A stretch of 64,000 nucleotides of DNA from Sphingopyxis sp. CCNWLW2. GTDB taxonomy: Bacteria; Pseudomonadota; Alphaproteobacteria; Sphingomonadales; Sphingomonadaceae. The position numbers and the translations under genes are program-made. Positions 1-64,000 of the stretch are shown here, piece by piece (positions within the stretch are counted from its first letter, which is position 1; every line of letters begins with the position of its first letter). The stretch is taken from positions 995,001 through 1,059,000 of the forward strand of contig NZ_JBAWKJ010000001.1 of the NCBI RefSeq assembly GCF_037095755.1, given 5' to 3'. The notes beneath the pieces are model-generated. The model worked only from the letters and a program-made list of their open reading frames with translations, did no database searches and was not told where the DNA came from.

Positions 1-2090
1 ATCTTCGTCGACCACCAGTTCGGCGCCCTCGACGTCGAGGCCATTGATCGTGACCCCGTCGTCGGCGCCGTTGATCGTGATCGTCAGCGTCGTCGGCGCC
101 GGATCGCCGTCGCCGTCGGTGATCGTATAGGTGAAGATCTCGGTCAGCGTCTGACCCGCCGAAAGACCCTGCACCGGCTGCGCCGCATTGTTGAGGACAT
201 AGCTATAGCTGCCATCAGCATTGAGAGTCAGCGTACCGTAGGCGCCAGCGAGCGGCGCCCCCACGGTGCCGGCGGTCTGGCCAAATCCCACGCCCGTCAC
301 GCTCGCGCCATCGGCGCCGCGCACATCCACCGCACCGTCGGTTGCGTTGGCGTCGGTGCCGCCCGAACCGGTCAGCACATTGCCGTCGGCGGTCGGAGGG
401 CTTTCGCCCGTGCCGCCATCTTCGCTGACGCTGTCCGCGTCAGGATTGGCGGTCGGCACATCGTCGATGATGCGCACGTCGAGGCTGGCATTCGCGCTCG
501 ATCCGTCGCTGTCGGTCACGACGACCGCGAAGCTGTCGCCGACGAAATCCTCGCCGATGCTCGTGTGCGTCAGCGTATTGTCGGAAAGGACGTAATTATA
601 GGTGAAAGTCCCGCCGATCACCGATCCGTCGGTGCCCAGGACGGGCGTGAAGCCGGTGATGTTGACGACCCCGAGCGGGCTCGTCGCGGTGCCCGCGGTG
701 AACACGCCGTTCGTCACGACCTGCGTGCCGCCGATCGTCACATTGCCCAGCCCGTCGGGGGTCGACACGGTGAAGCTGCCCGGCTGGGTCAGCGCCGCCG
801 GGTCGGGCGACGAACCGTCGGCCAGATCGTCCTCGTTGACGATGACCTCGGCGCCCTCGGCATTCAGGCCATTGATCGTCACGCCGTCGTCGGCGCCGTT
901 GATGGTGATCGTCAGCGTCGCGGTCGCGGTGTCGCCATCGCCGTCGGTGATCGTGTAGGTGAAGATCTCGGTCAGCGATTCGCCGGCCGCAAGGCCCTGC
1001 ACCGGCTGCGCCTGGTTGTTCAGCACATAACGATAGCTGCCGTCGGCGTTCAGCGTCAGCGATCCATAGGCGCCGGCAAAAGCCTCACCCAGCGTGCCGC
1101 CGCCGACGGCGGTGACCGTCGCACCATCGGCGCCTTGAGTGTCGGCGACCCCGTCGGTCGCATTGGCGTCGCCGCCACCCAAGCCCGTCAAAACATTGCC
1201 ATCGGCAGCGGCCGGATTGTCGCCGTTTCCGCTATCCTCGGTCACGCTGTCGACATCGGGAAGCGCGGTCGGGACATCGTCGATGATACGCACATCGATG
1301 CTGTCGGTGCCGGTCGACCCGTCGCTGTCGGTGACGATCACCGCAAAGCTGTCGGTGACATTGTCCTCGCCCTGCGCGCCGTGGGTCAACGTGTTGTCGC
1401 CCAGCACATAATTATAGGTGAAGGTGCCACCGATCACCGACCCGTCGGCACCCGTCACCGGGGTGAAGCCCGTGATGTTGATCGTGCCGAGCGGGCTCGT
1501 CGCGGTGCCCGCCGTGAACACGCCGTTCGTCACGACCTGCGTTCCGCCGATCGTCACATTGCCGAGCCCGTCGGGGGTCGAGATCGAAAGGCTGCCGGCC
1601 TGCGTCAGTGCCGCCGCGTCGGGCGACGAACCGTCGGCGAGGTCATCCTCGTCGACCGTCAGGTCGCCGCCTTCGGTGTTGATGCCATTGATCGTGATGC
1701 CGTCGTCGGCGCCGTTGATTATGATCGTCAGCGTCGTCGTCGACGTATCGCCGTCGCCGTCGGTGATCGTGTAGGTAAAGGTCTCGGTCAGCGTCTGCCC
1801 GGCCGAAAGGCCTTGCACCGGCTGCGCCGCATTGTTGAGAGCGTAGCTGTAGCTGCCGTCGGCGTTGAGCGTCAGCGCGCCGTAGGCGCCCGCCAGTGCC
1901 GTCCCAACCGTGCCGCCGGTGACCGCGGTAACGGTCGCACCGTCGGCGCCCTGCACGTCGGCGACGCCGTCGGTCGCATTCGCGTCATTGCCGCCCGCAC
2001 CGGTCAGCACATTGCCGTTGGCGACCGTCGGGCCGTCCTCGGTCACGCTGTCGAGGTCGGCGCGCGCCGTCGGCGCGTCGTCGATGATGT
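1..2090 (-). repeat. Tandem repeats inside the giant adhesin gene
   Basis: Long direct repeats lie within the adhesin reading frame. The same anchor, reading GTCGGCGCCG on the plus strand, starts at 61, 889 and 1705, so the unit is 828 then 816 bp (276 and 272 residues). Each unit contains a segment with FTYTITDGDGD, then an NGADDG segment, a DGLGNVTIGG segment and an IIDDVPTA linker. The copies are near-identical in places but differ by small indels, as expected for repeats under recombination and selection. The array continues past the left edge, so the copy number is unknown. Confidence 0.85.
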
Positions 2091-3789
2091 CGATGTCCAG
2101 CGTATCCGAAGCGGCGTCGCCGTCGAGATCGGTGATCGTGAAGTCGAAGCTGACGGTCGAACCGTCGCCGTCGAGAACATTGTCCTTCAGCGTATAGACA
2201 TAGGTGAACGAACCCTGGCCCGTCTGCGCATTGTAGGAGTAGCCCGTGACGACCAGCGTTCCGGTCGCATCGCTGACAATCTGTTGCGGCAGCGATCCCG
2301 GCGTGACGGTCACGCCCTCGATCGTCACGCTGCCCACGCCATCGGTCGCGGTAAAGGTGATTGTTCCGCTGGTCGACGCCGCATCGCCGTCGAACTGCGA
2401 GCCGGGCGCTTCGCCGCCGCGCGCCGGCAGGTCGGCCTCGCGCACGATCGTGCCGGCGTCGCTTTCCCCGTCGCCGGGGACGAACGTAATCGTGGTGGGC
2501 GCGTCGCCGATCGCGATCGTCAGCGTCGCGGTCGAAGTATCGCCGTCGCCGTCGGTGATGCGATAGGTGAAGACGTCGCTGACGCCGCCCGGCGTGCCCG
2601 GATTGCGGGTATAAGAATAGCTGCCGTTGGCGTTGATGGTCAGCGCGCCATATTGGCCCTGGACCGTGCCGGGCGCCGCAAAACTCTCGCTGCCCGCGCC
2701 GCGAATGCCGGTGAGGGTGGCGCTGTCGGCGCCCTGCGTGTCGGCGCCGGGCGTCCCGCTGGTGGTGCCCACGCCGGTCAGCACATTGCCCGTTTCGGGA
2801 CCACGGCTGCCGCCCGCAAGCTGGTCGGTGTCGTTGCGTGCCGTCGGGACGTCATCGATGATCGAGATGGTCAGCCGCGCGGGCGCCGTATCGCCGTCGC
2901 GGTCGGTAACGACGACATTGAAGACGTCGGTCAGATTGGCATTGGCATTGGTGTTGTCGGCCAGCGTGTAGCTGTAGCCGATATTGTCCGGCGTCACGCT
3001 GGTGATGGTGAGCTGGCCGAGCGGCGAGGTGATGACCTGACCGACGCCGGTGACGACGGTGCCGTTGATCGCGACCGACACCAGCCCGTCGGGCGCATCG
3101 ATGACGATCGAACCCGTGACGGTTTCACTGGTCGCCGCGCTGTTGCTTCCGGCGGGTTCATTGCCGCGCGCCGGAAGTCCGGCTTCATTGACGCTGGAGG
3201 TCGCGTCGAGCGCCCCGGCCGGCTGGTCGGGGGTGACAATGGAAATCGTCGGCTCTTCATCCGGAGCGTCGGGAATCAGTTCGCGGCCTTCGGGCTGCGG
3301 AAAGGCAAGTTCGGTATAGGGCAGCAGGTCGCCGAGCGCATAGGCATCCTGGATCGGGCCTTCGGGGTCGGCGAAATTGCCGCCCGAGCTGCGGACACCG
3401 GCTTCGGGGTTCAGCTCGCCCAGATTCTCCAGCAGCTGCGCCACCGTGCTCGCGGGCACCGTATCGCCATCGACGACGATCGACGGGACATCGACCGCGC
3501 CGCCGGGAATGATGAACACCTGACCGTTCGGCAGGGTGATGACAAGGTCGGTGCCCGAGATCGTGATATCGTCGATCGACGCGCCCGCGGGCAGGACGAT
3601 GCGGCCGCTTGCGTCGGGAACGAGGATCGCCTGGATCGCCAGCGGTATGACCGATGCGGCGGCGGTCACGTTCGCCGCGGCGGCAAGAAATTCGCCGCCC
3701 GGTACGGCCCGATTCGATGGCTCGTTCGATGCGCCGTCGCGCTCGGGACCCGTCATGCCATTCCGCGCCGGATTGTCGAAAGCATCCAT
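1..3789 (-). CDS. Giant VCBS/cadherin-like repeat adhesin, N-terminal part (runs off the left edge)
   Basis: This is the first 1263 codons of a very large repetitive protein with no stop before base 1. It starts at ATG 3789 (MDAFDNPARNG), 8 bases after GAGGG. No Sec signal peptide is visible, which fits export by a type I system, as for BapA/LapA-type adhesins. Residues 1-170 form a unique head with IVLPAGASIDDITISG and LVITLPNGQVFIIPGG. After that come beta-rich Ig/VCBS-like modules containing DGDGDT, NEDDLADGSSPD and FTYTITDGDGD, which are acidic, Ca-binding-like loops. Such proteins are displayed on the cell surface and mediate biofilm or surface attachment. No transporter or protease partner is visible on this side. 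The family is clear, but the exact type is uncertain because the C-terminus is missing. Confidence 0.85.
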   Translation of the reverse strand, partial: MDAFDNPARNGMTGPERDGASNEPSNRAVPGGEFLAAAANVTAAASVIPLAIQAILVPDASGRIVLPAGASIDDITISGTDLVITLPNGQVFIIPGGAVDVPSIVVDGDTVPASTVAQLLENLGELNPEAGVRSSGGNFADPEGPIQDAYALGDLLPYTELAFPQPEGRELIPDAPDEEPTISIVTPDQPAGALDATSSVNEAGLPARGNEPAGSNSAATSETVTGSIVIDAPDGLVSVAINGTVVTGVGQVITSPLGQLTITSVTPDNIGYSYTLADNTNANANLTDVFNVVVTDRDGDTAPARLTISIIDDVPTARNDTDQLAGGSRGPETGNVLTGVGTTSGTPGADTQGADSATLTGIRGAGSESFAAPGTVQGQYGALTINANGSYSYTRNPGTPGGVSDVFTYRITDGDGDTSTATLTIAIGDAPTTITFVPGDGESDAGTIVREADLPARGGEAPGSQFDGDAASTSGTITFTATDGVGSVTIEGVTVTPGSLPQQIVSDATGTLVVTGYSYNAQTGQGSFTYVYTLKDNVLDGDGSTVSFDFTITDLDGDAASDTLDIDIIDDAPTARADLDSVTEDGPTVANGNVLTGAGGNDANATDGVADVQGADGATVTAVTGGTVGTALAGAYGALTLNADGSYSYALNNAAQPVQGLSAGQTLTETFTYTITDGDGDTSTTTLTIIINGADDGITINGINTEGGDLTVDEDDLADGSSPDAAALTQAGSLSISTPDGLGNVTIGGTQVVTNGVFTAGTATSPLGTINITGFTPVTGADGSVIGGTFTYNYVLGDNTLTHGAQGEDNVTDSFAVIVTDSDGSTGTDSIDVRIIDDVPTALPDVDSVTEDSGNGDNPAAADGNVLTGLGGGDANATDGVADTQGADGATVTAVGGGTLGEAFAGAYGSLTLNADGSYRYVLNNQAQPVQGLAAGESLTEIFTYTITDGDGDTATATLTITINGADDGVTINGLNAEGAEVIVNEDDLADGSSPDPAALTQPGSFTVSTPDGLGNVTIGGTQVVTNGVFTAGTATSPLGVVNITGFTPVLGTDGSVIGGTFTYNYVLSDNTLTHTSIGEDFVGDSFAVVVTDSDGSSANASLDVRIIDDVPTANPDADSVSEDGGTGESPPTADGNVLTGSGGTDANATDGAVDVRGADGASVTGVGFGQTAGTVGAPLAGAYGTLTLNADGSYSYVLNNAAQPVQGLSAGQTLTEIFTYTITDGDGDPAPTTLTITINGADDGVTINGLDVEGAELVVDED

Positions 3790-4281
3790 GTCAATTTCCC
3801 TCGAACGCACCTCGCCCTGCCGCAAAAACGGCACAGCAAAATTTCCACCAATGTCAGTGCGACCCACGGTCCAAGCGACTCGGACCTTCCCCACGCATTA
3901 GGAAACATGGATTCCCGGAAATCCGCAAGCGCGTTAACACATTTTTATCAATCGCTAATTTGCACTAAACGAGCGATCATCCTCGCATCGCCTGTGGAGC
4001 AGAATACAACATATATTCAATGATATAATGTGAATTCCCTATCAAGATCGCTCACCACCAAAGCGATGCCCTCGTCCCAATTAGAACCACAAATTAACAC
4101 GGCTCGTCGCATTCGCCGCCCCGTCCGAGCGGCGAATCGGTCCAACTCTCCACGCGGCGTTAAGTGAATGCGGCACGATCTTAGCAACGCCAATGCACCC
4201 GACCGGCGCACCCAAAAAACCGCGGCGAAAATGCAATATTAAGGGTTGCCGGACGATAATGGTTCACCAAAGGAGAGGTTG
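3790..4281. other. Divergent regulatory gap between adhesin and PilZ genes
   Basis: These 492 bp without a convincing gene separate two divergently transcribed genes. The stretch around 3900-4060 is clearly AT-richer than its surroundings and includes ATATATTC and GATATAAT-like sequence, suitable for promoters. The leader of the adhesin may therefore exceed 150 nt. I see no strong terminator or riboswitch fold here. The 64-residue open frame on the minus strand at 4017-4211 has no coding character. Confidence 0.5.
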
Positions 4282-4776
4282 GTGAGATCCTTGCTGGCGC
4301 ATATCGCGGTCCCCGTCGAAACGACCGATCGCAGGCGAACGAGCCGCCGCACGCTTCGGCTCGATGTCGCGGCGCGCACGGCCACGGCCGAATCCGCCGT
4401 GATCATCCGCAACCTGTCGCGGACCGGCCTGCTGATCGAGACCGACGCTGGCTTTTCCATCGGCGAGACCTTCCTGCTGGTCTTGCCGGAACTCGGCGCC
4501 GCTCCCGCGCGCGTCGTTCGCCATGACGGCAGGCTCTTCGGCTGCGAGTTCCTGACGCCCGTCCCGGCGAGCGCGATCAGCGCGGCGCTGCTCAAAGCCG
4601 CCCCCGGCGAGGAAGCGGACGATATGGCCAATGCGGCGAGCGCGAGCGACGCCAGCGAACTTTATGCGCGGCGGCCGTCGAGCGCGATCCTGTTCACGGC
4701 GACGACCGCCTTGTTCACCGCCGTGGCTCTTCTCTTCGTCTTTGCCCTCGTGTCACTGAACTTCTCGGCGGACTGA
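4282..4776 (+). CDS. PilZ-domain protein with C-terminal membrane anchor
   Basis: A PilZ domain fills most of the protein. The N-terminal RRRTSRR followed by NLSRTGLLIET matches the RxxxR and [D/N]xSxxG signatures that bind c-di-GMP in this family. One hydrophobic helix near the C-terminus (AILFTATTALFTAVALLFVF) probably anchors it in the inner membrane with a tiny periplasmic tail. I chose GTG 4282 because AAAGGAG at 4269-4275 ends 6 bases upstream. TTG 4279 and TTG 4246 are in-frame alternatives that fit the ribosome binding site less well. It sits divergent from the giant adhesin, which suggests (inference only) c-di-GMP-linked surface attachment. Confidence 0.75.
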   Translation: MRSLLAHIAVPVETTDRRRTSRRTLRLDVAARTATAESAVIIRNLSRTGLLIETDAGFSIGETFLLVLPELGAAPARVVRHDGRLFGCEFLTPVPASAISAALLKAAPGEEADDMANAASASDASELYARRPSSAILFTATTALFTAVALLFVFALVSLNFSAD

Positions 4777-4779
4777 TTC

Positions 4780-4799
4780 CCGCGCCCTTGCCGGCGCGG
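4780..4799 (+). terminator. Possible terminator hairpin after the PilZ gene
   Basis: A 7-bp perfect GC stem, CCGCGCC and GGCGCGG, with a 6-base loop lies 4 bases after the PilZ stop codon. There is no T-run after it, so intrinsic termination is uncertain. Confidence 0.3.
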
Positions 4800-4896
4800 C
4801 CTCCATGCACCGGCCACCTATGTCGATTTTCATTCGCAGCGACCAACGCGAAGCAGGTTACGAAACTATAGCGGGATCGCGCAGCCGGGCAAACCC

Positions 4897-4912
4897 ATCG
4901 GATATTCCCGAT
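4897..4912. promoter_or_regulatory. Candidate ArsR operator, site 1
   Basis: ATCGG-N6-CCGAT inverted repeat 56 bp upstream of arsR. The same arms and spacing recur 38 bp downstream at 4935. Paired short dyads in front of an arsR-led operon fit ArsR/SmtB-family autorepression. Confidence 0.6.
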
Positions 4913-4932
4913 AAGAATTGACGGACGAGATT

Positions 4933-4952
4933 CCATCGGATAATTCCGATGG
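4933..4952. promoter_or_regulatory. Candidate ArsR operator, site 2
   Basis: A perfect dyad with 8-bp arms (CCATCGGA and TCCGATGG) around TAAT, containing the same ATCGG-N6-CCGAT core as the upstream site. It abuts the arsR start codon at 4953, so bound repressor would also block the ribosome binding region. No clear Shine-Dalgarno precedes this start; the message may be leaderless or weakly translated. Confidence 0.65.
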
Positions 4953-5282
4953 ATGCAAACCGATTCCGCCTTGGCCATTCTCGCCGCGCTGGCGCATCCG
5001 ACCCGCCTCGATGCGTTCCGCCTGCTCGTCAAACATGAACCAGAAGGCCTGTCGACGGGTCAGCTTGTCGAGGCGTCGGCACTCACCCAAAGCACCTTTT
5101 CGACTCATCTCGCGGTACTCGCGAAAGCCGGTCTCGTGATATCCGAGAAGCGCGGGCGCCAGATTATCCAGCGCGCGGATATCGACGCCCTTCGCGGCCT
5201 GATGCTCTTCCTCGCCAAGGATTGTTGCCAGGGGCGCGCCGAGCTTTGCGAGCCCCTGCTTGCCGAATTGGCGTGCTGCTGA
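4953..5282 (+). CDS. arsR: ArsR-family arsenic-responsive repressor
   Basis: A 109-residue winged-helix repressor of the ArsR/SmtB family. The recognition region is QSTFSTHLAVLAKAGLV. The metal-binding CVC of the classic E. coli type is absent. Instead, cysteines lie at the C-terminus: Cys91-Cys92, Cys99, and a final Cys108-Cys109. That resembles the arrangement in Acidithiobacillus ArsR (adjacent cysteines plus one about six residues later), which binds As(III) and releases DNA. It heads the arsR-arsC-acr3-arsH operon and probably represses it through the dyads at 4897 and 4933. The extra terminal CC pair is unusual. Confidence 0.88.
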   Translation: MQTDSALAILAALAHPTRLDAFRLLVKHEPEGLSTGQLVEASALTQSTFSTHLAVLAKAGLVISEKRGRQIIQRADIDALRGLMLFLAKDCCQGRAELCEPLLAELACC

Positions 5283-5295
5283 AGGAACCCGCCCG

Positions 5296-5724
5296 ATGAC
5301 CGATATCATCATCTATCATAACCCGGAATGCGGGACGTCGCGGAACACGCTCGCGCTGATCCGCAACGCCGGGATCGAGCCGCATGTCGTGGAATATCTG
5401 AAAACGCCCCCGTCGCGCGCCCTGCTCGCACAACTGATCGAGCGGGCGGGCATCGCGCCGCGCGAGCTCCTTCGCGAAAAGGGGACGCCTTATGCCGAGC
5501 TGGGTCTTGCCGATCCATCCCTCGACGATGCGGCGCTGGTCGAGGCGATGATGGCGCACCCGATCCTGATCAACCGACCGCTTGTCGTGTCGTCGCTCGG
5601 TGTGAGGCTCTGCCGGCCATCCGAAGCGGCGCTCGATATCCTTCCGGCCCGTCAGCTCGGCGCCTTTGCAAAGGAGGATGGCGAGCGCGTCGTCGATGCA
5701 GATGGAAATCGCGTCCAGCCCTGA
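5296..5724 (+). CDS. arsC: Arsenate reductase, glutaredoxin-dependent ArsC type
   Basis: This 142-residue protein has the N-terminal NPECGTSRNT motif with the catalytic cysteine at residue 12. Together with the NRPLV segment, this marks the E. coli plasmid R773-type ArsC (thioredoxin fold, glutathione/glutaredoxin-coupled). It reduces arsenate to arsenite in the cytoplasm so that the Acr3 pump can export it. ATG 5296 is chosen, 13 bases after the arsR stop, with GAAGGA upstream. An in-frame start at 5260 would overlap arsR and add residues not typical of the family. Confidence 0.92.
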   Translation: MTDIIIYHNPECGTSRNTLALIRNAGIEPHVVEYLKTPPSRALLAQLIERAGIAPRELLREKGTPYAELGLADPSLDDAALVEAMMAHPILINRPLVVSSLGVRLCRPSEAALDILPARQLGAFAKEDGERVVDADGNRVQP

Positions 5725-5736
5725 GGAAAAACATCC

Positions 5737-6804
5737 ATGTCCAATGCTATCAAGCGGGAACCACTGTCGTTCCTCGATCGCTACCTGACGCTCTGGATCT
5801 TCCTTGCGATGGCGCTCGGCGTCTGGCTCGGGTCGACCTTCGACGGCCTGCCCGCCGCGATCGACGCGCTGTCGGTCGGGTCGACCAATATCCCGATTGC
5901 GATCGGCCTCATCCTGATGATGTATCCGCCCTTGGCACGCGTTCGCTACGATGAGCTCCCACGAGTCTTCGAGGACAAGCGCGTTCTCGCCATCTCGCTC
6001 ATCCAGAACTGGATCATCGGTCCGGTGCTGATGTTCGCGCTCGCGGTGATCTTTCTGTCTGATAGGCCTGAATATATGACCGGGCTGATCCTGATCGGTC
6101 TCGCGCGCTGCATCGCAATGGTGATTGTGTGGAACCAGCTCGCGAACGGCGACAATCAATATGTCGCCGCGCTCGTCGCCTTCAACTCGATCTTCCAGAT
6201 CCTGTTTTTCAGCGTCTATGCCTGGTTCTTTCTGACCATCTTGCCGCCGCATTTCGGGCTCGAAGGCAGCGTGATCGACGTCAGCTTCCGGACCGTCGCC
6301 GAGGCGGTCCTCATCTACCTCGGCATTCCCTTTGCGGCGGGATATCTTACCCGCAAATGGCTGGCCTGCGCCAAAGGCAATGACTGGTATGAAGCGCGTT
6401 TCCTGCCCCGCATCGCGCCGATCACGCTTGTCGCGCTGCTGTTCACGATCGTCGCGATGTTCAGCCTCAAGGGCGGCGAGATCATCGCCATCCCCGGCGA
6501 CGTCGTGCGCGTCGCGATCCCGCTCACCATCTATTTCGTCGTACAGTTCGTCATCAGCTTCTGGATGGGCAAGCTTATCGAGGCCGATTACCCGCGCACG
6601 ACGGCGGTCGCCTTCACCGCCGCCGGCAATAATTTCGAGCTCGCGATCGCGGTCGCCATCGCCGCCTTCGGCCTTGCCTCGCCGGTCGCCTTCGCCGCTG
6701 TCATCGGCCCGCTCGTCGAGGTTCCCGTGCTTATCCTGCTGGTAAGCGTCGCCTTTTGGTTCGGACGCCGCTGGTTTCCGTCGTCCACCCCCGCGAAAGA
6801 CTGA
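5737..6804 (+). CDS. acr3: Arsenite efflux transporter Acr3
   Basis: A 355-residue inner-membrane protein with about ten hydrophobic helices. It carries the family-conserved cysteine in [13 protein letters not shown], a residue required for arsenite transport in Acr3 proteins, and the late [13 protein letters not shown] motif. The length matches the family. It lies 12 bases after arsC in the same operon. It belongs to the BASS/Acr3 type rather than ArsB, and no ArsA ATPase is present, so export is driven by the proton motive force. Confidence 0.93.
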
Positions 6805-6809
6805 TCTCC

Positions 6810-7565
6810 ATGACTGCCCCGACCTTCTCGCGCCTCCGCACACTCACCGACCCCACCCATCTTCCGGCGCTGAGCCCAGAATATGTCCGGTCACAACCGG
6901 CGCTGGGCCTCGGCCCGCTCGATCCCGCGCCGCGCATCCTGCTGCTCTACGGGAGCTTGCGCGAACGATCTTACTCGCGACTCGTCGTCGAAGAGACTGC
7001 GCGCCTGCTCCAGCTTTTCGGCTGTGAGACGCGTATCTTCGATCCCACGGACCTGCCGCTTCCCGACCTGATCGCCGACGACGATCATCCGGCGGTCGAG
7101 GAGCTCCGGCAGCATTCGCTCTGGTCCGAAGGCCAGGTCTGGTGCAGCCCCGAACGTCACGGCCAGATCACCGGGACCATGAAGGCGCAGGTCGATCATC
7201 TGCCGCTCGCTTATAAGGGCCTCCGACCGACGCAGGGCCGCACGCTCGCGGTCATGCAGGTCTCGGCGGGTTCGCAATCGTTCAACAGCGTCAACACGCT
7301 CCGCATCCTCGGCCGCTGGATGCGGATGGTCACCATCCCCAACCAGTCGAGCGTCGCCAAGGCCTATCAGGAATTCGACCAGGCGGGCCGTATGCTGCCC
7401 TCTAGCTATTATGACCGGATCGTCGATGTCGCCGAAGAGCTTGTACGCTTCACCGTGCTGACGCGCGGTCACGCCGCCCAGCTCGTCGACCGCTATTCGG
7501 AACGCAAGGATCGAAACGAACCCGTCGTGACGCCGGCTCAGTTGGCCGGCCTGCCGGGCGTCTGA
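6810..7565 (+). CDS. arsH: ArsH NADPH-dependent FMN reductase
   Basis: A 251-residue flavodoxin-like flavoprotein. [11 protein letters not shown] is the FMN phosphate-binding loop typical of ArsH. Family studies link ArsH to oxidation of trivalent organoarsenicals and quinone reduction, protecting cells from methylated arsenic. ATG 6810 lies 5 bases after the acr3 stop, so it is the last gene of the arsenic operon. An upstream in-frame ATG at 6756 lies inside acr3 and is rejected. Confidence 0.92.
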
Positions 7566-7605
7566 GCACCCTGCAAACAGCGTGCTTGGCTTCTACCGAC
7601 CGCAA

Positions 7606-7619
7606 CCTGTATAGACGGG
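7606..7619. promoter_or_regulatory. Candidate operator of the HutC-like regulator (autoregulation)
   Basis: CCTGTATAGACGGG immediately precedes the regulator's start codon. ACCTGTATAGAC here matches 11 of 12 bases of the site in front of the TonB receptor (minus strand, around 12631-12642). TGTATA-type palindromes are the known HutC binding motif in Pseudomonas. Its position within a few bases of the ATG implies translation from a very short or absent leader. Confidence 0.5.
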
Positions 7620-7621
7620 TT

Positions 7622-8422
7622 ATGGATTTTATCACTCGCACGCGCGGACGCGGATCAAAGCTTTCGACTGGATCCGCGGCCGCCCGGCCCCGCAGCCCCG
7701 ACGACGAAAATGACCGGTCTCCGCCTCGTTACGCCGCCATCAAGCAGAGCATTTGCGATGCCGTTCGCGACGGGCATCTGAAGCCGGGCGACCGGGTGCC
7801 GTCGGAAGCCGAACTGGTCCAGCAGTTCGACGTGTCGCGCATGACCGCCAATCGGGCCCTACGCGAGCTACAGGCCGCGGGCGTCCTCGTGCGCCGCGCG
7901 GGCAGCGGATCGTTCATCGCCGAGCCCAAGCCGATCGGCCAGATGATCGAAATCCGCAATATCGCCGAAGAAATCCGGGAGCGCGGGCATGTCTACCGCG
8001 CGCGCGTCGTGCAGAATGACGAGATACGCGCCAATGCCGACATGGCGGCGCTGCTCGAGGTTCCGGTCGGGACCCGGCTGTTCCACTCGATCATCGTGCA
8101 TCATGAAGCCGAGTTCCCGATCCAGCTCGAAGAGCGTTTCGTGCTCGCGTCGGCCGCCCCCGACTATGGCAAGATCGACTTCACGCAGATGACGCCGAAC
8201 GAATATCTGACAAGGACGGCGCCGCTCGAGCGCGTCGAACATCGGGTTCGCGCCGAAATGCCCGATGCGCGCACCCACAGCATGCTGGGGCTGTCGGACG
8301 GCGAACCCGTGCTGCGGATGACGCGCCGGACATGGAGCCATTCGCGCCTCGTCAGCCACGCCTGGCTGACGCATCCGGGATCGCGCTTCGAGCTGTCGGC
8401 CGCCTTCTCGATCGACGACTGA
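7622..8422 (+). CDS. HutC-like GntR-family transcriptional regulator
   Basis: A winged helix (RVPSEAELVQQFDVSRMTAN, then RALRELQAAG) is followed by a UTRA effector domain with EERFVLASAAPDY, giving 266 residues. This is the HutC branch of the GntR family, whose best-known members bind urocanate and repress histidine utilisation. No hut gene is present here. It faces the TonB receptor/PepSY operon and shares a TGTATA-type site with it, so it more likely controls that uptake system. The start is the first in-frame ATG. About 35 residues before the HTH look disordered, and there is no clear Shine-Dalgarno. TTG 7586 is an alternative. Confidence 0.8.
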   Translation: MDFITRTRGRGSKLSTGSAAARPRSPDDENDRSPPRYAAIKQSICDAVRDGHLKPGDRVPSEAELVQQFDVSRMTANRALRELQAAGVLVRRAGSGSFIAEPKPIGQMIEIRNIAEEIRERGHVYRARVVQNDEIRANADMAALLEVPVGTRLFHSIIVHHEAEFPIQLEERFVLASAAPDYGKIDFTQMTPNEYLTRTAPLERVEHRVRAEMPDARTHSMLGLSDGEPVLRMTRRTWSHSRLVSHAWLTHPGSRFELSAAFSIDD

Positions 8423-8433
8423 CCGCCGGCAGG

Positions 8434-9168
8434 TCAGGCCGCGCTGCGGGTGACGACGGGTTTGCGGCGCCGGCGCAGCCAGCGGAAGTCGGCGCGGCTG
8501 AAACTCTTGAACAGCAGGTAGAAACCGGTCCCCGACAGCCACAGCACGCCAAAAGCCACGAAGATGATCAGCGGGTGATTGAAGCTCTTCCGGTTCACAT
8601 AGTCCATATTGTGGAGCATCCAGAAGAAATCCCAGGTCCGCCAGGTATCGCCGCGCATGACGAGAAAGCGCGCGGTGTCGAGCGCGACATAGGCGCTGCT
8701 ATTCTCGGCATCGGCGAAGTCGACACGCCACATCGCGCCTTCATGGTCGCGCGATTCGAGATTCGGCTTCGCCAGCACGCTGACCTTGCGGATCGGCGCC
8801 TCGTTCATCATTGCGGCGACATCGCGCGCCATTTGCTCGTCGACATGAACAAGCGCGCCGCTCGTCGCGTCGACCAGACGAACGCCCTTGGCCGAACGAA
8901 GCTCGTAGACCGGCCGGGCGCCGAGGTCGCGCAGGATCACCCCGGTCACGGGCTCGCCGCGCGGCAAGGCGGCGACGTCGAAATACGCCCCGGCCGGCAG
9001 CGGATGCGCGTGCGACATGCCGCCGTCATGGCCACCGACCTTGTCCTTGTCGAGCAGCGCCATCACCGAGCCGCTCAAGGCCCAAAGGAGGAACTGGAGG
9101 CCCAGGATGAGCCCCACCCATTTGTGAATGCGCCGGAAGAACAGCGGCGTCAGCCGGATGCGTTTCAT
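8434..9168 (-). CDS. PepSY-domain inner-membrane protein (second of pair)
   Basis: A 244-residue protein with an N-terminal helix after RRIHKWVGLILGLQFLLW and a C-terminal helix (IIFVAFGVLWLSGTGFYLLF), with a periplasmic region between them. HKW near the first helix and WMLHNMDY near the second are features of PepSY-TM proteins that often accompany TonB receptors and may act in metal reduction. ATG 9168 overlaps the TGA of the upstream gene by four bases (ATGA), so translation is probably coupled. A longer in-frame start at 9246 lies inside that gene and is rejected. The substrate cannot be told from sequence. Confidence 0.75.
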   Translation of the reverse strand: MKRIRLTPLFFRRIHKWVGLILGLQFLLWALSGSVMALLDKDKVGGHDGGMSHAHPLPAGAYFDVAALPRGEPVTGVILRDLGARPVYELRSAKGVRLVDATSGALVHVDEQMARDVAAMMNEAPIRKVSVLAKPNLESRDHEGAMWRVDFADAENSSAYVALDTARFLVMRGDTWRTWDFFWMLHNMDYVNRKSFNHPLIIFVAFGVLWLSGTGFYLLFKSFSRADFRWLRRRRKPVVTRSAA

Positions 9169-9869
9169 GCCTTGTTCCTTTTGCGACGCTTGAAGGACCA
9201 GATCAGCAGCCAGGCGCCCGTCAGCGCCATGGCAAAGGCGCTCCATGTCGCGACGCGAAGCAGCGGATTGTTGACGTCGGTCCGTTCGTCATAGTCCATG
9301 ATGTGGAGCATCCAGGCGAAATCGAAGACGCGCCACAGCGCATGGCGGCGCGAAATCAGCTCGCCGGTTTGCGGCGAGAGATAGAGCGTCGGACGATTCC
9401 AGCCCTCGAACTCGACCTGCCAATAAGGCGGCTTTCGCGACTGCATTTCCTGCGGTGCCGTAGTGAGCAAACGCACCGACACGATCCGCCCGTCGCCGGT
9501 GTAGATGCGCCGCGCCTGCGCCCGAACCTGGGACTCGGTCAGCGCAGGCAGCGGCGCGCCCGAGCGGGCATCGTAGAGGCGCGCGCCTTCGGGTGTCTCG
9601 GCGCGCCAGACGGGCCGGTCGAAGAAGCGCTGCAGCCGGAGCTCGGATGCGCCGGGCGCCGCCGCGACGATGCGCGCGGGCGGTGCAAGGCCGGCAAGGT
9701 CGAACGGTTCGGCAACCGGCGCCCGCACGAGATTGTCGCCGTGGATGATGTCGATATGGACAACCACCATATAGAGGCCGGTCAGCGTCCAGAGCAGTGC
9801 CTGGACGCCGACGACCAGCGCCAGCCATTTATGCGTTCGCCGAACAAGCAGCGGCCAACGGATCGCCAT
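9165..9869 (-). CDS. PepSY-domain inner-membrane protein (first of pair)
   Basis: A 234-residue paralogue of its downstream neighbour with the same plan: RRTHKWLALVVGVQALLW near the N-terminus, a soluble periplasmic middle, then WMLHIMDYDERTDVNNP and a final helix ending in basic residues (KRRKRNKA). Two consecutive PepSY genes suggest a heterodimer. It lies 11 bases after the TonB receptor in the same operon. In other bacteria such proteins are linked to ferric or other siderophore-type metal reduction; here that is inference. Confidence 0.75.
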   Translation of the reverse strand: MAIRWPLLVRRTHKWLALVVGVQALLWTLTGLYMVVVHIDIIHGDNLVRAPVAEPFDLAGLAPPARIVAAAPGASELRLQRFFDRPVWRAETPEGARLYDARSGAPLPALTESQVRAQARRIYTGDGRIVSVRLLTTAPQEMQSRKPPYWQVEFEGWNRPTLYLSPQTGELISRRHALWRVFDFAWMLHIMDYDERTDVNNPLLRVATWSAFAMALTGAWLLIWSFKRRKRNKA

Positions 9870-9880
9870 TTCCCCTGCCC

Positions 9881-12583
9881 TCAGAATGCCGTGCGGAAAC
9901 CGACGTAGAAACGCCGTCCGAGCAGATCATAGGTCATCGTGTCGGTGTTCGCATCGGTGAAGCTCTGGATATAGGGCGCCTTGCGATCGAAGAGATTGTC
10001 GACCCCCAGCTGGAAGCGGGTTTTTTCGTCGATCTCGAACGCGACCTGAAGATTATGGTAGAAGACATTGGGCGTGCTGTAGCCGATCTCGCCGGGCGCC
10101 GCATTGAAGTCGGTCGCCTTGCCGACCCACTGGGTCGACCAGGTCGCGCTGATACCGTCCTTTTCGGCGGTCAGCACGCCATAGCCGCGCCATTTCGAAT
10201 AGCCGCCATTACCGCCCCCGATGAAGCCGTCGAAATCGATCGGCGCGCCGCCGGGGAAAGGCAGAACGACATATTTGTTGAGGTAGGTCAGGTTGACGTC
10301 GAGCGAGATGTTCACGCTGCCGATGCCGCCCGCGTAAACGAGACCGAGATCGAGCCCGTTCATTTCCTCGCGTCCGGTGTTGATCGGCTGCGCCGAGAGG
10401 AAAGTGACTTCGCCGGTGAGCGGGCTGCGCGTGAAATCGTCGCAGAAGGGATGCGACAGGTTCGTGCTGGCGTAGCAGATGGCGAGCTTGGTCGATCCGG
10501 GGATCGCGCGGATCGCGTCCTTGATCGTGATGTCGAACCAGTCGGCGGTGAGCGACAGGCCGGGGATCAGCCCCTTGGGCGAAACGACCGTCCCGACCGT
10601 CCAGGTGGTCGAGCTTTCGGGCTGCAAATTCTCGTTGCCACCGACCGTCGTCAAAATCGTGGTGCCGAGCTGGACATAGTTCGCAGGGACTCCCGACGCC
10701 CGGCAGTTGGCGATCAGCCCGGCATTGCCGCTGGTCGAATAGCGCGAGCACGGATCGGTCGTGGTCAGATTGCCCTCGGACACGCCGCCGAACAATTCGG
10801 GGACATTCGGAATGCGAAAACCGGTGCCATAGGTGCCGCGCAGGCGGAAGCTGTCGCTGATGACCCAGTCGAGGCTTCCCTTGTAGTTCCAGTCGCTGCC
10901 AAACAAATCATAGTTCGAATAGCGGACCGCGCCGCCCGCCGTCAGCGCCTGAAAGAAAGGCGTATCGGCCAGGATCGGCACCGACAGCTCGAGATAGGCT
11001 TCCTTGGCGGTGCTGGTTCCCGAAATCGGGCTCTGCTGGTTGGTGTTGGCGATACCGAGCACGGTCAGCGGATCGGGATCGCGCCAGCCCTTTTCCTTGC
11101 GATAGACGACGCCCGCCGCGAACGAGACGGGCCCCGCAGGCAGCTTGAACAGATCGCCGTTGAGGTCGGCGGTGACCGTCGCCAGCTCATTCCCGCCGCG
11201 ATCGCGCGATGTGAAGAGGATATAGTCGAGAACCTGCGGGGTCAGGTCGCCGAAGCCAAGATAGTCGGCGCAGGGGATCGTCGCACCGGCAGCGAGGCTG
11301 CACTTGGTCGTGTCGATCGTGTTGCGGACACGCTCCAGATTGGCGACGTTGGTCGACCCGTCGACCGCGGTGTTGCGGCCGAACGCGCCCGCGACTTCCC
11401 ACCCCCAATTGTTCGAGAGCTTGCCGCGCAGGCCGAACGTGCCCTGCCAGGTATCGGTTTCCTGAAAAAACTGGCGCGGCCCCGGTTCGGCGAGGCGGCG
11501 CTGGATCAGGACGATATTTTGCCCCGTCGGGTTGGTCGGATTGCTCGCCGCGATCGAAAGATTTCGCAGCGTACCGGGCGTCGCGATCTGGTTCGATTTG
11601 CGGAACGTATAGAGGAATTCGCCAAACGCCTCGATATTGTCGGTGATGTCATAGTCGGCGAAAAAGGCGGTGCTGACGCGCTCGACGGGGCTGACCGCGT
11701 TCAGGAACGGGTTCGAATTGAAATTATGCTTCGCCGCGCTATACGGCTCGAAGAAATTGCCGTTGCCGCCCAGCACCTGATTGAAGTTGATCTGCTGACC
11801 GTTCGGCAGCACCGCGCGGCCGCCGATGGTCGACGCGCTGTTGACGCAGCTCAGCGCGCCGGGCGTGGTTTCCGCCAGCGAGCAGGGCGCGCGGCTCGCC
11901 ATGTTGACCGCCTTGGTCTTCTGATAGGTGACCGCCGCCATGAAGCCGCCGCGATCATTGCGAACACCCCACAGCAGGTCGGCGGTGAAGTCCGACCCGT
12001 CGCCCTTTTCGGTAAGCCCCTGACGAACGCTGAGGCCAAGACCTTCATAGTCGGTGCGGGTCACGAGGTTGACGACGCCCGCCATCGCGTCGGCGCCGTA
12101 GATCGCCGAAGCCCCGTCCTTGAGGACGTCGGTGCGCGCGAGCGCCGCGACGGGGATCATGTTGAGGTCGGGCGACGAGTTCGCCCCGGTGCCACCCGCG
12201 ACGAGACGGCGACCGTTGAGCAGGACGAGCGTGCGCTTGATGCCGAGGCCGCGGAGGTTCACCTGTGCGGTGCCATAGCCGTTGTTCGCCCAATAGGCCG
12301 AGGTCTGGTTGCCCGCGAAGCCCGCATTGGCGGGGAGGCGCTGCAGCACGGTCTCGATATTGACGACGCCGGTATTCTCGATCTGCTCGGCGGAGACCAC
12401 CGTTGCCGGTCCAACCCCGGCGAGATCCTGGCGGCGGATGCGCGACCCGGTCACAACGATATCGCTGCCACTGGTCGCGCCCTCAGCGCCCGTCTCGGGT
12501 GCCGACTCGGCTTGCGCGAATGCTGGCGCGGAAATGCCCGCACAAACCGCTGCACCGGCGAGCAAAACTGTCCTGATCTTCAT
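9881..12583 (-). CDS. TonB-dependent outer-membrane receptor
   Basis: A 900-residue receptor with a signal peptide ending at APAFAQA, then a DIVVTGSRIRR segment resembling the TonB-box or start-of-plug motif common in sphingomonads. The plug includes LKDGASAIYGADAMAGVVNL and the barrel ends in the aromatic YVGFRTAF. It is the lead gene of an operon with two PepSY proteins. A TGTATATACA palindrome 48-57 bp upstream and the facing HutC-like gene suggest repression by that regulator. The ligand is unknown; candidates are a metal chelate or an imidazole- or amino-acid-derived compound. Confidence 0.9.
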   Translation of the reverse strand: MKIRTVLLAGAAVCAGISAPAFAQAESAPETGAEGATSGSDIVVTGSRIRRQDLAGVGPATVVSAEQIENTGVVNIETVLQRLPANAGFAGNQTSAYWANNGYGTAQVNLRGLGIKRTLVLLNGRRLVAGGTGANSSPDLNMIPVAALARTDVLKDGASAIYGADAMAGVVNLVTRTDYEGLGLSVRQGLTEKGDGSDFTADLLWGVRNDRGGFMAAVTYQKTKAVNMASRAPCSLAETTPGALSCVNSASTIGGRAVLPNGQQINFNQVLGGNGNFFEPYSAAKHNFNSNPFLNAVSPVERVSTAFFADYDITDNIEAFGEFLYTFRKSNQIATPGTLRNLSIAASNPTNPTGQNIVLIQRRLAEPGPRQFFQETDTWQGTFGLRGKLSNNWGWEVAGAFGRNTAVDGSTNVANLERVRNTIDTTKCSLAAGATIPCADYLGFGDLTPQVLDYILFTSRDRGGNELATVTADLNGDLFKLPAGPVSFAAGVVYRKEKGWRDPDPLTVLGIANTNQQSPISGTSTAKEAYLELSVPILADTPFFQALTAGGAVRYSNYDLFGSDWNYKGSLDWVISDSFRLRGTYGTGFRIPNVPELFGGVSEGNLTTTDPCSRYSTSGNAGLIANCRASGVPANYVQLGTTILTTVGGNENLQPESSTTWTVGTVVSPKGLIPGLSLTADWFDITIKDAIRAIPGSTKLAICYASTNLSHPFCDDFTRSPLTGEVTFLSAQPINTGREEMNGLDLGLVYAGGIGSVNISLDVNLTYLNKYVVLPFPGGAPIDFDGFIGGGNGGYSKWRGYGVLTAEKDGISATWSTQWVGKATDFNAAPGEIGYSTPNVFYHNLQVAFEIDEKTRFQLGVDNLFDRKAPYIQSFTDANTDTMTYDLLGRRFYVGFRTAF

Positions 12584-13108
12584 CGCGAAACCCCCTGTTG
12601 GTTGCGTTACCCACCGCAGAGAGCATCAAATGTATATACAGGTCAATAAAAATTTACGTTGAAGATCAATATCTTAGATGGTACTCATGGGCGCGTAGTC
12701 GGTCCATATAATACGCATCCGAAGCATCTACCCCTCACGCTGAATGACATTTTTTTGAACGCGGGCGGCGATGCGTGCCGGGCGCCGGCCGGGCCGCAAA
12801 AACCCGGGACTGGCCCTCGCCGCCGAAGGCCGTCACGTCGAAGGCGTTCTTGCTCGCGTCGGGCATTTCCATCCCCGGCGAATCGCGCGGGATGCCGGGG
12901 AACGGCGAGTCCTTTCATCGCTTTCGGTCGTTCGCGAAGGAGCGGCGGCGGGAGATCCCACCGCCTTTGGCCGGGCCCGGCCGGGCCTGCGCCGGGTCGG
13001 GCGACGATCACCAGCTAGATAGCGGCGTCGCCTGCGAAAGCCTGGAGCGCAAGGCGGCGACAGGCGTGCACACGATGTGCCTCCTCCTGATGCGCCGCCC
13101 GCCGCGGC
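12584..13108. other. Long intergenic region with receptor promoter and an unexplained coding-like patch
   Basis: These 525 bp lie between copB (ending at 13109) and the TonB receptor start. The first 100 bases hold the receptor promoter and operator. The part from about 12740 to 13010 is GC-rich. On the minus strand at 12735-12872 it has a 45-codon frame whose first half has GC-rich third positions like a real gene, reading PDASKNAFDVTAFGGEGQ. It has no convincing ribosome binding site or known relative. It could be a small gene, a degraded gene end, or a dispersed intergenic repeat. Confidence 0.4.
12631..12640. promoter_or_regulatory. TGTATATACA operator of the TonB receptor operon
   Basis: A perfect 10-bp palindrome 48-57 bp upstream of the receptor start. 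On the minus strand it directly follows TTGACC, a good -35-like hexamer, so a bound repressor would cover the promoter. It matches the known HutC consensus core and the site in front of the HutC-like gene at 7606. Confidence 0.6.
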
Positions 13109-14206
13109 TCAGAACCAGGCGCGTATCCCCATGACGAAGCTGACCCCGCTCGCATCCTCGCCCGCCGCGCGGGCAAAGCGCGCGGTATCGCCCACCTTGC
13201 GCGCCCATTCGACACCGACATAGGGCGCAAACTCCCTGACGATTTCGTACCGCAGGCGAAGCCCGAGCTCGACGTCGGACAAGCCGGAGCCCGTTCCGGT
13301 TTCGGGCACATCCTGCGCCGAGAAATTGAGTTCGGCCATCGGCTGGAGGATCAGTTTCTGGGTGATGCGCTGGTCGTAATAACCCTCGAGGCGGCCGAGC
13401 AGGTCGCCCTTGTTCGAGAGGAACAACGCGCCCTCGACTTCGAACCAATAGGGCGACAGCCCCTCGAAGCCGATTGTCGCATAGGTTCGGTCGGGGCCGG
13501 GGCCCAGATCCTGCCGGATACCCGCCTGCGCGTTGAAATAGGGGCCGATCGCGCGGCTGTAGAGCGCCTGAATTTCGGCGCCCTCGATGCCTTCGCCAAA
13601 GACGCCCTCGCCTTCGCTTTTGATCGTCAGCCGGTTGATGTCGCCGCCGTACCAGGCCTCGCCAGCCCAGCGGAAACCGTCGCCGCCCTTGCGCGCCTGA
13701 TATTCGGCGAGATTGAAGCTGATAAAGGCGATGGTCTGCGCGCCATTCTCCTTCATCATCTCGTGGCGCGAATGTTCCATTTCAGCGCCCGGATAGATGC
13801 GGTCGGCATACCAGTCGGCCGGCGGGGCCGGCGCGGTGCCATCGCCCGGCGGCAAGTCCGTGCCGCTCACCGCGGTCGCCTTCTCCATCCCCGCCATGGC
13901 GGGCGAGGCCTTCGGGGTACAATGGCCCATTTTGGCATGTTCGGGCGGACAATCGGGATCGGATGACAGCATCGTCCCCTGATCCACCGCGCGCACGTCC
14001 TCAGCCTCCTTTTCGGAGACATCGGGTTCCGGTGTGCAATGGCCCATCGCCGCATGCTCGGGCGAACAGCCCGGGGACTCGGCCGATGGCTTTGCCGCCG
14101 GCGCGGGCGCCGAACCGTGCATCGAATGATCCGCCGACTGGGCCGCGGCGGGAACCGCGAAGGCGAGCGGCGCGATGCCCGAGAGGAGGAGCGCGATGCG
14201 CGTCAT
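13109..14206 (-). CDS. copB: Copper resistance outer-membrane protein CopB
   Basis: A 365-residue protein. The signal peptide ends around AVPAAAQS, and is followed by a low-complexity Met/His/Cys-rich region (residues about 25-110) holding two copies of a C-x-PEHAxMGHCTP motif. From about residue 130 comes the conserved CopB barrel (PADWYADRIYPGAEMEHSRH onward), ending in a C-terminal phenylalanine. CopB proteins sequester or pass copper at the outer membrane together with CopA. ATG 14206 overlaps the copA stop by four bases. Longer in-frame starts lie inside copA and are rejected. The metal-binding repeat is shared with CopA next door. Confidence 0.9.
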   Translation of the reverse strand: MTRIALLLSGIAPLAFAVPAAAQSADHSMHGSAPAPAAKPSAESPGCSPEHAAMGHCTPEPDVSEKEAEDVRAVDQGTMLSSDPDCPPEHAKMGHCTPKASPAMAGMEKATAVSGTDLPPGDGTAPAPPADWYADRIYPGAEMEHSRHEMMKENGAQTIAFISFNLAEYQARKGGDGFRWAGEAWYGGDINRLTIKSEGEGVFGEGIEGAEIQALYSRAIGPYFNAQAGIRQDLGPGPDRTYATIGFEGLSPYWFEVEGALFLSNKGDLLGRLEGYYDQRITQKLILQPMAELNFSAQDVPETGTGSGLSDVELGLRLRYEIVREFAPYVGVEWARKVGDTARFARAAGEDASGVSFVMGIRAWF

Positions 14207-15990
14207 TCGGCTTCTCCCTTCGGACGGACGCTCACGACGCGCATCATCCCGGCATGCATGTGGTAAAGCATATGACAATGGAACGCCCAGTCGCCGAGCG
14301 CGTCGGCGGTGAAGTCGAAGCTCGCGGTGCCGCCGGGCTGGACGAGCACCGTATGCTTGCGCGGCGAGCGATCGCCCTTGCCCGTGACCAGTTCGAAGAA
14401 ATGGCCGTGCAGGTGGATCGGGTGGCTCATCATCGAATCGTTGATGAGGTTGATCCGCACCCGCTCGCCCTCGATGAACGGGATCGGTTCGTGATGGTCG
14501 GACATTTTCACGCCGTCGAACGACCACATGAAGCGTTCCATATTGCCGGTGAGGTGGATGTCGAGCGAGCGCGAGGCGGCGCGCACGTCGGGGTTGCGTT
14601 CGAGCGCGACAAGGTCGTGATAGGTCAGCACCTTGTGCCCGACGTCCTCGAGCCCCTGCCCCGGCTCGCCCATACGGTCGACCGGCATCGGCGAGATCGA
14701 CTGGACGCTGGGGTCGCGCTTGACCTGCGGCGCGACGCTGAAGTCGCGCATGCTGTGGTTCATGCCCCCTGCACCATGCCCCATCGCCGCGTGATCGACG
14801 GCCCCGCCGTCAGCCGGCGGAGGCGTGCAATGGCCCATTGCCGCATGTTCGGGCGTGCACGACGCATCGCCGCTCGCCATCGCGCCCATGCCCATGTCCT
14901 TCATCGTCGCCAGCGGGCGTTCGCGGAGCGGCGGCACCGCGGCGGCCATGCCGGCGCGCGGCGCGAGCGTCGCGCGCGCCATGCCCGAGCGATCATTGGC
15001 TTCGGCAACGAAGGTATAGGCACGGTCCTCGACCGGGGTGACAATGACGTCATAGGTTTCGGCGACGGCAATCTGGAACTCGTCGATCTCGGTCGGCACG
15101 ACGTTGAGCCCGTCGGCCTGAACGACGGTCATCCTGAGGCCAGGGATGCGCACATTGAAGATCGTCATCGCCGACGCGTTGATGATCCGCAGCCGCACGC
15201 GCTCGCCGGGATTGAAGAGCGCGGTCCAATTATCGCGCGGACCGTGGCCGTTGACGAGGAAGCTATAGGTCGATCCATTGACGTCGGCGACATCGGTCGG
15301 GTCCATGCGCATCGCGCCCCATTCGACGCGCTCCTTCAGCGACTGGTCCTTGCCGGCCAGCAGACCGGACAGGGTCTGGCGCTGCATGTTGAAATGGCCC
15401 GGGTTGACCTTGAGCTTTCGAAAGATCGCCTCGGGCGACAGCTGGCTATGATCCGAGAGGACGACGACATGCTCGCGATCATAACCGATCGGATCGGGAC
15501 CTGCGGGATCGATGACGATCGGGCCGTAATGCCCGAGCTGTTCCTGAAGCCCCGAATGGCTGTGATACCAATAGGTCCCTGATTGCACGACCGGAAATTC
15601 ATAGACGAAGCGCGATCGCGGCTTGATCCCGGGGAAGCTGACGCCGGGCACGCCGTCCATGTGGAACGGCAGGATCAGCCCGTGCCAATGGATCGAGCTG
15701 TCCTCATCGAGGTCGTTGATGACCGTGAGGCGTGCCGTCTGTCCCTCCTTCAGGCGCACGAGCGGCGCGGGCACGGTGCCGTTGATCCCGATCGCGCGGC
15801 TGACCTTGCCGTCGATCCGCATCGTCTGACGCGCGATGCGAAGGCTGATATCGTTGCCCGACACTGTCGGCAGCGGCGCGACGATACCGGACGACACCGA
15901 CTGCGCCCAGGCCGGAAACCAGGGAGCAAGCGCGGCCACGGTTCCGCCGCCCAATGCCCCCGTCACGAAACGACGCCTGTCTATCTGCAT
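14203..15990 (-). CDS. copA: Periplasmic multicopper oxidase CopA
   Basis: A 595-residue copper-resistance oxidase. The N-terminal DRRRFVTGALGGG is a twin-arginine signal, so it is exported folded with copper bound. Three cupredoxin domains carry the copper ligands HWHG (from residue 101), WYHSHSG, HPIHLHGHFF and HCHMLYHMHAGM. A Met/His-rich insert at about residues 350-420 includes CTPEHAAMGHCTP and repeated AAMGH. The enzyme oxidises Cu(I) to Cu(II) and binds extra copper in the periplasm. It is the first structural gene after the YXH-type sigma module and is translationally coupled to copB. Confidence 0.93.
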   Translation of the reverse strand: MQIDRRRFVTGALGGGTVAALAPWFPAWAQSVSSGIVAPLPTVSGNDISLRIARQTMRIDGKVSRAIGINGTVPAPLVRLKEGQTARLTVINDLDEDSSIHWHGLILPFHMDGVPGVSFPGIKPRSRFVYEFPVVQSGTYWYHSHSGLQEQLGHYGPIVIDPAGPDPIGYDREHVVVLSDHSQLSPEAIFRKLKVNPGHFNMQRQTLSGLLAGKDQSLKERVEWGAMRMDPTDVADVNGSTYSFLVNGHGPRDNWTALFNPGERVRLRIINASAMTIFNVRIPGLRMTVVQADGLNVVPTEIDEFQIAVAETYDVIVTPVEDRAYTFVAEANDRSGMARATLAPRAGMAAAVPPLRERPLATMKDMGMGAMASGDASCTPEHAAMGHCTPPPADGGAVDHAAMGHGAGGMNHSMRDFSVAPQVKRDPSVQSISPMPVDRMGEPGQGLEDVGHKVLTYHDLVALERNPDVRAASRSLDIHLTGNMERFMWSFDGVKMSDHHEPIPFIEGERVRINLINDSMMSHPIHLHGHFFELVTGKGDRSPRKHTVLVQPGGTASFDFTADALGDWAFHCHMLYHMHAGMMRVVSVRPKGEAE

Positions 15991-16091
15991 AAAATTCCCG
16001 GATATTGCCTTGTCTCAATAGTCATACGCGGCACGCTCCCCCGCCCCTCACCCTTTCGGACGAAATTGCGTGATGAGCTGCGCTCCTGCCT

Positions 16092-16676
16092 TCAGCCTGT
16101 CTCGCGCACGGCCGTCTCGCCGAGCAGCGCCTTCAATTTCGCACGGGCACGGTAGAGCCGCATTTCGATCGTCTTCTCGCTTGTCTGGAGCAGTTCGGCG
16201 GTTTCCGCCTGGCTCAGTTCCTCGACGCCGCGAAGCACCAGAACCTCGCGCAAATTGGGTGCGAGGCGCGACATGGCGGCGCGGACACGGACGAGTTCGG
16301 CCCGGTCGGCCGCTTCGGCATCGGGCGCCGGGCCATCGCTCGCGACGTCATGGGCGCTTTCGAGCGGCAAGGCGCGCGCGAAGAAGGACCGGACCGCGCG
16401 GCGCCGCGCCCAGTCGCGGCACTTGTTGAGCGCGATCCGGGCGATCCATATCCGGAACGGCCGGTCCGCATCATAGCGGCCAAGCGCCGCAAAGCCGGCG
16501 ACAAAAGTTTCCTGCGTCAAATCCATCGCCTCGTCCGGGTCGCCGATATTGGCACGGATCAGGCGAAAGACCGGCGCCTTGTACCGTCGCAACAATTCCC
16601 GATAGACCTGTTGTTGACCGGCGCTTGCCAGCGCAGCGAGCTCGCGGTCGCTACATTGCGCAAGGTCGAGGGTCAC
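16092..16676 (-). CDS. ECF sigma factor, CnrH-like
   Basis: A 194-residue ECF sigma factor. Region 2 contains DLTQETFVAGFAALGRYDAD, and region 4 contains LREVLVLRGVEELSQAETAE and TIEMRLYRARAKLK. The length is close to CnrH of Cupriavidus. The GTG start at 16676 overlaps the stop of the sensor gene by four bases (GTGA), so the two are translated together. Long upstream extensions in frame lie inside other genes. It is followed about 100 bp later by copA. The likely role is transcription of both its own operon and copCD from the matched promoters at 17402 and 17463. Confidence 0.88.
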   Translation of the reverse strand: MTLDLAQCSDRELAALASAGQQQVYRELLRRYKAPVFRLIRANIGDPDEAMDLTQETFVAGFAALGRYDADRPFRIWIARIALNKCRDWARRRAVRSFFARALPLESAHDVASDGPAPDAEAADRAELVRVRAAMSRLAPNLREVLVLRGVEELSQAETAELLQTSEKTIEMRLYRARAKLKALLGETAVRETG

Positions 16677-17113
16677 CGCGCATCGGCGGTCAGCGCCTGG
16701 ACCACGCTCTTGTCGAACATCGCGGCCTGCTCGCGGTCGAGGACGACGCGCATCGCGAACAGATGCTGGAGCGTTTCCTTCTGCAGCTCGCCCATCACGC
16801 GGTGGGTCTCGTCGATCGCCTCGGTAACGCGCGGTCCATAGCCATGTTCGGCTTCGATCGCCTGCGCGAGCCGGATATTGGCGGCGCGCATGTCGAGTTC
16901 GAGCGCATCGCGCCGGGTCGCGAATTTCGCCTCGATCTTGTCGAGCTTCACCTTCTGCGCGGGTGAAAGCTTCAGCTCGCGATGGAGAAGCGCGTGAAGT
17001 TCGGTTTCGCTGGCACGCGGCGCCTCGACGACGAGGCGTCCGGCGAGCACGCCAGCGAGTGCCGCGACGAACGCGACCAGACCGAAGAGCAGCAAACGGC
17101 GCGACGACGTCAT
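16673..17113 (-). CDS. CnrX-like periplasmic heavy-metal sensor
   Basis: A 146-residue protein with one N-terminal membrane anchor and an all-helical periplasmic domain. It keeps the full CnrX metal site: His40 and His44 (HALLH), Glu61, His117 and Met121 (HLFAM). With an offset of two residues these match CnrX His42, His46, Glu63, His119 and Met123, as I know the family. CnrX holds the anti-sigma CnrY until Ni or Co binds. The start is ATG 17113, overlapping the TGA of the CnrY-like gene (TGATG). TTG 17116 is less likely. Here the sensor sits before copper genes, so the true signal may be Cu. Confidence 0.88.
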   Translation of the reverse strand: MTSSRRLLLFGLVAFVAALAGVLAGRLVVEAPRASETELHALLHRELKLSPAQKVKLDKIEAKFATRRDALELDMRAANIRLAQAIEAEHGYGPRVTEAIDETHRVMGELQKETLQHLFAMRVVLDREQAAMFDKSVVQALTADAR

Positions 17114-17376
17114 CAACGCGAATCCAGCAAGGTCGAGGGGGCCAGCGGACTGGCCGGAATGAGCGGCGTGATCGGGCTCGCGGCAACGGCGGGCGGAACG
17201 ACCGCGCTGCCGACAACGAAGCCACCACCCAGCGAAACGAAAGCGGCAATCGCCATCATGCGCCGCACCGCCGACGCCTCGCGCTGCCGACCCGCGAGCG
17301 CGGACAGCACACGCTCGTCGAGCGTTTCGAGCTCGATCGGCACCTGCGCTTCATTCAAAATCCGGAGTTCGTCCAT
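17113..17376 (-). CDS. CnrY-like membrane anti-sigma factor
   Basis: An 87-residue protein with an acidic N-terminal cytoplasmic segment (ELETLDERVLSALAGRQREA), one transmembrane helix (MMAIAAFVSLGGGFVVGSAV) and a short periplasmic tail rich in Pro and Ala. This is the plan of CnrY, which sequesters the sigma factor CnrH in its short cytoplasmic part. Sequence identity to CnrY is not obvious to me. The call rests on size, topology and its position as the first gene of a Y-X-H operon. ATG 17376 is chosen over an upstream in-frame start at 17424, because the promoter's -10 lies at 17402-17409. Confidence 0.75.
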   Translation of the reverse strand: MDELRILNEAQVPIELETLDERVLSALAGRQREASAVRRMMAIAAFVSLGGGFVVGSAVVPPAVAASPITPLIPASPLAPSTLLDSR

Positions 17377-17401
17377 CGGCCTTCCTGCAGTCCACAACAG
17401 A

Positions 17402-17429
17402 TAATACGCGCACGATCGCATCATCCCTC
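17402..17429 (-). promoter_or_regulatory. Predicted ECF promoter of the YXH-copAB operon
   Basis: On the minus strand GAGGG (17429-17425), 15 bases, then GCGTATTA (17409-17402). The same two elements with identical spacing occur on the plus strand before copC. CGT-containing -10 elements and a G-rich -35 are usual for ECF sigma factors. Transcription would begin about 18-20 bases before the first gene. Confidence 0.6.
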
Positions 17430-17462
17430 AGAAATAATCCAACAAGAGCTTGCCGATTTTCC

Positions 17463-17490
17463 GAGGGCCGTGCCGCCGCTTTGCGTATTA
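17463..17490 (+). promoter_or_regulatory. Predicted ECF promoter of copCD
   Basis: GAGGG (17463-17467), 15 bases, then GCGTATTA (17483-17490). It mirrors the facing promoter in motif and spacing. The start point would fall near 17497, giving a 25-base leader that contains the GGAGG ribosome binding site. Confidence 0.6.
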
Positions 17491-17522
17491 GCAGGACAGA
17501 CCCGAATTTGGAGGTTTTTATA

Positions 17523-17903
17523 ATGAAGTCATTTCTCCCCGCTGCAACCGCCGCCCTCGCGCTGCTCCTGACGCCCGTCGCGGCGAGCGCCCATGCCAAG
17601 CTCGTCGCCTCGACCCCGGCCGCGAATGCGACCGCCTCGAAAGTGACCTCGGTCAACCTGCGCTTCAACGAAAAGCTGATCGCCTCGACCGTGAAAGCCG
17701 AGCTGGTGATGACCGGCATGCCGGGCATGGCCAATCACGCGCCGATGAAGATTCCGGCGACGTCGTCGATGGGCAAGGACGGCAAGTCGCTGACGCTCAC
17801 CGCCAAGCGCGCGCTCGTCCCCGGCACCTACAAGGTCACATGGTCGGCAGCGGGCGCCGATACGCACCGCATGGGAAGCGAATTCAGCTTCACGGTGAAA
17901 TAA
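17523..17903 (+). CDS. copC: Periplasmic copper-binding protein CopC
   Basis: A 126-residue protein. The signal peptide ends at AASAHA, placing the conserved N-terminal His of mature CopC (HAKLVASTPAANA) at position 1, where it binds Cu(II). Other family marks are LRFNEKL, a Met-rich MTGMPGMANHAPM segment for Cu(I), and WSAAGADTHRMGSEFSF with the second conserved Asp-x-His. GGAGG lies 8 bases before ATG 17523. The gene is followed 4 bases later by copD. Confidence 0.93.
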   Translation: MKSFLPAATAALALLLTPVAASAHAKLVASTPAANATASKVTSVNLRFNEKLIASTVKAELVMTGMPGMANHAPMKIPATSSMGKDGKSLTLTAKRALVPGTYKVTWSAAGADTHRMGSEFSFTVK

Positions 17904-17907
17904 GGCC

Positions 17908-18846
17908 GTGGCCGATCTCCTCCTGATGGGTGTCCGGTTCGCGCTGTTCGCGGTCCTGATGCTCATCGCGGGACTCGCCGCTTTCCCGCTCCATGCGCTG
18001 GAGCCTGGCGAGCGGCAGGATCCCGAACTGGGATCGATCCTCTCCCGGCCGATGCGGTGGCTCTGCGCCGCGGCCCTGTTCCTTTCGCTCATGGGCATGG
18101 CGGTCCTGACCGCCAGCATGCAGGGGATCGGGATCTTCGCCATCGACCCGGCAATGGTCGTCGCGCTCGTGGGCGAGACCGATGTCGGCGTCGCCTGGCT
18201 CGTGCGCATGGCAGCCCTGCTTGTCACCGCGGTCGCCGCTTTCCGTATCGCCCGCAGCCCGGTCGCGGCGACAATGATCGTCGCCGTCGCCGGAGCCGTC
18301 GCGCTGGCGACGCTGGGCTGGTCGGGCCATGCCGGCGCGAGCGAAGGCACCGCCGGATGGATTCACCGGGCAAGCGACGCGCTCCATATGATTGCCGCCG
18401 CGATCTGGTTGGGCGCGATTACCGGCTTCCTCCTGATGCTCCGTCCGGGCGAACCGGTCGCAAAAGACCGTCTCGCGATGACGGCCCGAAGCCTCGACCG
18501 GTTCGCGCCGGTGGGGACATTGTGCGTGCTCCTGATCGCGGCGACCGGACTGGTGAACGGCCAGATGATCGTCGGGGCCGCGAATATCGGGCGGTCGATC
18601 GCCTCGCCCTATGGTCAGCTTCTCGCGATAAAGCTCTTCCTGTTCGCCGCGATGCTGGCGCTCGCCGCCGCCAACCGCTGGCGCCTCACCCCCGCGCTCG
18701 CGCGAGCATTGGACGAGCCCGATACCGATCCTGCCAGCGCCGCGCGCGCGATGCGCCGCAGCCTGATCCTCGAAGCCTTGGCAGGTCTCGCGATCCTCGC
18801 GCTCGTCGCATGGTTCGGCATGCTGGAGCCCTTCAACCCCGCGTGA
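17908..18846 (+). CDS. copD: Copper resistance inner-membrane protein CopD
   Basis: A 312-residue polytopic protein with about eight transmembrane helices. The central CopD domain includes HAGASEGTAGWIHRASDALHM, AAIWLGAITG and ATGLVNGQ. CopD works with CopC to bring copper across the inner membrane, perhaps for delivery to cuproproteins. The GTG start at 17908 lies 4 bases after copC. It is the last gene of this transcript; a new MerR-type promoter follows. Confidence 0.9.
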   Translation: MADLLLMGVRFALFAVLMLIAGLAAFPLHALEPGERQDPELGSILSRPMRWLCAAALFLSLMGMAVLTASMQGIGIFAIDPAMVVALVGETDVGVAWLVRMAALLVTAVAAFRIARSPVAATMIVAVAGAVALATLGWSGHAGASEGTAGWIHRASDALHMIAAAIWLGAITGFLLMLRPGEPVAKDRLAMTARSLDRFAPVGTLCVLLIAATGLVNGQMIVGAANIGRSIASPYGQLLAIKLFLFAAMLALAAANRWRLTPALARALDEPDTDPASAARAMRRSLILEALAGLAILALVAWFGMLEPFNPA

Positions 18847-18866
18847 CCGGCACCCGATCGGCAGAC

Positions 18867-18897
18867 TTGACCCTGTAGTAGCTACAGGGTGCATAAG
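18867..18897 (+). promoter_or_regulatory. MerR-family operator/promoter for the czc operon
   Basis: TTGACC (18867-18872) and CATAAG (18892-18897) are separated by 19 bp, the stretched spacing typical of MerR-activated promoters. Between them is a perfect dyad, ACCCTGTAG-TAG-CTACAGGGT (18870-18890). This resembles CadR/PbrR/ZntR sites. No MerR-family gene is present in the window, so the regulator must act in trans. Confidence 0.8.
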
Positions 18898-18926
18898 GGC
18901 AGCGAATCGAGCGGAGGGATAATCGC

Positions 18927-19301
18927 ATGAGCATGTCGAACCGTCGGGACGCGGCCGCGCTGATCGCGGTCGAGATGACGCAATATCGTGCCGCTCGCCG
19001 CGACGGCGACCATCCTGCCGCCTGGAACGCCATCGGACGCGCGCACATCGTCGCGCAGCCCTTCTTCGCACTTCACCTGTCTGCGCACTGGCACATGCTC
19101 GGTTTTGCGATTGTCCTTCGCGACGGGCGCGAGGTGGCCGGCCAGCTGCTGCGGCTTGCCCTCGTCCCGCTGGGATCGCTGACCGGCAGGCTGCCCATCG
19201 GCAATACCGGCCGCGCCCGGATCAGCGCCTTCCTGCCAATGCCGGTGCCGCCCGATCTCGCCAAGATGATTTCGCCACACGACAAACCGGTTTCGCGCTG
19301 A
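18927..19301 (+). CDS. DUF3703-like small protein of metal-resistance operons
   Basis: A 124-residue cytoplasmic-looking protein with no signal peptide or membrane segment. HIVAQPFFALHLSAHWHML, followed by a Leu-rich helix and GRLPIGNTGRA, fits the DUF3703 family as I remember it, which is repeatedly found beside heavy-metal efflux genes. The histidines in HLSAHWHML could bind metal. It is the first gene after the MerR-type promoter. The biochemical function is unknown. Confidence 0.65.
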   Translation: MSMSNRRDAAALIAVEMTQYRAARRDGDHPAAWNAIGRAHIVAQPFFALHLSAHWHMLGFAIVLRDGREVAGQLLRLALVPLGSLTGRLPIGNTGRARISAFLPMPVPPDLAKMISPHDKPVSR

Positions 19302-19314
19302 TAAGGGAACGGCC

Positions 19315-19641
19315 ATGCCGAATGCGTTCATGCGACTGCTGATGATCATCGGGGTGCTGCTTTGCAGCATGCACGTCGCCGAACCGGCGTCGGCGCATTC
19401 CACGGCAAGCGAAACCGCCTTTCACCTGTCGGCCGGCGACGACGAACAGGATGGGCAGAATCCCGCATCGCAGCTCGTGCATGGCGGGCATCATCATTGC
19501 CCGGTCGCACCGGACCTCAAGGCCACGTCGACCGACACCCCAGCGCAACCAGCCCGCGCGCCGCTTTTTGCCGCGCCCGCGACCGAGCTCGCTTCGCGCA
19601 TCCTGCCCCCGCTACTCGATCCGCCGCTCCTCGCGATCTGA
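19315..19641 (+). CDS. CzcI-like small secreted histidine-rich protein
   Basis: A 108-residue protein with a signal peptide (MRLLMIIGVLLCSMHVAEPA, cleaved near ASAHS) and a short mature part with HGGHHHCP, a plausible metal-binding cluster. It lies 13 bases after the DUF3703-type gene and just before the outer-membrane factor. Its size, His-rich mature region and position match CzcI of Cupriavidus, encoded just upstream of czcC, but I see no firm alignment. The role is unknown; it may be a periplasmic metal buffer or regulator. Confidence 0.5.
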   Translation: MPNAFMRLLMIIGVLLCSMHVAEPASAHSTASETAFHLSAGDDEQDGQNPASQLVHGGHHHCPVAPDLKATSTDTPAQPARAPLFAAPATELASRILPPLLDPPLLAI

Positions 19642-19698
19642 GCACGCTCGCCGCTTTTTACGCGGCGATCTCTCCGATCAACCGAGGATGGAATCTTT

Positions 19699-20970
19699 AT
19701 GTTCAGGTTCGTTGCTGCCCTGGTGGCAGCCACATCGTGCGTCGCGATCGCGCACGCACAGGAGGCCGGCACCGAAAGCCGCCAGATATCCGGCCCGCTT
19801 CTGACGCTCGACGAGGCCGTTGCGCTCGCGGGCGGCAGCGCGCCCGCGGCCGAAGCCGCGGCGGCGGACGTCGATGCCGCAAACGCCGCGCGCCGCGCGG
19901 CGGGGCTCCGGCCCAATCCCGCGCTTTCGGTCGAAGTCGAGAATTTCGTCGGCACCGGGCCCTATAATGGCGTCAATGGCGCCGATGTGACGGCAAGCGT
20001 CGCGATCCCGCTCGAACTCGGCGGCAAGCGGCAAGCGCGCGTCGCGGTTGCCCATGCCGCGACGCACCGCGCGCAAATCGCCCAGGCGATCGCCCAGGCG
20101 GACGTAAGACTGCAAGTGACCGAACTCTATATCCAGGCCTCCGCCGCCGAAGTGCGGGTCGCGATGGCCGAGGATCAATATCGTATCGCGGGCGACACCG
20201 CGCGCGCCGCGACAATCCGGGTGCAGGCGGGGCGCGCATCGCCGCTCGAACAGGAGCGCGCCGAAGTCGCGCGCCTGACCGCGGAAGCCGAGGCCGACAA
20301 GGCGCGGCGCCTCGCCGATGCCGCCCGTGCCAATCTCGCGCGGCGCGTCGGACGTCCGGTCGCCGGCCCGCTCGACATAGCGGTGCTCGGCGGACCCGGA
20401 AACGGAACGACGGGTCCACCCCGCCCCGTTTCGGCGGCGGGCACGCTCGCGTTGGCGGCCGCCGACGCCGATCTCCGGACCGCCGATGCCAGCGTCCGGC
20501 TGGCACGCTCGCAACGCGTGCCCGACGTCACGGTCGGGCCGGGGGTTCGCCGGATCGAGGCGACCAACGATGTGGCGGCGGTGTTCAGCGTTTCGGTGCC
20601 ACTGCCGCTGTTCAAAAACGGACGCGCGGCGGTCGACCAGGCGAATGCCGAGCGGCGGCGCGCCGACGCGCAGCGCCGCGTCACCGCGCTCGACGTCGAG
20701 CAGGCGATCAGCGATGCCGAGACAGAGGCCGCCAATGCGGCAGCGACGGCGCGGGTCGCGAGCGGCCCCGCCCTCTCGGCGGCGATGGAAGCGGCCCGGA
20801 TCGCGCGCATCGGCTACCGCGAGGGCAAGTTCGGGCAGCTCGAACTGCTCGATGCCGAACGGACGCTGACCGAGATGCGGGTCGCGTCGATCGAAGCGCT
20901 CGCCTCCTATCAACTTGCCAAGGCCCGGTTGGAACGCCTCACGGCTCCCGCGCCCCTCGAAGGAAATTGA
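19699..20970 (+). CDS. czcC: Outer-membrane efflux channel CzcC
   Basis: A 423-residue TolC/CzcC-family protein. The signal peptide ends around AIAHAQEA. Two alpha-helical hairpin repeats follow, with LTLDEAVALAGG, AAGLRPNPALSVEVENF, VASIPLELGGKR-like and REGKFGQLELLDAERTLTE segments. It provides the trans-outer-membrane exit of the CzcCBA pump. Its stop is followed by the adaptor gene start within 5 bases. Confidence 0.88.
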   Translation: MFRFVAALVAATSCVAIAHAQEAGTESRQISGPLLTLDEAVALAGGSAPAAEAAAADVDAANAARRAAGLRPNPALSVEVENFVGTGPYNGVNGADVTASVAIPLELGGKRQARVAVAHAATHRAQIAQAIAQADVRLQVTELYIQASAAEVRVAMAEDQYRIAGDTARAATIRVQAGRASPLEQERAEVARLTAEAEADKARRLADAARANLARRVGRPVAGPLDIAVLGGPGNGTTGPPRPVSAAGTLALAAADADLRTADASVRLARSQRVPDVTVGPGVRRIEATNDVAAVFSVSVPLPLFKNGRAAVDQANAERRRADAQRRVTALDVEQAISDAETEAANAAATARVASGPALSAAMEAARIARIGYREGKFGQLELLDAERTLTEMRVASIEALASYQLAKARLERLTAPAPLEGN

Positions 20971-20974
20971 CGCC

Positions 20975-22123
20975 ATGACCATCAACATCAGCCGAAAGCT
21001 GCTGCTCGCCGCGACACTGCCGCTCTTCCTCGCGGCGTGCGGCGGCGGCGAGAGCGCCAAGCCCGCCGACGAGCATGGCGAGGAAGAGGCCGGCCATGCC
21101 GACGAAGGAAAAATCGCGCTCACGAACGAACAGATCAAGATCGCCGGGATCGCCCTCGGTCGCCCGACGGGCGGCAGCGCCGGCGCCCTGCAATTGCCGG
21201 CGACGATCGAAGGCGATCCGCAAGCAACCCAAGCCGTGTCGGCCGCGATCGGCGGGCGCGTCGTCGCCCTCAATCGCAATCTTGGGCAGACCATCGGCCG
21301 GGGACAGACGCTCGCGATCATCGAAAGCCGCGAGGCAGCACAGCTCCAGGGCGAAGTGCAGGCCACGCGCGCGCGCCTCGCGCTCGCCAACTCCAATCTC
21401 GCCCGCGAGGAGCGGCTGTTCGCGCAGCGCGTGTCGCCCGAGCAGGATGTCATTGCGGCGCGCACCGCCGCGACCGAGGCGCGGATCGCTTATCAGCTCG
21501 CCCAGCAACAGGTATCGGCAGCGGGGGGCGGTGGCGGCCAGCTCAACCGGATCGCGATTGCCGCACCGATCTCGGGACAGGTGATCGCGCGCAGCGTCGT
21601 TCTCGGACAGACCGTCGCCGCCGACGCCGAGCTTTACCGCATCGCGAACCTGTCGAGCGTTTCGCTGTCGCTGAACCTTCAGCCCGCGGACGCAGGACGC
21701 ATTCGCCCGGGCGCTATCGTTTCGGTCAGCGCGCCCGGACGCCAGGCGACCGGCAAGATCAGCTTCGTCTCGCCCGCGCTCGATCCGGCCACGAAGCTCG
21801 TGCCCGCGATCGCGATCCTCGATAATCGCGCCGGACAATGGCGCGTCGGCGAAGCGGTGACCGCCTCGGTCGCGCTCGCTGACGCAGACGGCGATGCATC
21901 GATCAGCATTCCCTCGACCGCGATCCAGACCGTCGAAGGCAAGAGTGTCGTGTTCGTTCGCACCAAAGAGGGTTTCGAGGTCGTTCCGGTCGTGCTGGGC
22001 GACCGCGCCGGCGCCAATGTGATCATACGCTCGGGGCTCAAGGGCACCGAACAGATCGCCATCACCAACAGCTTCGCGCTCAAGTCGGAAATCGGCAAGG
22101 GCGAAGCAGGCCATGAGGATTAA
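20975..22123 (+). CDS. czcB: RND efflux periplasmic adaptor CzcB
   Basis: A 382-residue membrane-fusion protein. Its signal peptide ends in a lipobox (FLAACGG), so it is a lipoprotein. An acidic, His-containing stretch follows (EHGEEEAGHADEG), likely able to bind divalent metal. Barrel-sandwich halves flank a helical hairpin with QGEVQATRARLALANSNLAR. ATG 20975 is chosen because the lipobox fits. A longer in-frame start at 20915 lies inside czcC. Confidence 0.9.
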   Translation: MTINISRKLLLAATLPLFLAACGGGESAKPADEHGEEEAGHADEGKIALTNEQIKIAGIALGRPTGGSAGALQLPATIEGDPQATQAVSAAIGGRVVALNRNLGQTIGRGQTLAIIESREAAQLQGEVQATRARLALANSNLAREERLFAQRVSPEQDVIAARTAATEARIAYQLAQQQVSAAGGGGGQLNRIAIAAPISGQVIARSVVLGQTVAADAELYRIANLSSVSLSLNLQPADAGRIRPGAIVSVSAPGRQATGKISFVSPALDPATKLVPAIAILDNRAGQWRVGEAVTASVALADADGDASISIPSTAIQTVEGKSVVFVRTKEGFEVVPVVLGDRAGANVIIRSGLKGTEQIAITNSFALKSEIGKGEAGHED

Positions 22124-22126
22124 GCC

Positions 22127-25100
22127 ATGATCGCCCGCACCGTCACCTGGGCGGTCGAGAAGCGCTGGCTTGTCGTCCTGCTCACCGCCATTGCCGCCGT
22201 CATCGGAGCCTTCGCGCTGTCGCGCCTGCCGATCGACGCGGTTCCCGACATCACCAACAACCAGATCCAGATCAACGTCCGCGCGCCGGCGCTTTCACCC
22301 GAACTTGTCGAGAAGCAGGTCGCCTTCCCGATCGAGACTGCGCTCGCGGGGATTCCAGGGCTTGAATATACACGCTCGCTGAGCCGCAACGGTTTCGCAC
22401 AGGTCACGGCCGTTTTCACCGATGGGACCGATATCTATTTTGCGCGCCAGCAGGTCGGCGAGCGCCTCAATGAAGCGACCGAGACCATGCCCGACGGCGT
22501 CCGGCCCGAGATGGGTCCGATCGCGACGGGTCTCGGCGAAGTCTATATGTGGACGGTGCGTCTCGCGCACCGCAAGGACGATACGCACAAGCCCGGCGAA
22601 CCCGGCCTCCAACCCGACGGCAGCTATGTAACGCCCGAGGGCGAACGCCTCGTCACCGAGGCGGACAAGGCCACCTATCTTCGCACCGCGCAGGACTGGA
22701 TCGTCACGCCGCTGCTCCGTACCGTCCCGGGCGTCGCCGGGATCGATGCGATCGGCGGCTATTCGAAGCAATATATGGTCGTGCCCGATGTGCAAAGGCT
22801 GGCGGCGCTCGACCTCAGCCTCACCGATCTTGCCGAAGCCCTCGAACGCAACAACACAAGCGTCGGCGGCGGGGTCGTCGAACGCAACGGCGAAGGGCTT
22901 GCCGTTCGTTCCGATGCGCTCATTCGCGATACCGCCGAGCTGTCGCGGGTCGTGGTCGCGACGCGGTCGGGCGTACCGATCACGCTCGACCAGGTGGCAA
23001 GCGTCCGTACCGGCCAAGCCGTACGCATGGGCTCGGCATCGGAGAATGGCACCGAGGTCGTCGTCGGCACCGCGATCATGCGCATCGGCGAGAACAGCCG
23101 AGCCGTCGCGACCGCGGTTGCCGACCGGCTCGAAGCGACCAACGCGTCGCTCCCGCCCGACGTCGTCATCGAGCCGGTTCTCGATCGCACCAAGCTCGTC
23201 AATTCGACGATCTGGACGGTCGGCAAGAACCTGACCGAGGGCGCGCTGCTTGTTATCGTCGTGCTCTTCCTGCTGCTCGGCAATTTCCGCGCGGCGCTGA
23301 TCGCGGCGCTCGTTATCCCGATCACCATGCTCCTCACCAGCTTCGGTATGCTGCGCGCTGGCGTGTCGGCGAACCTGATGAGCCTCGGCGCGCTCGACTT
23401 CGGCCTGATCGTCGATGGCGCCGTCATCATCGTCGAAAATGCGCTGCGACGCATGGCCGAGTTCCAGCACCGCGAGGGGCGGATCCTGACGCTTCAGGAG
23501 AGGCTTGCTTCGGTCGCAGCGGCGGCGCGCGAGATGGTGCGCCCCTCGGTCTATGGCCAGGCGATCATCATCCTCGTCTATGTGCCTTTGCTCACCTTGA
23601 GCGGTGTCGAAGGCAAGACCTTCATTCCGATGGCGCTGACCGTGATCATTGCGCTCGCCTTCGCTTTCATCCTCTCGCTCACCTTCGTGCCGGCCGCGAT
23701 CGCCATCTGGCTCTCCAAGCGCGTCGAGGAGAAGGAGGGCCGCGTCATGGTGTGGCTGAAGCAACGCTACGAACCCGGTCTCGACCGGGCGATGAGCAAA
23801 CCCAAGGTCACGCTCGGCGCCGGGATCGGCGGGTTCGTCGTCGCAATCCTTGCCTTCTTCTCGCTCGGCCAGGTGTTCTTGCCGCAGCTCGACGAGGGCG
23901 ACCTGCTTATCCAGGCGTTCCGCGTTCCCTCGACCTCGGTCCAGCAGAGCCAGGCGATGCAGGTGCCGATCGAACGGATGCTCTCGAAGCAGCCCGAGGT
24001 CGACATCGTCTTCTCGAAGACCGGAACGGCTGACCTCGCCTCCGATCCGATGCCGCCCAATGCGACCGACAATTTCGTGATCCTGAAACCCCGAAAGGAG
24101 TGGCCCGACCCCAGCCTGCCCAAGGCCGAACTGGTCGAACGGCTGGAAAAGGAGCTGAACGAGATTGCGGGCAATGCCTATGAGATCACGCAGCCGATCC
24201 AGATGCGCTTCAACGAGCTCATCGCCGGCGTACGCGGCGACATTGCCGTCAAAGTCTATGGCGACGACTTCGACGCCATGACCCGGACCGCGCAGGAAAT
24301 CGCCGCGATCTTGCGGAAGACCGTTGGCGCGACCGATGTGCGTGTCGAAGAAACCGAAGGTCTCTCGATGCTCGATATTCGGGCGAACCGCGAGGCGATG
24401 GCGCGACTCGGCGTCACCGCACAGGATGTGCAGGATGTCGTAACCGCGACGATCGGCGGCCGCCAGGCCGGCACGATCTTCGAGGGCGACCGCCGCTTCC
24501 CCGTGGTCGTCCGGCTGTCGGACGCGCAGCGCTCGGACCTCTCGGTGCTCGAACAGGTGCAGGTCCGCGTTCCCGGCGGCTCTTTCGTGCCGCTTGCCAG
24601 CGTCGCCGACATCCGCGTCGTCGATGGACCCAACCAGATCAGTCGCGAAAATGGCAAGCGGCGCGTCGTCGTCCAGGCCAATGTTCGCGGCCGCGCGATT
24701 TCCGACGTCGTCGCCGATGCCAAGGCAGGTATCGCGAAGGATGTCCGCTTACCCGCGGGCAGCTACCTCGAATGGGGCGGACAGTTCGAGAATCTGGCCT
24801 CCGCTCGCGATCGGCTCCTGCTCGTCATCCCGGCGTGTTTCATCCTGATCCTGCTGCTGCTCTACGGCGCGCTTCGTTCGCCGCGCGACGCGGCGATCGT
24901 GTTCACCGGGGTGCCGCTGGCGTTGATCGGCGGCGTGCTTGCCCTGTTCCTGCGCGGCATGGATTTCTCCATCTCGGCAGCAGTCGGGTTCATCGCGCTG
25001 TCGGGTATCGCGGTGCTCAACGGGCTCGTGATGGTGTCGTCGATCCAGGAGCTGATGCGCTCGGGCATGGCGCGGGCGGAAGCCGCGCGGCAAGGCGCGC

Positions 25101-25336
25101 TCATGCGCCTGCGTCCCGTGGTGATGACCGCGCTTGTCGCAAGTCTCGGATTCGTGCCGATGGCGCTAGCGACCGGCGCCGGCGCCGAGGTGCAGAAACC
25201 GCTCGCGACAGTGGTGATCGGGGGGCTGATCTCGGCGACCTTGCTCACCCTGTTCGTACTTCCGACGCTCTACGCGCGTTATGGAGGCGGACGCGCGCTG
25301 AAGGACGAAAGGACGAACGATGGCGCATTCGCATAG
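22127..25336 (+). CDS. czcA: Heavy-metal RND efflux pump CzcA
   Basis: A 1069-residue inner-membrane proton/metal antiporter with 12 helices and two large periplasmic loops. The fourth-helix motif DFGLIVDGAVIIVEN near residue 425 is the HME-RND proton relay signature (DFGxxxDGAVxxxEN), pointing to Co/Zn/Cd-type substrates rather than Cu/Ag. Other marks are RLPIDAVPDITNNQIQINV near the N-terminus and GALRSPRDAAIVFTGVPLAL near the end. It starts 3 bases after czcB and overlaps czcD. Confidence 0.93.
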   Translation: MIARTVTWAVEKRWLVVLLTAIAAVIGAFALSRLPIDAVPDITNNQIQINVRAPALSPELVEKQVAFPIETALAGIPGLEYTRSLSRNGFAQVTAVFTDGTDIYFARQQVGERLNEATETMPDGVRPEMGPIATGLGEVYMWTVRLAHRKDDTHKPGEPGLQPDGSYVTPEGERLVTEADKATYLRTAQDWIVTPLLRTVPGVAGIDAIGGYSKQYMVVPDVQRLAALDLSLTDLAEALERNNTSVGGGVVERNGEGLAVRSDALIRDTAELSRVVVATRSGVPITLDQVASVRTGQAVRMGSASENGTEVVVGTAIMRIGENSRAVATAVADRLEATNASLPPDVVIEPVLDRTKLVNSTIWTVGKNLTEGALLVIVVLFLLLGNFRAALIAALVIPITMLLTSFGMLRAGVSANLMSLGALDFGLIVDGAVIIVENALRRMAEFQHREGRILTLQERLASVAAAAREMVRPSVYGQAIIILVYVPLLTLSGVEGKTFIPMALTVIIALAFAFILSLTFVPAAIAIWLSKRVEEKEGRVMVWLKQRYEPGLDRAMSKPKVTLGAGIGGFVVAILAFFSLGQVFLPQLDEGDLLIQAFRVPSTSVQQSQAMQVPIERMLSKQPEVDIVFSKTGTADLASDPMPPNATDNFVILKPRKEWPDPSLPKAELVERLEKELNEIAGNAYEITQPIQMRFNELIAGVRGDIAVKVYGDDFDAMTRTAQEIAAILRKTVGATDVRVEETEGLSMLDIRANREAMARLGVTAQDVQDVVTATIGGRQAGTIFEGDRRFPVVVRLSDAQRSDLSVLEQVQVRVPGGSFVPLASVADIRVVDGPNQISRENGKRRVVVQANVRGRAISDVVADAKAGIAKDVRLPAGSYLEWGGQFENLASARDRLLLVIPACFILILLLLYGALRSPRDAAIVFTGVPLALIGGVLALFLRGMDFSISAAVGFIALSGIAVLNGLVMVSSIQELMRSGMARAEAARQGALMRLRPVVMTALVASLGFVPMALATGAGAEVQKPLATVVIGGLISATLLTLFVLPTLYARYGGGRALKDERTNDGAFA

Positions 25337-26240
25337 TCAAAAAGAGGGCGGCCATTCCGGGCACGACCATGCGGCGGGCGCGAACAGCCGGAGCCTGACA
25401 ATCGCGCTGGCGCTGACGGGCACATTTCTCGTCGCCGAACTGGTAGGGGCGTGGCTGTTCAACAGCCTCGCCCTGCTCTCCGATGCGGCGCATATGTTCA
25501 CCGATGCGGCCGCGCTCGCGATTGCGCTGGCCGCGATCCGCATCGGCCGCCGCCCCGCCGACGTCAAGCGCACCTATGGCTACCGCCGCTTCGAAATCCT
25601 CGCCGCAGCGTTCAATGCGCTGCTGCTCTTCGCGGTTGCCGCTTACATTCTCTACGAAGGGATCAAGCGTTTCGTCGAGCCGCAGGAGGTCCAGTCGCTC
25701 GGCATGCTGGCGGTTGCCGCCGCAGGGCTCATCATCAATCTTGTATCGATGCGCGTGCTTGCGGGCGGCAAGGATGAGAGCCTCAACGTCAAAGGCGCCT
25801 ATCTCGAGGTCTGGGCCGATATGCTCGGTTCGCTCGGGGTCATCGGGGCCGCGATCCTGATCCATTTCACCGGCTGGAGCTGGGTCGACCCGATCGTCGC
25901 GATCGCGATCGGTCTCTGGGTGCTGCCGCGGACGTGGATTCTTCTGCGCGACACCACCAATATCCTGCTGCAAGGCGTTCCGCGCGGCGTCGATCTGGGG
26001 GCGGTGCGCGCAAGCATCGCAGCTGTCGAGGGTGTGGCCGAAGTCCATGACCTCCATCTCTGGTCCATCGCAGGCCGCGATATGAGCCTGACGGCGCATG
26101 TCGTCCTGACGCCGGGGCGCGAAGCGGACGCCGTTCGGCTGGCGGTTTCGGAAGCGTTGCACGACGCGTTCGCAATCGCGCACGCGACATTACAGATGGA
26201 ATCCGCCAGCGAGCAATGCGCCGAGCCGGAGCATGACTAG
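25320..26240 (+). CDS. czcD: Cation diffusion facilitator CzcD
   Basis: A 306-residue zinc/cadmium/cobalt exporter with six transmembrane helices. The N-terminal His cluster is HSHSQKEGGHSGHDHAAG. SDAAHMFTDAAALAIALAAI carries the HxxxD site in helix 2, and GAYLEVWADMLGSLGVIGA in helix 5 has ExxxD, as in Cupriavidus CzcD. A C-terminal cytoplasmic dimer domain includes EVHDLHLWSIAGRDMSLTAH. Its ATG overlaps the end of czcA by 17 bases, so it is part of the efflux operon. Confidence 0.92.
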   Translation: MAHSHSQKEGGHSGHDHAAGANSRSLTIALALTGTFLVAELVGAWLFNSLALLSDAAHMFTDAAALAIALAAIRIGRRPADVKRTYGYRRFEILAAAFNALLLFAVAAYILYEGIKRFVEPQEVQSLGMLAVAAAGLIINLVSMRVLAGGKDESLNVKGAYLEVWADMLGSLGVIGAAILIHFTGWSWVDPIVAIAIGLWVLPRTWILLRDTTNILLQGVPRGVDLGAVRASIAAVEGVAEVHDLHLWSIAGRDMSLTAHVVLTPGREADAVRLAVSEALHDAFAIAHATLQMESASEQCAEPEHD

Positions 26241-26252
26241 CCGCGGCGCGTG

Positions 26253-26912
26253 CTAGCGCTCCGCCCGATAGAGGGAGATCGAGCCCGTCGGGGTCTGGAT
26301 GGCCCGGACTTCCTCGACATCGCGAAAACCCGCGCTGCACAGGATTTCGGGGACGCAGCCCCGCGCATTCGGCTCGGTAAGCTCGAAGCCATCGATCATC
26401 TGGACCTGACGGAACAAAGTTCGCATCAGGAGCGAGCGTTGCTCGCCATAGTCGGCGATGTAGAGCCCGCCGCCCGGTTTCAGCAGCCGCCACATCTGAC
26501 CGACGATCGCTTCCTTCACCTCCATCGGGCATTGATGGAGCACGAGGCTCGAGACGATCTTGTCGCATTGCTGGAGCGGGCCGATTGGATCGAGCGCATC
26601 GCCCATCGCCTCGAACCAGAGGATGTCCGCATCCGCCTCTCCTGCCTTTCTGCGGGCGATGTCGAGTATATCCGGATCGGGATCGACGCCCAAGATGATG
26701 CTGGTCGGGGCCGCCGCCTTCAGCGCTATCGCAAGCGTTCCGGTGCCGCATCCGATATCGACGATCGTCTCGCCGGCCCCCGGAGCGACGAGCTTCACCA
26801 GCTCGCCCCGCCACCTCTTCTCGCGCGTCATCAAGGCGAGCACCGCATCATATCGCTCGATATTGCCCGCCTTGCCCAGCGCGGGCACGAAATCTCGATT
26901 TGTGTCTGCCAT
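26253..26912 (-). CDS. Class I SAM-dependent methyltransferase
   Basis: A 219-residue Rossmann methyltransferase. Motif I VDIGCGTGTLAIAL, motif II GVDPDPDILDIARRKA, and LKPGGGLYIADYGEQR after motif III are intact. This is the UbiE/Methyltransf_11 style, and the substrate is unknown. ATG 26912 is chosen because upstream in-frame extension lacks family character. It is convergent with czcD and lies 47 bases downstream of the AraC-type regulator, possibly co-transcribed with it. Confidence 0.8.
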   Translation of the reverse strand: MADTNRDFVPALGKAGNIERYDAVLALMTREKRWRGELVKLVAPGAGETIVDIGCGTGTLAIALKAAAPTSIILGVDPDPDILDIARRKAGEADADILWFEAMGDALDPIGPLQQCDKIVSSLVLHQCPMEVKEAIVGQMWRLLKPGGGLYIADYGEQRSLLMRTLFRQVQMIDGFELTEPNARGCVPEILCSAGFRDVEEVRAIQTPTGSISLYRAER

Positions 26913-26959
26913 GATCAGGACACTAGCCCCGCGGGGACCGGTACGCTTGAACGATGCGG

Positions 26960-27682
26960 CTATCGCTCCAGAATGATGTCGCTGGCGCGGATGCCGAACA
27001 TGGCCTTGATCGTCCGGGCAAAATGCGCGGCGTCGGCAAAGCCGGCTCCATGGGCGGCCTCGGTGATGTTCGATCCTGCCAGCAGCCCCTCGAACGCCGC
27101 GCTCAGGCGCCGCCACAGGATATAGCGTTGGAACGGCATACCAATCTCGGAAGCGAAGAGGTGCCGAAGCCGACCGACCGAAAGCCGCGTCCCGGCGGCG
27201 ACATCGAACAGACGAACCGTGCCGAGCGGGAGGCGCTGTTCGATCGTGGCAATCATGTCCGAGATGCGCGTGTCGATGCTTCGCCGCGGGGCGCGCGTCA
27301 TCCAGTCTTGCCAGAAGGGACGCGTCGCAGCGCCCGGCACAATCTGGAACCGGCCTACTTCGATGCGATCTCGCAGCTTGTCCGGCGGACCGAAGCCGGC
27401 GGTCGGTTCGACAAAACAGATATCCGCACCGGCGGACGGGAGCAGTTGGTGCCGGGCGTTGGGTTCGATCAACAGGCAGGTGCCCGAAATTTCGCGGCCG
27501 TCGCTACCGATGGCGCGCACGGGCGAATCCGCGAAGACCGCCTGGGCCGCAAAATGACGATGGGGAATCGCATCGCCGATCGTGCCCGACCACCAAGCCG
27601 TCTCGCCCTCGATGCGCAAGGCGCCCTGCCAGAAATTCTTCGCCATCGGCGGCAGGCTAACGCGGCGATCCGGCGCCGTCAT
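26960..27682 (-). CDS. AraC-family transcriptional regulator
   Basis: A protein of about 240 residues. The C-terminal double HTH includes RLSVGRLRHLFASEIGMPFQ and the second-helix region NITEAAHGAGFADAAHFARTI. The N-terminal half has a cupin-like segment (HRHFAAQAVFADSPVRA), probably an effector-binding fold. The start is uncertain: ATG 27682 gives a normal length, while an in-frame ATG at 27838 adds 52 residues without recognisable structure. Its target may be the adjacent methyltransferase. Confidence 0.75.
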   Translation of the reverse strand: MTAPDRRVSLPPMAKNFWQGALRIEGETAWWSGTIGDAIPHRHFAAQAVFADSPVRAIGSDGREISGTCLLIEPNARHQLLPSAGADICFVEPTAGFGPPDKLRDRIEVGRFQIVPGAATRPFWQDWMTRAPRRSIDTRISDMIATIEQRLPLGTVRLFDVAAGTRLSVGRLRHLFASEIGMPFQRYILWRRLSAAFEGLLAGSNITEAAHGAGFADAAHFARTIKAMFGIRASDIILER

Positions 27683-27890
27683 TCGTCGATTGTCTCGCGG
27701 ACGGGATAATTCGAACCGGATCGCCGCCGGGAGCAGCCCCGTGTCGGCACCTACGCGAGATACCGCCGACCCATCCGGATCCTCGCTTGGAGCTGGTGAC
27801 AATATGGAGACAAGGCCCCGTCCCCACGCGCTCGCCATCAGTGACGACGCGATCCGCGCCTCACTAAATCGCTGATTTTAGGAAGAAAAC

Positions 27891-27965
27891 TGGAGCGGGC
27901 GAAGGGATTCGAACCCTCGACCCCAACCTTGGCAAGGTTGTGCTCTACCCCTGAGCTACGCCCGC
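27891..27965 (-). tRNA. tRNA-Gly (GCC)
   Basis: A cloverleaf on the minus strand. The acceptor GCGGGCG pairs with CGCCCGC, the D arm is GCTC/GAGC, the anticodon loop TTGCCAA gives GCC, and the T loop is TTCGAAT. CCA is encoded. Confidence 0.95.
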
Positions 27966-28156
27966 TCTGGCGGCTGGAAACCGGTCGGTTCCAGCGGGTG
28001 AGGCGGGCGATTAGCACCGGCTTTTTGACTCGGCAACCCCTGATTGTGCATTTTCTCCGAAGGGTTGGCATATCGCCCGCAAATCCCACATAAGCGGGGC
28101 AAGAGTCTTTCCGCCGGCGCAGAAGCGACGGCAAATCAAAACAGGAGCATATCTGC

Positions 28157-29068
28157 GTGGCCACGCTCGGTCTGAATCCCACCGAAAAGGAAGCCGTCGA
28201 AGCCTTCCGCCGCGACGTCGTCGAACCCTCGATGACCAGCCTCGTCATCCTCGATTTCTGGGCCGAATGGTGCGGACCGTGCAAGCAGCTCGGCCCGGTG
28301 CTCGAAAAGGTCGCCGAAGATTATGCCGACAAGGGCGTCGTACTGGTCAAGGTCGACGTCGACGCGAATCGCTTCATCGCCGGCCAGTTCCAGGTCCAGT
28401 CGATCCCGACCGTCTATGCGATCTTCCAGGGCCAGCCGGTCGCCAACCTGACCAACGCACGCACCGAAAGCCAGCTCAAGGCGATTCTCGACCAGCTGCT
28501 CGCGCAGCTGCCGATCGAGAGCGAGGCGACCGCGCGCGCGATCGAAATCGCCCCGCTGATCGAAATGGGCGAAAGCGTTCTGGCCGAAGGCGACGGTCCG
28601 CGCGCCGCAAGCGTCTTTGCGCAGATCATCGACATGGCGCCCGACAATGCCGCGGCGCATGGCGGGCTGATTCGCGCGCTTGTGCTTGCGGGCGATATCG
28701 AGGGGGCGCAGGCCGCGCTCGATGTCGTTCCGGCCGAGATCGGCGAAGATCCCGCGATCGCGCAGGCGAAAAGCGCGCTTGCGCTCGCCGCCGATGCCCC
28801 CGACGCCGGCGAGCTCGCCGCCTTCGAGGCTGCGGTGGCCGCGAATCCCGGTGACCATCAGGCACGCTTCGACCTTGCGAGCGCGCAGATCGGCGCGGGT
28901 CAGCGCGATGCCGCCGCGGACAATCTGCTCCACATCGTCGCCGCCGATCGCGAATGGAACGAGGACGCCGCGCGCGCCAAGCTGCTCTCGCTGTTCGAAG
29001 CCGTCGGCCTTGAGGATGCGTGGGTCGCCGCCCAGCGCCGCCGCCTGTCGCTGATCCTGTTCGGCTGA
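28157..29068 (+). CDS. cnoX: Thioredoxin-fold co-chaperone CnoX (YbbN)
   Basis: A 303-residue protein. The N-terminal thioredoxin domain has LDFWAEWCGPCKQLGP, with Cys39 and Cys42 as an intact WCGPC active site, followed by a TPR-like helical C-terminal half (NPGDHQARFDLASAQIGAG). CnoX binds oxidatively unfolding proteins and passes them to DnaK and GroEL. E. coli CnoX has lost redox activity (SxxC), but this one keeps CxxC, as in other alphaproteobacteria. The GTG start at 28157 follows ACAGGAG by 10 bases. Confidence 0.88.
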   Translation: MATLGLNPTEKEAVEAFRRDVVEPSMTSLVILDFWAEWCGPCKQLGPVLEKVAEDYADKGVVLVKVDVDANRFIAGQFQVQSIPTVYAIFQGQPVANLTNARTESQLKAILDQLLAQLPIESEATARAIEIAPLIEMGESVLAEGDGPRAASVFAQIIDMAPDNAAAHGGLIRALVLAGDIEGAQAALDVVPAEIGEDPAIAQAKSALALAADAPDAGELAAFEAAVAANPGDHQARFDLASAQIGAGQRDAAADNLLHIVAADREWNEDAARAKLLSLFEAVGLEDAWVAAQRRRLSLILFG

Positions 29069-29718
29069 TGGGCGAAACCGCGCCCCTGACTATCCAGCGG
29101 ATCGCGATCTTTCCGCTCACCGGCGCGGTGCTTTTCCCCGGGCTGCACCTGCCGCTGCATATCTTCGAGCCGCGCTATTCGGCGATGGTGCAGGAGGTAC
29201 TCGCGCGCGACCGGCAGATCGGGATGATCCAGCCGCGCCAGCTTCCCGGCGAAGAGGATCGCGAACCGCCCGCGCTCTATGACGTCGGCTGCGTCGGCCG
29301 GATCGTCGACGTCGAGGCGCTCGACGAGGGGCGCTTCAACCTCGTCCTCGAAGGCGTCGCGCGCTTTCGCGTCCGCCGCGAACTCGACGTCACGACGCCG
29401 TTCCGGCAGGTCGAGGCCGAGATCGAACTCGAAGCCGAGGAAGAGGCGGTGCTCGCGAGCATCGAGCGCGCGAGCCTCGAACGCGAGGCCAAGCGCTTTG
29501 CGGCGCGGCAGGGCTATGTCGTCGACTGGGATTCGGTCGGCCAGCTCGACGACGCCACGCTCGTCAACGGCATCGCGCAGGTCGCACCGTTCGATGCCGC
29601 CGCGAAGCAGGCGCTGCTCGAAGCGACGCCGATCGACGCGCGCGCCGAACTCGTCGTTCAGCTGATGCAATTTTTCGGCCGTTTCGACGGCGACGACGGC
29701 CGCGCCACGCTGCAATAG
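29068..29718 (+). CDS. Lon N-terminal (LON_substr_bdg) domain protein
   Basis: A 216-residue protein with only the substrate-recognition domain of Lon protease: IAIFPLTGAVLFPGLHLPLH, IFEPRYSAMVQEVLA and YDVGCVGRIVDVEALDEGRF. It has no AAA or protease part. The ATG overlaps the cnoX stop by one base (TGATG), so the two are coupled. Both deal with misfolded proteins, and this pair is common in alphaproteobacteria. Confidence 0.9.
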   Translation: MGETAPLTIQRIAIFPLTGAVLFPGLHLPLHIFEPRYSAMVQEVLARDRQIGMIQPRQLPGEEDREPPALYDVGCVGRIVDVEALDEGRFNLVLEGVARFRVRRELDVTTPFRQVEAEIELEAEEEAVLASIERASLEREAKRFAARQGYVVDWDSVGQLDDATLVNGIAQVAPFDAAAKQALLEATPIDARAELVVQLMQFFGRFDGDDGRATLQ

Positions 29719-29724
29719 ATGCGT

Positions 29725-30423
29725 TCAGTTAAGTTTGCGGGCGGGCGCATGATGAACGATGTCGGCAAGCGCCCGGCGTACGACATGCCGGTCGCTTTCG
29801 CGCAGCCGTTCCGCCGCGTCGCTCACCATCAGATGGTGCCGAACGAGCTTCTTTTCGGCGGCGAGCCGGGTTTCCATCCGGCTTTCATCGCCGCGCGATG
29901 CGCCGAGCCTGGCGCGGCGACGGCTCGCCCACTCCTCGACCAGCCGGTCGGCCAGAAGCGCGGCAAGATTGTCCGCCGCGCCCTGTTCGGTCGCATTTTC
30001 GGCCGCCGGATCGGTCAGCCACGCGTCGGCGCCCTCCTCCTGCAACGCGTCGAGCGATAGCGTCGCGGTGACATGCCGCCGCCCGGCGCAGCGCTGGTCG
30101 CCATGAAGCCGGTGCCGCAGCGCCTGCAGTTCGGCGCGGAATTGCCAGTTCACATAGGTGGTGAAGCGCGCCCGCGCCGGATCATAGCGTTCGGCGGCGC
30201 GATGCAATGCGATCGCGCACACTTGCGCGGCATCCTCGGCGACATCGATCAGCCCATAGCTTCGCGTGAAATAGCGGATACGCGGCGCGGCGAGCGCCGC
30301 CAGCCGGGCGAAGCTGCGGTCGGTCAAAGCCCGCGTCCGCGCCCCCGGCACCGCGTCGAGCGCGGTTCGCGCCTGAATATAGTCCGTCACCGCTGCTTCG
30401 AACGCGTCGCTTTTTGCCGACAT
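29725..30423 (-). CDS. Sigma-70 region 2-like RNA polymerase sigma factor
   Basis: A 232-residue protein with a sigma region 2 core: LAALAAPRIRYFTRSYGLID, EDAAQVCAIALHRAAERYDP and RARFTTYVNWQFRAELQALR. The C-terminal part is basic and helical, but I cannot see a standard region 4 HTH. It could be a divergent alternative sigma factor or a sigma-like regulator. It converges with the Lon-domain gene. A strong dyad lies 83-100 bp upstream (30506-30523). Confidence 0.6.
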   Translation of the reverse strand: MSAKSDAFEAAVTDYIQARTALDAVPGARTRALTDRSFARLAALAAPRIRYFTRSYGLIDVAEDAAQVCAIALHRAAERYDPARARFTTYVNWQFRAELQALRHRLHGDQRCAGRRHVTATLSLDALQEEGADAWLTDPAAENATEQGAADNLAALLADRLVEEWASRRRARLGASRGDESRMETRLAAEKKLVRHHLMVSDAAERLRESDRHVVRRALADIVHHAPARKLN

Positions 30424-30505
30424 GGCCCCGCCCCCATCCTGCCGCGGCGTGGTTACCGCACGCTCAGGGATAGGATGTCATGCTTAGCGCCGCGCTGCCG
30501 GCGCC

Positions 30506-30523
30506 CTAGGTAGTAATACCTAG
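30506..30523. promoter_or_regulatory. Perfect 18-bp dyad upstream of the sigma-like gene
   Basis: CTAGGTA-GTAA-TACCTAG, a perfect inverted repeat overlapping the stop codon of the UbiH-type gene and lying in the 96-bp gap before the sigma-like gene. It is too AT-rich and lacks a T-run for a terminator. It looks like a dimeric regulator site. The regulator is unknown. Confidence 0.45.
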
Positions 30524-31761
30524 ACCTCGGCGCCCGCGAGCAGGCGCGGCAGATCGCCCGCCTCGCCGCGCGCCTCGTCCATGAAGAAACGTTTGAGCAT
30601 CGGCATCCGCTGCACCGCGCCGAGCCCGGTGCGCCGCACCGCGGCGGCGGTGCGGCCCGGAATGCCGAACAGCCGCGTCAGCCCGTCGGTCGCGAGGCTG
30701 ACCATCATATTGTCGAGCCCGCGCCAGCGCTGATAGCGCGCGAGCAGCGCCGCATCGCCAAGATCGAGCCCGAGCCGCGCGCCCTCGACGAGCACTTCGG
30801 TCAGCGCGGCAACGTCGCGCAGGCCAAGGTTGAGCCCCTGCCCCGCGATCGGGTGGATGCCGTGCGCGGCATCGCCGACGAGCGCGATACGGTCGGCGAC
30901 GATCGACGCGCTGTGGTGGAAGCCGAGCGGATAGGTCATCCGCGGCGCCACCAGCTCCATCGCGCCAAGCACCCCGCCGGCGCGCTTCTGCAATTCGGCG
31001 ATAAAGCCGCGCTCGCCGAGCTTGGCGAAACCGGGACCGTCCTTTTCGGCGACCGTCCAGACGAAGGCCGAACGGTGGCGCCCCCGTTCGTCATCGACGA
31101 GCGGCAGCAGCGCGAAGGGGCCCGAGGGGTAGAAGATTTCATGCGCGACATTGCCGTGCGGCTTTTCATGCGCAACCGCGCCGATCATCGCATGATGATG
31201 GTACGACCAGTTCGCGATGCTGAACCCCGCGGCGTCGCGCGTCGGAGAGCGGCGGCCTTCGGCAACGATCAGCAGCGGCGCCGCGAGCCTTTTCCCGTCG
31301 GCGAGCGTCAGCGTGACGCCATGCGCGTCTATCTCGCGCGACACGACCTGTGCCGGCATCAGCAGGCGGACGAGCGGCGCGTCAGCGAGCAAAGCGGCAA
31401 GCGCGAGGCGGAGCTGGCGATTCTCGACCATCGTCCCGAGCGGCGGATCACCGTCAGCGGTGACGAAGTCGAGTTCGCCGCCGCGGCCGCTATCGGGGGC
31501 GCCATCGCCCACCTTGATGGCGCGGATCGGGCAGCCATGCCCGGCAAGGCGATCGGCAATCCCCAGCACTTCGAACATCTGCCAGGTCGCGCTGGCAATC
31601 GCCGAGGCGCGGCCGTCGAACCCCGGCGCGATCGTCGTCACCGGGTCGGCGGGATCGACGATCTGGACCGACAGGCCATGGTGGGCAAGGGCAAGGGCGA
31701 GCGCCTGGCCGACAAGGCCGCCACCCGAAATCAGGACATCGCTGCGCAGCGTTTCACTCAT
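30520..31761 (-). CDS. UbiH/UbiF/COQ6-family FAD monooxygenase
   Basis: A 413-residue flavoprotein hydroxylase. The N-terminal FAD fingerprint is LISGGGLVGQALALALAHHG; the second FAD motif is IALVGDAAHGIHPIAGQGLN followed by LGLRDVAAL. It hydroxylates the ubiquinone ring in coenzyme Q synthesis. I cannot decide which ring position (UbiH, UbiF or UbiL-type) from sequence alone. The gene is divergent from ftsK. Confidence 0.87.
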   Translation of the reverse strand: MSETLRSDVLISGGGLVGQALALALAHHGLSVQIVDPADPVTTIAPGFDGRASAIASATWQMFEVLGIADRLAGHGCPIRAIKVGDGAPDSGRGGELDFVTADGDPPLGTMVENRQLRLALAALLADAPLVRLLMPAQVVSREIDAHGVTLTLADGKRLAAPLLIVAEGRRSPTRDAAGFSIANWSYHHHAMIGAVAHEKPHGNVAHEIFYPSGPFALLPLVDDERGRHRSAFVWTVAEKDGPGFAKLGERGFIAELQKRAGGVLGAMELVAPRMTYPLGFHHSASIVADRIALVGDAAHGIHPIAGQGLNLGLRDVAALTEVLVEGARLGLDLGDAALLARYQRWRGLDNMMVSLATDGLTRLFGIPGRTAAAVRRTGLGAVQRMPMLKRFFMDEARGEAGDLPRLLAGAEV

Positions 31762-31886
31762 GCCGTTGCCCTAGCGTGCGGCAGGGCGGTTGGAAAGGCT
31801 GTGGGCGAGCGCGGGGCCGTGCTTGACGACGAGTCCGCCCCATGCGCATATCGCCGTGGTTAACTGACAGGGACCGGAAAAAGAGC

Positions 31887-34202
31887 ATGGCTAGCCGCAA
31901 GGCCGCACCCGCAAAGGCCGATTGGCGCACGGTTTTCCGCCAAAGCATCGCGCGATCGCTCGTGATCGCCGCGGCGGTGGCGCTCGGCCTGTTCACGCTC
32001 TTCCTGACCCTCGCGCTCGTCACCTATGACAGCACCGATGCGGCGCTGAACACCGCCGCCCACGGCACCGCCGCCAACTGGATGGGCGGTGCGGGCGCAT
32101 GGTTTGCCGACCTCGGCCTGTCGATCGGCGGGGCGCCCATTGTCCTGCTGCTGCCGCTGCTCGGCATCATCGCGTGGCGGCTGTGGACGGGCGAGGCGCA
32201 GCCCTATTGGCCGCGCCAGCTTGCCTACAGCTTCATCGGCATCCTGCTCGTCGGGCTGGGCGCCGAACTCTGGTCGCCCGCGACGAACGCGCCGATGCCC
32301 GCGGGCTGGGGCGGGATCATCGCGTTGCTGATCGGCGGCGCGATCGCGCCGTTGTTCGCGCAGGCGGGCGAGCCCGCTGCGGCGCTGATCCGCTTTGCGA
32401 CGATCCTGCTGCTCGTCGGGCTCGGCCTGTGGCTCGCGTGGCGCGCGTTGCGGCTCGAAAAGGGATGGGCGTCGCGCTTCAAGCTGCCCGCGGTCGAGGG
32501 CAGCAGCCGCATTGTCGAACCCGCGCGGGTGCCAAGCGACGAGGTGAAGGCGCCGAACCTGATGGATCGGGTCGTGCGGCCGCGCGCGGTTGCCGAGCCG
32601 AGCGACCGCGCCCCGCCCGAAATCGCCGACCCGGCGGAGCGCACCGCGCCCTCGAAACTCAAGCCGAAACCGCAGACCGAGCTGTTCACCAATTACCAAT
32701 TGCCGTCGATCGACCTGCTCGCGCCGCCCCCGCCGGGGCCGACCGGGCAGATCGACAAGGCGGGGCTCGAACGCAACGCGCGCTTGCTCGAATCGGTGCT
32801 CGAGGATTTCCAGGTCAAGGGCGTCGTCACCGCGGTGCGCCCCGGCCCGGTGGTCACCATGTACGAACTCGAGCCCGCGCCCGGCACCAAGGCGAGCCGC
32901 GTGTCGAACCTCGCCGACGATATCGCGCGCAACATGTCGGCGCTGTCGGCGCGTATCGCGCCGATCCCCGGGCGCACCGTGATCGGCATCGAACTGCCCA
33001 ACGCGCATCGCGAATCGGTGGTGCTCCACGAAATCATCGGCAGCGCACTGTTTCAGGACCAGACCGGCGCGCTGCCGATCATCCTGGGGAAGAATATCAG
33101 CGGCGACGCGATGATCGCCGACCTGGCCCCGATGCCACACTTGCTGATCGCGGGTACGACGGGGTCGGGTAAATCGGTCGGCCTCAACGCGATGATCCTG
33201 TCGCTCCTCTATCGCCTCGGCCCCGACCAGGTGAAGATGATCATGATCGACCCCAAGATGCTGGAACTCAGCGTCTATGACGATATTCCGCACCTGCTCG
33301 CTCCCGTCGTCACCGAGCCCAAGAAGGCGATCCGCGCCTTGAAATGGGCGGTCGAGCAGATGGAGGACCGCTACCGGATGATGTCGTCGCTGTCGGTGCG
33401 CAACCTCGCCTCCTACAACGACAAGGTGCGCGGTGCGCTCGCCAAGGGCAAGTCGCTCGGGCGCCGCGTCCAGACGGGCTATGATCCCGACACCGGCCAG
33501 CCGGTCTATGAGGAAGAGACGCTCGATTATGCGCCGCTGCCGCAGATCGTCGTCGTCGTCGACGAACTCGCCGACCTGATGATGACCGCGGGCAAGGAGG
33601 TCGAATTCCTGATCCAGCGGCTCGCGCAAAAGGCGCGCGCGGCGGGCATTCACCTGATCCTCGCGACGCAGCGCCCCTCGGTCGATGTCATCACCGGTGT
33701 CATCAAGGCGAACCTGCCGACGCGCATCAGCTTCAACGTCACCTCGAAAATCGACAGCCGCACGATCCTTGGCGAAGCGGGCGCCGAACAGCTGCTCGGC
33801 AAGGGCGACATGCTGTACGTCCCCGGCGGCAAGCAGATCACGCGTATCCACGGGCCGTTCGTTTCGGACGACGAAGTCCGCGCGGTTGCCGATCACTGGA
33901 AGGGCCAGGGTCGCCCCGACTATGTCGAAAGCGTCACCGAGGACCCCGAGGATGGCGGTTTCGCGATGGAGGGCGCCCCCGCGGGCGGCGACAGCGCCGA
34001 GGACCGCATGTACGCCAAGGCCTGCCAGATCGTCGTCGAAAGCCAGAAAGCCTCGACGAGCTGGCTGCAGCGGCAGCTGCGCATCGGTTACAACAGCGCG
34101 GCGCGGCTGATCGAGCGGATGGAGGAGGAGGGGCTGGTGAGTCCGCCCAACCACGTCGGCCGCCGCGACGTGCTCACCGACCAGTACGGCCAGCAAAGGT
34201 GA
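31887..34202 (+). CDS. ftsK: DNA translocase FtsK
   Basis: A 771-residue divisome DNA pump. Four N-terminal transmembrane helices (from about residue 20 to 190) and a short Pro-rich linker precede the alpha domain (LLESVLEDFQVKG). The motor domain has the P-loop GTTGSGKSVG near residue 425 and Walker B IVVVVDELADLMM. The gamma winged helix (SWLQRQLRIGYNSAARLIER) recognises KOPS. It coordinates chromosome dimer resolution with division. ATG 31887 is preferred over 31842 because the membrane region then starts after MASRKAAPAK. Confidence 0.93.
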   Translation: MASRKAAPAKADWRTVFRQSIARSLVIAAAVALGLFTLFLTLALVTYDSTDAALNTAAHGTAANWMGGAGAWFADLGLSIGGAPIVLLLPLLGIIAWRLWTGEAQPYWPRQLAYSFIGILLVGLGAELWSPATNAPMPAGWGGIIALLIGGAIAPLFAQAGEPAAALIRFATILLLVGLGLWLAWRALRLEKGWASRFKLPAVEGSSRIVEPARVPSDEVKAPNLMDRVVRPRAVAEPSDRAPPEIADPAERTAPSKLKPKPQTELFTNYQLPSIDLLAPPPPGPTGQIDKAGLERNARLLESVLEDFQVKGVVTAVRPGPVVTMYELEPAPGTKASRVSNLADDIARNMSALSARIAPIPGRTVIGIELPNAHRESVVLHEIIGSALFQDQTGALPIILGKNISGDAMIADLAPMPHLLIAGTTGSGKSVGLNAMILSLLYRLGPDQVKMIMIDPKMLELSVYDDIPHLLAPVVTEPKKAIRALKWAVEQMEDRYRMMSSLSVRNLASYNDKVRGALAKGKSLGRRVQTGYDPDTGQPVYEEETLDYAPLPQIVVVVDELADLMMTAGKEVEFLIQRLAQKARAAGIHLILATQRPSVDVITGVIKANLPTRISFNVTSKIDSRTILGEAGAEQLLGKGDMLYVPGGKQITRIHGPFVSDDEVRAVADHWKGQGRPDYVESVTEDPEDGGFAMEGAPAGGDSAEDRMYAKACQIVVESQKASTSWLQRQLRIGYNSAARLIERMEEEGLVSPPNHVGRRDVLTDQYGQQR

Positions 34203-34309
34203 GGAACCATTGCCGGCCTCACGACTTGAACAGCGTCTAACGACAGGTTCAGCGCGGGTTCAATGCCCGCCTGCGATGACCGGCCCCTATGTTTGAAAAT
34301 GAGAGCCAG

Positions 34310-34960
34310 ATGACCCTGAAGACGAATATGACCCGCCTTGCTGCCTGGACGCTCGCGCCGCTGGCCGCCGCCGGCCTCGCCATCGGCGCGCCCGCAATCG
34401 CCCAATCGGCGAGCGCGCTGTCGTCGGTGCAGTCGCATCTCAAGTCGACCAGCTCGATGACCGCCGATTTCGTGCAGACCGATCGCAACGGCCAGCGGCT
34501 GAGCGGCAAGCTGACGCTGAAACGGCCCGGCAAGATCCGGTTCCAGTATCAGAAAGACGTGCCTTTGCTGATCGTCGGCGACGGCAGTTCGCTGACGATG
34601 ATCGATTATGAAGTGAAGCAGGTGCAGCGCTGGCCGGTGAAGAATTCGCCGCTCGGCGCGCTGCTCGACCCCGACCGTGACCTCACCAAATATGCCAAGG
34701 TCCTGCCGACTGGGAGCAACGACGTGCTCAGCGTCGAGGTCAAGGATCCCAAGCGCCCCGAATATGGTACGATTACCATGGTATTCGTCCGCGACGGCTC
34801 GGCGCCCGCGGGGCTGCGCCTGCGCGGCTGGGTCGCGCTTGATTCGCAGAACAACCGGACGCGGATCGACCTCACCAATCAGAAATTCAACGTCGCGGTC
34901 GCCGACTCGGCGTTCAAATGGACCGATCCGCGTCCCAAGCAGCGCGGTCGCGCGGGCTGA
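34310..34960 (+). CDS. lolA: Outer-membrane lipoprotein carrier LolA
   Basis: A 216-residue periplasmic chaperone that ferries lipoproteins from LolCDE to the outer membrane. The signal peptide ends near APAIAQSA. The LolA barrel carries MTADFVQTDRNGQRLSGKLT, RPGKIRFQYQKDVPLLIVGD and LDSQNNRTRIDLTNQKFNV. ATG 34310 follows GAGAGCC; ATG 34289 in the same frame is possible. A perfect intrinsic terminator follows. Confidence 0.88.
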   Translation: MTLKTNMTRLAAWTLAPLAAAGLAIGAPAIAQSASALSSVQSHLKSTSSMTADFVQTDRNGQRLSGKLTLKRPGKIRFQYQKDVPLLIVGDGSSLTMIDYEVKQVQRWPVKNSPLGALLDPDRDLTKYAKVLPTGSNDVLSVEVKDPKRPEYGTITMVFVRDGSAPAGLRLRGWVALDSQNNRTRIDLTNQKFNVAVADSAFKWTDPRPKQRGRAG

Positions 34961-34987
34961 CTCAACCCGGCCGCGGCTTTCAAAATC

Positions 34988-35026
34988 ATGGCGCCGAATC
35001 TGCGAAACGGATTCGGCGCCATTTTT
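34988..35026 (+). terminator. Intrinsic terminator after lolA
   Basis: A perfect 13-bp stem (ATGGCGCCGAATC and GATTCGGCGCCAT) with a 9-base loop, followed by TTTT, 28 bases after the lolA stop. Confidence 0.9.
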
Positions 35027-35316
35027 CCGGACCAACCGTCGCCCCGCATCGACGAACTGCAAAAACGGCGCGGAGCCGTCCATTTTCGTTCAGCTTGGCG
35101 ACAGGGAAGACCGTCTATTTCATCTCTCGAAGGCGCCAACACGGCCCCCGGATTTGGGTTTCCCCCTGTTGCCCCACCGGGTTGCCAGGCATCTTCATTC
35201 AAGAGCGTGACGAACGCTGACCTTGAACCCCCGTTCCACCGCCCCTGGGACGGGGGTTTAATTTATCCGGTGTTTGGGACGTTGCGCCCCCCCGCGCGCA
35301 CCGATAGAGCCGCCGG
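35027..35316 (+). other. Gap between lolA and xthA, possible small RNA
   Basis: These 290 bp have no convincing gene and are bounded by the lolA terminator on the left. A second terminator-like hairpin lies inside at 35226. An RNA made between about 35080 and 35264 would contain an AGCGT/ACGCT hairpin and CTGACCTTGAACC, a stretch that resembles the 3' half of E. coli 6S RNA (CACCTTGAACC). I cannot build the full 6S fold, so the RNA is only a candidate. The rest of the gap would be the xthA promoter. Confidence 0.3.
35226..35264 (+). terminator. Terminator-like hairpin before xthA
   Basis: AACCCCCGT pairs with ACGGGGGTT (35250-35258), followed by TAATTT. It lies 53 bases before xthA with no gene directly upstream, so it may end a small RNA. 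Confidence 0.6.
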
Positions 35317-36111
35317 ATGACTCGCACCAGCATCGCTTCGTGGAACATCAACAGCGTCCGCGCCCGGATAGGCATCGTCGAAAAATTCCTTCGCGAAGAA
35401 GCCCCCGACGTCCTCTGCCTGCAGGAGACGAAGGTCGAATGCACGCTGTTCCCGCCCGAGATGTTCAAACGGCTGGGTTATCAGCATATCGTCACCCACG
35501 GCCAGCGGATGCACCACGGCGTCGCGATCGTCAGCAAACTGCCGCTGACCGACGTGCGCAAATATGACTGGCAGGCGAATGGCGAGGCGCGCCACGTCGG
35601 CGTGACGCTGCCGTCGGGCGTGCGGCTCGACAATGTCTATATCCCCGCGGGCGGCGACATTCCCGACCGCACCCTCAATCCGAAATTCGGCCAGAAACTC
35701 GATTTCTTCGGCCGCATGACCGAATGGTCGAGCGCCCTTGTCGATGCGCCAACGGTTCTGACCGGCGATTTTAACGTCGCACCGCTGGAAAGCGACGTCT
35801 GGAACCATAAGGCGCTGCTCGACGTCGTCAGCCACACCCCGATCGAGGTCGAAACGCTCGCACGGCTGCAGGCGGCATCGAACTGGGTCGACCTCGGGCG
35901 TCACTTCATCCCGGCGCCGGAGCGACTCTACACCTGGTGGAGCTATCGCGCGAAGGATTGGGAAGCGTCGAACCGCGGCCGCCGCCTCGACCATATGTGG
36001 GTCACCCCCGATCTGATGCCCAAGGCGGTGTCGCACCGCATCGTCCAGCCCGCGCGTAGCTGGGAACGGCCGTCGGACCATATCCCGCTGATCACCGAGT
36101 TCGATTTTTGA
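35317..36111 (+). CDS. xthA: Exodeoxyribonuclease III
   Basis: A 264-residue AP endonuclease/3'-5' exonuclease of base-excision repair. Family motifs are ASWNINSVRARIG, LCLQETKVE, VYIPAGGD, LTGDFNVAP (metal site), TWWSYRAKDWEASNRGRRLD and the final catalytic SDHIPLITEF. The length is standard. It is followed with a four-base overlap by ribA. Confidence 0.93.
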   Translation: MTRTSIASWNINSVRARIGIVEKFLREEAPDVLCLQETKVECTLFPPEMFKRLGYQHIVTHGQRMHHGVAIVSKLPLTDVRKYDWQANGEARHVGVTLPSGVRLDNVYIPAGGDIPDRTLNPKFGQKLDFFGRMTEWSSALVDAPTVLTGDFNVAPLESDVWNHKALLDVVSHTPIEVETLARLQAASNWVDLGRHFIPAPERLYTWWSYRAKDWEASNRGRRLDHMWVTPDLMPKAVSHRIVQPARSWERPSDHIPLITEFDF

Positions 36112-37163
36112 GCGATGCCGGCGCCCGTCGGGCGGCGCGCGCCATCGACGCGCTGCGGCGCGGCTGGCCGTTTCGTGTGGTTGGCGCGGACGGGTCGCTC
36201 GATCTGCTCGCGGTTGAAAGCGCACGCGACGAGGCGCTTGCCGAGCTTGGAAACCATGACCTGCTGCTCTCGGGCGAACGCGCGGTCACGCTCAAGCTGA
36301 CCAATCAGCGCGTTGCCGCGACGCCGGGTCCAGTCCGGTTGGCGAGTGCCGGCGATACGGTCACCGCGGCGCTCGCGATCGCCGATCCGGCGCTCGATCT
36401 TGCGAACCCGCTCAAAGGACCTTTTCGTACCATCGCGACGGGCGGCGAAGCGGCAGCGACCGCCGCGATGACCATGGCGCGTCACGCCGGACTGCTCCCT
36501 GCTTTCTTTGTGCGCGAGGCGACTGGCGAAGCTGAGACCGAGTGCAGTGTCGACGACGTCGCTGCGCTGCTCGACCCGGCGCGCCTTCAGATCGCCGCGC
36601 GCGCGCGCCTTCCCGTCGAAGCCAGCGAAAGCGCCGAAATCATTGCCTTCCGCTCGCCCGAAGAAGCGTCGGACCATGTCGCGCTCGTCATCGGCAAACG
36701 CGACGGCAATCCGCCCGTCGTTCGCCTACACAGCGAATGCCTGACCGGCGACGTGCTCGGCAGCCTCAAATGCGATTGCGGGCCGCAGCTCCACGCCGCG
36801 CTCCACGCGATGGCGGACGCGCCGTGGGGCGTGCTGCTCTACCTCCGGCAGGAAGGCCGCGGTATCGGCCTCGTCAACAAGCTGCGCGCCTATGCGCTGC
36901 AGGATCAGGGTTATGACACGGTCGATGCGAACCTCAGGCTCGGCTTTCCGGTCGAGGCGCGCGATTTCGCGATTGCCGGGCGGATGCTCGAATTGCTGAA
37001 TATCCCGCGGATCCGGCTGATGACCAACAACCCGGAGAAGGTCGCGCGGCTCGAGAAGGAAGGCGTCGAGGTGGTCGAGCGCATTCCGCTCGCGCTGCCG
37101 ACGAACAAATATAACGAGCAATATCTGGCCACGAAACGCGACCGCACGGGGCACCAGCTCTAA
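36108..37163 (+). CDS. ribA: GTP cyclohydrolase II (riboflavin synthesis)
   Basis: A 351-residue protein. The C-terminal catalytic half has RLHSECLTGDVLGSLKCDCG (zinc cysteines), LRQEGRGIGLVNKLRAYALQ, DTVDANLRLGFP and RLMTNNPEKVARLEKEGVEV. It opens GTP to a pyrimidine, the first step of riboflavin synthesis. The N-terminal 150 residues are extra compared with E. coli RibA and resemble a degenerate RibB-like fold, as in other alphaproteobacteria. The start is TTG 36108, overlapping the xthA stop (TTGA). No in-frame ATG exists near it. Confidence 0.88.
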   Translation: MSDAGARRAARAIDALRRGWPFRVVGADGSLDLLAVESARDEALAELGNHDLLLSGERAVTLKLTNQRVAATPGPVRLASAGDTVTAALAIADPALDLANPLKGPFRTIATGGEAAATAAMTMARHAGLLPAFFVREATGEAETECSVDDVAALLDPARLQIAARARLPVEASESAEIIAFRSPEEASDHVALVIGKRDGNPPVVRLHSECLTGDVLGSLKCDCGPQLHAALHAMADAPWGVLLYLRQEGRGIGLVNKLRAYALQDQGYDTVDANLRLGFPVEARDFAIAGRMLELLNIPRIRLMTNNPEKVARLEKEGVEVVERIPLALPTNKYNEQYLATKRDRTGHQL

Positions 37164-37168
37164 ACGAA

Positions 37169-37196
37169 GAAGGCGCCGGACGATGCCGGCGCCTTC
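37169..37196. terminator. Bidirectional terminator between ribA and the LytTR gene
   Basis: An 11-bp perfect stem (GAAGGCGCCGG and CCGGCGCCTTC) around ACGATG, between the convergent ends of ribA and the LytTR regulator. T-runs are short on either side. Confidence 0.7.
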
Positions 37197-37202
37197 ATCA
37201 AA

Positions 37203-38009
37203 TCAATGCACGAAGCGCGCGACGACGTCGCGATAGCTGCGGCTGACCTTCACCTGCGCACCCGATCCGAGTACGAGGAAGCATTCACCGTTGGTGTGCG
37301 GCTTGACCTGCTTCACCTGCGACAGGTTCACGATCGTCGAGCGATGGACGCGCTGGAAGTTGCGCGGGTCGAGCCGCTTTTCCAGATCCTTCATCGTTTC
37401 GCGCAGGATCAGGCTGTTGTCGGCGGTGTAGATGCACATATAGTCGCCCGCGGCGTCGATGCGTTCGATGCTGTCGACGTCGACGCGGAAGATTTGGCCG
37501 CGATCCTTGATGTTGATCATCTTTTCATAGCGATCGGCGGCGTGCGTATCGGGGGCGACCTCGGCGTCATAATCCTCGACCGCTTCGGGCGCGACTTCGG
37601 CGAGCACGGTCTTGAGGCGCTCGACTTCAGCGACCCCACGCTTTTCGGCGAGCCGCTGGCGGACGCGGTCGAGCGCATCGGCCAGCCGCTCGGGCTCGAC
37701 CGGCTTGACGAGATAATCGACCGCCTGCGCCTCGAACGCACGGATGGCGTGATCCGAATAGGCGGTGACGAACACCACCAGCGGCGGTTCGACCTCCATC
37801 AATCCCTGGATCACCGAAAAGCCGTCGAAACCCGGCATCTGGATGTCGAGGAAAACCAGATCGGGCTTGTGGGTCTTGATCTTTCGGATGGCTTCGCGGC
37901 CATTTTGCGCGGTGTCGACGATTTCGACGTCCGTGTGCGGTTCGAGCCGCAGTTGCAGGCCTTGGGTGGCCAATTTTTCATCATCCACCAGGATGGTTCT
38001 GATCGTCAT
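37203..38009 (-). CDS. LytTR-family response regulator
   Basis: A 268-residue regulator. The receiver domain contains the phosphoacceptor Asp55 in LVFLDIQMPGFDG and the conserved VKPVEPERLADALDRV lysine. A middle linker is rich in acidic residues. The C-terminal LytTR DNA-binding domain has RVDVDSIERIDAAGDYMCIY and FQRVHRSTIVNLSQVKQVKP. Its start overlaps the kinase gene by four bases, so the pair forms one operon. Targets are unknown; such pairs often control cell-surface or transport genes. Confidence 0.9.
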   Translation of the reverse strand: MTIRTILVDDEKLATQGLQLRLEPHTDVEIVDTAQNGREAIRKIKTHKPDLVFLDIQMPGFDGFSVIQGLMEVEPPLVVFVTAYSDHAIRAFEAQAVDYLVKPVEPERLADALDRVRQRLAEKRGVAEVERLKTVLAEVAPEAVEDYDAEVAPDTHAADRYEKMINIKDRGQIFRVDVDSIERIDAAGDYMCIYTADNSLILRETMKDLEKRLDPRNFQRVHRSTIVNLSQVKQVKPHTNGECFLVLGSGAQVKVSRSYRDVVARFVH

Positions 38010-39130
38010 GTTCTCTCGGTTCCAATCGTCATTTGCCCATCGGGCTGGAACGGAAACTCGATTACCACCGTGAAGCCGCCCTCAGCGCCCACATGGACGT
38101 CGAACCGGTGCTGGTCGCCAAAAGCCTGCGCCAACCGGTCCCTGATATTGGCTAAACCCACGCCAGTCGATTCCGTTGCAATGCCTGTGGTGGGGTCCGT
38201 GCGGTCGGCTGACAATCCCGCGCCGGTGTCGGACACGGTAATCCGAACATTTTGACCGGCCAACTGTGCGGACAGCGTGATATCGGCGCCATCTTCCTGC
38301 GGCGTCACCGCATATTTGATCGCATTTTCGATGAGCGGCTGGAGCAAAAGCGAGGGCAAACGTGCCCGCGCGACCGCCGGATCGATCGCAAAATGCGGAC
38401 GCAGCCTTTCCTCGAAGCGCATTTTCTCGATTTCGAGGTACAGCTTCAGCGTCTCGATCTCCTGCGCCAGCGTCACCTGCGCGGTCGGCTCATTCGCGAG
38501 CGTGTAGCGGAGGAACGCCGACAGGCGCGACAGCATCGCATTGGCGGGCTCGGCCTGTTTCAGGAGCACGAGGGTCGAAATGCTGTTGAGCGTGTTGAAC
38601 AGGAAATGCGGGTTGAGCTGGTAACGGAGCATCGCGAGCTGCGCCGACGCCGCCTGCGCCTCGAGGCGGATGACGCGGTCATTCTGTTCCTCAAGCTGAA
38701 GGAAATAGTTGATCGCGAAATAGAGCGCCGACCAGGCCGCGAGCGATGTCGCGTCGATATACATCGCGCCGAGGAGCAGGCTGGTGAAGCCCGCCTCGCT
38801 CGCCGGATTCTGGATTTGCGCGACCCACGCGTCGATAAAGGCCCAGAGCGCGGTCGCGATCCCGGCAAGCCCGAAACTGACGCCCCACATCAAAAGCGGA
38901 CGGCGGTTGATCAGCGCGCGGTAACAGGCCGACAGGATCAGCGTCAGCGAAAAGCCGGTAATCGCCGAAATCGTCTGGGGGATCAGGAAGGTGAAGGCCT
39001 GGCCATTGGCGAGCCCCGACACCCCGCGCAGGCCGAGCCATGCGGCCCAGCCCAATATCTGCAGGTTCCAGAAGGCGCGGACCTTATTGTCGAAAAAGGG
39101 GCCCGGCGAGGACAGTCGGAAAAGCGGCAT
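38006..39130 (-). CDS. LytS-type sensor histidine kinase
   Basis: A 374-residue inner-membrane kinase. About four transmembrane helices in residues 20-145 are followed by a short coiled linker, then the His_kinase motif QLNPHFLFNTLNSISTLV with phospho-His175, and a GHKL ATPase domain (ENAIKYAVTPQEDGADITLS, DTGAGLSADR). It has no obvious extracellular sensor domain, so the signal may be perceived in the membrane. It is coupled to the LytTR regulator downstream. Confidence 0.9.
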   Translation of the reverse strand: MPLFRLSSPGPFFDNKVRAFWNLQILGWAAWLGLRGVSGLANGQAFTFLIPQTISAITGFSLTLILSACYRALINRRPLLMWGVSFGLAGIATALWAFIDAWVAQIQNPASEAGFTSLLLGAMYIDATSLAAWSALYFAINYFLQLEEQNDRVIRLEAQAASAQLAMLRYQLNPHFLFNTLNSISTLVLLKQAEPANAMLSRLSAFLRYTLANEPTAQVTLAQEIETLKLYLEIEKMRFEERLRPHFAIDPAVARARLPSLLLQPLIENAIKYAVTPQEDGADITLSAQLAGQNVRITVSDTGAGLSADRTDPTTGIATESTGVGLANIRDRLAQAFGDQHRFDVHVGAEGGFTVVIEFPFQPDGQMTIGTERT

Positions 39131-39194
39131 GGGCGTCTGTGCGATGGCGATGGTCAGTCGCCGCGCGGGCGATATCGGAAACCGGCGCAGCCGA

Positions 39195-39716
39195 TCATTC
39201 GGCGGCTACCGATGCCAGCCCGCCGTCGCTGCGCACGCGCGCCTGACCAAGCGGCTGCAGTTCCGCGCGATGCTTCCACAGCAATTCCTTATACCCGATC
39301 ACCCGGCCGTCGTGCGCGGTGAGCGTGACGGGGCCGATCGGCTGTTCGTCGCGCGCATCGACGAGCACCGGGGTCGACGGCACGCCCGCGCCCCATTTCT
39401 CGCCCCATTGGCGCAGCGCAATCATCGCGGGGAGCAGCTCGATGCCCTTTTCGGTCAGCTGATACTGAACCTTGCGGCGGTCCTCGGCCATCACTTCGCG
39501 CGCCATAATGCCATGATCGACCAGCCGCGACAGCCGGTTCGACAGGATGTTGCGCGCGATGTTCAGTTCCTGCTGGAACTCCTCGAAATGATGGACGCCG
39601 TTGAAGGCCGCGCGAAGGATCATAAACGACCATCGCTCGCCCATTGCTTCCAGAGCCAGCGGCAGGGCGCAATTGCCCCCGTCCATGTCGTTCAGCAGTT
39701 CGCGTAATTTTCCCAT
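39195..39716 (-). CDS. HxlR-family transcriptional regulator
   Basis: A 173-residue winged-helix regulator: CALPLALEAMGERWSFMILR, FEEFQQELNIARNILSNRLS and VQYQLTEKGIELLPAMIALR. The cysteine in GGNCALP could be redox- or electrophile-sensitive, as in other HxlR/YodB proteins. It is divergent from a small secreted protein, and the shared gap holds two GCAAC-type inverted repeats. It probably represses itself and that neighbour. Confidence 0.85.
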   Translation of the reverse strand: MGKLRELLNDMDGGNCALPLALEAMGERWSFMILRAAFNGVHHFEEFQQELNIARNILSNRLSRLVDHGIMAREVMAEDRRKVQYQLTEKGIELLPAMIALRQWGEKWGAGVPSTPVLVDARDEQPIGPVTLTAHDGRVIGYKELLWKHRAELQPLGQARVRSDGGLASVAAE

Positions 39717-39770
39717 GACCCAAGCCCTAACGTAAAATCGGCATATCCGTCAAAAAAATATAGGGCCTCC

Positions 39771-39785
39771 GTTGCAATTCGCAAC
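39771..39785. promoter_or_regulatory. Candidate HxlR operator, site A
   Basis: GTTGC-AATTC-GCAAC, a perfect dyad with 5-bp arms, 55 bp before the HxlR gene start and close to its likely promoter. Confidence 0.5.
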
Positions 39786-39805
39786 TCAAACTCTAGGTAG
39801 CGCTT

Positions 39806-39823
39806 CGCAACCTTTTGGTTGCG
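39806..39823. promoter_or_regulatory. Candidate HxlR operator, site B
   Basis: CGCAACC-TTTT-GGTTGCG, a perfect dyad with 7-bp arms using the same GCAAC half-sites in the opposite arrangement. It lies just upstream of AGGAGG and the start codon of the secreted-protein gene. It could also form an RNA hairpin in the leader. Confidence 0.5.
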
Positions 39824-39841
39824 CAAAAACAGGAGGTCCCA

Positions 39842-40174
39842 ATGCCCATATTCAAGCTTTCTCCCCGCACCCCTTCTTTCGCGTTCGCCGGCACCGCGCT
39901 GTTCGGCGGGCTCGCATTCGCATCGGCCGCCACCGCCGCGGGCGGCACCTATTATCGCGCCGAACTCGCCAGCCCGGCGCCGCAGGTGCGCTTCGTCGCG
40001 CGCGATGTCGTCTGGGCGTGCAAGGACGCCAGCTGTGTCGCCGGCCAGGGAACGAGCCGCCCGCTGATCATGTGCTCGGCGCTTGCGAAGGCGGCCGGTC
40101 CCGTGACGAGCTTCAGCGCAGGCGGCAAGGCACTCGAAGCCGACGACCTCGCACGCTGCAACGCCACAAAATAA
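39842..40174 (+). CDS. CC_3452-like small secreted protein
   Basis: A 110-residue protein. The signal peptide has a hydrophobic core and is cleaved near ASAATAAGG. The mature part has an ALASPAP-like stretch, VVWACKDASCVAGQGTSRPL and CSALAKAAGPVTSFSAGGKA, with four cysteines that may form disulfides. It resembles the alphaproteobacterial CC_3452 family, of unknown function. A strong AGGAGG precedes ATG 39842. It is probably controlled by the divergent HxlR regulator. Confidence 0.65.
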   Translation: MPIFKLSPRTPSFAFAGTALFGGLAFASAATAAGGTYYRAELASPAPQVRFVARDVVWACKDASCVAGQGTSRPLIMCSALAKAAGPVTSFSAGGKALEADDLARCNATK

Positions 40175-40363
40175 CTGGCCAAAAGCCTCGGAAAGCCGCC
40201 GCGCTTCGTCCCCTCGCGGGCGGGGCGCGGCGACTTTTCCGCGCCCTTCCCGGCACCGCGAACGATGCTTCCAACCGGCTTTATCAAAGTTGCTGAATGT
40301 CGGCGGTTCCGCGCAAGCAAATTTCGCATTGCAATATTGCCTGCATGAACGACATTGGCTGCG

Positions 40364-42457
40364 ATGCTGAGACAATATGAACTTGTCGAGCGCGTGCGCG
40401 CTTATGATCCGGACGTCGACGAGGCGCTGCTCAATCGCGCCTATGTGTTTACCGTCCAGAAGCACGGCAGCCAGAAGCGTGCGTCGGGCGATCCCTATTT
40501 CAGCCATCCGGTCGAGGTCGCGGGCATTTTGACCGACCTCCATCTCGACGCCGAGACGATCGTCACCGCGCTGCTCCACGACACGCTCGAAGATACGCTG
40601 ACGACGCCCGAGGAGATCGAACGCCTGTTCGGCAGCGACGTCGGCCGCCTCGTCGACGGTGTCACCAAGCTCAGCAAGATCGAGGCGCAGACCGAGAATG
40701 AGCGCGCCGCCGAGAATCTCCGCAAATTCCTGCTCGCCATGTCGGACGATATTCGCGTTCTGCTCGTCAAGCTCGCCGACCGGCTGCACAATATGCGGAC
40801 GCTGCATTTCATCAAGAATCCCGAGAAGCGCCGCCGCATCGCCAAGGAGACGATGGACATCTATGCCCCGCTCGCCGAGCGGATCGGGATGTACGAATAT
40901 ATGCGCGAGATGCAGCTGCTCGCGTTCAGCGAGCTCGAGCCCGAAGCCTATGCGACGATCACCGGCCGCCTCGCCAAGCTGACCGCAGGCGGCAAAGACA
41001 AGGTCGCGGCGATCAGCCGCGAGTTCAAGGAGCTGCTCGCGAAAAACGGGATCGAGGCCGAGGTGTCGGGGCGCGAGAAGCATCCCTATTCGATCTGGCG
41101 CAAGATGCAGGAACGGCATGTCAGCTTCGAACAGGTGACCGACATCATCGCCTTTCGCATCATTACGCCCACCGACGCCGATTGCTACGCCGCGCTGGGG
41201 CTGATCCACCGCAAGTGGAAAATGGTGCCAGGCCGGTTCAAGGATTATATCTCGACCCCGAAGCGCAATGGCTACAAATCGCTGCACACGACGATCATGC
41301 ACCAGCAGAATATGCGGATCGAAATCCAGCTGCGCAGCCTCGGCATGCACCAGCAGTCCGAATTCGGCTTCGCCGCGCACTGGGCGTATAAACAGGGCGG
41401 CGCCGTTCCCGACGGACAGGCGGGGTGGATCCGCGATCTGATCGAAATCCTCGAGCAGACGCACGACCCCGAGGAGTTCCTCGAAAACACGCGCATCGCG
41501 ATGTATCAGGACCGCATCTTCGCCTTCACGCCGAAGGGCAGCCTGCACCAGCTACCCAAGGGCGCGACGCCGGTCGATTTCGCCTATGCGGTTCACACCG
41601 GGCTCGGCGACCGCACCGTCGGCGCGAAGGTCAACGGGCGGCTGGTGCCACTGCGCACGCAGCTCAACAATGGCGACACGGTCGAAATCCTCTCGTCCGA
41701 CAAGCAGACGCCGCAGCCCGCGTGGCTGGGCTTCGCAGTCACCGGCAAGGCGCGCGCCGCGATCCGCCGCCATGTCCGGTCGAAGGAAAAGGTCGAACTC
41801 GCGGCGCTCGGCCGCAAGATGTACGACGAGATCGCGCTTCGCCTGCCGAACAAGGTCGGCGACAAGGCGCGGATCGCGGCGCGCGAGCGGCTGAAGCTCG
41901 ACGACGACACCGCGCTCTATGTCGCGATCGCCAAGCAGCGGATCACCGACAATGCGCTACTCGAAGCGCTCGTCCCCGGCATCACCGCCGAGATGAAGAC
42001 CAAGCCGGGCAAGCTCGTGCAAGGCGCGGCGGTGTCGATCGCCGGGCTGACCCCGGGTGTCGCCTATCAGCTTGCCGACTGCTGCCACCCCGTCCCGGGC
42101 GACCGCATCGTCGGCCTGTCGCGGCCGGGCGAGGGGATCGAGGTGCATGTCATCGACTGCCCCCGCCTTGCCGACGGGATCGACGCCGACTGGATCGATC
42201 TGCGCTGGCAGGAAGACAGTGAGGGCGGCAATGCGCGGCTGTGCATCGTCATCCTCAACGAACCGGGCACGCTCGCCGAAATGTCGGGCATCCTCGCCGC
42301 CAATATGGCGAACATCACAAATTTGCGCCTGTCGAACCGCGAGGGCGGCTTCCACACCTATGACGTCGTCGTCGAGGTGCGCGACGTCCAGCATGTGATG
42401 CGCATCTTGTCAGCGCTGCGCGCGTCGGACACGGTAGTGCAGGCCGAGCGGCAGTAG
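40364..42457 (+). CDS. rsh: Bifunctional (p)ppGpp synthetase/hydrolase Rsh
   Basis: A 697-residue RelA/SpoT homologue. The HD hydrolase has FSHPVEVAGIL and ALLHDTLEDT. The synthetase has KHPYSIWRKM, ISTPKRNGYKSLHTT and EFGFAAHWAYK. The TGS domain starts near residue 386 (FTPKGSLHQLPKGATPVDFA), followed by a helical and zinc-like region with CCHPVPGDRIVG, and an ACT domain from about residue 624. Both active sites look intact. Sphingomonads usually have this single stringent-response enzyme. ATG 40364 is preferred over TTG 40355. Confidence 0.93.
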   Translation: MLRQYELVERVRAYDPDVDEALLNRAYVFTVQKHGSQKRASGDPYFSHPVEVAGILTDLHLDAETIVTALLHDTLEDTLTTPEEIERLFGSDVGRLVDGVTKLSKIEAQTENERAAENLRKFLLAMSDDIRVLLVKLADRLHNMRTLHFIKNPEKRRRIAKETMDIYAPLAERIGMYEYMREMQLLAFSELEPEAYATITGRLAKLTAGGKDKVAAISREFKELLAKNGIEAEVSGREKHPYSIWRKMQERHVSFEQVTDIIAFRIITPTDADCYAALGLIHRKWKMVPGRFKDYISTPKRNGYKSLHTTIMHQQNMRIEIQLRSLGMHQQSEFGFAAHWAYKQGGAVPDGQAGWIRDLIEILEQTHDPEEFLENTRIAMYQDRIFAFTPKGSLHQLPKGATPVDFAYAVHTGLGDRTVGAKVNGRLVPLRTQLNNGDTVEILSSDKQTPQPAWLGFAVTGKARAAIRRHVRSKEKVELAALGRKMYDEIALRLPNKVGDKARIAARERLKLDDDTALYVAIAKQRITDNALLEALVPGITAEMKTKPGKLVQGAAVSIAGLTPGVAYQLADCCHPVPGDRIVGLSRPGEGIEVHVIDCPRLADGIDADWIDLRWQEDSEGGNARLCIVILNEPGTLAEMSGILAANMANITNLRLSNREGGFHTYDVVVEVRDVQHVMRILSALRASDTVVQAERQ

Positions 42458-42464
42458 AGCATCC

Positions 42465-42555
42465 CGTCGCCCCCGCGAAGGCGGGGGCCGCAGTCGGTTT
42501 ACGGAACGCTGCCGAGTAAAGCAGCCAGCGGCCCCCCGCCTTCGCGGGGGCGACG
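42465..42555. repeat. Long GC-rich inverted repeat between convergent genes
   Basis: The left arm 42465-42491 and right arm 42528-42555 are inverted copies of a 27-base sequence (CGTCGCCCCCGCGAAGGCGG onward) with one extra C on the right. Each arm is itself a palindrome (CCCCCGC-GAA-GGCGGGGG-like). It lies between the convergent ends of rsh and the decaheme gene, so it can act as a two-way terminator. It also looks like a member of a dispersed REP-like family, to be tested genome-wide. Confidence 0.7.
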
Positions 42556-42560
42556 ATTCA

Positions 42561-45500
42561 TCAGTTCGCGTAAAGCAACGGCGGCCGCCAGGCATTCTGG
42601 TCGACCTCGTCGCTGACCTTGTAGACCATGCCCTTGCTGTTCAGGAACAGCTTCTCCATCTCGGGCCGGGTGAACGGCCGCGAGCCGACACGGCCGAACA
42701 CCGCCATCTGGCCGCCGGTCTCGTCGACTGCACGGTCGCGGTCGAGTCCCTTCGACAGTGCGAGCGCGGGCGACGGCGTCTTCGCCCAGGCGATCAGCTC
42801 GGGGGTCGGTTTCGGCGAGAAGCCATAGAGACCCGGATTCTCAGGACTGGTCAGCTGAAGCACCTTGATCCCGTTCCGGCCGTCGGCGACATAACCGAAC
42901 AGCGAGGCATTGGTCGACGCGACGATGACGTCCTCGGCATCGTTCAGGAGGCCGCCGAAGGTCAGCCCCGGCCAGACGATCGGCGCCGCAGGGCGTGTCA
43001 CATCGACGATGACGAGCCCGTCGGCCTTCGCCGCGACATACATGTACGTCCGCGCCAGGTAGATTTTCCGCGCGTTGGCGAGCCGCACCGTGCCCGACGG
43101 CACCGCGACCGGCTGCGCGAGATTGGTGACGTCGAACAGCTTCACGCCCTCGGCATCGGTGACCCAGAGGTAACGGAACTGCACCGCGCTCGCGCGCGCA
43201 TCGGTCAGCGGCAGCTGCGCGGTGACCTTGGGCTGCAGCGGGGTCGAGAGGTCGAGCACGACGAGCCCCGCGTCGGTGGTGACATAGGCGATGCTGCCCG
43301 CGAGCGTCACATGCCGCGCGCCCGCCAGCACATTGCCTTCGTTCCACGTCAGCGCGCGCTTGAACTTGTTGTTGCGGAATTCAGCGTCGGCCAATGTGTC
43401 GATGTCGACCAGAACCAGCCCTTCGACGCTGTCGGTGATCACCGCATAGCGGTAGATATCGTGCATCACTTGTTCGTGGTTTTCGGGGAAGTTCTTCACG
43501 ATATTCTCGTTGCGCGACACGCTGACCGGCTGCGTCGTCGCGAGCGCCATGCAGGTCGCATTCTTCGTCTTAACATGCGTGTCGTGCCCGAGCGCCGAGA
43601 AGGGCGCGCGGATGATGCGTTCGGAGAAGCCCTTGTTGCCGATCGACGCGACGTCATAGACGCGGAAGCCGCCCTTGCCCTCGGCAACGAACATATATTC
43701 GCCGCGCTGTTGCAGGCAGTTCACGCGGCCGCTCGTCCCCTGGACGATATTGGCGAATTCCTCGAGCGCATGCGTTTCGCCCGAACCCTTTTTGTCGAAG
43801 ATCTTGCCGCGCACCCAGTTCTTCAGCTCGCGCCCATTCTGTTCGACGTGCAGCTTCCAATAGTCGGGATAGGCATATTTCTGGAGGTAGCTGCCGATCA
43901 CCGCCTGCGGTTCGTCCCATTCAGTGACGCGGGTCGCCTGGAAGCTGTTTTCCTGACCCGACCAGACGTTCAATCCGACGAAATTGACGAAGTTGGTGCC
44001 GAGCAGATTGAGCTGCGCCATGATCGCATTATTGTCGTCGGCGGCCGACAGGTGGCAGTCGCTGCACTGCTTGGTTTCGGAGCGGCGGACGGTGTGCGGG
44101 AAGTGCGGCGCAAACGCCTGGCTCGAATAGCCTGCCGACGAAATCGGTGGTTGCTGCACATAGATTCGCTCGCGGTTGATGTTGGTCGACGACAGCACCA
44201 GCGCCGAGGTCGAGCGGACGGGCGTGATGATGCCGCGCGCTTCGCCGTTCGGGCCGGGCTCGCCGGGCTTGGTGAGCTGATGCCGGCCAAGCTGGAACAT
44301 TTCGTCGCGCGCCACCTGCGGGTTGTAGGTCGCGAAGTTACGCGTCTCCTCGCCCTCGAAATGGTGCATCTTGGTCTTCCAGTTCGCCTCGATCGGCAAA
44401 TGGCAGCCGCCGCAGCTCGTCGTCCACGACAGGTGACAGGTGAAGCAGGTCATCTTGTCGTCGCCGTGCGCGCGGTCCTCGCGTCCAACCCCCGGACCCC
44501 ATTCGAACTTGCCGTCCTCCGAGCCTGACCGCGCCATCAGCTTCGCGCGCGCCGCTTTCGCGTTGAAATGCGGGCCCGGGGTCACCGCCTGCTTGACGAG
44601 GCTGACCTGCCATTCGAGCTTCGGATCGACGATCGAACGCTGGATGAGGCCGATCACTTCGGCATCGTCATTATATTGGAATTCGAAACGGCGCCGCCCG
44701 TCGGGGTTGCGCAGCAGCGCCAGATTATTGCCCTGCGGCCGCGCCGCGACGTTCGAGGTCAGCAGGTTGGGGAAGGCATCGGCGGTGCCGTGGCAGTCCT
44801 TGCAGCTGATCTCGACCGCGTTCGCGACCTCGCCCTGGATATAGCCATTGCCGTGGCTGTCCTGCGCGAAGTGGCAGTCGGCGCACTGCATGCCCTTTTC
44901 GGCGTGGATGTCCATCATATGGACCGCCTTGCCGGGGTTCAGCCCGGGCGGCACGAACTTGCCCTCGATGCCCGGACGTCCCGGATCGGCGCTCGACAGG
45001 CACAGGTCGCGCTCCTTCGGATCGGTGTAATGGCTGCAGCTCTTGCGCCATTTTTCCGGGTCCTTCGGATCGATGATGTTCGCGGTGTCGGTGCCGTAGG
45101 TCGCCATATTGCCGTCGGCGGTCAGCAGATTGCCGCTCCGGTCGCGCTTGAAGATGCCGCGGAAGTTCCAGCCATGGCCGTGATAGTCGGCGAACTGCGT
45201 ATCCTTGTTGCTGTCGTTGACGTCATAGACGTCGCGCAGAAACTCGACATCGGCCCACAGCCCGCGCGTCGCCGCACCCTCGGGGTTACGTTCGAGCACC
45301 TGATGCACCTCGGCCGCGGTGGGATAGCGCTGCTGTTTATATTTCTTCTGATACTCCTCGTCGCTCATCCCCGGCGGGCGCGGCGCAGTGTTGTCCGGCC
45401 CCGGCCACATCTGCGGCGCGTCCGATTCATAGTCCCACATCGTGTAGCCGAGGTACGAATTCAGGAAGATGTTCGGCTGATGCATGTGGCACGACATGCA

Positions 45501-46850
45501 CTGCGAGGTCGGGATCGCGCGCGTGAAGGCGTGGCTGATCGGGTGGCCCGATTCACCGCGCGCCGGCGATCCGGGGCGTGCCGGAACCTCGGGGTCGGCC
45601 GGGTCGATCAGCGCGCCGTGACCGCCACCGGCCTGATGACCATCCTCGGCGCCATGCGCATCGCCGCCATGTCCGCCCTCGGGCTTCCATTTTTTCTCCG
45701 CAATCGTCGGGTCGACCGTCGCCGTTTCGCCGTCGCGGCCGAATTTGGCGTAGGCCAGGCTGTGCCGCGGCTCGCGGTCGTTGGCGTAGATAACGTGACA
45801 GCCCGAGCAGCCCGAATGGCGATAGTCGCCGGGCTGGTCGTTCGTCCCCATGAACCATGACAGCGGGTCGTTGAGGCGCGTCTTGTGGATGTTGAGCACG
45901 GGGATCGAGACACGCAGGCCCGTGCCAGGACCGCGGTTCGATTGCTTGAGATCGGGACGGCCCGGTTCCTCGAGCCGCTGGATGCTGCCAGTCGGGTTCG
46001 GCAGGCCGATTTCGGGGAATTGCGTGTTGATGTTGCGCCCGCCGCGCTCGAATACGCGGAACACGTCGCCCGGCGGCAGCACGCTCCAGCGCGGCAGCGG
46101 ATACATTTTGGCGAGCGCGCCGCGCTTTTTCTCTTCGTCGGTCAATATCTTGTCGAAACCGAAGCTTGGCTTGCACGCCTCCTTATATTCCTCGGCGGTC
46201 AGCCGCGACGAGGGCGACAGGATGCAAGCGGGTTCGCCGGTGCGCGTATAAGCCTCTCCGAAGATGTAATTCTTGTAGGGAACGATGCCGTTGTTATACG
46301 CCGCGCCGCCCCACAGCATCGCGCCGGTCGACATCATCGAACGCTCGGTCGCCTCGATCACCTCGAGGTGGCACGCGCCGCACGCCTCGCGCGCGACGCG
46401 ATAGTCGCTGGGGTTCACGAAACGGATGAATTCGGGGGATTCCTTGTTGAGCAAAGTATAGCTGCGCTGCGGGTTCGCAGAACTGTCGTGCCAGGCGCCG
46501 GGCAAGGTCGGCTGCGGATGCGCGAGCTTCATCACCGCCTTGTTCGTCGGATGCTGATAGCCAAGGCTCGGCGTACCGCGCTGGCTCGCGTCGCCGCCAT
46601 GGCAATCGGTACAGCCGAGCTTCACCGCGGGGGTCGCGTGCATCGACGGCTGGTCGGTGCGCGTGTGGCAGCTGTAACAGCCGTCCGACTTGGCGGTTAC
46701 ATCGGCATCGCTTTGCTCGCGCGGCGCCGGCGGCGTGAAGCGATATTCGATCTTGAGCGGCTTTTCCTCCTCGGCTGCGCGGACAACGCTCGCACCGAAG
46801 GCCGCGCACATCGTCAAAAAGGCGAGCAGGGCGAAGAGTTTGCGCGTCAC
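42561..46850 (-). CDS. Giant decaheme c-type cytochrome with C-terminal beta-propeller
   Basis: A 1429-residue exported protein; the signal peptide ends near VVRAAEE. Ten CxxCH heme sites lie at about residues 58, 80, 157, 348, 451, 656, 683, 802, 813 and 929. A Gly/His-rich stretch at about 390-412 may bind metal. From about residue 1045 to 1330 there are repeated blades of LVIVD/YVTN style (VAEGKGGFRVYDVAS, YVTTDAGLVVLDLS, YVAAKADGLVIVDVTRP). No membrane anchor is visible. It is the last gene of a four-gene operon with a barrel, a lipoprotein and a pentaheme cytochrome. I do not recognise a named homologue. Electron transfer at the cell envelope is the likeliest role. Confidence 0.85.
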   Translation of the reverse strand: MTRKLFALLAFLTMCAAFGASVVRAAEEEKPLKIEYRFTPPAPREQSDADVTAKSDGCYSCHTRTDQPSMHATPAVKLGCTDCHGGDASQRGTPSLGYQHPTNKAVMKLAHPQPTLPGAWHDSSANPQRSYTLLNKESPEFIRFVNPSDYRVAREACGACHLEVIEATERSMMSTGAMLWGGAAYNNGIVPYKNYIFGEAYTRTGEPACILSPSSRLTAEEYKEACKPSFGFDKILTDEEKKRGALAKMYPLPRWSVLPPGDVFRVFERGGRNINTQFPEIGLPNPTGSIQRLEEPGRPDLKQSNRGPGTGLRVSIPVLNIHKTRLNDPLSWFMGTNDQPGDYRHSGCSGCHVIYANDREPRHSLAYAKFGRDGETATVDPTIAEKKWKPEGGHGGDAHGAEDGHQAGGGHGALIDPADPEVPARPGSPARGESGHPISHAFTRAIPTSQCMSCHMHQPNIFLNSYLGYTMWDYESDAPQMWPGPDNTAPRPPGMSDEEYQKKYKQQRYPTAAEVHQVLERNPEGAATRGLWADVEFLRDVYDVNDSNKDTQFADYHGHGWNFRGIFKRDRSGNLLTADGNMATYGTDTANIIDPKDPEKWRKSCSHYTDPKERDLCLSSADPGRPGIEGKFVPPGLNPGKAVHMMDIHAEKGMQCADCHFAQDSHGNGYIQGEVANAVEISCKDCHGTADAFPNLLTSNVAARPQGNNLALLRNPDGRRRFEFQYNDDAEVIGLIQRSIVDPKLEWQVSLVKQAVTPGPHFNAKAARAKLMARSGSEDGKFEWGPGVGREDRAHGDDKMTCFTCHLSWTTSCGGCHLPIEANWKTKMHHFEGEETRNFATYNPQVARDEMFQLGRHQLTKPGEPGPNGEARGIITPVRSTSALVLSSTNINRERIYVQQPPISSAGYSSQAFAPHFPHTVRRSETKQCSDCHLSAADDNNAIMAQLNLLGTNFVNFVGLNVWSGQENSFQATRVTEWDEPQAVIGSYLQKYAYPDYWKLHVEQNGRELKNWVRGKIFDKKGSGETHALEEFANIVQGTSGRVNCLQQRGEYMFVAEGKGGFRVYDVASIGNKGFSERIIRAPFSALGHDTHVKTKNATCMALATTQPVSVSRNENIVKNFPENHEQVMHDIYRYAVITDSVEGLVLVDIDTLADAEFRNNKFKRALTWNEGNVLAGARHVTLAGSIAYVTTDAGLVVLDLSTPLQPKVTAQLPLTDARASAVQFRYLWVTDAEGVKLFDVTNLAQPVAVPSGTVRLANARKIYLARTYMYVAAKADGLVIVDVTRPAAPIVWPGLTFGGLLNDAEDVIVASTNASLFGYVADGRNGIKVLQLTSPENPGLYGFSPKPTPELIAWAKTPSPALALSKGLDRDRAVDETGGQMAVFGRVGSRPFTRPEMEKLFLNSKGMVYKVSDEVDQNAWRPPLLYAN

Positions 46851-46852
46851 GA

Positions 46853-48784
46853 TCAGAAACTCACGATCACATTGGCGAGGATCGACACATAGGCGTCGTT
46901 CTTCTGCTTGTTGTCGAACAGATCCTTGAACCCCTTGCCGGGCAGCAGCACCGCGCCGCTAAGGCGCCCGACGATATTCTGCGTCGCCTTCGGCCGCCAG
47001 ATCGTCGCGACCGAAAGGTCGAATCCGATATCCTTGGGGATCGACCCTTCGGTGCGCAGCGCCTGCAGGCTCGACGTATTTTCGAACCACAGATGGTTGA
47101 AATTGGTGCTGACGCGAAATTCGGGGGTCAGGTCAAAATCGGCACCCGCGCCGACGAAGACCGTGCCCGGATTGTTGAAATTCGACTGCCCCTCTTCCTT
47201 CGACGAGCGGAGCGAGTTCAAGATGCCGTTGCGCCCGCTAATCGCGATGACGCGCCCGCCGCCCGCGAAGGGGATCGTCTGGCGAATCCAGTAGCTGGTG
47301 TCGGCGCCGCCGAAGATCGGATTTTCGAAGATCGCGTCGTAGCCGCCTTCGGTGTTGTTATACGGATCGCCGTCGCCGGTCGCGTAGAGCCCCGAGAGGC
47401 GGAAGCGCATCCAGTCATGGTCGTAGCTCAGCTCGACCGCCCCGAAACCCGCGCGGATTTCGGCGGGCTTGCTCGTGAAGAAGCTGTTCCGGTCCTCGCC
47501 GAGCGCCGCATAGAAGCTCGCGGTGACGTTGATCCGGCCGATCCGGCCATCGGCGCTGTAGCCCAGATAGACGACGTCATATTCGCGCCCGCGCAGGTCG
47601 CCGAGCAGCGCCGGCCGCACCGGAAAGCCGTTGTGGTCGATCTGCACGTCATTCTTTTCGCGGTTCATATTGTACGTCACGCTGACCTGGCTGGTCAGCC
47701 CGACGACCGGGAAATCCTGCCGATAGAGATTGCCCGTGAAGATGAAATCGCTGCGCGGGGTCTGGGTGATGTCGTTGAGCCCCGAGTTGGTGTCCTTTTC
47801 GAGCCGCCAGAAGGCCGCGAGATTATACTGGAAGCGATTGTTGTCGCGGTTGCCGAACAGGCGGATGCCGAGCTGGCTGTCGTTGAACAGGAAACCGCGG
47901 AAGTCGCTCTGGAACGGCTGGATGCCGAGGCGGATCGAATAGAAATCATAGCGGTCGGACGTGTTGCCGAGATGCTTGTCGACGAAAAGCTCCTGCACGC
48001 CGAGGAAGCTGTCATAACGATGGCTCGCCTTCGACGGGCGCACGTCGAGCACGCGCCGTTCGGGCACGTCGACATAATTGGCCTGATAGGCGAGCGTGAC
48101 GCGATATTCGATGTCGGGCGGCTTGAACGCGGTCGAGCCCTTGATCAGCGCCGCGCCCGCGATGAAGGTTTGCGCGAAGACGAAGCTGCGGTCCTTGCCG
48201 AAAACGTCGAGGCTGCCCGGCCGCTCGGTCGTCTGGACGCCGACGGGGATCGGGAAGGTGCGCGGTTCGAACACCGTGTCGGACACCGCATTGGCGACGA
48301 TGAACCAGTCGTCGCCCTTGATCGGCAGCCATTTGACCTTGCTGCGATCGATCGCCCGGTCGCCCTTGTAGGTGTTCTGGTTATAGGGGTCGAACCAGCG
48401 TTCCTTGACCACGCCCAATGTTTCGATGAGACGCCAGCGGTCGGGGACCGGGAGTTGATCCTCCATCCCCGGAAAGGCTTGCGGCGGCGGTGGGCGCAGC
48501 GCGCCGACATTGTCCTGGCTGAGCGCATCAGGGAGATCGGGGCGATACCCAGGGCGGCGGCGGCCCTCGATGATCTCGGTAATCGGGTCGTCCTTGACCA
48601 CCTCCTGCCAGTCGACGGGCGGCGGCGGCGGGATCAGCTCTTCGACGGGCTGCTCGGCGGGGGCGGCGTCGCCCGCGACCGGGGGCCCTTCGGGCGCGGG
48701 CGGCGGCGGCGTGACATCGGCCCCCGGCGCGCCCTGCGCCGCGAGCGTCGCGATGATCGGCCAAAGGCTGCCCCCCGTCATCAT
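46853..48784 (-). CDS. Outer-membrane beta-barrel partner of the multiheme cytochromes
   Basis: A 643-residue protein. The N-terminus is weakly signal-like (LWPIIATLAAQGAPGA), then comes a proline-rich linker (PPPPAPEGPP and IPPPPP) to about residue 55. The rest alternates amphipathic strands with aromatic girdles (FQYNLAAFWRLEKDTN, FRLSGLYATGDGD, EFRVSTNFNHLWFENTSS) and ends in NVIVSF, with a terminal Phe typical of outer-membrane barrels. I do not see MtrB/PioB motifs. Gaps of 2-3 bases on both sides place it in the cytochrome operon. It could be a conduit or a porin for the cytochrome substrate. Confidence 0.7.
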   Translation of the reverse strand: MMTGGSLWPIIATLAAQGAPGADVTPPPPAPEGPPVAGDAAPAEQPVEELIPPPPPVDWQEVVKDDPITEIIEGRRRPGYRPDLPDALSQDNVGALRPPPPQAFPGMEDQLPVPDRWRLIETLGVVKERWFDPYNQNTYKGDRAIDRSKVKWLPIKGDDWFIVANAVSDTVFEPRTFPIPVGVQTTERPGSLDVFGKDRSFVFAQTFIAGAALIKGSTAFKPPDIEYRVTLAYQANYVDVPERRVLDVRPSKASHRYDSFLGVQELFVDKHLGNTSDRYDFYSIRLGIQPFQSDFRGFLFNDSQLGIRLFGNRDNNRFQYNLAAFWRLEKDTNSGLNDITQTPRSDFIFTGNLYRQDFPVVGLTSQVSVTYNMNREKNDVQIDHNGFPVRPALLGDLRGREYDVVYLGYSADGRIGRINVTASFYAALGEDRNSFFTSKPAEIRAGFGAVELSYDHDWMRFRLSGLYATGDGDPYNNTEGGYDAIFENPIFGGADTSYWIRQTIPFAGGGRVIAISGRNGILNSLRSSKEEGQSNFNNPGTVFVGAGADFDLTPEFRVSTNFNHLWFENTSSLQALRTEGSIPKDIGFDLSVATIWRPKATQNIVGRLSGAVLLPGKGFKDLFDNKQKNDAYVSILANVIVSF

Positions 48785-48787
48785 CGC

Positions 48788-50761
48788 CTATAGCCCGTCG
48801 CAGACATTCTGGTTCGCCGTGTCGAGGAACGGGGCGAACGGGCAGCTGATGTAACGGAGACGCACTCCGGCGCCGACGGTAACGACAACCGTATCCGAAC
48901 GGATCGCGGCCGGCGCATTGCCGATGCCGCCGACGCGCGCACCGCCATTATGCGCACCGAGGAAGCTGATCATGTCGTCCTGGTCGATACCGTCGCCCGA
49001 CACCCCGATCGCGCCGACCAGCTGATTACCACGATAGATGGGGACCGAGCCGGGGAAGATCTGGATGCCGTTCTGCAGCCGGTTCTGCCCCGCCGCGACG
49101 TCGGGCAGAGTCGTGCAGCGCGCTGGTGTGTCGGTCGGGCTGGCGCCCGAGACGAAACCGAGGTGTGCGCCGAGATTGCCGATGATCAGCGCCGATTGCA
49201 GCCCGGTCGAAAAGGGATTGAACTGCGCGATCGGGCGCGACAGCGGCCCTTGCGGGCGGCCAACCTCGCCATCCGGGAAATAGGGTCGCGCGAGATTGCC
49301 GACCGCGCGGTCGGCATAGGCGATGTTGCCGGTGAGCGCCGCGGGGCTGTTCAGGAAGGTGCGTGTTGCGGTGACGAACTGGCGCACGTCGGCGCTGGCG
49401 TTGGCGCCGAGTTCCGCACCCGCTTGCGCGCCCGAGAAGAAAGCGGCGGTGCGAGCTTTTTGCAAGGACACGTCGGTGCCGAAGATCGGCGCGTCGGGCG
49501 AGCGTACGATGCCGAGCACCGATCCATGCGTATCGACGATACTGATCGTCACCTGCGCGCGGCTGTCGAGCGGCCGGCGGATTTGCGCGCGCGCGCGGCT
49601 CATCACCGTGAACGCTTCCTCGAGCACCGCGCGCGCCTCGGCCTGCGTCAGCGGCGCGCTGTTCGTCGCGCCGTCGGTGCCCGCGCGCAGCGGATAGCGG
49701 TTGGCGCCGCTGCCGTCGGTCAGGACGAACGCGTCGCGGTTCGAAAATTCGGCCGGCGTCGAAGCGCGGATGCCCGAGGCCTCGCTGCCATAAGCGATCC
49801 CCGCGGTCACCGCGGCATTGGCATAGCCGATCACCGCGACGAGATTGCCCGCGGCGCCGTTGAGGCTGGCAAAGCTTGCGCCGCCGCTCGACATCACCCC
49901 GGCAAAGGTCGCATCCGAAAAGCGCAGGCTCGTCCCGTCGACGGTGATCTTGTCGGCCGTGATCGTCGAGGGCGCCTCAAACCCGCGCGTGCCGGCGAGC
50001 GCGATGAATTCCTCGGGATCATTGTCGATATCGAGGATGTTGGCATCGCTGCCATAGACTCCGTCGCCCATCACCCCGATGCCGCCGACGAGCACGCCAT
50101 TTTTGTAGAGCGGCAATCCACCCGGATCGGCGGCGAGGCCGAGCGGCGAGCGTTTGGGGCCGATCAGCGCCGCCGCGCCCGGCGCACCGAAACGCGCCGA
50201 GAGGTCGCTGCACGGCAACTGGCTGAACTGCACCCCGAACAACGGCCCGCTTTCAAGCCCGGCCGTAACGCCCGGAGCGGGCGGGAAATGTTCCTGCACG
50301 ATCTGGCTCGCGGTGCGGGTCGAGAAAGCGTTGCCCCCGCTCGAGAGGTACGCGCCGGTCACCGCCTTGGCGATCGCGCCGCCCTCGGCGGGGAAGGGAA
50401 CATTCTGCGCGTCGATATTCACGCCATTGGGCGCGGGCGCGGTGGTCGCGGTCGCGCGCGCGCCGGTCATGCGAAAGACGCCGAGGACATTGCCGACGCG
50501 GTCGGTCACCGCGATCACCGAAGGAAGCCCGCGCGCCTGCGCTTCCGATATCGCCTGCGCAAGCACGCGCTCGACGTCGGCCGTGGTCAGCGCTTCGGCG
50601 GCGGGCGGGGTATAGACCGTCGTCGGCGTGGGTGTCGGTGTGGGCGTGGGTGTCGGGGTTGGCGTGCCGCCACCGCCGCCTCCACCCCCGCACGAAGTGA
50701 GCAGCAACGCGCCCATCGCGGCAAAGGCGGCCGAACGGAAAAGATGCGTTCTGCTTTGCAT
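48788..50761 (-). CDS. Lipoprotein with two HbpS/GlcG-like domains
   Basis: A 657-residue lipoprotein with lipobox LLTSC, then an octa-Gly run and a (TP)n linker as a surface-type spacer. Two related HbpS/GlcG (DUF336-type) domains follow. The first has VERVLAQAISEAQARG, VTDRVGNVLGVFRM and GGIGVMGDGVYGSD; the second has ARAVLEEAFTVMSRAR, VDTHGSVLGIVRS and GAIGVSGDGIDQDD. HbpS binds heme, and GlcG-type proteins are otherwise poorly understood. Gene spacing is 3-4 bases on both sides. ATG 50761 is chosen because the signal and lipobox then fit. A tandem lipid-anchored form is unusual. Confidence 0.75.
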   Translation of the reverse strand: MQSRTHLFRSAAFAAMGALLLTSCGGGGGGGGTPTPTPTPTPTPTPTTVYTPPAAEALTTADVERVLAQAISEAQARGLPSVIAVTDRVGNVLGVFRMTGARATATTAPAPNGVNIDAQNVPFPAEGGAIAKAVTGAYLSSGGNAFSTRTASQIVQEHFPPAPGVTAGLESGPLFGVQFSQLPCSDLSARFGAPGAAALIGPKRSPLGLAADPGGLPLYKNGVLVGGIGVMGDGVYGSDANILDIDNDPEEFIALAGTRGFEAPSTITADKITVDGTSLRFSDATFAGVMSSGGASFASLNGAAGNLVAVIGYANAAVTAGIAYGSEASGIRASTPAEFSNRDAFVLTDGSGANRYPLRAGTDGATNSAPLTQAEARAVLEEAFTVMSRARAQIRRPLDSRAQVTISIVDTHGSVLGIVRSPDAPIFGTDVSLQKARTAAFFSGAQAGAELGANASADVRQFVTATRTFLNSPAALTGNIAYADRAVGNLARPYFPDGEVGRPQGPLSRPIAQFNPFSTGLQSALIIGNLGAHLGFVSGASPTDTPARCTTLPDVAAGQNRLQNGIQIFPGSVPIYRGNQLVGAIGVSGDGIDQDDMISFLGAHNGGARVGGIGNAPAAIRSDTVVVTVGAGVRLRYISCPFAPFLDTANQNVCDGL

Positions 50762-50765
50762 GATC

Positions 50766-52229
50766 TTACCGCAGCGCCCCGATCGCGCGCACCGCGCTGC
50801 CGAACGACGCCTGGAATTCGGACGGCTTGTAGGCGTTGGGGTCCTTGACCGAAGCATAAGCGCGGTCGATGTCGCCGCGGATACCCGCCGCAGCGCCGAC
50901 GGTGACGCGGCCCGACGACACCATCGCGTTGAGCAAGGTGTCGACGCCCATCACGGCCTGCTGCGATCCCGAATAGTCGGTGTAGCGATCGCTGATCGCC
51001 TTTGCCGAAATCGCGTCGACCATCGCAAAGGCGTCGGCGCCCGAGAAATTACGCGAGGCGAACGCACTCTTGAGCGCCGCGACCGTCTGCGAGAGCTGCG
51101 CCGCCGCGGCGACCACGCTTTGCCGGTCGGTCGCCATCGCCTTGTGGAACGCCGTGGCGCGCGCCGCGAGCTGGTCGGCGAGCGCCGGCGACGCCATGCG
51201 CGCCGCGGCGGCGAGCATGATCAGATTCTCGTCATTATAGGGCGGCATGCCCTCGGGGATCGCACGGCCGGGATTGTCGAGCCCGGTGCGCACGGGTTTC
51301 GCCTGATCGAAGATGCGGCGGTGGCAGCTGTGGCAGTCGAGGAAGTAAAATTCGGGGAACATGCCCTCGGTCCCGCGCCGCGTCTGGAACAGCGCGAGGC
51401 TGCGTTCGATCGCGGTCGCCTGTCCGACCGCCCACATCTGAACGTGGTCGGTACGCCGGTTCGGGGCGCCGAACTTGCGCCAGCCATAGTCGGCATCTTC
51501 CTGATGATGCGCCTGCAGCGACGAAAAGAGGTCGAGCTCGAAGGCGATGCGCGGGTGACCCGCGGCCATGATGCGGTGCGTGACGAACTGGCCGTCGGCG
51601 GCCGAACCGAAGTGGCAATCGACGCACACGCCCGCGCGGACGACCGGATCCTCGAGCTTTTTCAGCCCCGCCGACAGGTTAGCGAGATGCTTCTGGCGCA
51701 TTTCGCGGTCGGGATCGGCGTTCGTTCCGACGCCCGCATAATGGCTCGCGAGCCAGCCGCCCGCGGGGCCGTGGCACGATTCACAGCCAACGCCGTCTTC
51801 GGCCGGGACCGCGCGCGCCGTGCCCGCGGTGCTGTGGCAGCCAAGGCACATCTGCGCCTTCGCGGGGTCGCCGATACCCAGATTGCGCGCGATGAACTGG
51901 CTGCGGTTGTTGCTGAGCACCGCCCACGCGCGGCTGTGCGCGCCGCCGGGGGTCGAGGGCTCCTGCCATTTCATCAGCTCGTCCTGGCGGACGACGGTGC
52001 CGTCGCCCTCCATCCGGCCGTGACAGGTTGAGCCCGCGCACGAGGCGACGCCGGTGTAACGCGCGCCGCTTTCCCCCTGCGAGCGGGCAGGGGGAGCGAA
52101 GACGAACGCCGCAATGGTGAGCGCGAGCAGCATCGCCGCCAAGGCGGCCAACGCCGCGCGCGTGGGCACAAGGGCGGCAAACGCCGCCCAAGGCCGATCG
52201 CCGCGCTCCTTTCCAGCGTGCGTCATCAT
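50766..52229 (-). CDS. Membrane-anchored or secreted pentaheme cytochrome c, c554-like
   Basis: A 487-residue protein. An N-terminal hydrophobic helix (residues 24-47) may be an uncleaved anchor or a signal peptide. Hemes attach at CLGCH (128), CESCH (149), CVDCH (202) and CHSCH (299); the first site is CAGSTCH (64), a CX4CH motif. TGVASCAGSTCHGRM resembles the start of cytochrome c554-family proteins. The C-terminal 180 residues are helical without hemes. It is the first gene of the four-gene operon and could accept electrons from the inner membrane. ATG 52229 or 52226; longer in-frame starts lack signal character. gdhA ends 49 bases upstream. Confidence 0.8.
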   Translation of the reverse strand: MMTHAGKERGDRPWAAFAALVPTRAALAALAAMLLALTIAAFVFAPPARSQGESGARYTGVASCAGSTCHGRMEGDGTVVRQDELMKWQEPSTPGGAHSRAWAVLSNNRSQFIARNLGIGDPAKAQMCLGCHSTAGTARAVPAEDGVGCESCHGPAGGWLASHYAGVGTNADPDREMRQKHLANLSAGLKKLEDPVVRAGVCVDCHFGSAADGQFVTHRIMAAGHPRIAFELDLFSSLQAHHQEDADYGWRKFGAPNRRTDHVQMWAVGQATAIERSLALFQTRRGTEGMFPEFYFLDCHSCHRRIFDQAKPVRTGLDNPGRAIPEGMPPYNDENLIMLAAAARMASPALADQLAARATAFHKAMATDRQSVVAAAAQLSQTVAALKSAFASRNFSGADAFAMVDAISAKAISDRYTDYSGSQQAVMGVDTLLNAMVSSGRVTVGAAAGIRGDIDRAYASVKDPNAYKPSEFQASFGSAVRAIGALR

Positions 52230-52278
52230 CCGCAGAACCCCTTTTCCCCAACCCGGCGCTTTTACGCCTTGAGCCGAA

Positions 52279-53634
52279 TTACACCACCCCGAAAGCCAGC
52301 ATCGCGTCGGCAACCTTCTTGAATCCTGCGATATTGGCGCCCTTCACATAATCGATATAGCCGTCGCCCGCATCGCCATAGGTCAGGCAGCTTTTGTGGA
52401 TGCCGTCCATGATGTCCTTGAGCATCTGCTGTAACTCGCCTTCGCTCCAGGCGCGGCGCCCACTGTTCTGGCTCATTTCGAGTCCCGACACCGCGACGCC
52501 GCCGGCATTCGCCGCCTTGCCCGGCGCAAACATGATCTTCGCATCCTTGAAGACATGCACGCCCTCAAGGTTCGTCGGCATGTTGGCGCCTTCGCTGACC
52601 GCGATGCAGCCATTCTTGACCAGCGTCTTGGCGTCGTCACCGAGCAGCTCATTCTGCGTCGCGCACGGCAAAGCAACATCGCACTTCACGCCCCACGGCG
52701 TCTTGCCCGGCGTGAAGCTCGCGCCCTTAAATTCATCACAATATTCCTCGATCCGGCCGCGGCGGTGCGTCTTGTGCGCCTTCACCCAGTCGATCTTTTC
52801 CTGCGTGATGCCGTCGGGGTCGTGGATGAAGCCGCCCGAATCCGAGAGCGTCAGCACCTTGCCGCCAAGCTGGACGATCTTTTCGGCCGCGTGCGTCGCG
52901 ACATTGCCCGATCCCGAGATGACCGCAGTCTTGCCGACCAGATCCTGCCCCTTCGCGGCGAGCATGTTGGCGAGGAAGTAAACCGCCCCATAACCCGTCG
53001 CCTCGGTACGGATCAGCGAGCCGCCCCATTCGAGCCCCTTGCCGGTCAGCACCCCGGTAAATTCGTTGGTGATCCGCTTATACTGGCCGAACATGAAGCC
53101 GATCTCGCGCCCGCCGACGCCGATGTCGCCCGCGGGCACGTCGATGTCGGCGCCGATGTGGCGATAGAGTTCGGTCATGAAGCTCTGGCAGAAGCGCATG
53201 ATCTCGCGCACGCTCTTGCCCTTGGGATTGAAGTTCGAACCGCCCTTGCCGCCGCCCATCGGCAGCCCGGTCAGCGCATTCTTGAACGTCTGTTCGAACG
53301 CGAGGAATTTGAGCACGCTTTCGGTAACGCTCGGGTGGAAGCGGATGCCGCCCTTGTACGGGCCGATCGCGTTGTTGTTCTGGACGCGCCAGCCGCGCTG
53401 GACGCGGATATTGCCGTTGTCGTCTTCCCAGCAGACGCGGAAGGACACGACGCGGTCAGGCTCGGCGATCCGCCGCAATATCTGCTGCGCGTGATATTCT
53501 TCCTTGTCGGCGATGAAATCGAAGATGTCCTCGGACACTTCCTGCACCGCCTGGACGAACTCGGGCTGACCCGGGTTGCGCTTTTTCACGCCTTCCATGA
53601 ACGTCGAAAAGTCGACGTGATCCGAAACTGCCAT
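52279..53634 (-). CDS. gdhA: NADP-type glutamate dehydrogenase
   Basis: A 451-residue hexameric GDH that makes glutamate from 2-oxoglutarate and ammonium. It carries LPMGGGKGGSNFNPKGKS with the catalytic lysines, PAGDIGVGGREIGFMFGQY, AVISGSGNVATHAAEKIVQL (nucleotide fold) and SEGANMPTNLEGVHVF. The length and motifs match the small E. coli GdhA type. ATG 53634 (MAVSDHVDF) follows GGGAGGGG. In-frame extension to 53790 looks non-coding. Confidence 0.93.
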   Translation of the reverse strand: MAVSDHVDFSTFMEGVKKRNPGQPEFVQAVQEVSEDIFDFIADKEEYHAQQILRRIAEPDRVVSFRVCWEDDNGNIRVQRGWRVQNNNAIGPYKGGIRFHPSVTESVLKFLAFEQTFKNALTGLPMGGGKGGSNFNPKGKSVREIMRFCQSFMTELYRHIGADIDVPAGDIGVGGREIGFMFGQYKRITNEFTGVLTGKGLEWGGSLIRTEATGYGAVYFLANMLAAKGQDLVGKTAVISGSGNVATHAAEKIVQLGGKVLTLSDSGGFIHDPDGITQEKIDWVKAHKTHRRGRIEEYCDEFKGASFTPGKTPWGVKCDVALPCATQNELLGDDAKTLVKNGCIAVSEGANMPTNLEGVHVFKDAKIMFAPGKAANAGGVAVSGLEMSQNSGRRAWSEGELQQMLKDIMDGIHKSCLTYGDAGDGYIDYVKGANIAGFKKVADAMLAFGVV

Positions 53635-53792
53635 GCACCCCTCCCCTGTATGACTGGGAAAGCCGGTGCGACCCCTGACGATTTTATCGTTGACCGACCT
53701 TGTATGCCAAAGGCTACACCATCGCCAAGCAAAGGCAATATGACTGCGCGCACAGGCGGCATTTTTTCGCGGCGCGCACAAGAGGGGCAAAA

Positions 53793-54731
53793 ATGAGCGA
53801 GAGCAACAAGATGGCCGGCGGCATGACGAGCACCAACCGGACGATATTGATCGCCGCCTTCATTCTGCTGGCCGCCGCCATCGGCTATGCGATCTGGCGC
53901 GATTCCGGGCCCTCGGTCTCCGATCCCGTGGCGCAGGCCACGGGCGCGCCGTCCGACCAACTCGCCGAGCTGGAAGCGCGCACGAGGCGCGAGCCGAACA
54001 GCGCCGAAGCGTGGACCGCGCTCGGCGCGGCGCGATTCGACATGAGCGATTTCGCGGGTGCGGCCGGGGCGTATGAGAAAGCGGTCGCGCTTTCGCCCGA
54101 ATCGGCGGGTCTTTGGTCGGCGCTGGGCGAGGCGCGGGTGATGGGAAGCGACAGCGACCCGATGCCCGCCGCCGGACTCGAAGCGTTCAACAAGGCGATC
54201 GCGCTCGACGCCAAGGACCCGCGCGCGCGCTATTTCCTCGCGGTGAAGAAGGATATCGGCGGCGATCACAAGGGCGCGATCGAAGACTGGTTCGCGCTGC
54301 TCGCCGACACGCCGCAGGGGGCGCCATGGGAGGCCGACCTCCGCCGCACGATCGAGCAGGTCGGGCAGATCCACAAGATCGACGTCGCGGCACGGCTCGC
54401 GAGCACAGCGGCACGCCCGCTGACCGCCGATGAAATGCCGGTTGCCGCACGCGCGATCCCGGGGCCGAGCCGCGCCGATATGGAAGCGGCGTCGCAGCTC
54501 CCCAAGGGACAGCAGGACCAGATGATACAGGGCATGGTGAGCGGGCTCGAGGCGAAGCTCAAGGCCAATCCCGCCGACGTCGACCGCTGGATCATGCTGA
54601 TGCGTAGCCGCATGACGCTCGGCGAAACCGCAAAGGCCGCGCAGGCGCTAAAGGATGGCATTGCAGTCAACCCGGCGGCGGCGGGACGATTGAAGGCGCA
54701 GGCGCAGCTGCTCGGCGTGCCGGGTGCGTAA
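53793..54731 (+). CDS. Membrane-anchored TPR protein, CcmH/NrfG-like
   Basis: A 312-residue protein with an N-terminal transmembrane helix (TILIAAFILLAAAIGYAIW) and periplasmic TPR units: NSAEAWTALGAARFDMSDFA, GAYEKAVALSPESAGLWSAL and ARYFLAVKKDIGGDHKGAIE. This matches the C-terminal (CcmI/NrfG) part of cytochrome c assembly proteins, which hold apocytochromes. The usual ccm genes are not nearby, so it is either a stand-alone assembly factor or a general TPR protein. AGAGGGG precedes ATG 53793. It is divergent from gdhA, beside the multiheme operon. Confidence 0.7.
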   Translation: MSESNKMAGGMTSTNRTILIAAFILLAAAIGYAIWRDSGPSVSDPVAQATGAPSDQLAELEARTRREPNSAEAWTALGAARFDMSDFAGAAGAYEKAVALSPESAGLWSALGEARVMGSDSDPMPAAGLEAFNKAIALDAKDPRARYFLAVKKDIGGDHKGAIEDWFALLADTPQGAPWEADLRRTIEQVGQIHKIDVAARLASTAARPLTADEMPVAARAIPGPSRADMEAASQLPKGQQDQMIQGMVSGLEAKLKANPADVDRWIMLMRSRMTLGETAKAAQALKDGIAVNPAAAGRLKAQAQLLGVPGA

Positions 54732-54941
54732 AATTACCCATTGGCGCGCGCGCGGCGAAGCGGTACGCCGTCATCGCTGCGGGGGGCAACCATAACATAG
54801 GGTCGCCGCGGCTTTTTGCCGCGAGACGATTTCGGACGTATTTGCCCGGGACAGTTGTCCACTCTGTATCGGGCCTCGTGGTCAGAGCCGGTCGGCCGAT
54901 GCGCAGCTCGCTGAAGCCACCGCCCGTCAGCCGGCGCAGGA

Positions 54942-57900
54942 TTAACCCGCCATCAGCGCCGCGTTGCCGCCCGCCGCGGTGATGTCGGTCGAGATCGATT
55001 TTTCCTCGGCAAAGCGGTGCAGATAATGTGGCCCGCCGGCCTTCGGACCCGTCCCCGAAAGCCCGCGCCCGCCAAAGGGCTGCGAACCGACGATGGCGCC
55101 GATCTGGTTGCGGTTCACATAAACATTGCCGACCTGTGCCCGCGCAGCAATGTGAGCGGCCACGCCGTCGATGCGCGTGTGAACGCCGAGCGTCAGGCCG
55201 TAACCCGAGGCGTTGATCGCATCGATGAGCTGGTCGAGTTCGCCGCCCTTCCACGTCGCGACATGCAGCACAGGGCCGAAAATCTCGCGCTTCAGGTCGG
55301 TGACATGGTCGAGGCGGATCGCCACGGGCGGCACAAAATGGCCGTCGGCGGGCAGGTTCGTGCGGCCCGCTTCGGCGATCACGCGGCCCGCGGCGCGCGC
55401 TTCGGCGACATAGGCGGCGATGTTCGCCCGCGCCTCGTCATCGATGATCGGACCCACATCGGTCGCGAGGATCGACGGATCGCCGATATTGAGTTCGGCC
55501 ATCGCGCCCGCGACCATCTCGATCATCGTGTCGGCGACATCTTCCTGCACGCAGAGGAGCCGCAGCGCGGAACAGCGCTGCCCCGCCGACTGGAAGGCAC
55601 TGGCGACGGCATCGCGCGCGACCTGTTCGGGGAGTGCGGTCGAATCGACGATCATCGCGTTCGCGCCGCCTGTTTCGGCGATCAGCGTCGCGATCGGGCC
55701 GTCGCGCCCGGCGAGGCTGCGGTTGATCATCCGCGCGACCTCGGTCGATCCGGTGAAGGCGACGCCGATAATGTCATTGTTGCTCGTGAGCGCCGCGCCG
55801 ACGGTCTCGCCGCGGCCGGGCAGAAACGCAAGCACATCGCCGGGGATGCCGGCTTCGAGCAGCAGCTCGACCGCGGCGTGCGCAATCAGCGGGGTCTGTT
55901 CGGCGGGCTTGGCGAGCACGCTGTTGCCCGCGGCGAGCGCCGCCGACACCTGCCCGAGGAAGATCGCGAGCGGGAAGTTCCACGGGCTGATGCACACGAA
56001 CACGCCCTTGCCTTCGAGCATCAGCTCGTTGCGCTCGCCGGTCGGACCAGGGAGGGCGACGGGGTAGGTGAAATCGGCGCGCGCCTGCGCGGCATAATAG
56101 CGGAGGAAATCGACCGCTTCGCGAACCTCGGCGATCGCATCGACGAGCGTCTTGCCCGCCTCGTCGATCGCAAGGCCGAGGAAGCGCGCGTCATGCTCCT
56201 CGAGCAGGTCGGCGGCGCGCTCGAGCCGCTCGGCGCGGAAAGCGCCGCCCGCGAGGCTCCAGTCGCCGTGCGCCTTCTGCGCTGCGGCGACGGCATCGGC
56301 GACCGTCGCGGCGTCGGCCTCGATCACCTGCCCGACAACCGCGCCCGTTGCGGGGTTGCGCACCGCTTCGGCTTTGCCCTTTCGCGGGGCACCGCCAACG
56401 ATCGGCGCCGCGACAAGGTCGCCCCGCCGCGCCGCGCCGATCGCCGACACCAGCGCTTCGGGCACGCCCGGCTCGCCCAGATCATAGCCGCGTGAATTGC
56501 GGCGGACGGGGTCGAACAGGCCGAGACCGGACGCAATGTTCGACGACGCCGCGCTCGCGACGCTGCGCGGATCGACCGCAAGCTGTTCGGCGGTAACACC
56601 GGGGTCCGAGAATTGATGCACAAAGCTGGAGTTGGCGCCATTTTCGAGCAGGCGACGGACGAGATAGGCGAGCAGGTCGCGGTGCGTCCCCACCGGCGCA
56701 TAGACGCGCACCGGGCGCGGCGGCGGGAACAGCGCGACCAATGCGTCGTGGGCGCCCTCGCCCATGCCGTGCAGCCGCTGCAGCTCGTAGTCGGCACCCG
56801 CGAACAATTCGGACACAAAGGCGAGCGTCATCGCATTGTGGCTCGCGAACGCCGGATAGATGCAATCCTGGCAATCGCGGAGCAACTGCGCACAGCGCAT
56901 ATAGTTGAGGTCGGTGTGCAGCTTTGCCGTGAACACCGGGAAATCGCCGAGCCCCAGTGTCTGCGCGCGCTTGATCTCGGTATCCCAATAGGCGCCCTTG
57001 ACGAGTCGCATCGACAACTTGACCCCGCGCGTCCGCGCACGGTTCGCGAGCCAGTCGATCACCGCCGGCGCGCGCTTCTGATACGCCTGGATCACGATGC
57101 CGAGCCCGGTCCAGCCGTCGGCGATCCCCGCGTCGATCAGCGCCGCGAACACGTCCATATGCGGTTCCAGCCGGTCGCTTTCCTCGGCGTCGATCATCAG
57201 CGGGATGTTCAGCGCGCGCGCCGCATTGGCGAGTTCGATCACCTTCGGCACCAGCTCGCCGATCACGCGCGCGTGCTGGAGATATTCGTAACGCGGGTGG
57301 AGCGCCGAGAGCTTGATCGAAATGCCGTGGTTGGCATGCGGGTCGCCCGGCTTCGCACCCTTGCCGATACGCGCGATCGCATTGGCATAGCTCTCAAAAT
57401 AGCGCTGCGCATCCTCGGCGGTGCGCGCGGCTTCGCCGAGCATGTCGAAGCTCGCGAGTTCGGATTTTTCCTTGTCGGCGCGCTTGACCGCGGCGTCGAT
57501 CGTCTCGCCCATCACGAACTGCTGACCCAGCATCTTCATCGCCGCGAGCGCCGCCTGCCGAATCACCGGCTCGCCCGAGCGGCGGACCATCGATTTCAAG
57601 AGCGTCAGCGGGTTCGCCCGGCTGCCCATCGCGTCGAGCATCAGCGTCGCCGAGCCGAGCGAAAGCCCGCGTGACGACAGCGCGACGATCAGCGGGCTGT
57701 CCTCATCCTCGCCATCCTTCCAGTGGCGCCCGGCGATCTTGTCGCGGATCAGCGCATTGGCGGTCGCGTTGTCGGGCACGCGGAGCAGCGCCTCGGCGAG
57801 GCACATCAGCACGACGCCTTCCTCGGTCGACAGGCGATAGCGGTTCATCAGCTGCGCGACGAGCGTCTCGCGCTCGCCCTCGGCCTTCGCCTTGCGGATC

Positions 57901-58037
57901 AATTCGAGCCCGCGCCGCGTCACGGCTTCGACGCTGGCCGATGAGGTGGCAAGGGCGCTACGCAGCTCGGCGACGATGTCGGATTCGCTGCGGCGGGCGA
58001 GGGCACGAATGGGCGCGCGGTCGGGGCTTTGGGTCAT
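54942..58037 (-). CDS. putA: Bifunctional proline dehydrogenase / P5C dehydrogenase PutA
   Basis: About 1031 residues. An N-terminal helical domain precedes the FAD barrel (LSALHPRYEYLQHARV, LMIDAEESDRLEPHMDVF, MRLVKGAYWDTEIK). The aldehyde dehydrogenase domain has FVCISPWNFPLAIFLGQ, FTGSTEVARMINR, ETGGANAMIVDSTA and the catalytic Cys in SAGQRCSALRLL. It oxidises proline to glutamate with substrate channelling. No ribbon-helix-helix DNA-binding domain is present, so it does not regulate itself, consistent with the divergent Lrp-type gene. ATG 58037 (MTQSPDR) is chosen; ATG 58052 is possible. Confidence 0.92.
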   Translation of the reverse strand: MTQSPDRAPIRALARRSESDIVAELRSALATSSASVEAVTRRGLELIRKAKAEGERETLVAQLMNRYRLSTEEGVVLMCLAEALLRVPDNATANALIRDKIAGRHWKDGEDEDSPLIVALSSRGLSLGSATLMLDAMGSRANPLTLLKSMVRRSGEPVIRQAALAAMKMLGQQFVMGETIDAAVKRADKEKSELASFDMLGEAARTAEDAQRYFESYANAIARIGKGAKPGDPHANHGISIKLSALHPRYEYLQHARVIGELVPKVIELANAARALNIPLMIDAEESDRLEPHMDVFAALIDAGIADGWTGLGIVIQAYQKRAPAVIDWLANRARTRGVKLSMRLVKGAYWDTEIKRAQTLGLGDFPVFTAKLHTDLNYMRCAQLLRDCQDCIYPAFASHNAMTLAFVSELFAGADYELQRLHGMGEGAHDALVALFPPPRPVRVYAPVGTHRDLLAYLVRRLLENGANSSFVHQFSDPGVTAEQLAVDPRSVASAASSNIASGLGLFDPVRRNSRGYDLGEPGVPEALVSAIGAARRGDLVAAPIVGGAPRKGKAEAVRNPATGAVVGQVIEADAATVADAVAAAQKAHGDWSLAGGAFRAERLERAADLLEEHDARFLGLAIDEAGKTLVDAIAEVREAVDFLRYYAAQARADFTYPVALPGPTGERNELMLEGKGVFVCISPWNFPLAIFLGQVSAALAAGNSVLAKPAEQTPLIAHAAVELLLEAGIPGDVLAFLPGRGETVGAALTSNNDIIGVAFTGSTEVARMINRSLAGRDGPIATLIAETGGANAMIVDSTALPEQVARDAVASAFQSAGQRCSALRLLCVQEDVADTMIEMVAGAMAELNIGDPSILATDVGPIIDDEARANIAAYVAEARAAGRVIAEAGRTNLPADGHFVPPVAIRLDHVTDLKREIFGPVLHVATWKGGELDQLIDAINASGYGLTLGVHTRIDGVAAHIAARAQVGNVYVNRNQIGAIVGSQPFGGRGLSGTGPKAGGPHYLHRFAEEKSISTDITAAGGNAALMAG

Positions 58038-58060
58038 GTCGCCTGATACCATATTGCCGT

Positions 58061-58075
58061 AAGTCGATCCGACTT
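58061..58075. promoter_or_regulatory. Dyad in the putA promoter region
   Basis: AAGTCG-ATC-CGACTT, a perfect 15-bp dyad 24 bases before the chosen putA start. It may be a binding site for the divergent Lrp-type regulator. Confidence 0.45.
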
Positions 58076-58098
58076 GTTTTGGCGGGTTCGATATATGA

Positions 58099-58120
58099 AT
58101 TGACCAAGTTTTGGATCAAT
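58099..58120. promoter_or_regulatory. Lrp-like AT-rich dyad between putA and its regulator
   Basis: ATTGACCAA, 3 bases, then TTGGATCAAT: inverted arms with one extra base on the right. AT-rich imperfect dyads of this kind suit Lrp/AsnC proteins. It lies 15 bases before the regulator start. Confidence 0.4.
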
Positions 58121-58134
58121 CCTAGTCGATATGC

Positions 58135-58605
58135 ATGAAAAATACCTCATCGACAGTCGAACTGGATGATTTTGATCGCAAGATTCTCGCGATTCTGGGC
58201 CGCGATGGGCGGATCACCTTTACCGAGCTTGCGTTACAGGTCGGCCTCTCGAAAACGCCATGCCAGCAACGCGTGAAGCGCCTCGTCGACAGCGGGCTGA
58301 TCGTCGGCTTTCGCGCGATCGTCGATCCGGCGAAGGTCGGGCTCGACCATGTCGCCTTCACCGAGGTCAAGCTGTCGGACACGCGCGAGGAAGCGCTCAA
58401 GCAGTTCAATAATGCGGTCCGGCAGATTCCCGAGGTCGAGGAATGCCACATGATCGCGAGCAGCTTCGATTATCTGCTCAAGGTCCGCACCCCCGACATC
58501 CGGCGTTACCGGATTGTGCTGGGCGAGAAAATTTCGAGCCTGCCGCATGTCGCGAGCACGTCGACCTTCGTCGCGATGGAGACGATCTGCGAATCGGCGC
58601 GCTAA
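58135..58605 (+). CDS. putR: Lrp/AsnC-family regulator, probable PutR
   Basis: A 156-residue protein. The N-terminal HTH has LDDFDRKILAILGRDGRITF and ELALQVGLSKTPCQQRVKRL. The C-terminal RAM ligand domain has FTEVKLSDTREEALKQFNNA and EVEECHMIASSFDYLLKVRT. Divergent position next to putA is the hallmark of PutR, which activates putA when proline is present. The symbol rests on position as well as family. Confidence 0.85.
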   Translation: MKNTSSTVELDDFDRKILAILGRDGRITFTELALQVGLSKTPCQQRVKRLVDSGLIVGFRAIVDPAKVGLDHVAFTEVKLSDTREEALKQFNNAVRQIPEVEECHMIASSFDYLLKVRTPDIRRYRIVLGEKISSLPHVASTSTFVAMETICESAR

Positions 58606-58654
58606 CGCCAAGAGATTGACCGCCGCGCGCGCCTGTGCCAATCGCGCAGGCCAC

Positions 58655-58728
58655 GCGGGTGTAGCTCAATGGTAGAGCAGAAGCTTCCCAAGCTTACGAC
58701 GAGGGTTCGATTCCCTTCACCCGCTCCA
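58655..58728 (+). tRNA. tRNA-Gly (CCC)
   Basis: The acceptor GCGGGTG pairs with CACCCGC, the anticodon loop TTCCCAA gives CCC, the T loop is TTCGATT, and CCA is encoded. The outermost anticodon-stem pair appears to be a G-A mismatch. Confidence 0.92.
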
Positions 58729-58828
58729 GGCTTTCGCAGAAATTAGGCCACGCTAGATCGCGATCAGCAAAGCTCGGCCGACTTTGCACCGCGAGGATCG
58801 ACGGTGTGGCTTCGCCACGACGGGCCCT

Positions 58829-59611
58829 TCAACCCTCGACGCGCTCCACCTTCACTGACTGGCTGACGAACGCGATATCGCGATACGCCGTCAGGAAAGA
58901 TATGTCGGCGGCATCGCGCCCGACGCAGATGCGCGCCATTTCGGACGCGCGGGCCATGCCCGTCGCGTCGACGAGATGCCAGTCGCCGTCGAGATAGACT
59001 TCGGCGACGGCGTGGAAATCCTGCGGGGCGACACGGAGCGCATAGGCGCTCGCCATGCGCGCGGGGATATGCGCGGCGCGCGCGAGCGCGATCATCACAT
59101 GCGCATAGTCGCGGCACACACCGCGGCGTTCGACGAAGCTGTCGAGCGCGCCCGTCTCGGCATCGCTCGATCCCGAGACATAGGTAAAGCGGCTTTCGAT
59201 CCAGTCGCGCATGCGGCCGATCTTCGCGCCGCCCTCATGGTCGCCGAAACGACGCTCGACGAAGGCGTGGAACTTGTTCGACGGGCAATAGCGCGACTCG
59301 TTGAGATAGGGGATCGCCCCGGCCGGAAGCCGGTGGAGCGGCACCGCGGCGAGCGAGCGGAAGTCGGTGTCGGGACGGTCGATCTCCACCCGCGCGCGAT
59401 ATTCGGCACGGAGACTCCCCTCGGCGCGCAGCCAGATCGGCTCGCAGATGCCGTCGGCCGCGGGGACGCGCGCGATAAATTCGGGGGTGCCGACGTCGAG
59501 CGACGCGTCAAGGACGCGCTGGCCGTGCCCGTTCGCGGCCTCGATCTGCAGCATCAGGTCGACGGGTTCGGACAGGCGGTAATTTAGGGAGGCGGAAATT
59601 TCGAGTTTCAT
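58829..59611 (-). CDS. Transglutaminase-like cysteine protease-fold protein
   Basis: A 260-residue protein with a transglutaminase core triad: Cys in FVERRGVCRDYAHVMIALAR, His in RVAPQDFHAVAEVYLDGDW and Asp in HLVDATGMARASEM. An N-terminal beta domain precedes it, as in many bacterial transglutaminase-like proteins (COG1305). There is no signal peptide, so it is probably cytoplasmic. It might be a peptidase or amidase; the substrate is unknown. Confidence 0.85.
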   Translation of the reverse strand: MKLEISASLNYRLSEPVDLMLQIEAANGHGQRVLDASLDVGTPEFIARVPAADGICEPIWLRAEGSLRAEYRARVEIDRPDTDFRSLAAVPLHRLPAGAIPYLNESRYCPSNKFHAFVERRFGDHEGGAKIGRMRDWIESRFTYVSGSSDAETGALDSFVERRGVCRDYAHVMIALARAAHIPARMASAYALRVAPQDFHAVAEVYLDGDWHLVDATGMARASEMARICVGRDAADISFLTAYRDIAFVSQSVKVERVEG

Positions 59612-59671
59612 CTATCGGCAACGCATGAAGGAGGGTTCGGTGGCGCTAGGGACAGCAGAAAGAAAGAGCAA

Positions 59672-60925
59672 GTGACGCCGGCGCGGACCATCCCGTTCAT
59701 CGTCGCGACGATCTTCATGGATGCGGTCGGTTTCGGCATCATCATGCCGGTGCTGCCGCAGCTTGTGATGGAGGTCGGCGAGATCGATCTGCCGCACGCG
59801 ATCGAGGTCGGCGCGTGGATCGGCCTCGTCATGGCGGTCGCGACCTTCCTCGCCTCGCCGGTGCTCGGCAATCTGTCCGATCATTTCGGGCGGCGGCGCG
59901 TGCTGCTGCTCGCGCTCGGCGGGCTCGCGGTCGATTATGCGCTGCTGACGATCGTCGAGACATTGCCGTGGCTGTTCGTCGCGCGCGCGCTGTCGGGCAT
60001 TTTCGGCGGCAGCTACGCCGCGGCGCAGGCGGCGATCGCCGACATCACCGCGCCGCAAGAGCGCGCACGCAATTTCGGCTTCGTCGGCGCGGCGTTCGGC
60101 ATCGGCTTCGTTGCGGGGCCGGCGCTCGGCGGCTTCCTCGGCGAGATCAGCCCGCGCGCGCCGTTCGTGGCGGCGGCGATCCTTGCCGCGGCGAACATGC
60201 TCTATGGCTATTTCATCTTTCCCGAGACGCTGCCGCCCGAACGCCGCCGCGCGTTCGACTGGCGCCGCGCCAATCCGCTCGGCGCGTGGAAGACGATGCG
60301 CGGCCTGCCCGGCATGGACGGCGTCGCGGGGGTGCTCGTGCTGTGGCAGATCGCGAGCCTCGTCTATCCGATGACGTGGAGCTTCTATTGCATCGCGCAG
60401 CTCGGCTGGACGCCGGGGATGATCGGCGCGAGCCTCGCCGCGGTCGGTGTGATGATCGCGCTCGGCCAGGTCTTCGTCGTCGGCCCCGCGGTCGCGCGCT
60501 TCGGCGAGCGCGACGCGGCGACGCTCGGCATCCTCGTCGCGGTCGCGGTCTATGTTGGTTATGCCTTCACCACCTCAACGATCGGCGCCTTCCTGCTGCT
60601 GATCCCTGTCGCGTTGCAGGCGCCGGTGCAGCCGTCGCTGATGGCGATGATGTCGCGCCGCGCAACTGCCGAAACGCAGGGCGAAGTGCAGGGAATTTCG
60701 GCGATGGCGATGGGGCTTGGGCAGCTATTTGCGCCGCTGCTCCTCACCGGGACGATGGCCTATTTCACTGCCGACGGCGCGCCGGTGCATTTCCCCGGCG
60801 CAGCGTTCGTCGTCGCGGCGATCTTTGGCCTGCTCGCGATCCTGATGCTCCGCCGCCTGCCGCGCGCGACGCGGACAAGCGACGATGATGCCGCCGATCA
60901 GATGCCGCCGTCGGTCACCGCATAG
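59672..60925 (+). CDS. MFS exporter, TetA-like
   Basis: A 417-residue transporter with twelve helices. It carries the loop 2-3 motif GNLSDHFGRRRVLLLALGG and FVGAAFGIGFVAGPALGGFL (motif C of drug/proton antiporters). This places it near TetA-type antiporters, but substrate specificity cannot be read from sequence, and resistance should not be assumed. The start is GTG 59672. Its 3' end overlaps the convergent neighbour by 28 bases. Confidence 0.85.
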   Translation: MTPARTIPFIVATIFMDAVGFGIIMPVLPQLVMEVGEIDLPHAIEVGAWIGLVMAVATFLASPVLGNLSDHFGRRRVLLLALGGLAVDYALLTIVETLPWLFVARALSGIFGGSYAAAQAAIADITAPQERARNFGFVGAAFGIGFVAGPALGGFLGEISPRAPFVAAAILAAANMLYGYFIFPETLPPERRRAFDWRRANPLGAWKTMRGLPGMDGVAGVLVLWQIASLVYPMTWSFYCIAQLGWTPGMIGASLAAVGVMIALGQVFVVGPAVARFGERDAATLGILVAVAVYVGYAFTTSTIGAFLLLIPVALQAPVQPSLMAMMSRRATAETQGEVQGISAMAMGLGQLFAPLLLTGTMAYFTADGAPVHFPGAAFVVAAIFGLLAILMLRRLPRATRTSDDDAADQMPPSVTA

Positions 60926-61659
60926 CCGAGCGCTTCGAAGCCCGCGGTGAGCGCCCCGACGCACGCCGCGACCTGTTCGCCGTCGATCGAACGGATGACG
61001 AAATTGGCGCCGATCTTGCCGTCGCGAAAAAAGGGGTAGCTGCCGATCGCGACCCCCGGATGGTCCTTTTCGCCCTGCCGCAGCAGGTCGGCGATCTCGC
61101 TTTCGGGCGCCCACGCGCCGATCGTCTGCGCGACGAGCGGCGCGCCGCCCTCGAGCTCGCCGGTCAGCGCGTCGAGCATGCCCGCGGTGATGTGCGGAAC
61201 CCCCGCCATCACGAACAGATTGCCGATGCGGATGCCCGGCGCGCCCGACATGCGGTTGGGGATCAGGTCAGCGCCGTCGGGCACGCGCGCCATGCGCAGC
61301 CGCGCCTCGGTCAGCTCGCTGCCGCGCGCGGTGTAATAATTTTCGAGGATCGCGCGCGCGGCGGGGTGGATGATGACCCCGACACCAAGCGCCTTCGCCA
61401 CCGCATCGACGGTGATATCGTCGTGCGTCGGGCCGATGCCGCCGGTGGTGAAAACATAGTCGTAACGCGCGCGGATCGCGTTCAGCGCATCGACGATCTC
61501 CTCCTCGACATCGGGGACGATGCGCACTTCGCGCAGGCGAATGCCCTGCACGTCGAGCCAGGTCGCGATTTGCGACACATTCTTGTCCTGCGTGCGGCCC
61601 GAGAGAATCTCGTCGCCGATCACCAGCACGGCGGCGGTCCAGATGCGTTCGTCGCTCAT
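60898..61659 (-). CDS. CinA-type MoaB/Mog-fold protein without C-terminal domain
   Basis: A 253-residue protein with the molybdopterin-binding-like domain of CinA: AAVLVIGDEILSGRTQDKNV, VFTTGGIGPTHDDITVDAVA and IPNRMSGAPGIRIGNLFVMA. The deamidase domain of full CinA is absent, as in the shorter YfaY-type proteins. CinA homologues act in NAD-derived nucleotide salvage (ADP-ribose/NMN); the role of this short form is not settled. It overlaps the MFS gene end convergently. Confidence 0.85.
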   Translation of the reverse strand: MSDERIWTAAVLVIGDEILSGRTQDKNVSQIATWLDVQGIRLREVRIVPDVEEEIVDALNAIRARYDYVFTTGGIGPTHDDITVDAVAKALGVGVIIHPAARAILENYYTARGSELTEARLRMARVPDGADLIPNRMSGAPGIRIGNLFVMAGVPHITAGMLDALTGELEGGAPLVAQTIGAWAPESEIADLLRQGEKDHPGVAIGSYPFFRDGKIGANFVIRSIDGEQVAACVGALTAGFEALGYAVTDGGI

Positions 61660-61761
61660 GCCCTTGCCTTAGCTGCGAATGGTGACAAAACAAGCCCGCT
61701 GGCAGCCGGACGGTGTTCCTGATATGTTCACATCCGAATCGAACCGCATGGGAGAAACGCG

Positions 61762-62403
61762 ATGGCCGAAGACCTGATTTTCTATACCAATCCGATGTCG
61801 CGCGGGCAGATCGTCCGCTGGATGCTCGAAGAGGTCGGCGCGCCTTATGAACCGCGTATCCTCGACTATGGAACGACTATGAAGGACGACGCCTATCTGG
61901 CGATCAATCCCATGGGCAAGGTCCCGGCAGTCGTCCACGATGGGAAGGTCATCACCGAATGCGCGGCGATCTGCGCCTATCTCGCCGACGCCTTCCCCGA
62001 AGCCGGCCTCGCGCCCGATGCGGCCGACCGCGCCGATTATTACCGCTGGCTGTTCTTCACTTCGGGGCCCGTCGAACAGGCGATCACCGCCAAGCATTTC
62101 GGGCTCGAGCCCGATGCCGACCAGCAACGCATGGCGGGTTTCGGTTCGCTTCCCGCCGCGCTCGACGCGCTCGAAAGCGCCGTCGCGGGCAAGGCGTTCG
62201 TCGCGGGCAACCGCTTCAGCGCCGCTGACGTCTATGTCGGCAGCCAGATCGACTGGGGACTGCAGTTCGGCACGATCGCGTCGCGCCCCGCGTTCGAGGC
62301 CTATGTCGCCCCCCTGCGGACACGCGCCGCGTACAAGCGTGCCAAGGAGATCGACAACGGCCTGATCGCCGAGATACAGGCGGCGGGCACCGCCCCCGCC
62401 TAG
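61762..62403 (+). CDS. Glutathione S-transferase
   Basis: A 213-residue GST. The thioredoxin-fold half has FYTNPMSRGQIVRWMLEEVG and MGKVPAVVHDGKVITECAAI (cis-Pro GSH site). The helical half has SRFSAADVYVGSQIDW-like NRFSAADVYVGSQIDWGLQF (N-cap box). The substrate is unknown. GGGAGAAACG precedes ATG 61762. Its stop overlaps the end of the convergent DUF2785 gene by four bases. Confidence 0.9.
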   Translation: MAEDLIFYTNPMSRGQIVRWMLEEVGAPYEPRILDYGTTMKDDAYLAINPMGKVPAVVHDGKVITECAAICAYLADAFPEAGLAPDAADRADYYRWLFFTSGPVEQAITAKHFGLEPDADQQRMAGFGSLPAALDALESAVAGKAFVAGNRFSAADVYVGSQIDWGLQFGTIASRPAFEAYVAPLRTRAAYKRAKEIDNGLIAEIQAAGTAPA

Positions 62404-63290
62404 GGCAGCGCCTTCAGCAATCCGGCGGCAAACGGCGCGAGCCGCCGGACCTGCGGATCCTGCGATTCGCTGGCCGCGACATAGACGGCATCGCCGAACG
62501 CACTGCTGTTATGCACCGCCGCCAATCCCGTTTCGCTGGCATAAGGCGCCTTCCAGCGCGGAGCGTCATCGGGATGGAGCGACCGGAACCATGCCGCCCA
62601 AGCGGCATCGTCGATGTCGGCGCGTTTGGCGAGGAAAAGTATCGGGCGCGCGAGCCGCCGCGCCTCGCCATGGACATAGGCGTGCGATCCAGGAGGCGCG
62701 ACCTGCGCCGCGATAGCCGCGAGCAACAAGTCAGCATCCGCGCGCGACAAGCGCGGGTTGAGCGCCAGCTGGAGCATAACATCGGCGCCGTGCGCGACGC
62801 CATGCCGCCAGCCTTCGCCGGCGATGAAGCCGCGATAGTCGGTGACGCCGCGAAGATATGTCGTCCCGGTTTCGGCGAGTGCGTGAAGTTCGGCCTCGGT
62901 CAGAAAGGCCTCGACACGGTCGGCGCGCGCGATCTCGGACAGCGTCAGCGCTGCAAAGGGTCGGCGAAAGCCCGCGGCATCGTCGGGCGCCGAGACCATC
63001 CTCGTCAACACACCGAGCGCGTAGCGCATCTGCGCGGGCGTCAGATATTTGCCGCGCAGCCCTTCGGACCACATGGTGAAAGCGAAATCGTCGCGCATTG
63101 CCGGATCGGGATCGCCGAGGCAGGCGGCAAGGGCGTCCAGATCGGCATTACCCGCTTTCGGGAAGAAGGATGCGGCATGGCCCTTCAGGTCACCAGCGGG
63201 CCGCGCGACGGTACAGACGCCAGTGCTCTCCCCCGCCGCCGGCGCCGTCAGCATCAAGCCGGCCGACGCCAGCACCGCGAACCATTTCAT
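62400..63290 (-). CDS. Secreted DUF2785-type protein
   Basis: A 296-residue protein. The signal peptide is cleaved near APAAGES. The mature helical domain has DFAFTMWSEGLRGKYLTPAQ, GWRHGVAHGADVMLQLALNP (the DUF2785 signature as I recall it) and PGSHAYVHGEARRLARPILF. Conserved histidines suggest an enzyme or metal site, but the function is unknown. ATG 63290 follows GGGGGATGGG; TTG 63302 is an alternative. Confidence 0.75.
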   Translation of the reverse strand: MKWFAVLASAGLMLTAPAAGESTGVCTVARPAGDLKGHAASFFPKAGNADLDALAACLGDPDPAMRDDFAFTMWSEGLRGKYLTPAQMRYALGVLTRMVSAPDDAAGFRRPFAALTLSEIARADRVEAFLTEAELHALAETGTTYLRGVTDYRGFIAGEGWRHGVAHGADVMLQLALNPRLSRADADLLLAAIAAQVAPPGSHAYVHGEARRLARPILFLAKRADIDDAAWAAWFRSLHPDDAPRWKAPYASETGLAAVHNSSAFGDAVYVAASESQDPQVRRLAPFAAGLLKALP

Positions 63291-63313
63291 CCCATCCCCC
63301 AAAAAAAGAAAGA

Positions 63314-63337
63314 GCCCGGCGAATCGCTCCGCCGGGC
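63314..63337 (-). terminator. Intrinsic terminator of the Bax-inhibitor-like gene
   Basis: GCCCGGCG and CGCCGGGC form an 8-bp stem with an 8-base loop. On the minus strand it is followed by TCTTTCTTTTTTT, 29 bases after the stop of the upstream gene. Confidence 0.9.
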
Positions 63338-63365
63338 CCGCTTGTTTCGTTCGTCGTCCGTCGGC

Positions 63366-64000
63366 TTATTCGCGGTTGCCCAGCAGGTTGAGCAGGAAGG
63401 TGAACATGTTGACGAAGTCGAGGTAGAGCGTCAGCGCGCCCATGATCACCGACTTGCCGACAAAGTCGGTCCCGCGAACATAGAAATACATGCTCTTGAT
63501 CTTCTGCGTGTCATAGGCGGTGAGGCCCGCGAACAGCAGCACACCGATCACGCTGATCGCGAGGCTGAGCGCGCTCGACTGCACGAACATGTTGATCAGC
63601 ATCGCGACGAGGATACCGACAACACCCATGATCAGGAAGGTGCCGAAACCCGACAAATCCTTCTTGGTCGTATAGCCGTAGAGGCTAAGGCCAAGGAAAG
63701 CCGCCGCGGTCGCGAAGAAGGTGGTCGCGATCGACGATGCCGTAAAGGCGAGGAAGATCGTCGACATCGACAGGCCCATCACCGCGGCATAGACCCAGAA
63801 CAATGTCTGCGCCGCCGTAGTCGACAGCTTGTTGATCCCGAAGCTCAGCACCAGCACGAAGGCCAGCGGCGCGAGCATCACCACCCACATCAGCGGGCTG
63901 CCGATCAGCGACTGGGTAAAGCCGCTGTTGAACGCCAGCATCGCGACGATGCCGGTCAGCAGCACGCCCGAGCCCATATAATTGTAAACCGACAGCATGT
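63366..64000 (-). CDS. Bax inhibitor-1/YccA-family membrane protein (5' end cut by window)
   Basis: At least 210 residues are visible. Seven hydrophobic helices are seen, with YMGSGVLLTGIVAMLAFNSG, GVLLFAGLTAYDTQKIKSMY and LYLDFVNMFTFLLNLLG, all family signatures. TMBIM-type proteins are proposed to be pH-sensitive Ca2+ leak channels; in bacteria the role is unclear. The first roughly 30 residues lie beyond the right edge. The ATG at 63998 is internal because the family normally has an N-terminal extension. Confidence 0.88.
   Translation of the reverse strand, partial: MLSVYNYMGSGVLLTGIVAMLAFNSGFTQSLIGSPLMWVVMLAPLAFVLVLSFGINKLSTTAAQTLFWVYAAVMGLSMSTIFLAFTASSIATTFFATAAAFLGLSLYGYTTKKDLSGFGTFLIMGVVGILVAMLINMFVQSSALSLAISVIGVLLFAGLTAYDTQKIKSMYFYVRGTDFVGKSVIMGALTLYLDFVNMFTFLLNLLGNRE

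Follow-up and report, generated by a model that had tools for sequence, protein, structure and literature searches.

A decaheme-LVIVD operon and its partner locus in Sphingopyxis: a candidate trans-envelope electron chain of aerobic sphingomonads

What does a four-gene multiheme operon do in an aerobic sphingomonad? The operon lies in a 64,000-nucleotide stretch of Sphingopyxis sp. CCNWLW2, here called the window. A sequence-only reading had suggested an analogous but unrelated counterpart of known electron conduits, or a heme/metal redox system, in bacteria where such systems are not expected. Comparative analysis supported a dedicated, conserved multiheme redox system that family scans leave outside Mtr. 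It is not rare, with protein D encoded in 72 of 199 Sphingomonadaceae genomes. The chain to which it belongs probably moves electrons between the interior of the cell and its outer membrane in aerobic sphingomonads and some marine bacteria. The genes of the operon and two neighbors are as follows.

52229-50766, minus strand: A, pentaheme c-type cytochrome, 487 aa (ORF, heme motif scan, Pfam)
50761-48788, minus strand: B, HbpS-like lipoprotein, 657 aa (ORF, PF03928, lipobox-like stretch)
48784-46853, minus strand: C, predicted outer-membrane beta-barrel, 643 aa (structure model, conserved end residue)
46850-42561, minus strand: D, decaheme-LVIVD protein, 1429 aa, GTG start (ORF, motif scan, Pfam)
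42711-43739, minus strand: C-terminal LVIVD-repeat region of D, about residues 1038-1380, presumed beta-propeller (Pfam)
52279-53634, minus strand: NADP-specific glutamate dehydrogenase, same strand as A and 49 bp upstream of it, a recurrent neighbor
53793-54731, plus strand: TPR protein with a CcmH/CycH TPR domain (PF23914, 6.1e-18; NrfG 53.8 of 306 bits, below cut-off)

The four reading frames lie where the sequence-only reading had placed them, with gaps of 4, 3, and 2 bases (A/B, B/C, and C/D), and its counts of five and ten heme sites were borne out. A has four CXXCH sites and one CX4CH site, a 4+1 pattern kept in all 76 homologues. It also has a hydrophobic N-terminal segment and a cytochrome c554-like region (PF13435, 2.9e-9; E 0.003 in a separate search), and is a probable periplasmic carrier. 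B matches the HbpS-like family PF03928 (E 2.8e-24, Pfam) and starts with a lipobox-like stretch, LLTSC, in agreement with the earlier call of an HbpS-like lipoprotein. The lipobox-like pattern is found in 71 of 79 B homologues, and several of the other eight end at a contig edge.

The outer-membrane barrel called earlier corresponds to C. An AlphaFold model of modest confidence (mean pLDDT 62) predicts a conserved N-terminal extension followed by about 18 strands, and every one of 104 homologues has F or Y as its final residue. Modeled as an 18-strand barrel of the AlgE/OprD type, C may therefore be a substrate channel. The motif scan found no heme motif in C, and it is not obvious that the modeled barrel could accommodate a wire of hemes. 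A single porin hit, a weak one at 18.3 of 250 bits, came from the Colwellia homologue.

D has ten CXXCH sites between residues 58 and 933, followed by the LVIVD-repeat region (PF08309, E 2.2e-11, Pfam), so the described fusion of a decaheme part with a propeller in one 1429-residue chain stands, the propeller being presumed. All ten sites are kept in 103 of 106 copies over about 1,090 aa, some genomes being counted twice, and in 78 of 79 copies among loci L001-L080. The three best-ranked loci are from Sphingopyxis and are 97%-98% identical. Hemes are sparse, at about 88 residues per heme. Fifteen further histidines are conserved in at least 95% of 77 sequences and would suffice for bis-histidine ligation of ten hemes. 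Structure prediction, proposed earlier as a check, gave the barrel for C and a poor model for D (pLDDT 53). The best NCBIfam match of D is ExtM of the selenite/tellurite cluster (68.8 bits, cut-off 800), and local similarity to the nitrite reductase NrfA is weak (E 0.08). D is the probable terminal component of the chain.

Of the 68 loci that extend more than 6.5 kb upstream of D, 65 have the order A>B>C>D on one strand, an arrangement that exceeds chance. Because these loci come from the 80 top-ranked of 336 matched stretches, close relatives are over-represented among them. The exceptions are L035, which contains Ns, L044, a metagenome assembly with a broken C, and L075, a genuine C-D pair without A and B alongside. 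Homologues routinely found apart had been named as evidence against a dedicated system; instead, one and the same group of 34 among 99 Sphingomonadaceae genomes encodes A, B, and C, and it consists exactly of the D-bearing ones. A Sphingobium herbicidovorans plasmid annotates A as "cytochrome c family protein," B as "heme-binding protein," C as "hypothetical protein," and D as "multiheme c-type cytochrome."

A-D thus belong together as a system, as first proposed, but are only half of it, the other half (G-F-E and a phosphodiesterase-like gene) being encoded elsewhere in the genome. In the window's genome this second set, MPE, E, F, and G, lies on contig C1 at about 272.7-278.9 kb, about 760 kb from D. 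Many non-Sphingopyxis loci carry MPE, E, F, G, and then the TPR gene, convergent to D; this convergent MPE-E-F-G arrangement is seen in 24 of 80 loci, 21 of those with full A-D. E is a membrane-anchored decaheme protein with a transmembrane segment at 140-163 and hemes from residue 196. It is compact (about 39 residues per heme), and its ten sites are kept in 27 of 27 sequences. Its N-terminus is weakly FHA-like, the window genome's own E matching only MU2_FHA (17.0 of 29.2 bits). F has two HX13H pairs. Among its homologues, two WX3HX13H motifs are found in 25 of 26, SGXXG in 25 of 26, and both in 24 of 26; the motif pair and SGXXG are also present in the F proteins of the window's genome and Colwellia. 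G lies directly upstream of F and combines the FAD/NAD(P) domain of a pyridine-nucleotide flavoprotein with two cyclic-nucleotide domains and four 4Fe-4S motifs that hold 16 conserved Cys; it matches Fer4_11 (PF13247, 39.7 bits, cut-off 26.2). In the first cyclic-nucleotide cassette, Glu and Arg are present in 26 of 26 rows, and in the second, Glu in 24 and Arg in 26 of 26 (own protein counted twice). The phosphodiesterase-like MPE has a metallophosphoesterase motif in 30 of 30 sequences. Two cyclic-nucleotide phosphodiesterases, SpdA at 139 of 400 bits and PRK11148 at 77 of 225, are its best NCBIfam matches, both below cut-off.

E and G are present in 71 of the 72 D-bearing Sphingomonadaceae genomes, and neither was found at full length in the 127 genomes without D (Fisher p ~6e-54, a statistic that ignores relatedness). 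An operon standing alone was rejected on this basis. The sole D genome without E or G, G081, is 67% complete. Among 25 genomes of the same genus, 23 have D and E and two have neither. The halves lie within 15 kb of each other in 35 of the 71 genomes. In the other 36, they are farther apart on one contig (18 genomes, 18 kb to >2 Mb) or on different contigs (18 genomes, some perhaps explained by contig ends). Because D, E, and G share genomes even when the halves are split, the two loci are treated as one system. Four of 75 E matches were dropped in these counts: G201, G205, and G252 (E 7e-4 to 9e-4) and G233. The last is a fragment of 56 aligned residues, 54% identical, in a 70% complete genome without D, and could be a true exception to E-D co-occurrence. 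A G match was recorded in 191 genomes; 71 of these have long matches and were kept, and the remainder match single domains.

Synteny in distant genomes, which the sequence-only reading had suggested looking for, was found in the gammaproteobacterium Colwellia echini, where G-F-E-B-C-D-A is contiguous on one strand. A genome of another alphaproteobacterial family (G616) has the run G, F, E, A, a glutamate dehydrogenase homologue (54% identical), B, C, D. Across 398 genomes of the phylum, full-length D was found in 11, all with G; 11 of 22 D matches were counted as full, the other 11 being local. Four of the 15 G genomes in this sample have full-length G without full-length D. In one (G404), G is accompanied by E, B, and C, after which the contig ends; in G255, G287 (protein named from Magnetococcales), and G403, G occurs with F and E, and A-D are absent nearby. 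G-F-E is therefore a wider module, not tied to A-D everywhere. Chosen ORFs beside a second G copy in G255 (L152) showed neither E nor F. Among the 120 of 7996 D relatives listed are entries from Colwellia, Thalassotalea, Halioglobus, Haliea, Kineobactrum, Oceanicoccus, and Spongiibacteraceae. At least 80% of D is also encoded by thirteen plasmids: twelve, all with G as well, come from Sphingobium, and one comes from Sphingopyxis indica. Relatives of a fused G-F protein, among the 120 of 4057 matches listed, few of them named, include Gallionella, Sideroxydans, Rhodocyclaceae, and Magnetococcales.

The TPR homologue adjoins G in other sphingomonads and stays near A-D in the window's genome; it is a probable cytochrome c maturation accessory. 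The nearest queried gene within 3.2 kb upstream of A was recorded for 68 loci. It is glutamate dehydrogenase in 35, mostly Sphingopyxis and hence not independent, aldehyde dehydrogenase in 11, a giant two-partner-secretion-like (secreted-protein-like) gene in 7, the small hypothetical gene that follows a cyclase in 3, TPR in 2, and acetolactate synthase in 1; 9 loci have no queried gene there. Acetolactate synthase, which travels with the aldehyde dehydrogenase, is found in 62 of 72 D genomes vs 6 of 127 without D (68 of 86 matched genomes kept, identity at least 72%). A CHASE2 protein with a nucleotide-cyclase domain is present at 52%-55% identity in 4 of 93 loci, with weaker matches in 4 more (33%-34% over about 215 residues). 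One of the four strongly matched cyclase copies lies upstream of the second locus of the window's genome, with CHAT, two-partner-secretion transporter, and exoprotein genes.

The genes were compared with known electron conduits. The set of cytochrome, barrel, and surface lipoprotein may work like MtrCAB, MtoAB, or PioAB. A, C, D, and E, however, match none of the corresponding family models above cut-off, and identity with these systems was rejected. C, with its 18 modeled strands, matches no family at E up to 1 in Pfam and NCBIfam, which presumably contain a model of the MtrB-type porin. For the MtrA/DmsE-type decaheme family TIGR03508, A scores 14.4 and E 17.9 bits (cut-off 192.2), and D is unlisted. 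For OmcA/MtrC-type surface cytochromes, D scores 12.7 of 30 bits with PF22113 and A 11.7 of 209.3 with TIGR03507, where D is unlisted. F and G occupy the place of the CymA-type quinol dehydrogenase. Cyc2 was rejected since it has a heme site fused to its barrel and C has no heme motif. Geobacter extHIJKLMNOPQS likewise combines a porin and a membrane cytochrome b with several multiheme cytochromes, and D is locally similar to ExtM. As far as the available portions of the source go, Ext differs in its Rieske, rhodanese, and cytochrome b proteins (PMC5877670). Identity with Ext was rejected on the ExtM equivalog score.

The earlier failure to assign a named pathway thus holds for Mtr, Ext, and Cyc2, but a related class has been proposed. 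PCC3 and PCC4 porin-cytochrome classes were put forward from genome context (He et al. 2017, PMC5566968, here and below as far as its available portions go). PCC4 (Subgroup II) was found in iron oxidizers, and its three periplasmic multiheme cytochromes carry 4, 5, and 10 heme sites. It appears to be the nearest known kind, its cytochromes and porin being compared with A, C, and D by description. Both systems have a porin, one cytochrome with five hemes and one with ten, and an inner-membrane protein that bears SGXXG and two WX3HX13H motifs. A PF13247 Fe-S gene lies upstream of that protein in PCC4, as G is upstream of F; in one case, these two are annotated as a single gene (PMC5566968). The PCC4 heme set of 4/5/10 differs from the 5 (A), 10 (D), and 10 (E) found here, and filing the system as PCC4 was rejected. 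Counting CXXCH alone, A has 4, and a 5-site cytochrome is then missing; in ten stretches scanned, at least three CXXCH occur only in A, D, E, or parts of them. For PCC4, those portions mention neither an LVIVD fusion nor an HbpS-like lipoprotein, and neither cyclic-nucleotide domains nor a phosphodiesterase-like gene (PMC5566968). PCC3 shares the motifs of F but has far larger heme counts (medians of 34 extracellular and 21 periplasmic), and a G-type protein goes unmentioned (PMC5566968). The window's genome has a separate PCC3-like cluster (L135). PCC3 is reported in an Erythrobacter (PMC5566968), so such proposals have touched sphingomonads before. The present gene set is not described for sphingomonads in the literature searched, including the available portions of PMC8805035, PMC11475568, PMC5877670, and PMC12016527; "Sphing" is absent from the main texts of PMC8805035, PMC11475568, PMC5566968, and PMC12016527.

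We give about even credence to the view that A-B-C-D make up the half of a trans-envelope electron chain that lies at the outer membrane, that G-F-E with MPE, encoded elsewhere, make up its inner half, and that the entry protein G is gated. Gene content, motifs, co-occurrence, and the Colwellia contiguity underlie this route, of which we infer the cofactors, electron order, direction, gating, site of D, and exit of electrons from the cell. In the cytoplasm, NAD(P)H would reduce the FAD and four 4Fe-4S clusters of G. Electrons would then pass to two b hemes of F in the inner membrane, to the ten hemes of membrane-anchored E, to A in the periplasm, and to D at the outer membrane together with C and B. 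The acceptor served by D would lie at the outer membrane or beyond it. Gating of G would depend on a cyclic nucleotide, which a cyclase, linked in some loci, would make and MPE would remove.

Several observations weigh against this chain. The barrel-cytochrome conduit of the sequence-only reading fits poorly with the channel-like AlgE/OprD-type model of C and the heme-sparse, poorly modeled D. Four genomes of the phylum sample have full-length G but no D, the C-D pair of L075 has neither A nor B beside it, and the E fragment of G233 comes without D. The cyclase is strong in only 4 of 93 loci and weak in 4 more, and MPE scores below cut-off. The fold of C would suit a periplasmic reductase, in which the NAD(P)H-linked chain ends on D in the periplasm, C admits a small acceptor (oxyanion, metal complex, or organic compound), and no current crosses the outer membrane; heme-sparse D resembles an enzyme more than a wire, and it has its far-below-cut-off match to ExtM and weak local similarity to NrfA. 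We consider this unlikely, as C always accompanies A, B, and D among 99 genomes, and the giant two-partner-secretion-like genes upstream of A in 7 of 68 loci hint at the cell surface.

A further reading is electron uptake, with the chain running to the interior from a donor outside the cell, for example Fe(II) or Mn(II); we hold this to be quite unlikely. The cytoplasmic end of the chain is a pyridine-nucleotide flavoprotein, and electron transfer from Fe(II) or Mn(II) to NAD(P)+ is uphill. The F motifs are those of the inner-membrane protein of PCC3 and PCC4, for which uptake has been proposed, and PCC4 is known from iron oxidizers according to the portions of PMC5566968 available. Fused G-F relatives bear the names Gallionella, Sideroxydans, and Magnetococcales, but these come from 120 of 4057 matches listed, few of them named. 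Iron or heme acquisition, with reduction or capture at the surface and B as heme binder, would account for the HbpS-like domains of B. It seems very improbable: a TonB-dependent receptor and heme oxygenase are unannotated in the plasmid stretches examined (by annotation, without a dedicated search), and twenty-five covalent hemes would be a high price.

The trans-envelope chain emerges as one PCC-like chain delimited by its own phylogenetic profile, even where split over two loci. Its additions to such systems would be an entry point at NAD(P)H, switching by a cyclic nucleotide, and a partner resembling a phosphodiesterase, all parts with testable chemistry. A bolder form of the proposal, which we advance tentatively and regard as somewhat doubtful, is a cyclic-nucleotide-gated, NAD(P)H-driven path across the whole envelope with its own cyclase and phosphodiesterase, bypassing quinones. 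Delivery of electrons to a surface decaheme-propeller protein would be switched directly by the redox and second-messenger state of the cytoplasm, in about one-third of sampled sphingomonads and a range of marine gammaproteobacteria. If true, culturable aerobic sphingomonads and common marine bacteria would carry a regulated electron outlet (or inlet) whose genes annotation leaves as hypothetical or unplaced cytochromes.

An NADP-specific glutamate dehydrogenase gene lies 49 bp upstream of A, the pentaheme gene of the A–D operon, and no terminator-like site was found in this 49-bp interval of the window.

Window 52279–53634: NADP-specific glutamate dehydrogenase.

Among the best 80 of 336 loci matching D, the decaheme-LVIVD protein, 41 have a glutamate dehydrogenase gene no more than 2.5 kb from one of the core genes, in several different arrangements. 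In a genome from another alphaproteobacterial family, a homologue sits between A and B, the HbpS-like lipoprotein gene. The distribution of acetolactate synthase across genomes follows that of D; several loci (L045 49–3131 and alike) encode acetolactate synthase and aldehyde dehydrogenase upstream of A. Three D copies (L004, L087, and L098) have nine counted CXXCH motifs versus ten, the L098 count coming from an incomplete, shortened copy.

CHAT, CHASE2-cyclase, two-partner-secretion transporter, and giant exoprotein genes are linked to the system in L157 (1005–15950), together with a CRP-like regulator, and in L160 (6951–18001). Colwellia echini carries the following 3′ of A.

L120 474–6721: TPR-containing protein, FecR-domain protein, large cadherin/propeller lipoprotein-like gene, and beta-lactamase-fold gene.

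Loci L151 and L154 encode single ~1,120-aa proteins in which G (FAD-NAD(P)-cyclic-nucleotide-4Fe-4S) and F (the inner-membrane protein) are fused; the name given to the L151 protein is from Magnetococcales. The membrane-anchored decaheme E is encoded near both fusions, and none of A–D was found in their surroundings.

Additional to the system, the Sphingopyxis genome encodes a cluster resembling PCC3, a porin-cytochrome class proposed from genomes. A thioredoxin-reductase-like gene adjoins it.

L135 6602–11719 (same contig as the window, ~1296.6–1301.7 kb): inner-membrane protein carrying SGXXG as well as two WX3HX13H motifs; cytochrome with 21 CXXCH; cytochrome with 5 CXXCH; porin-like protein.
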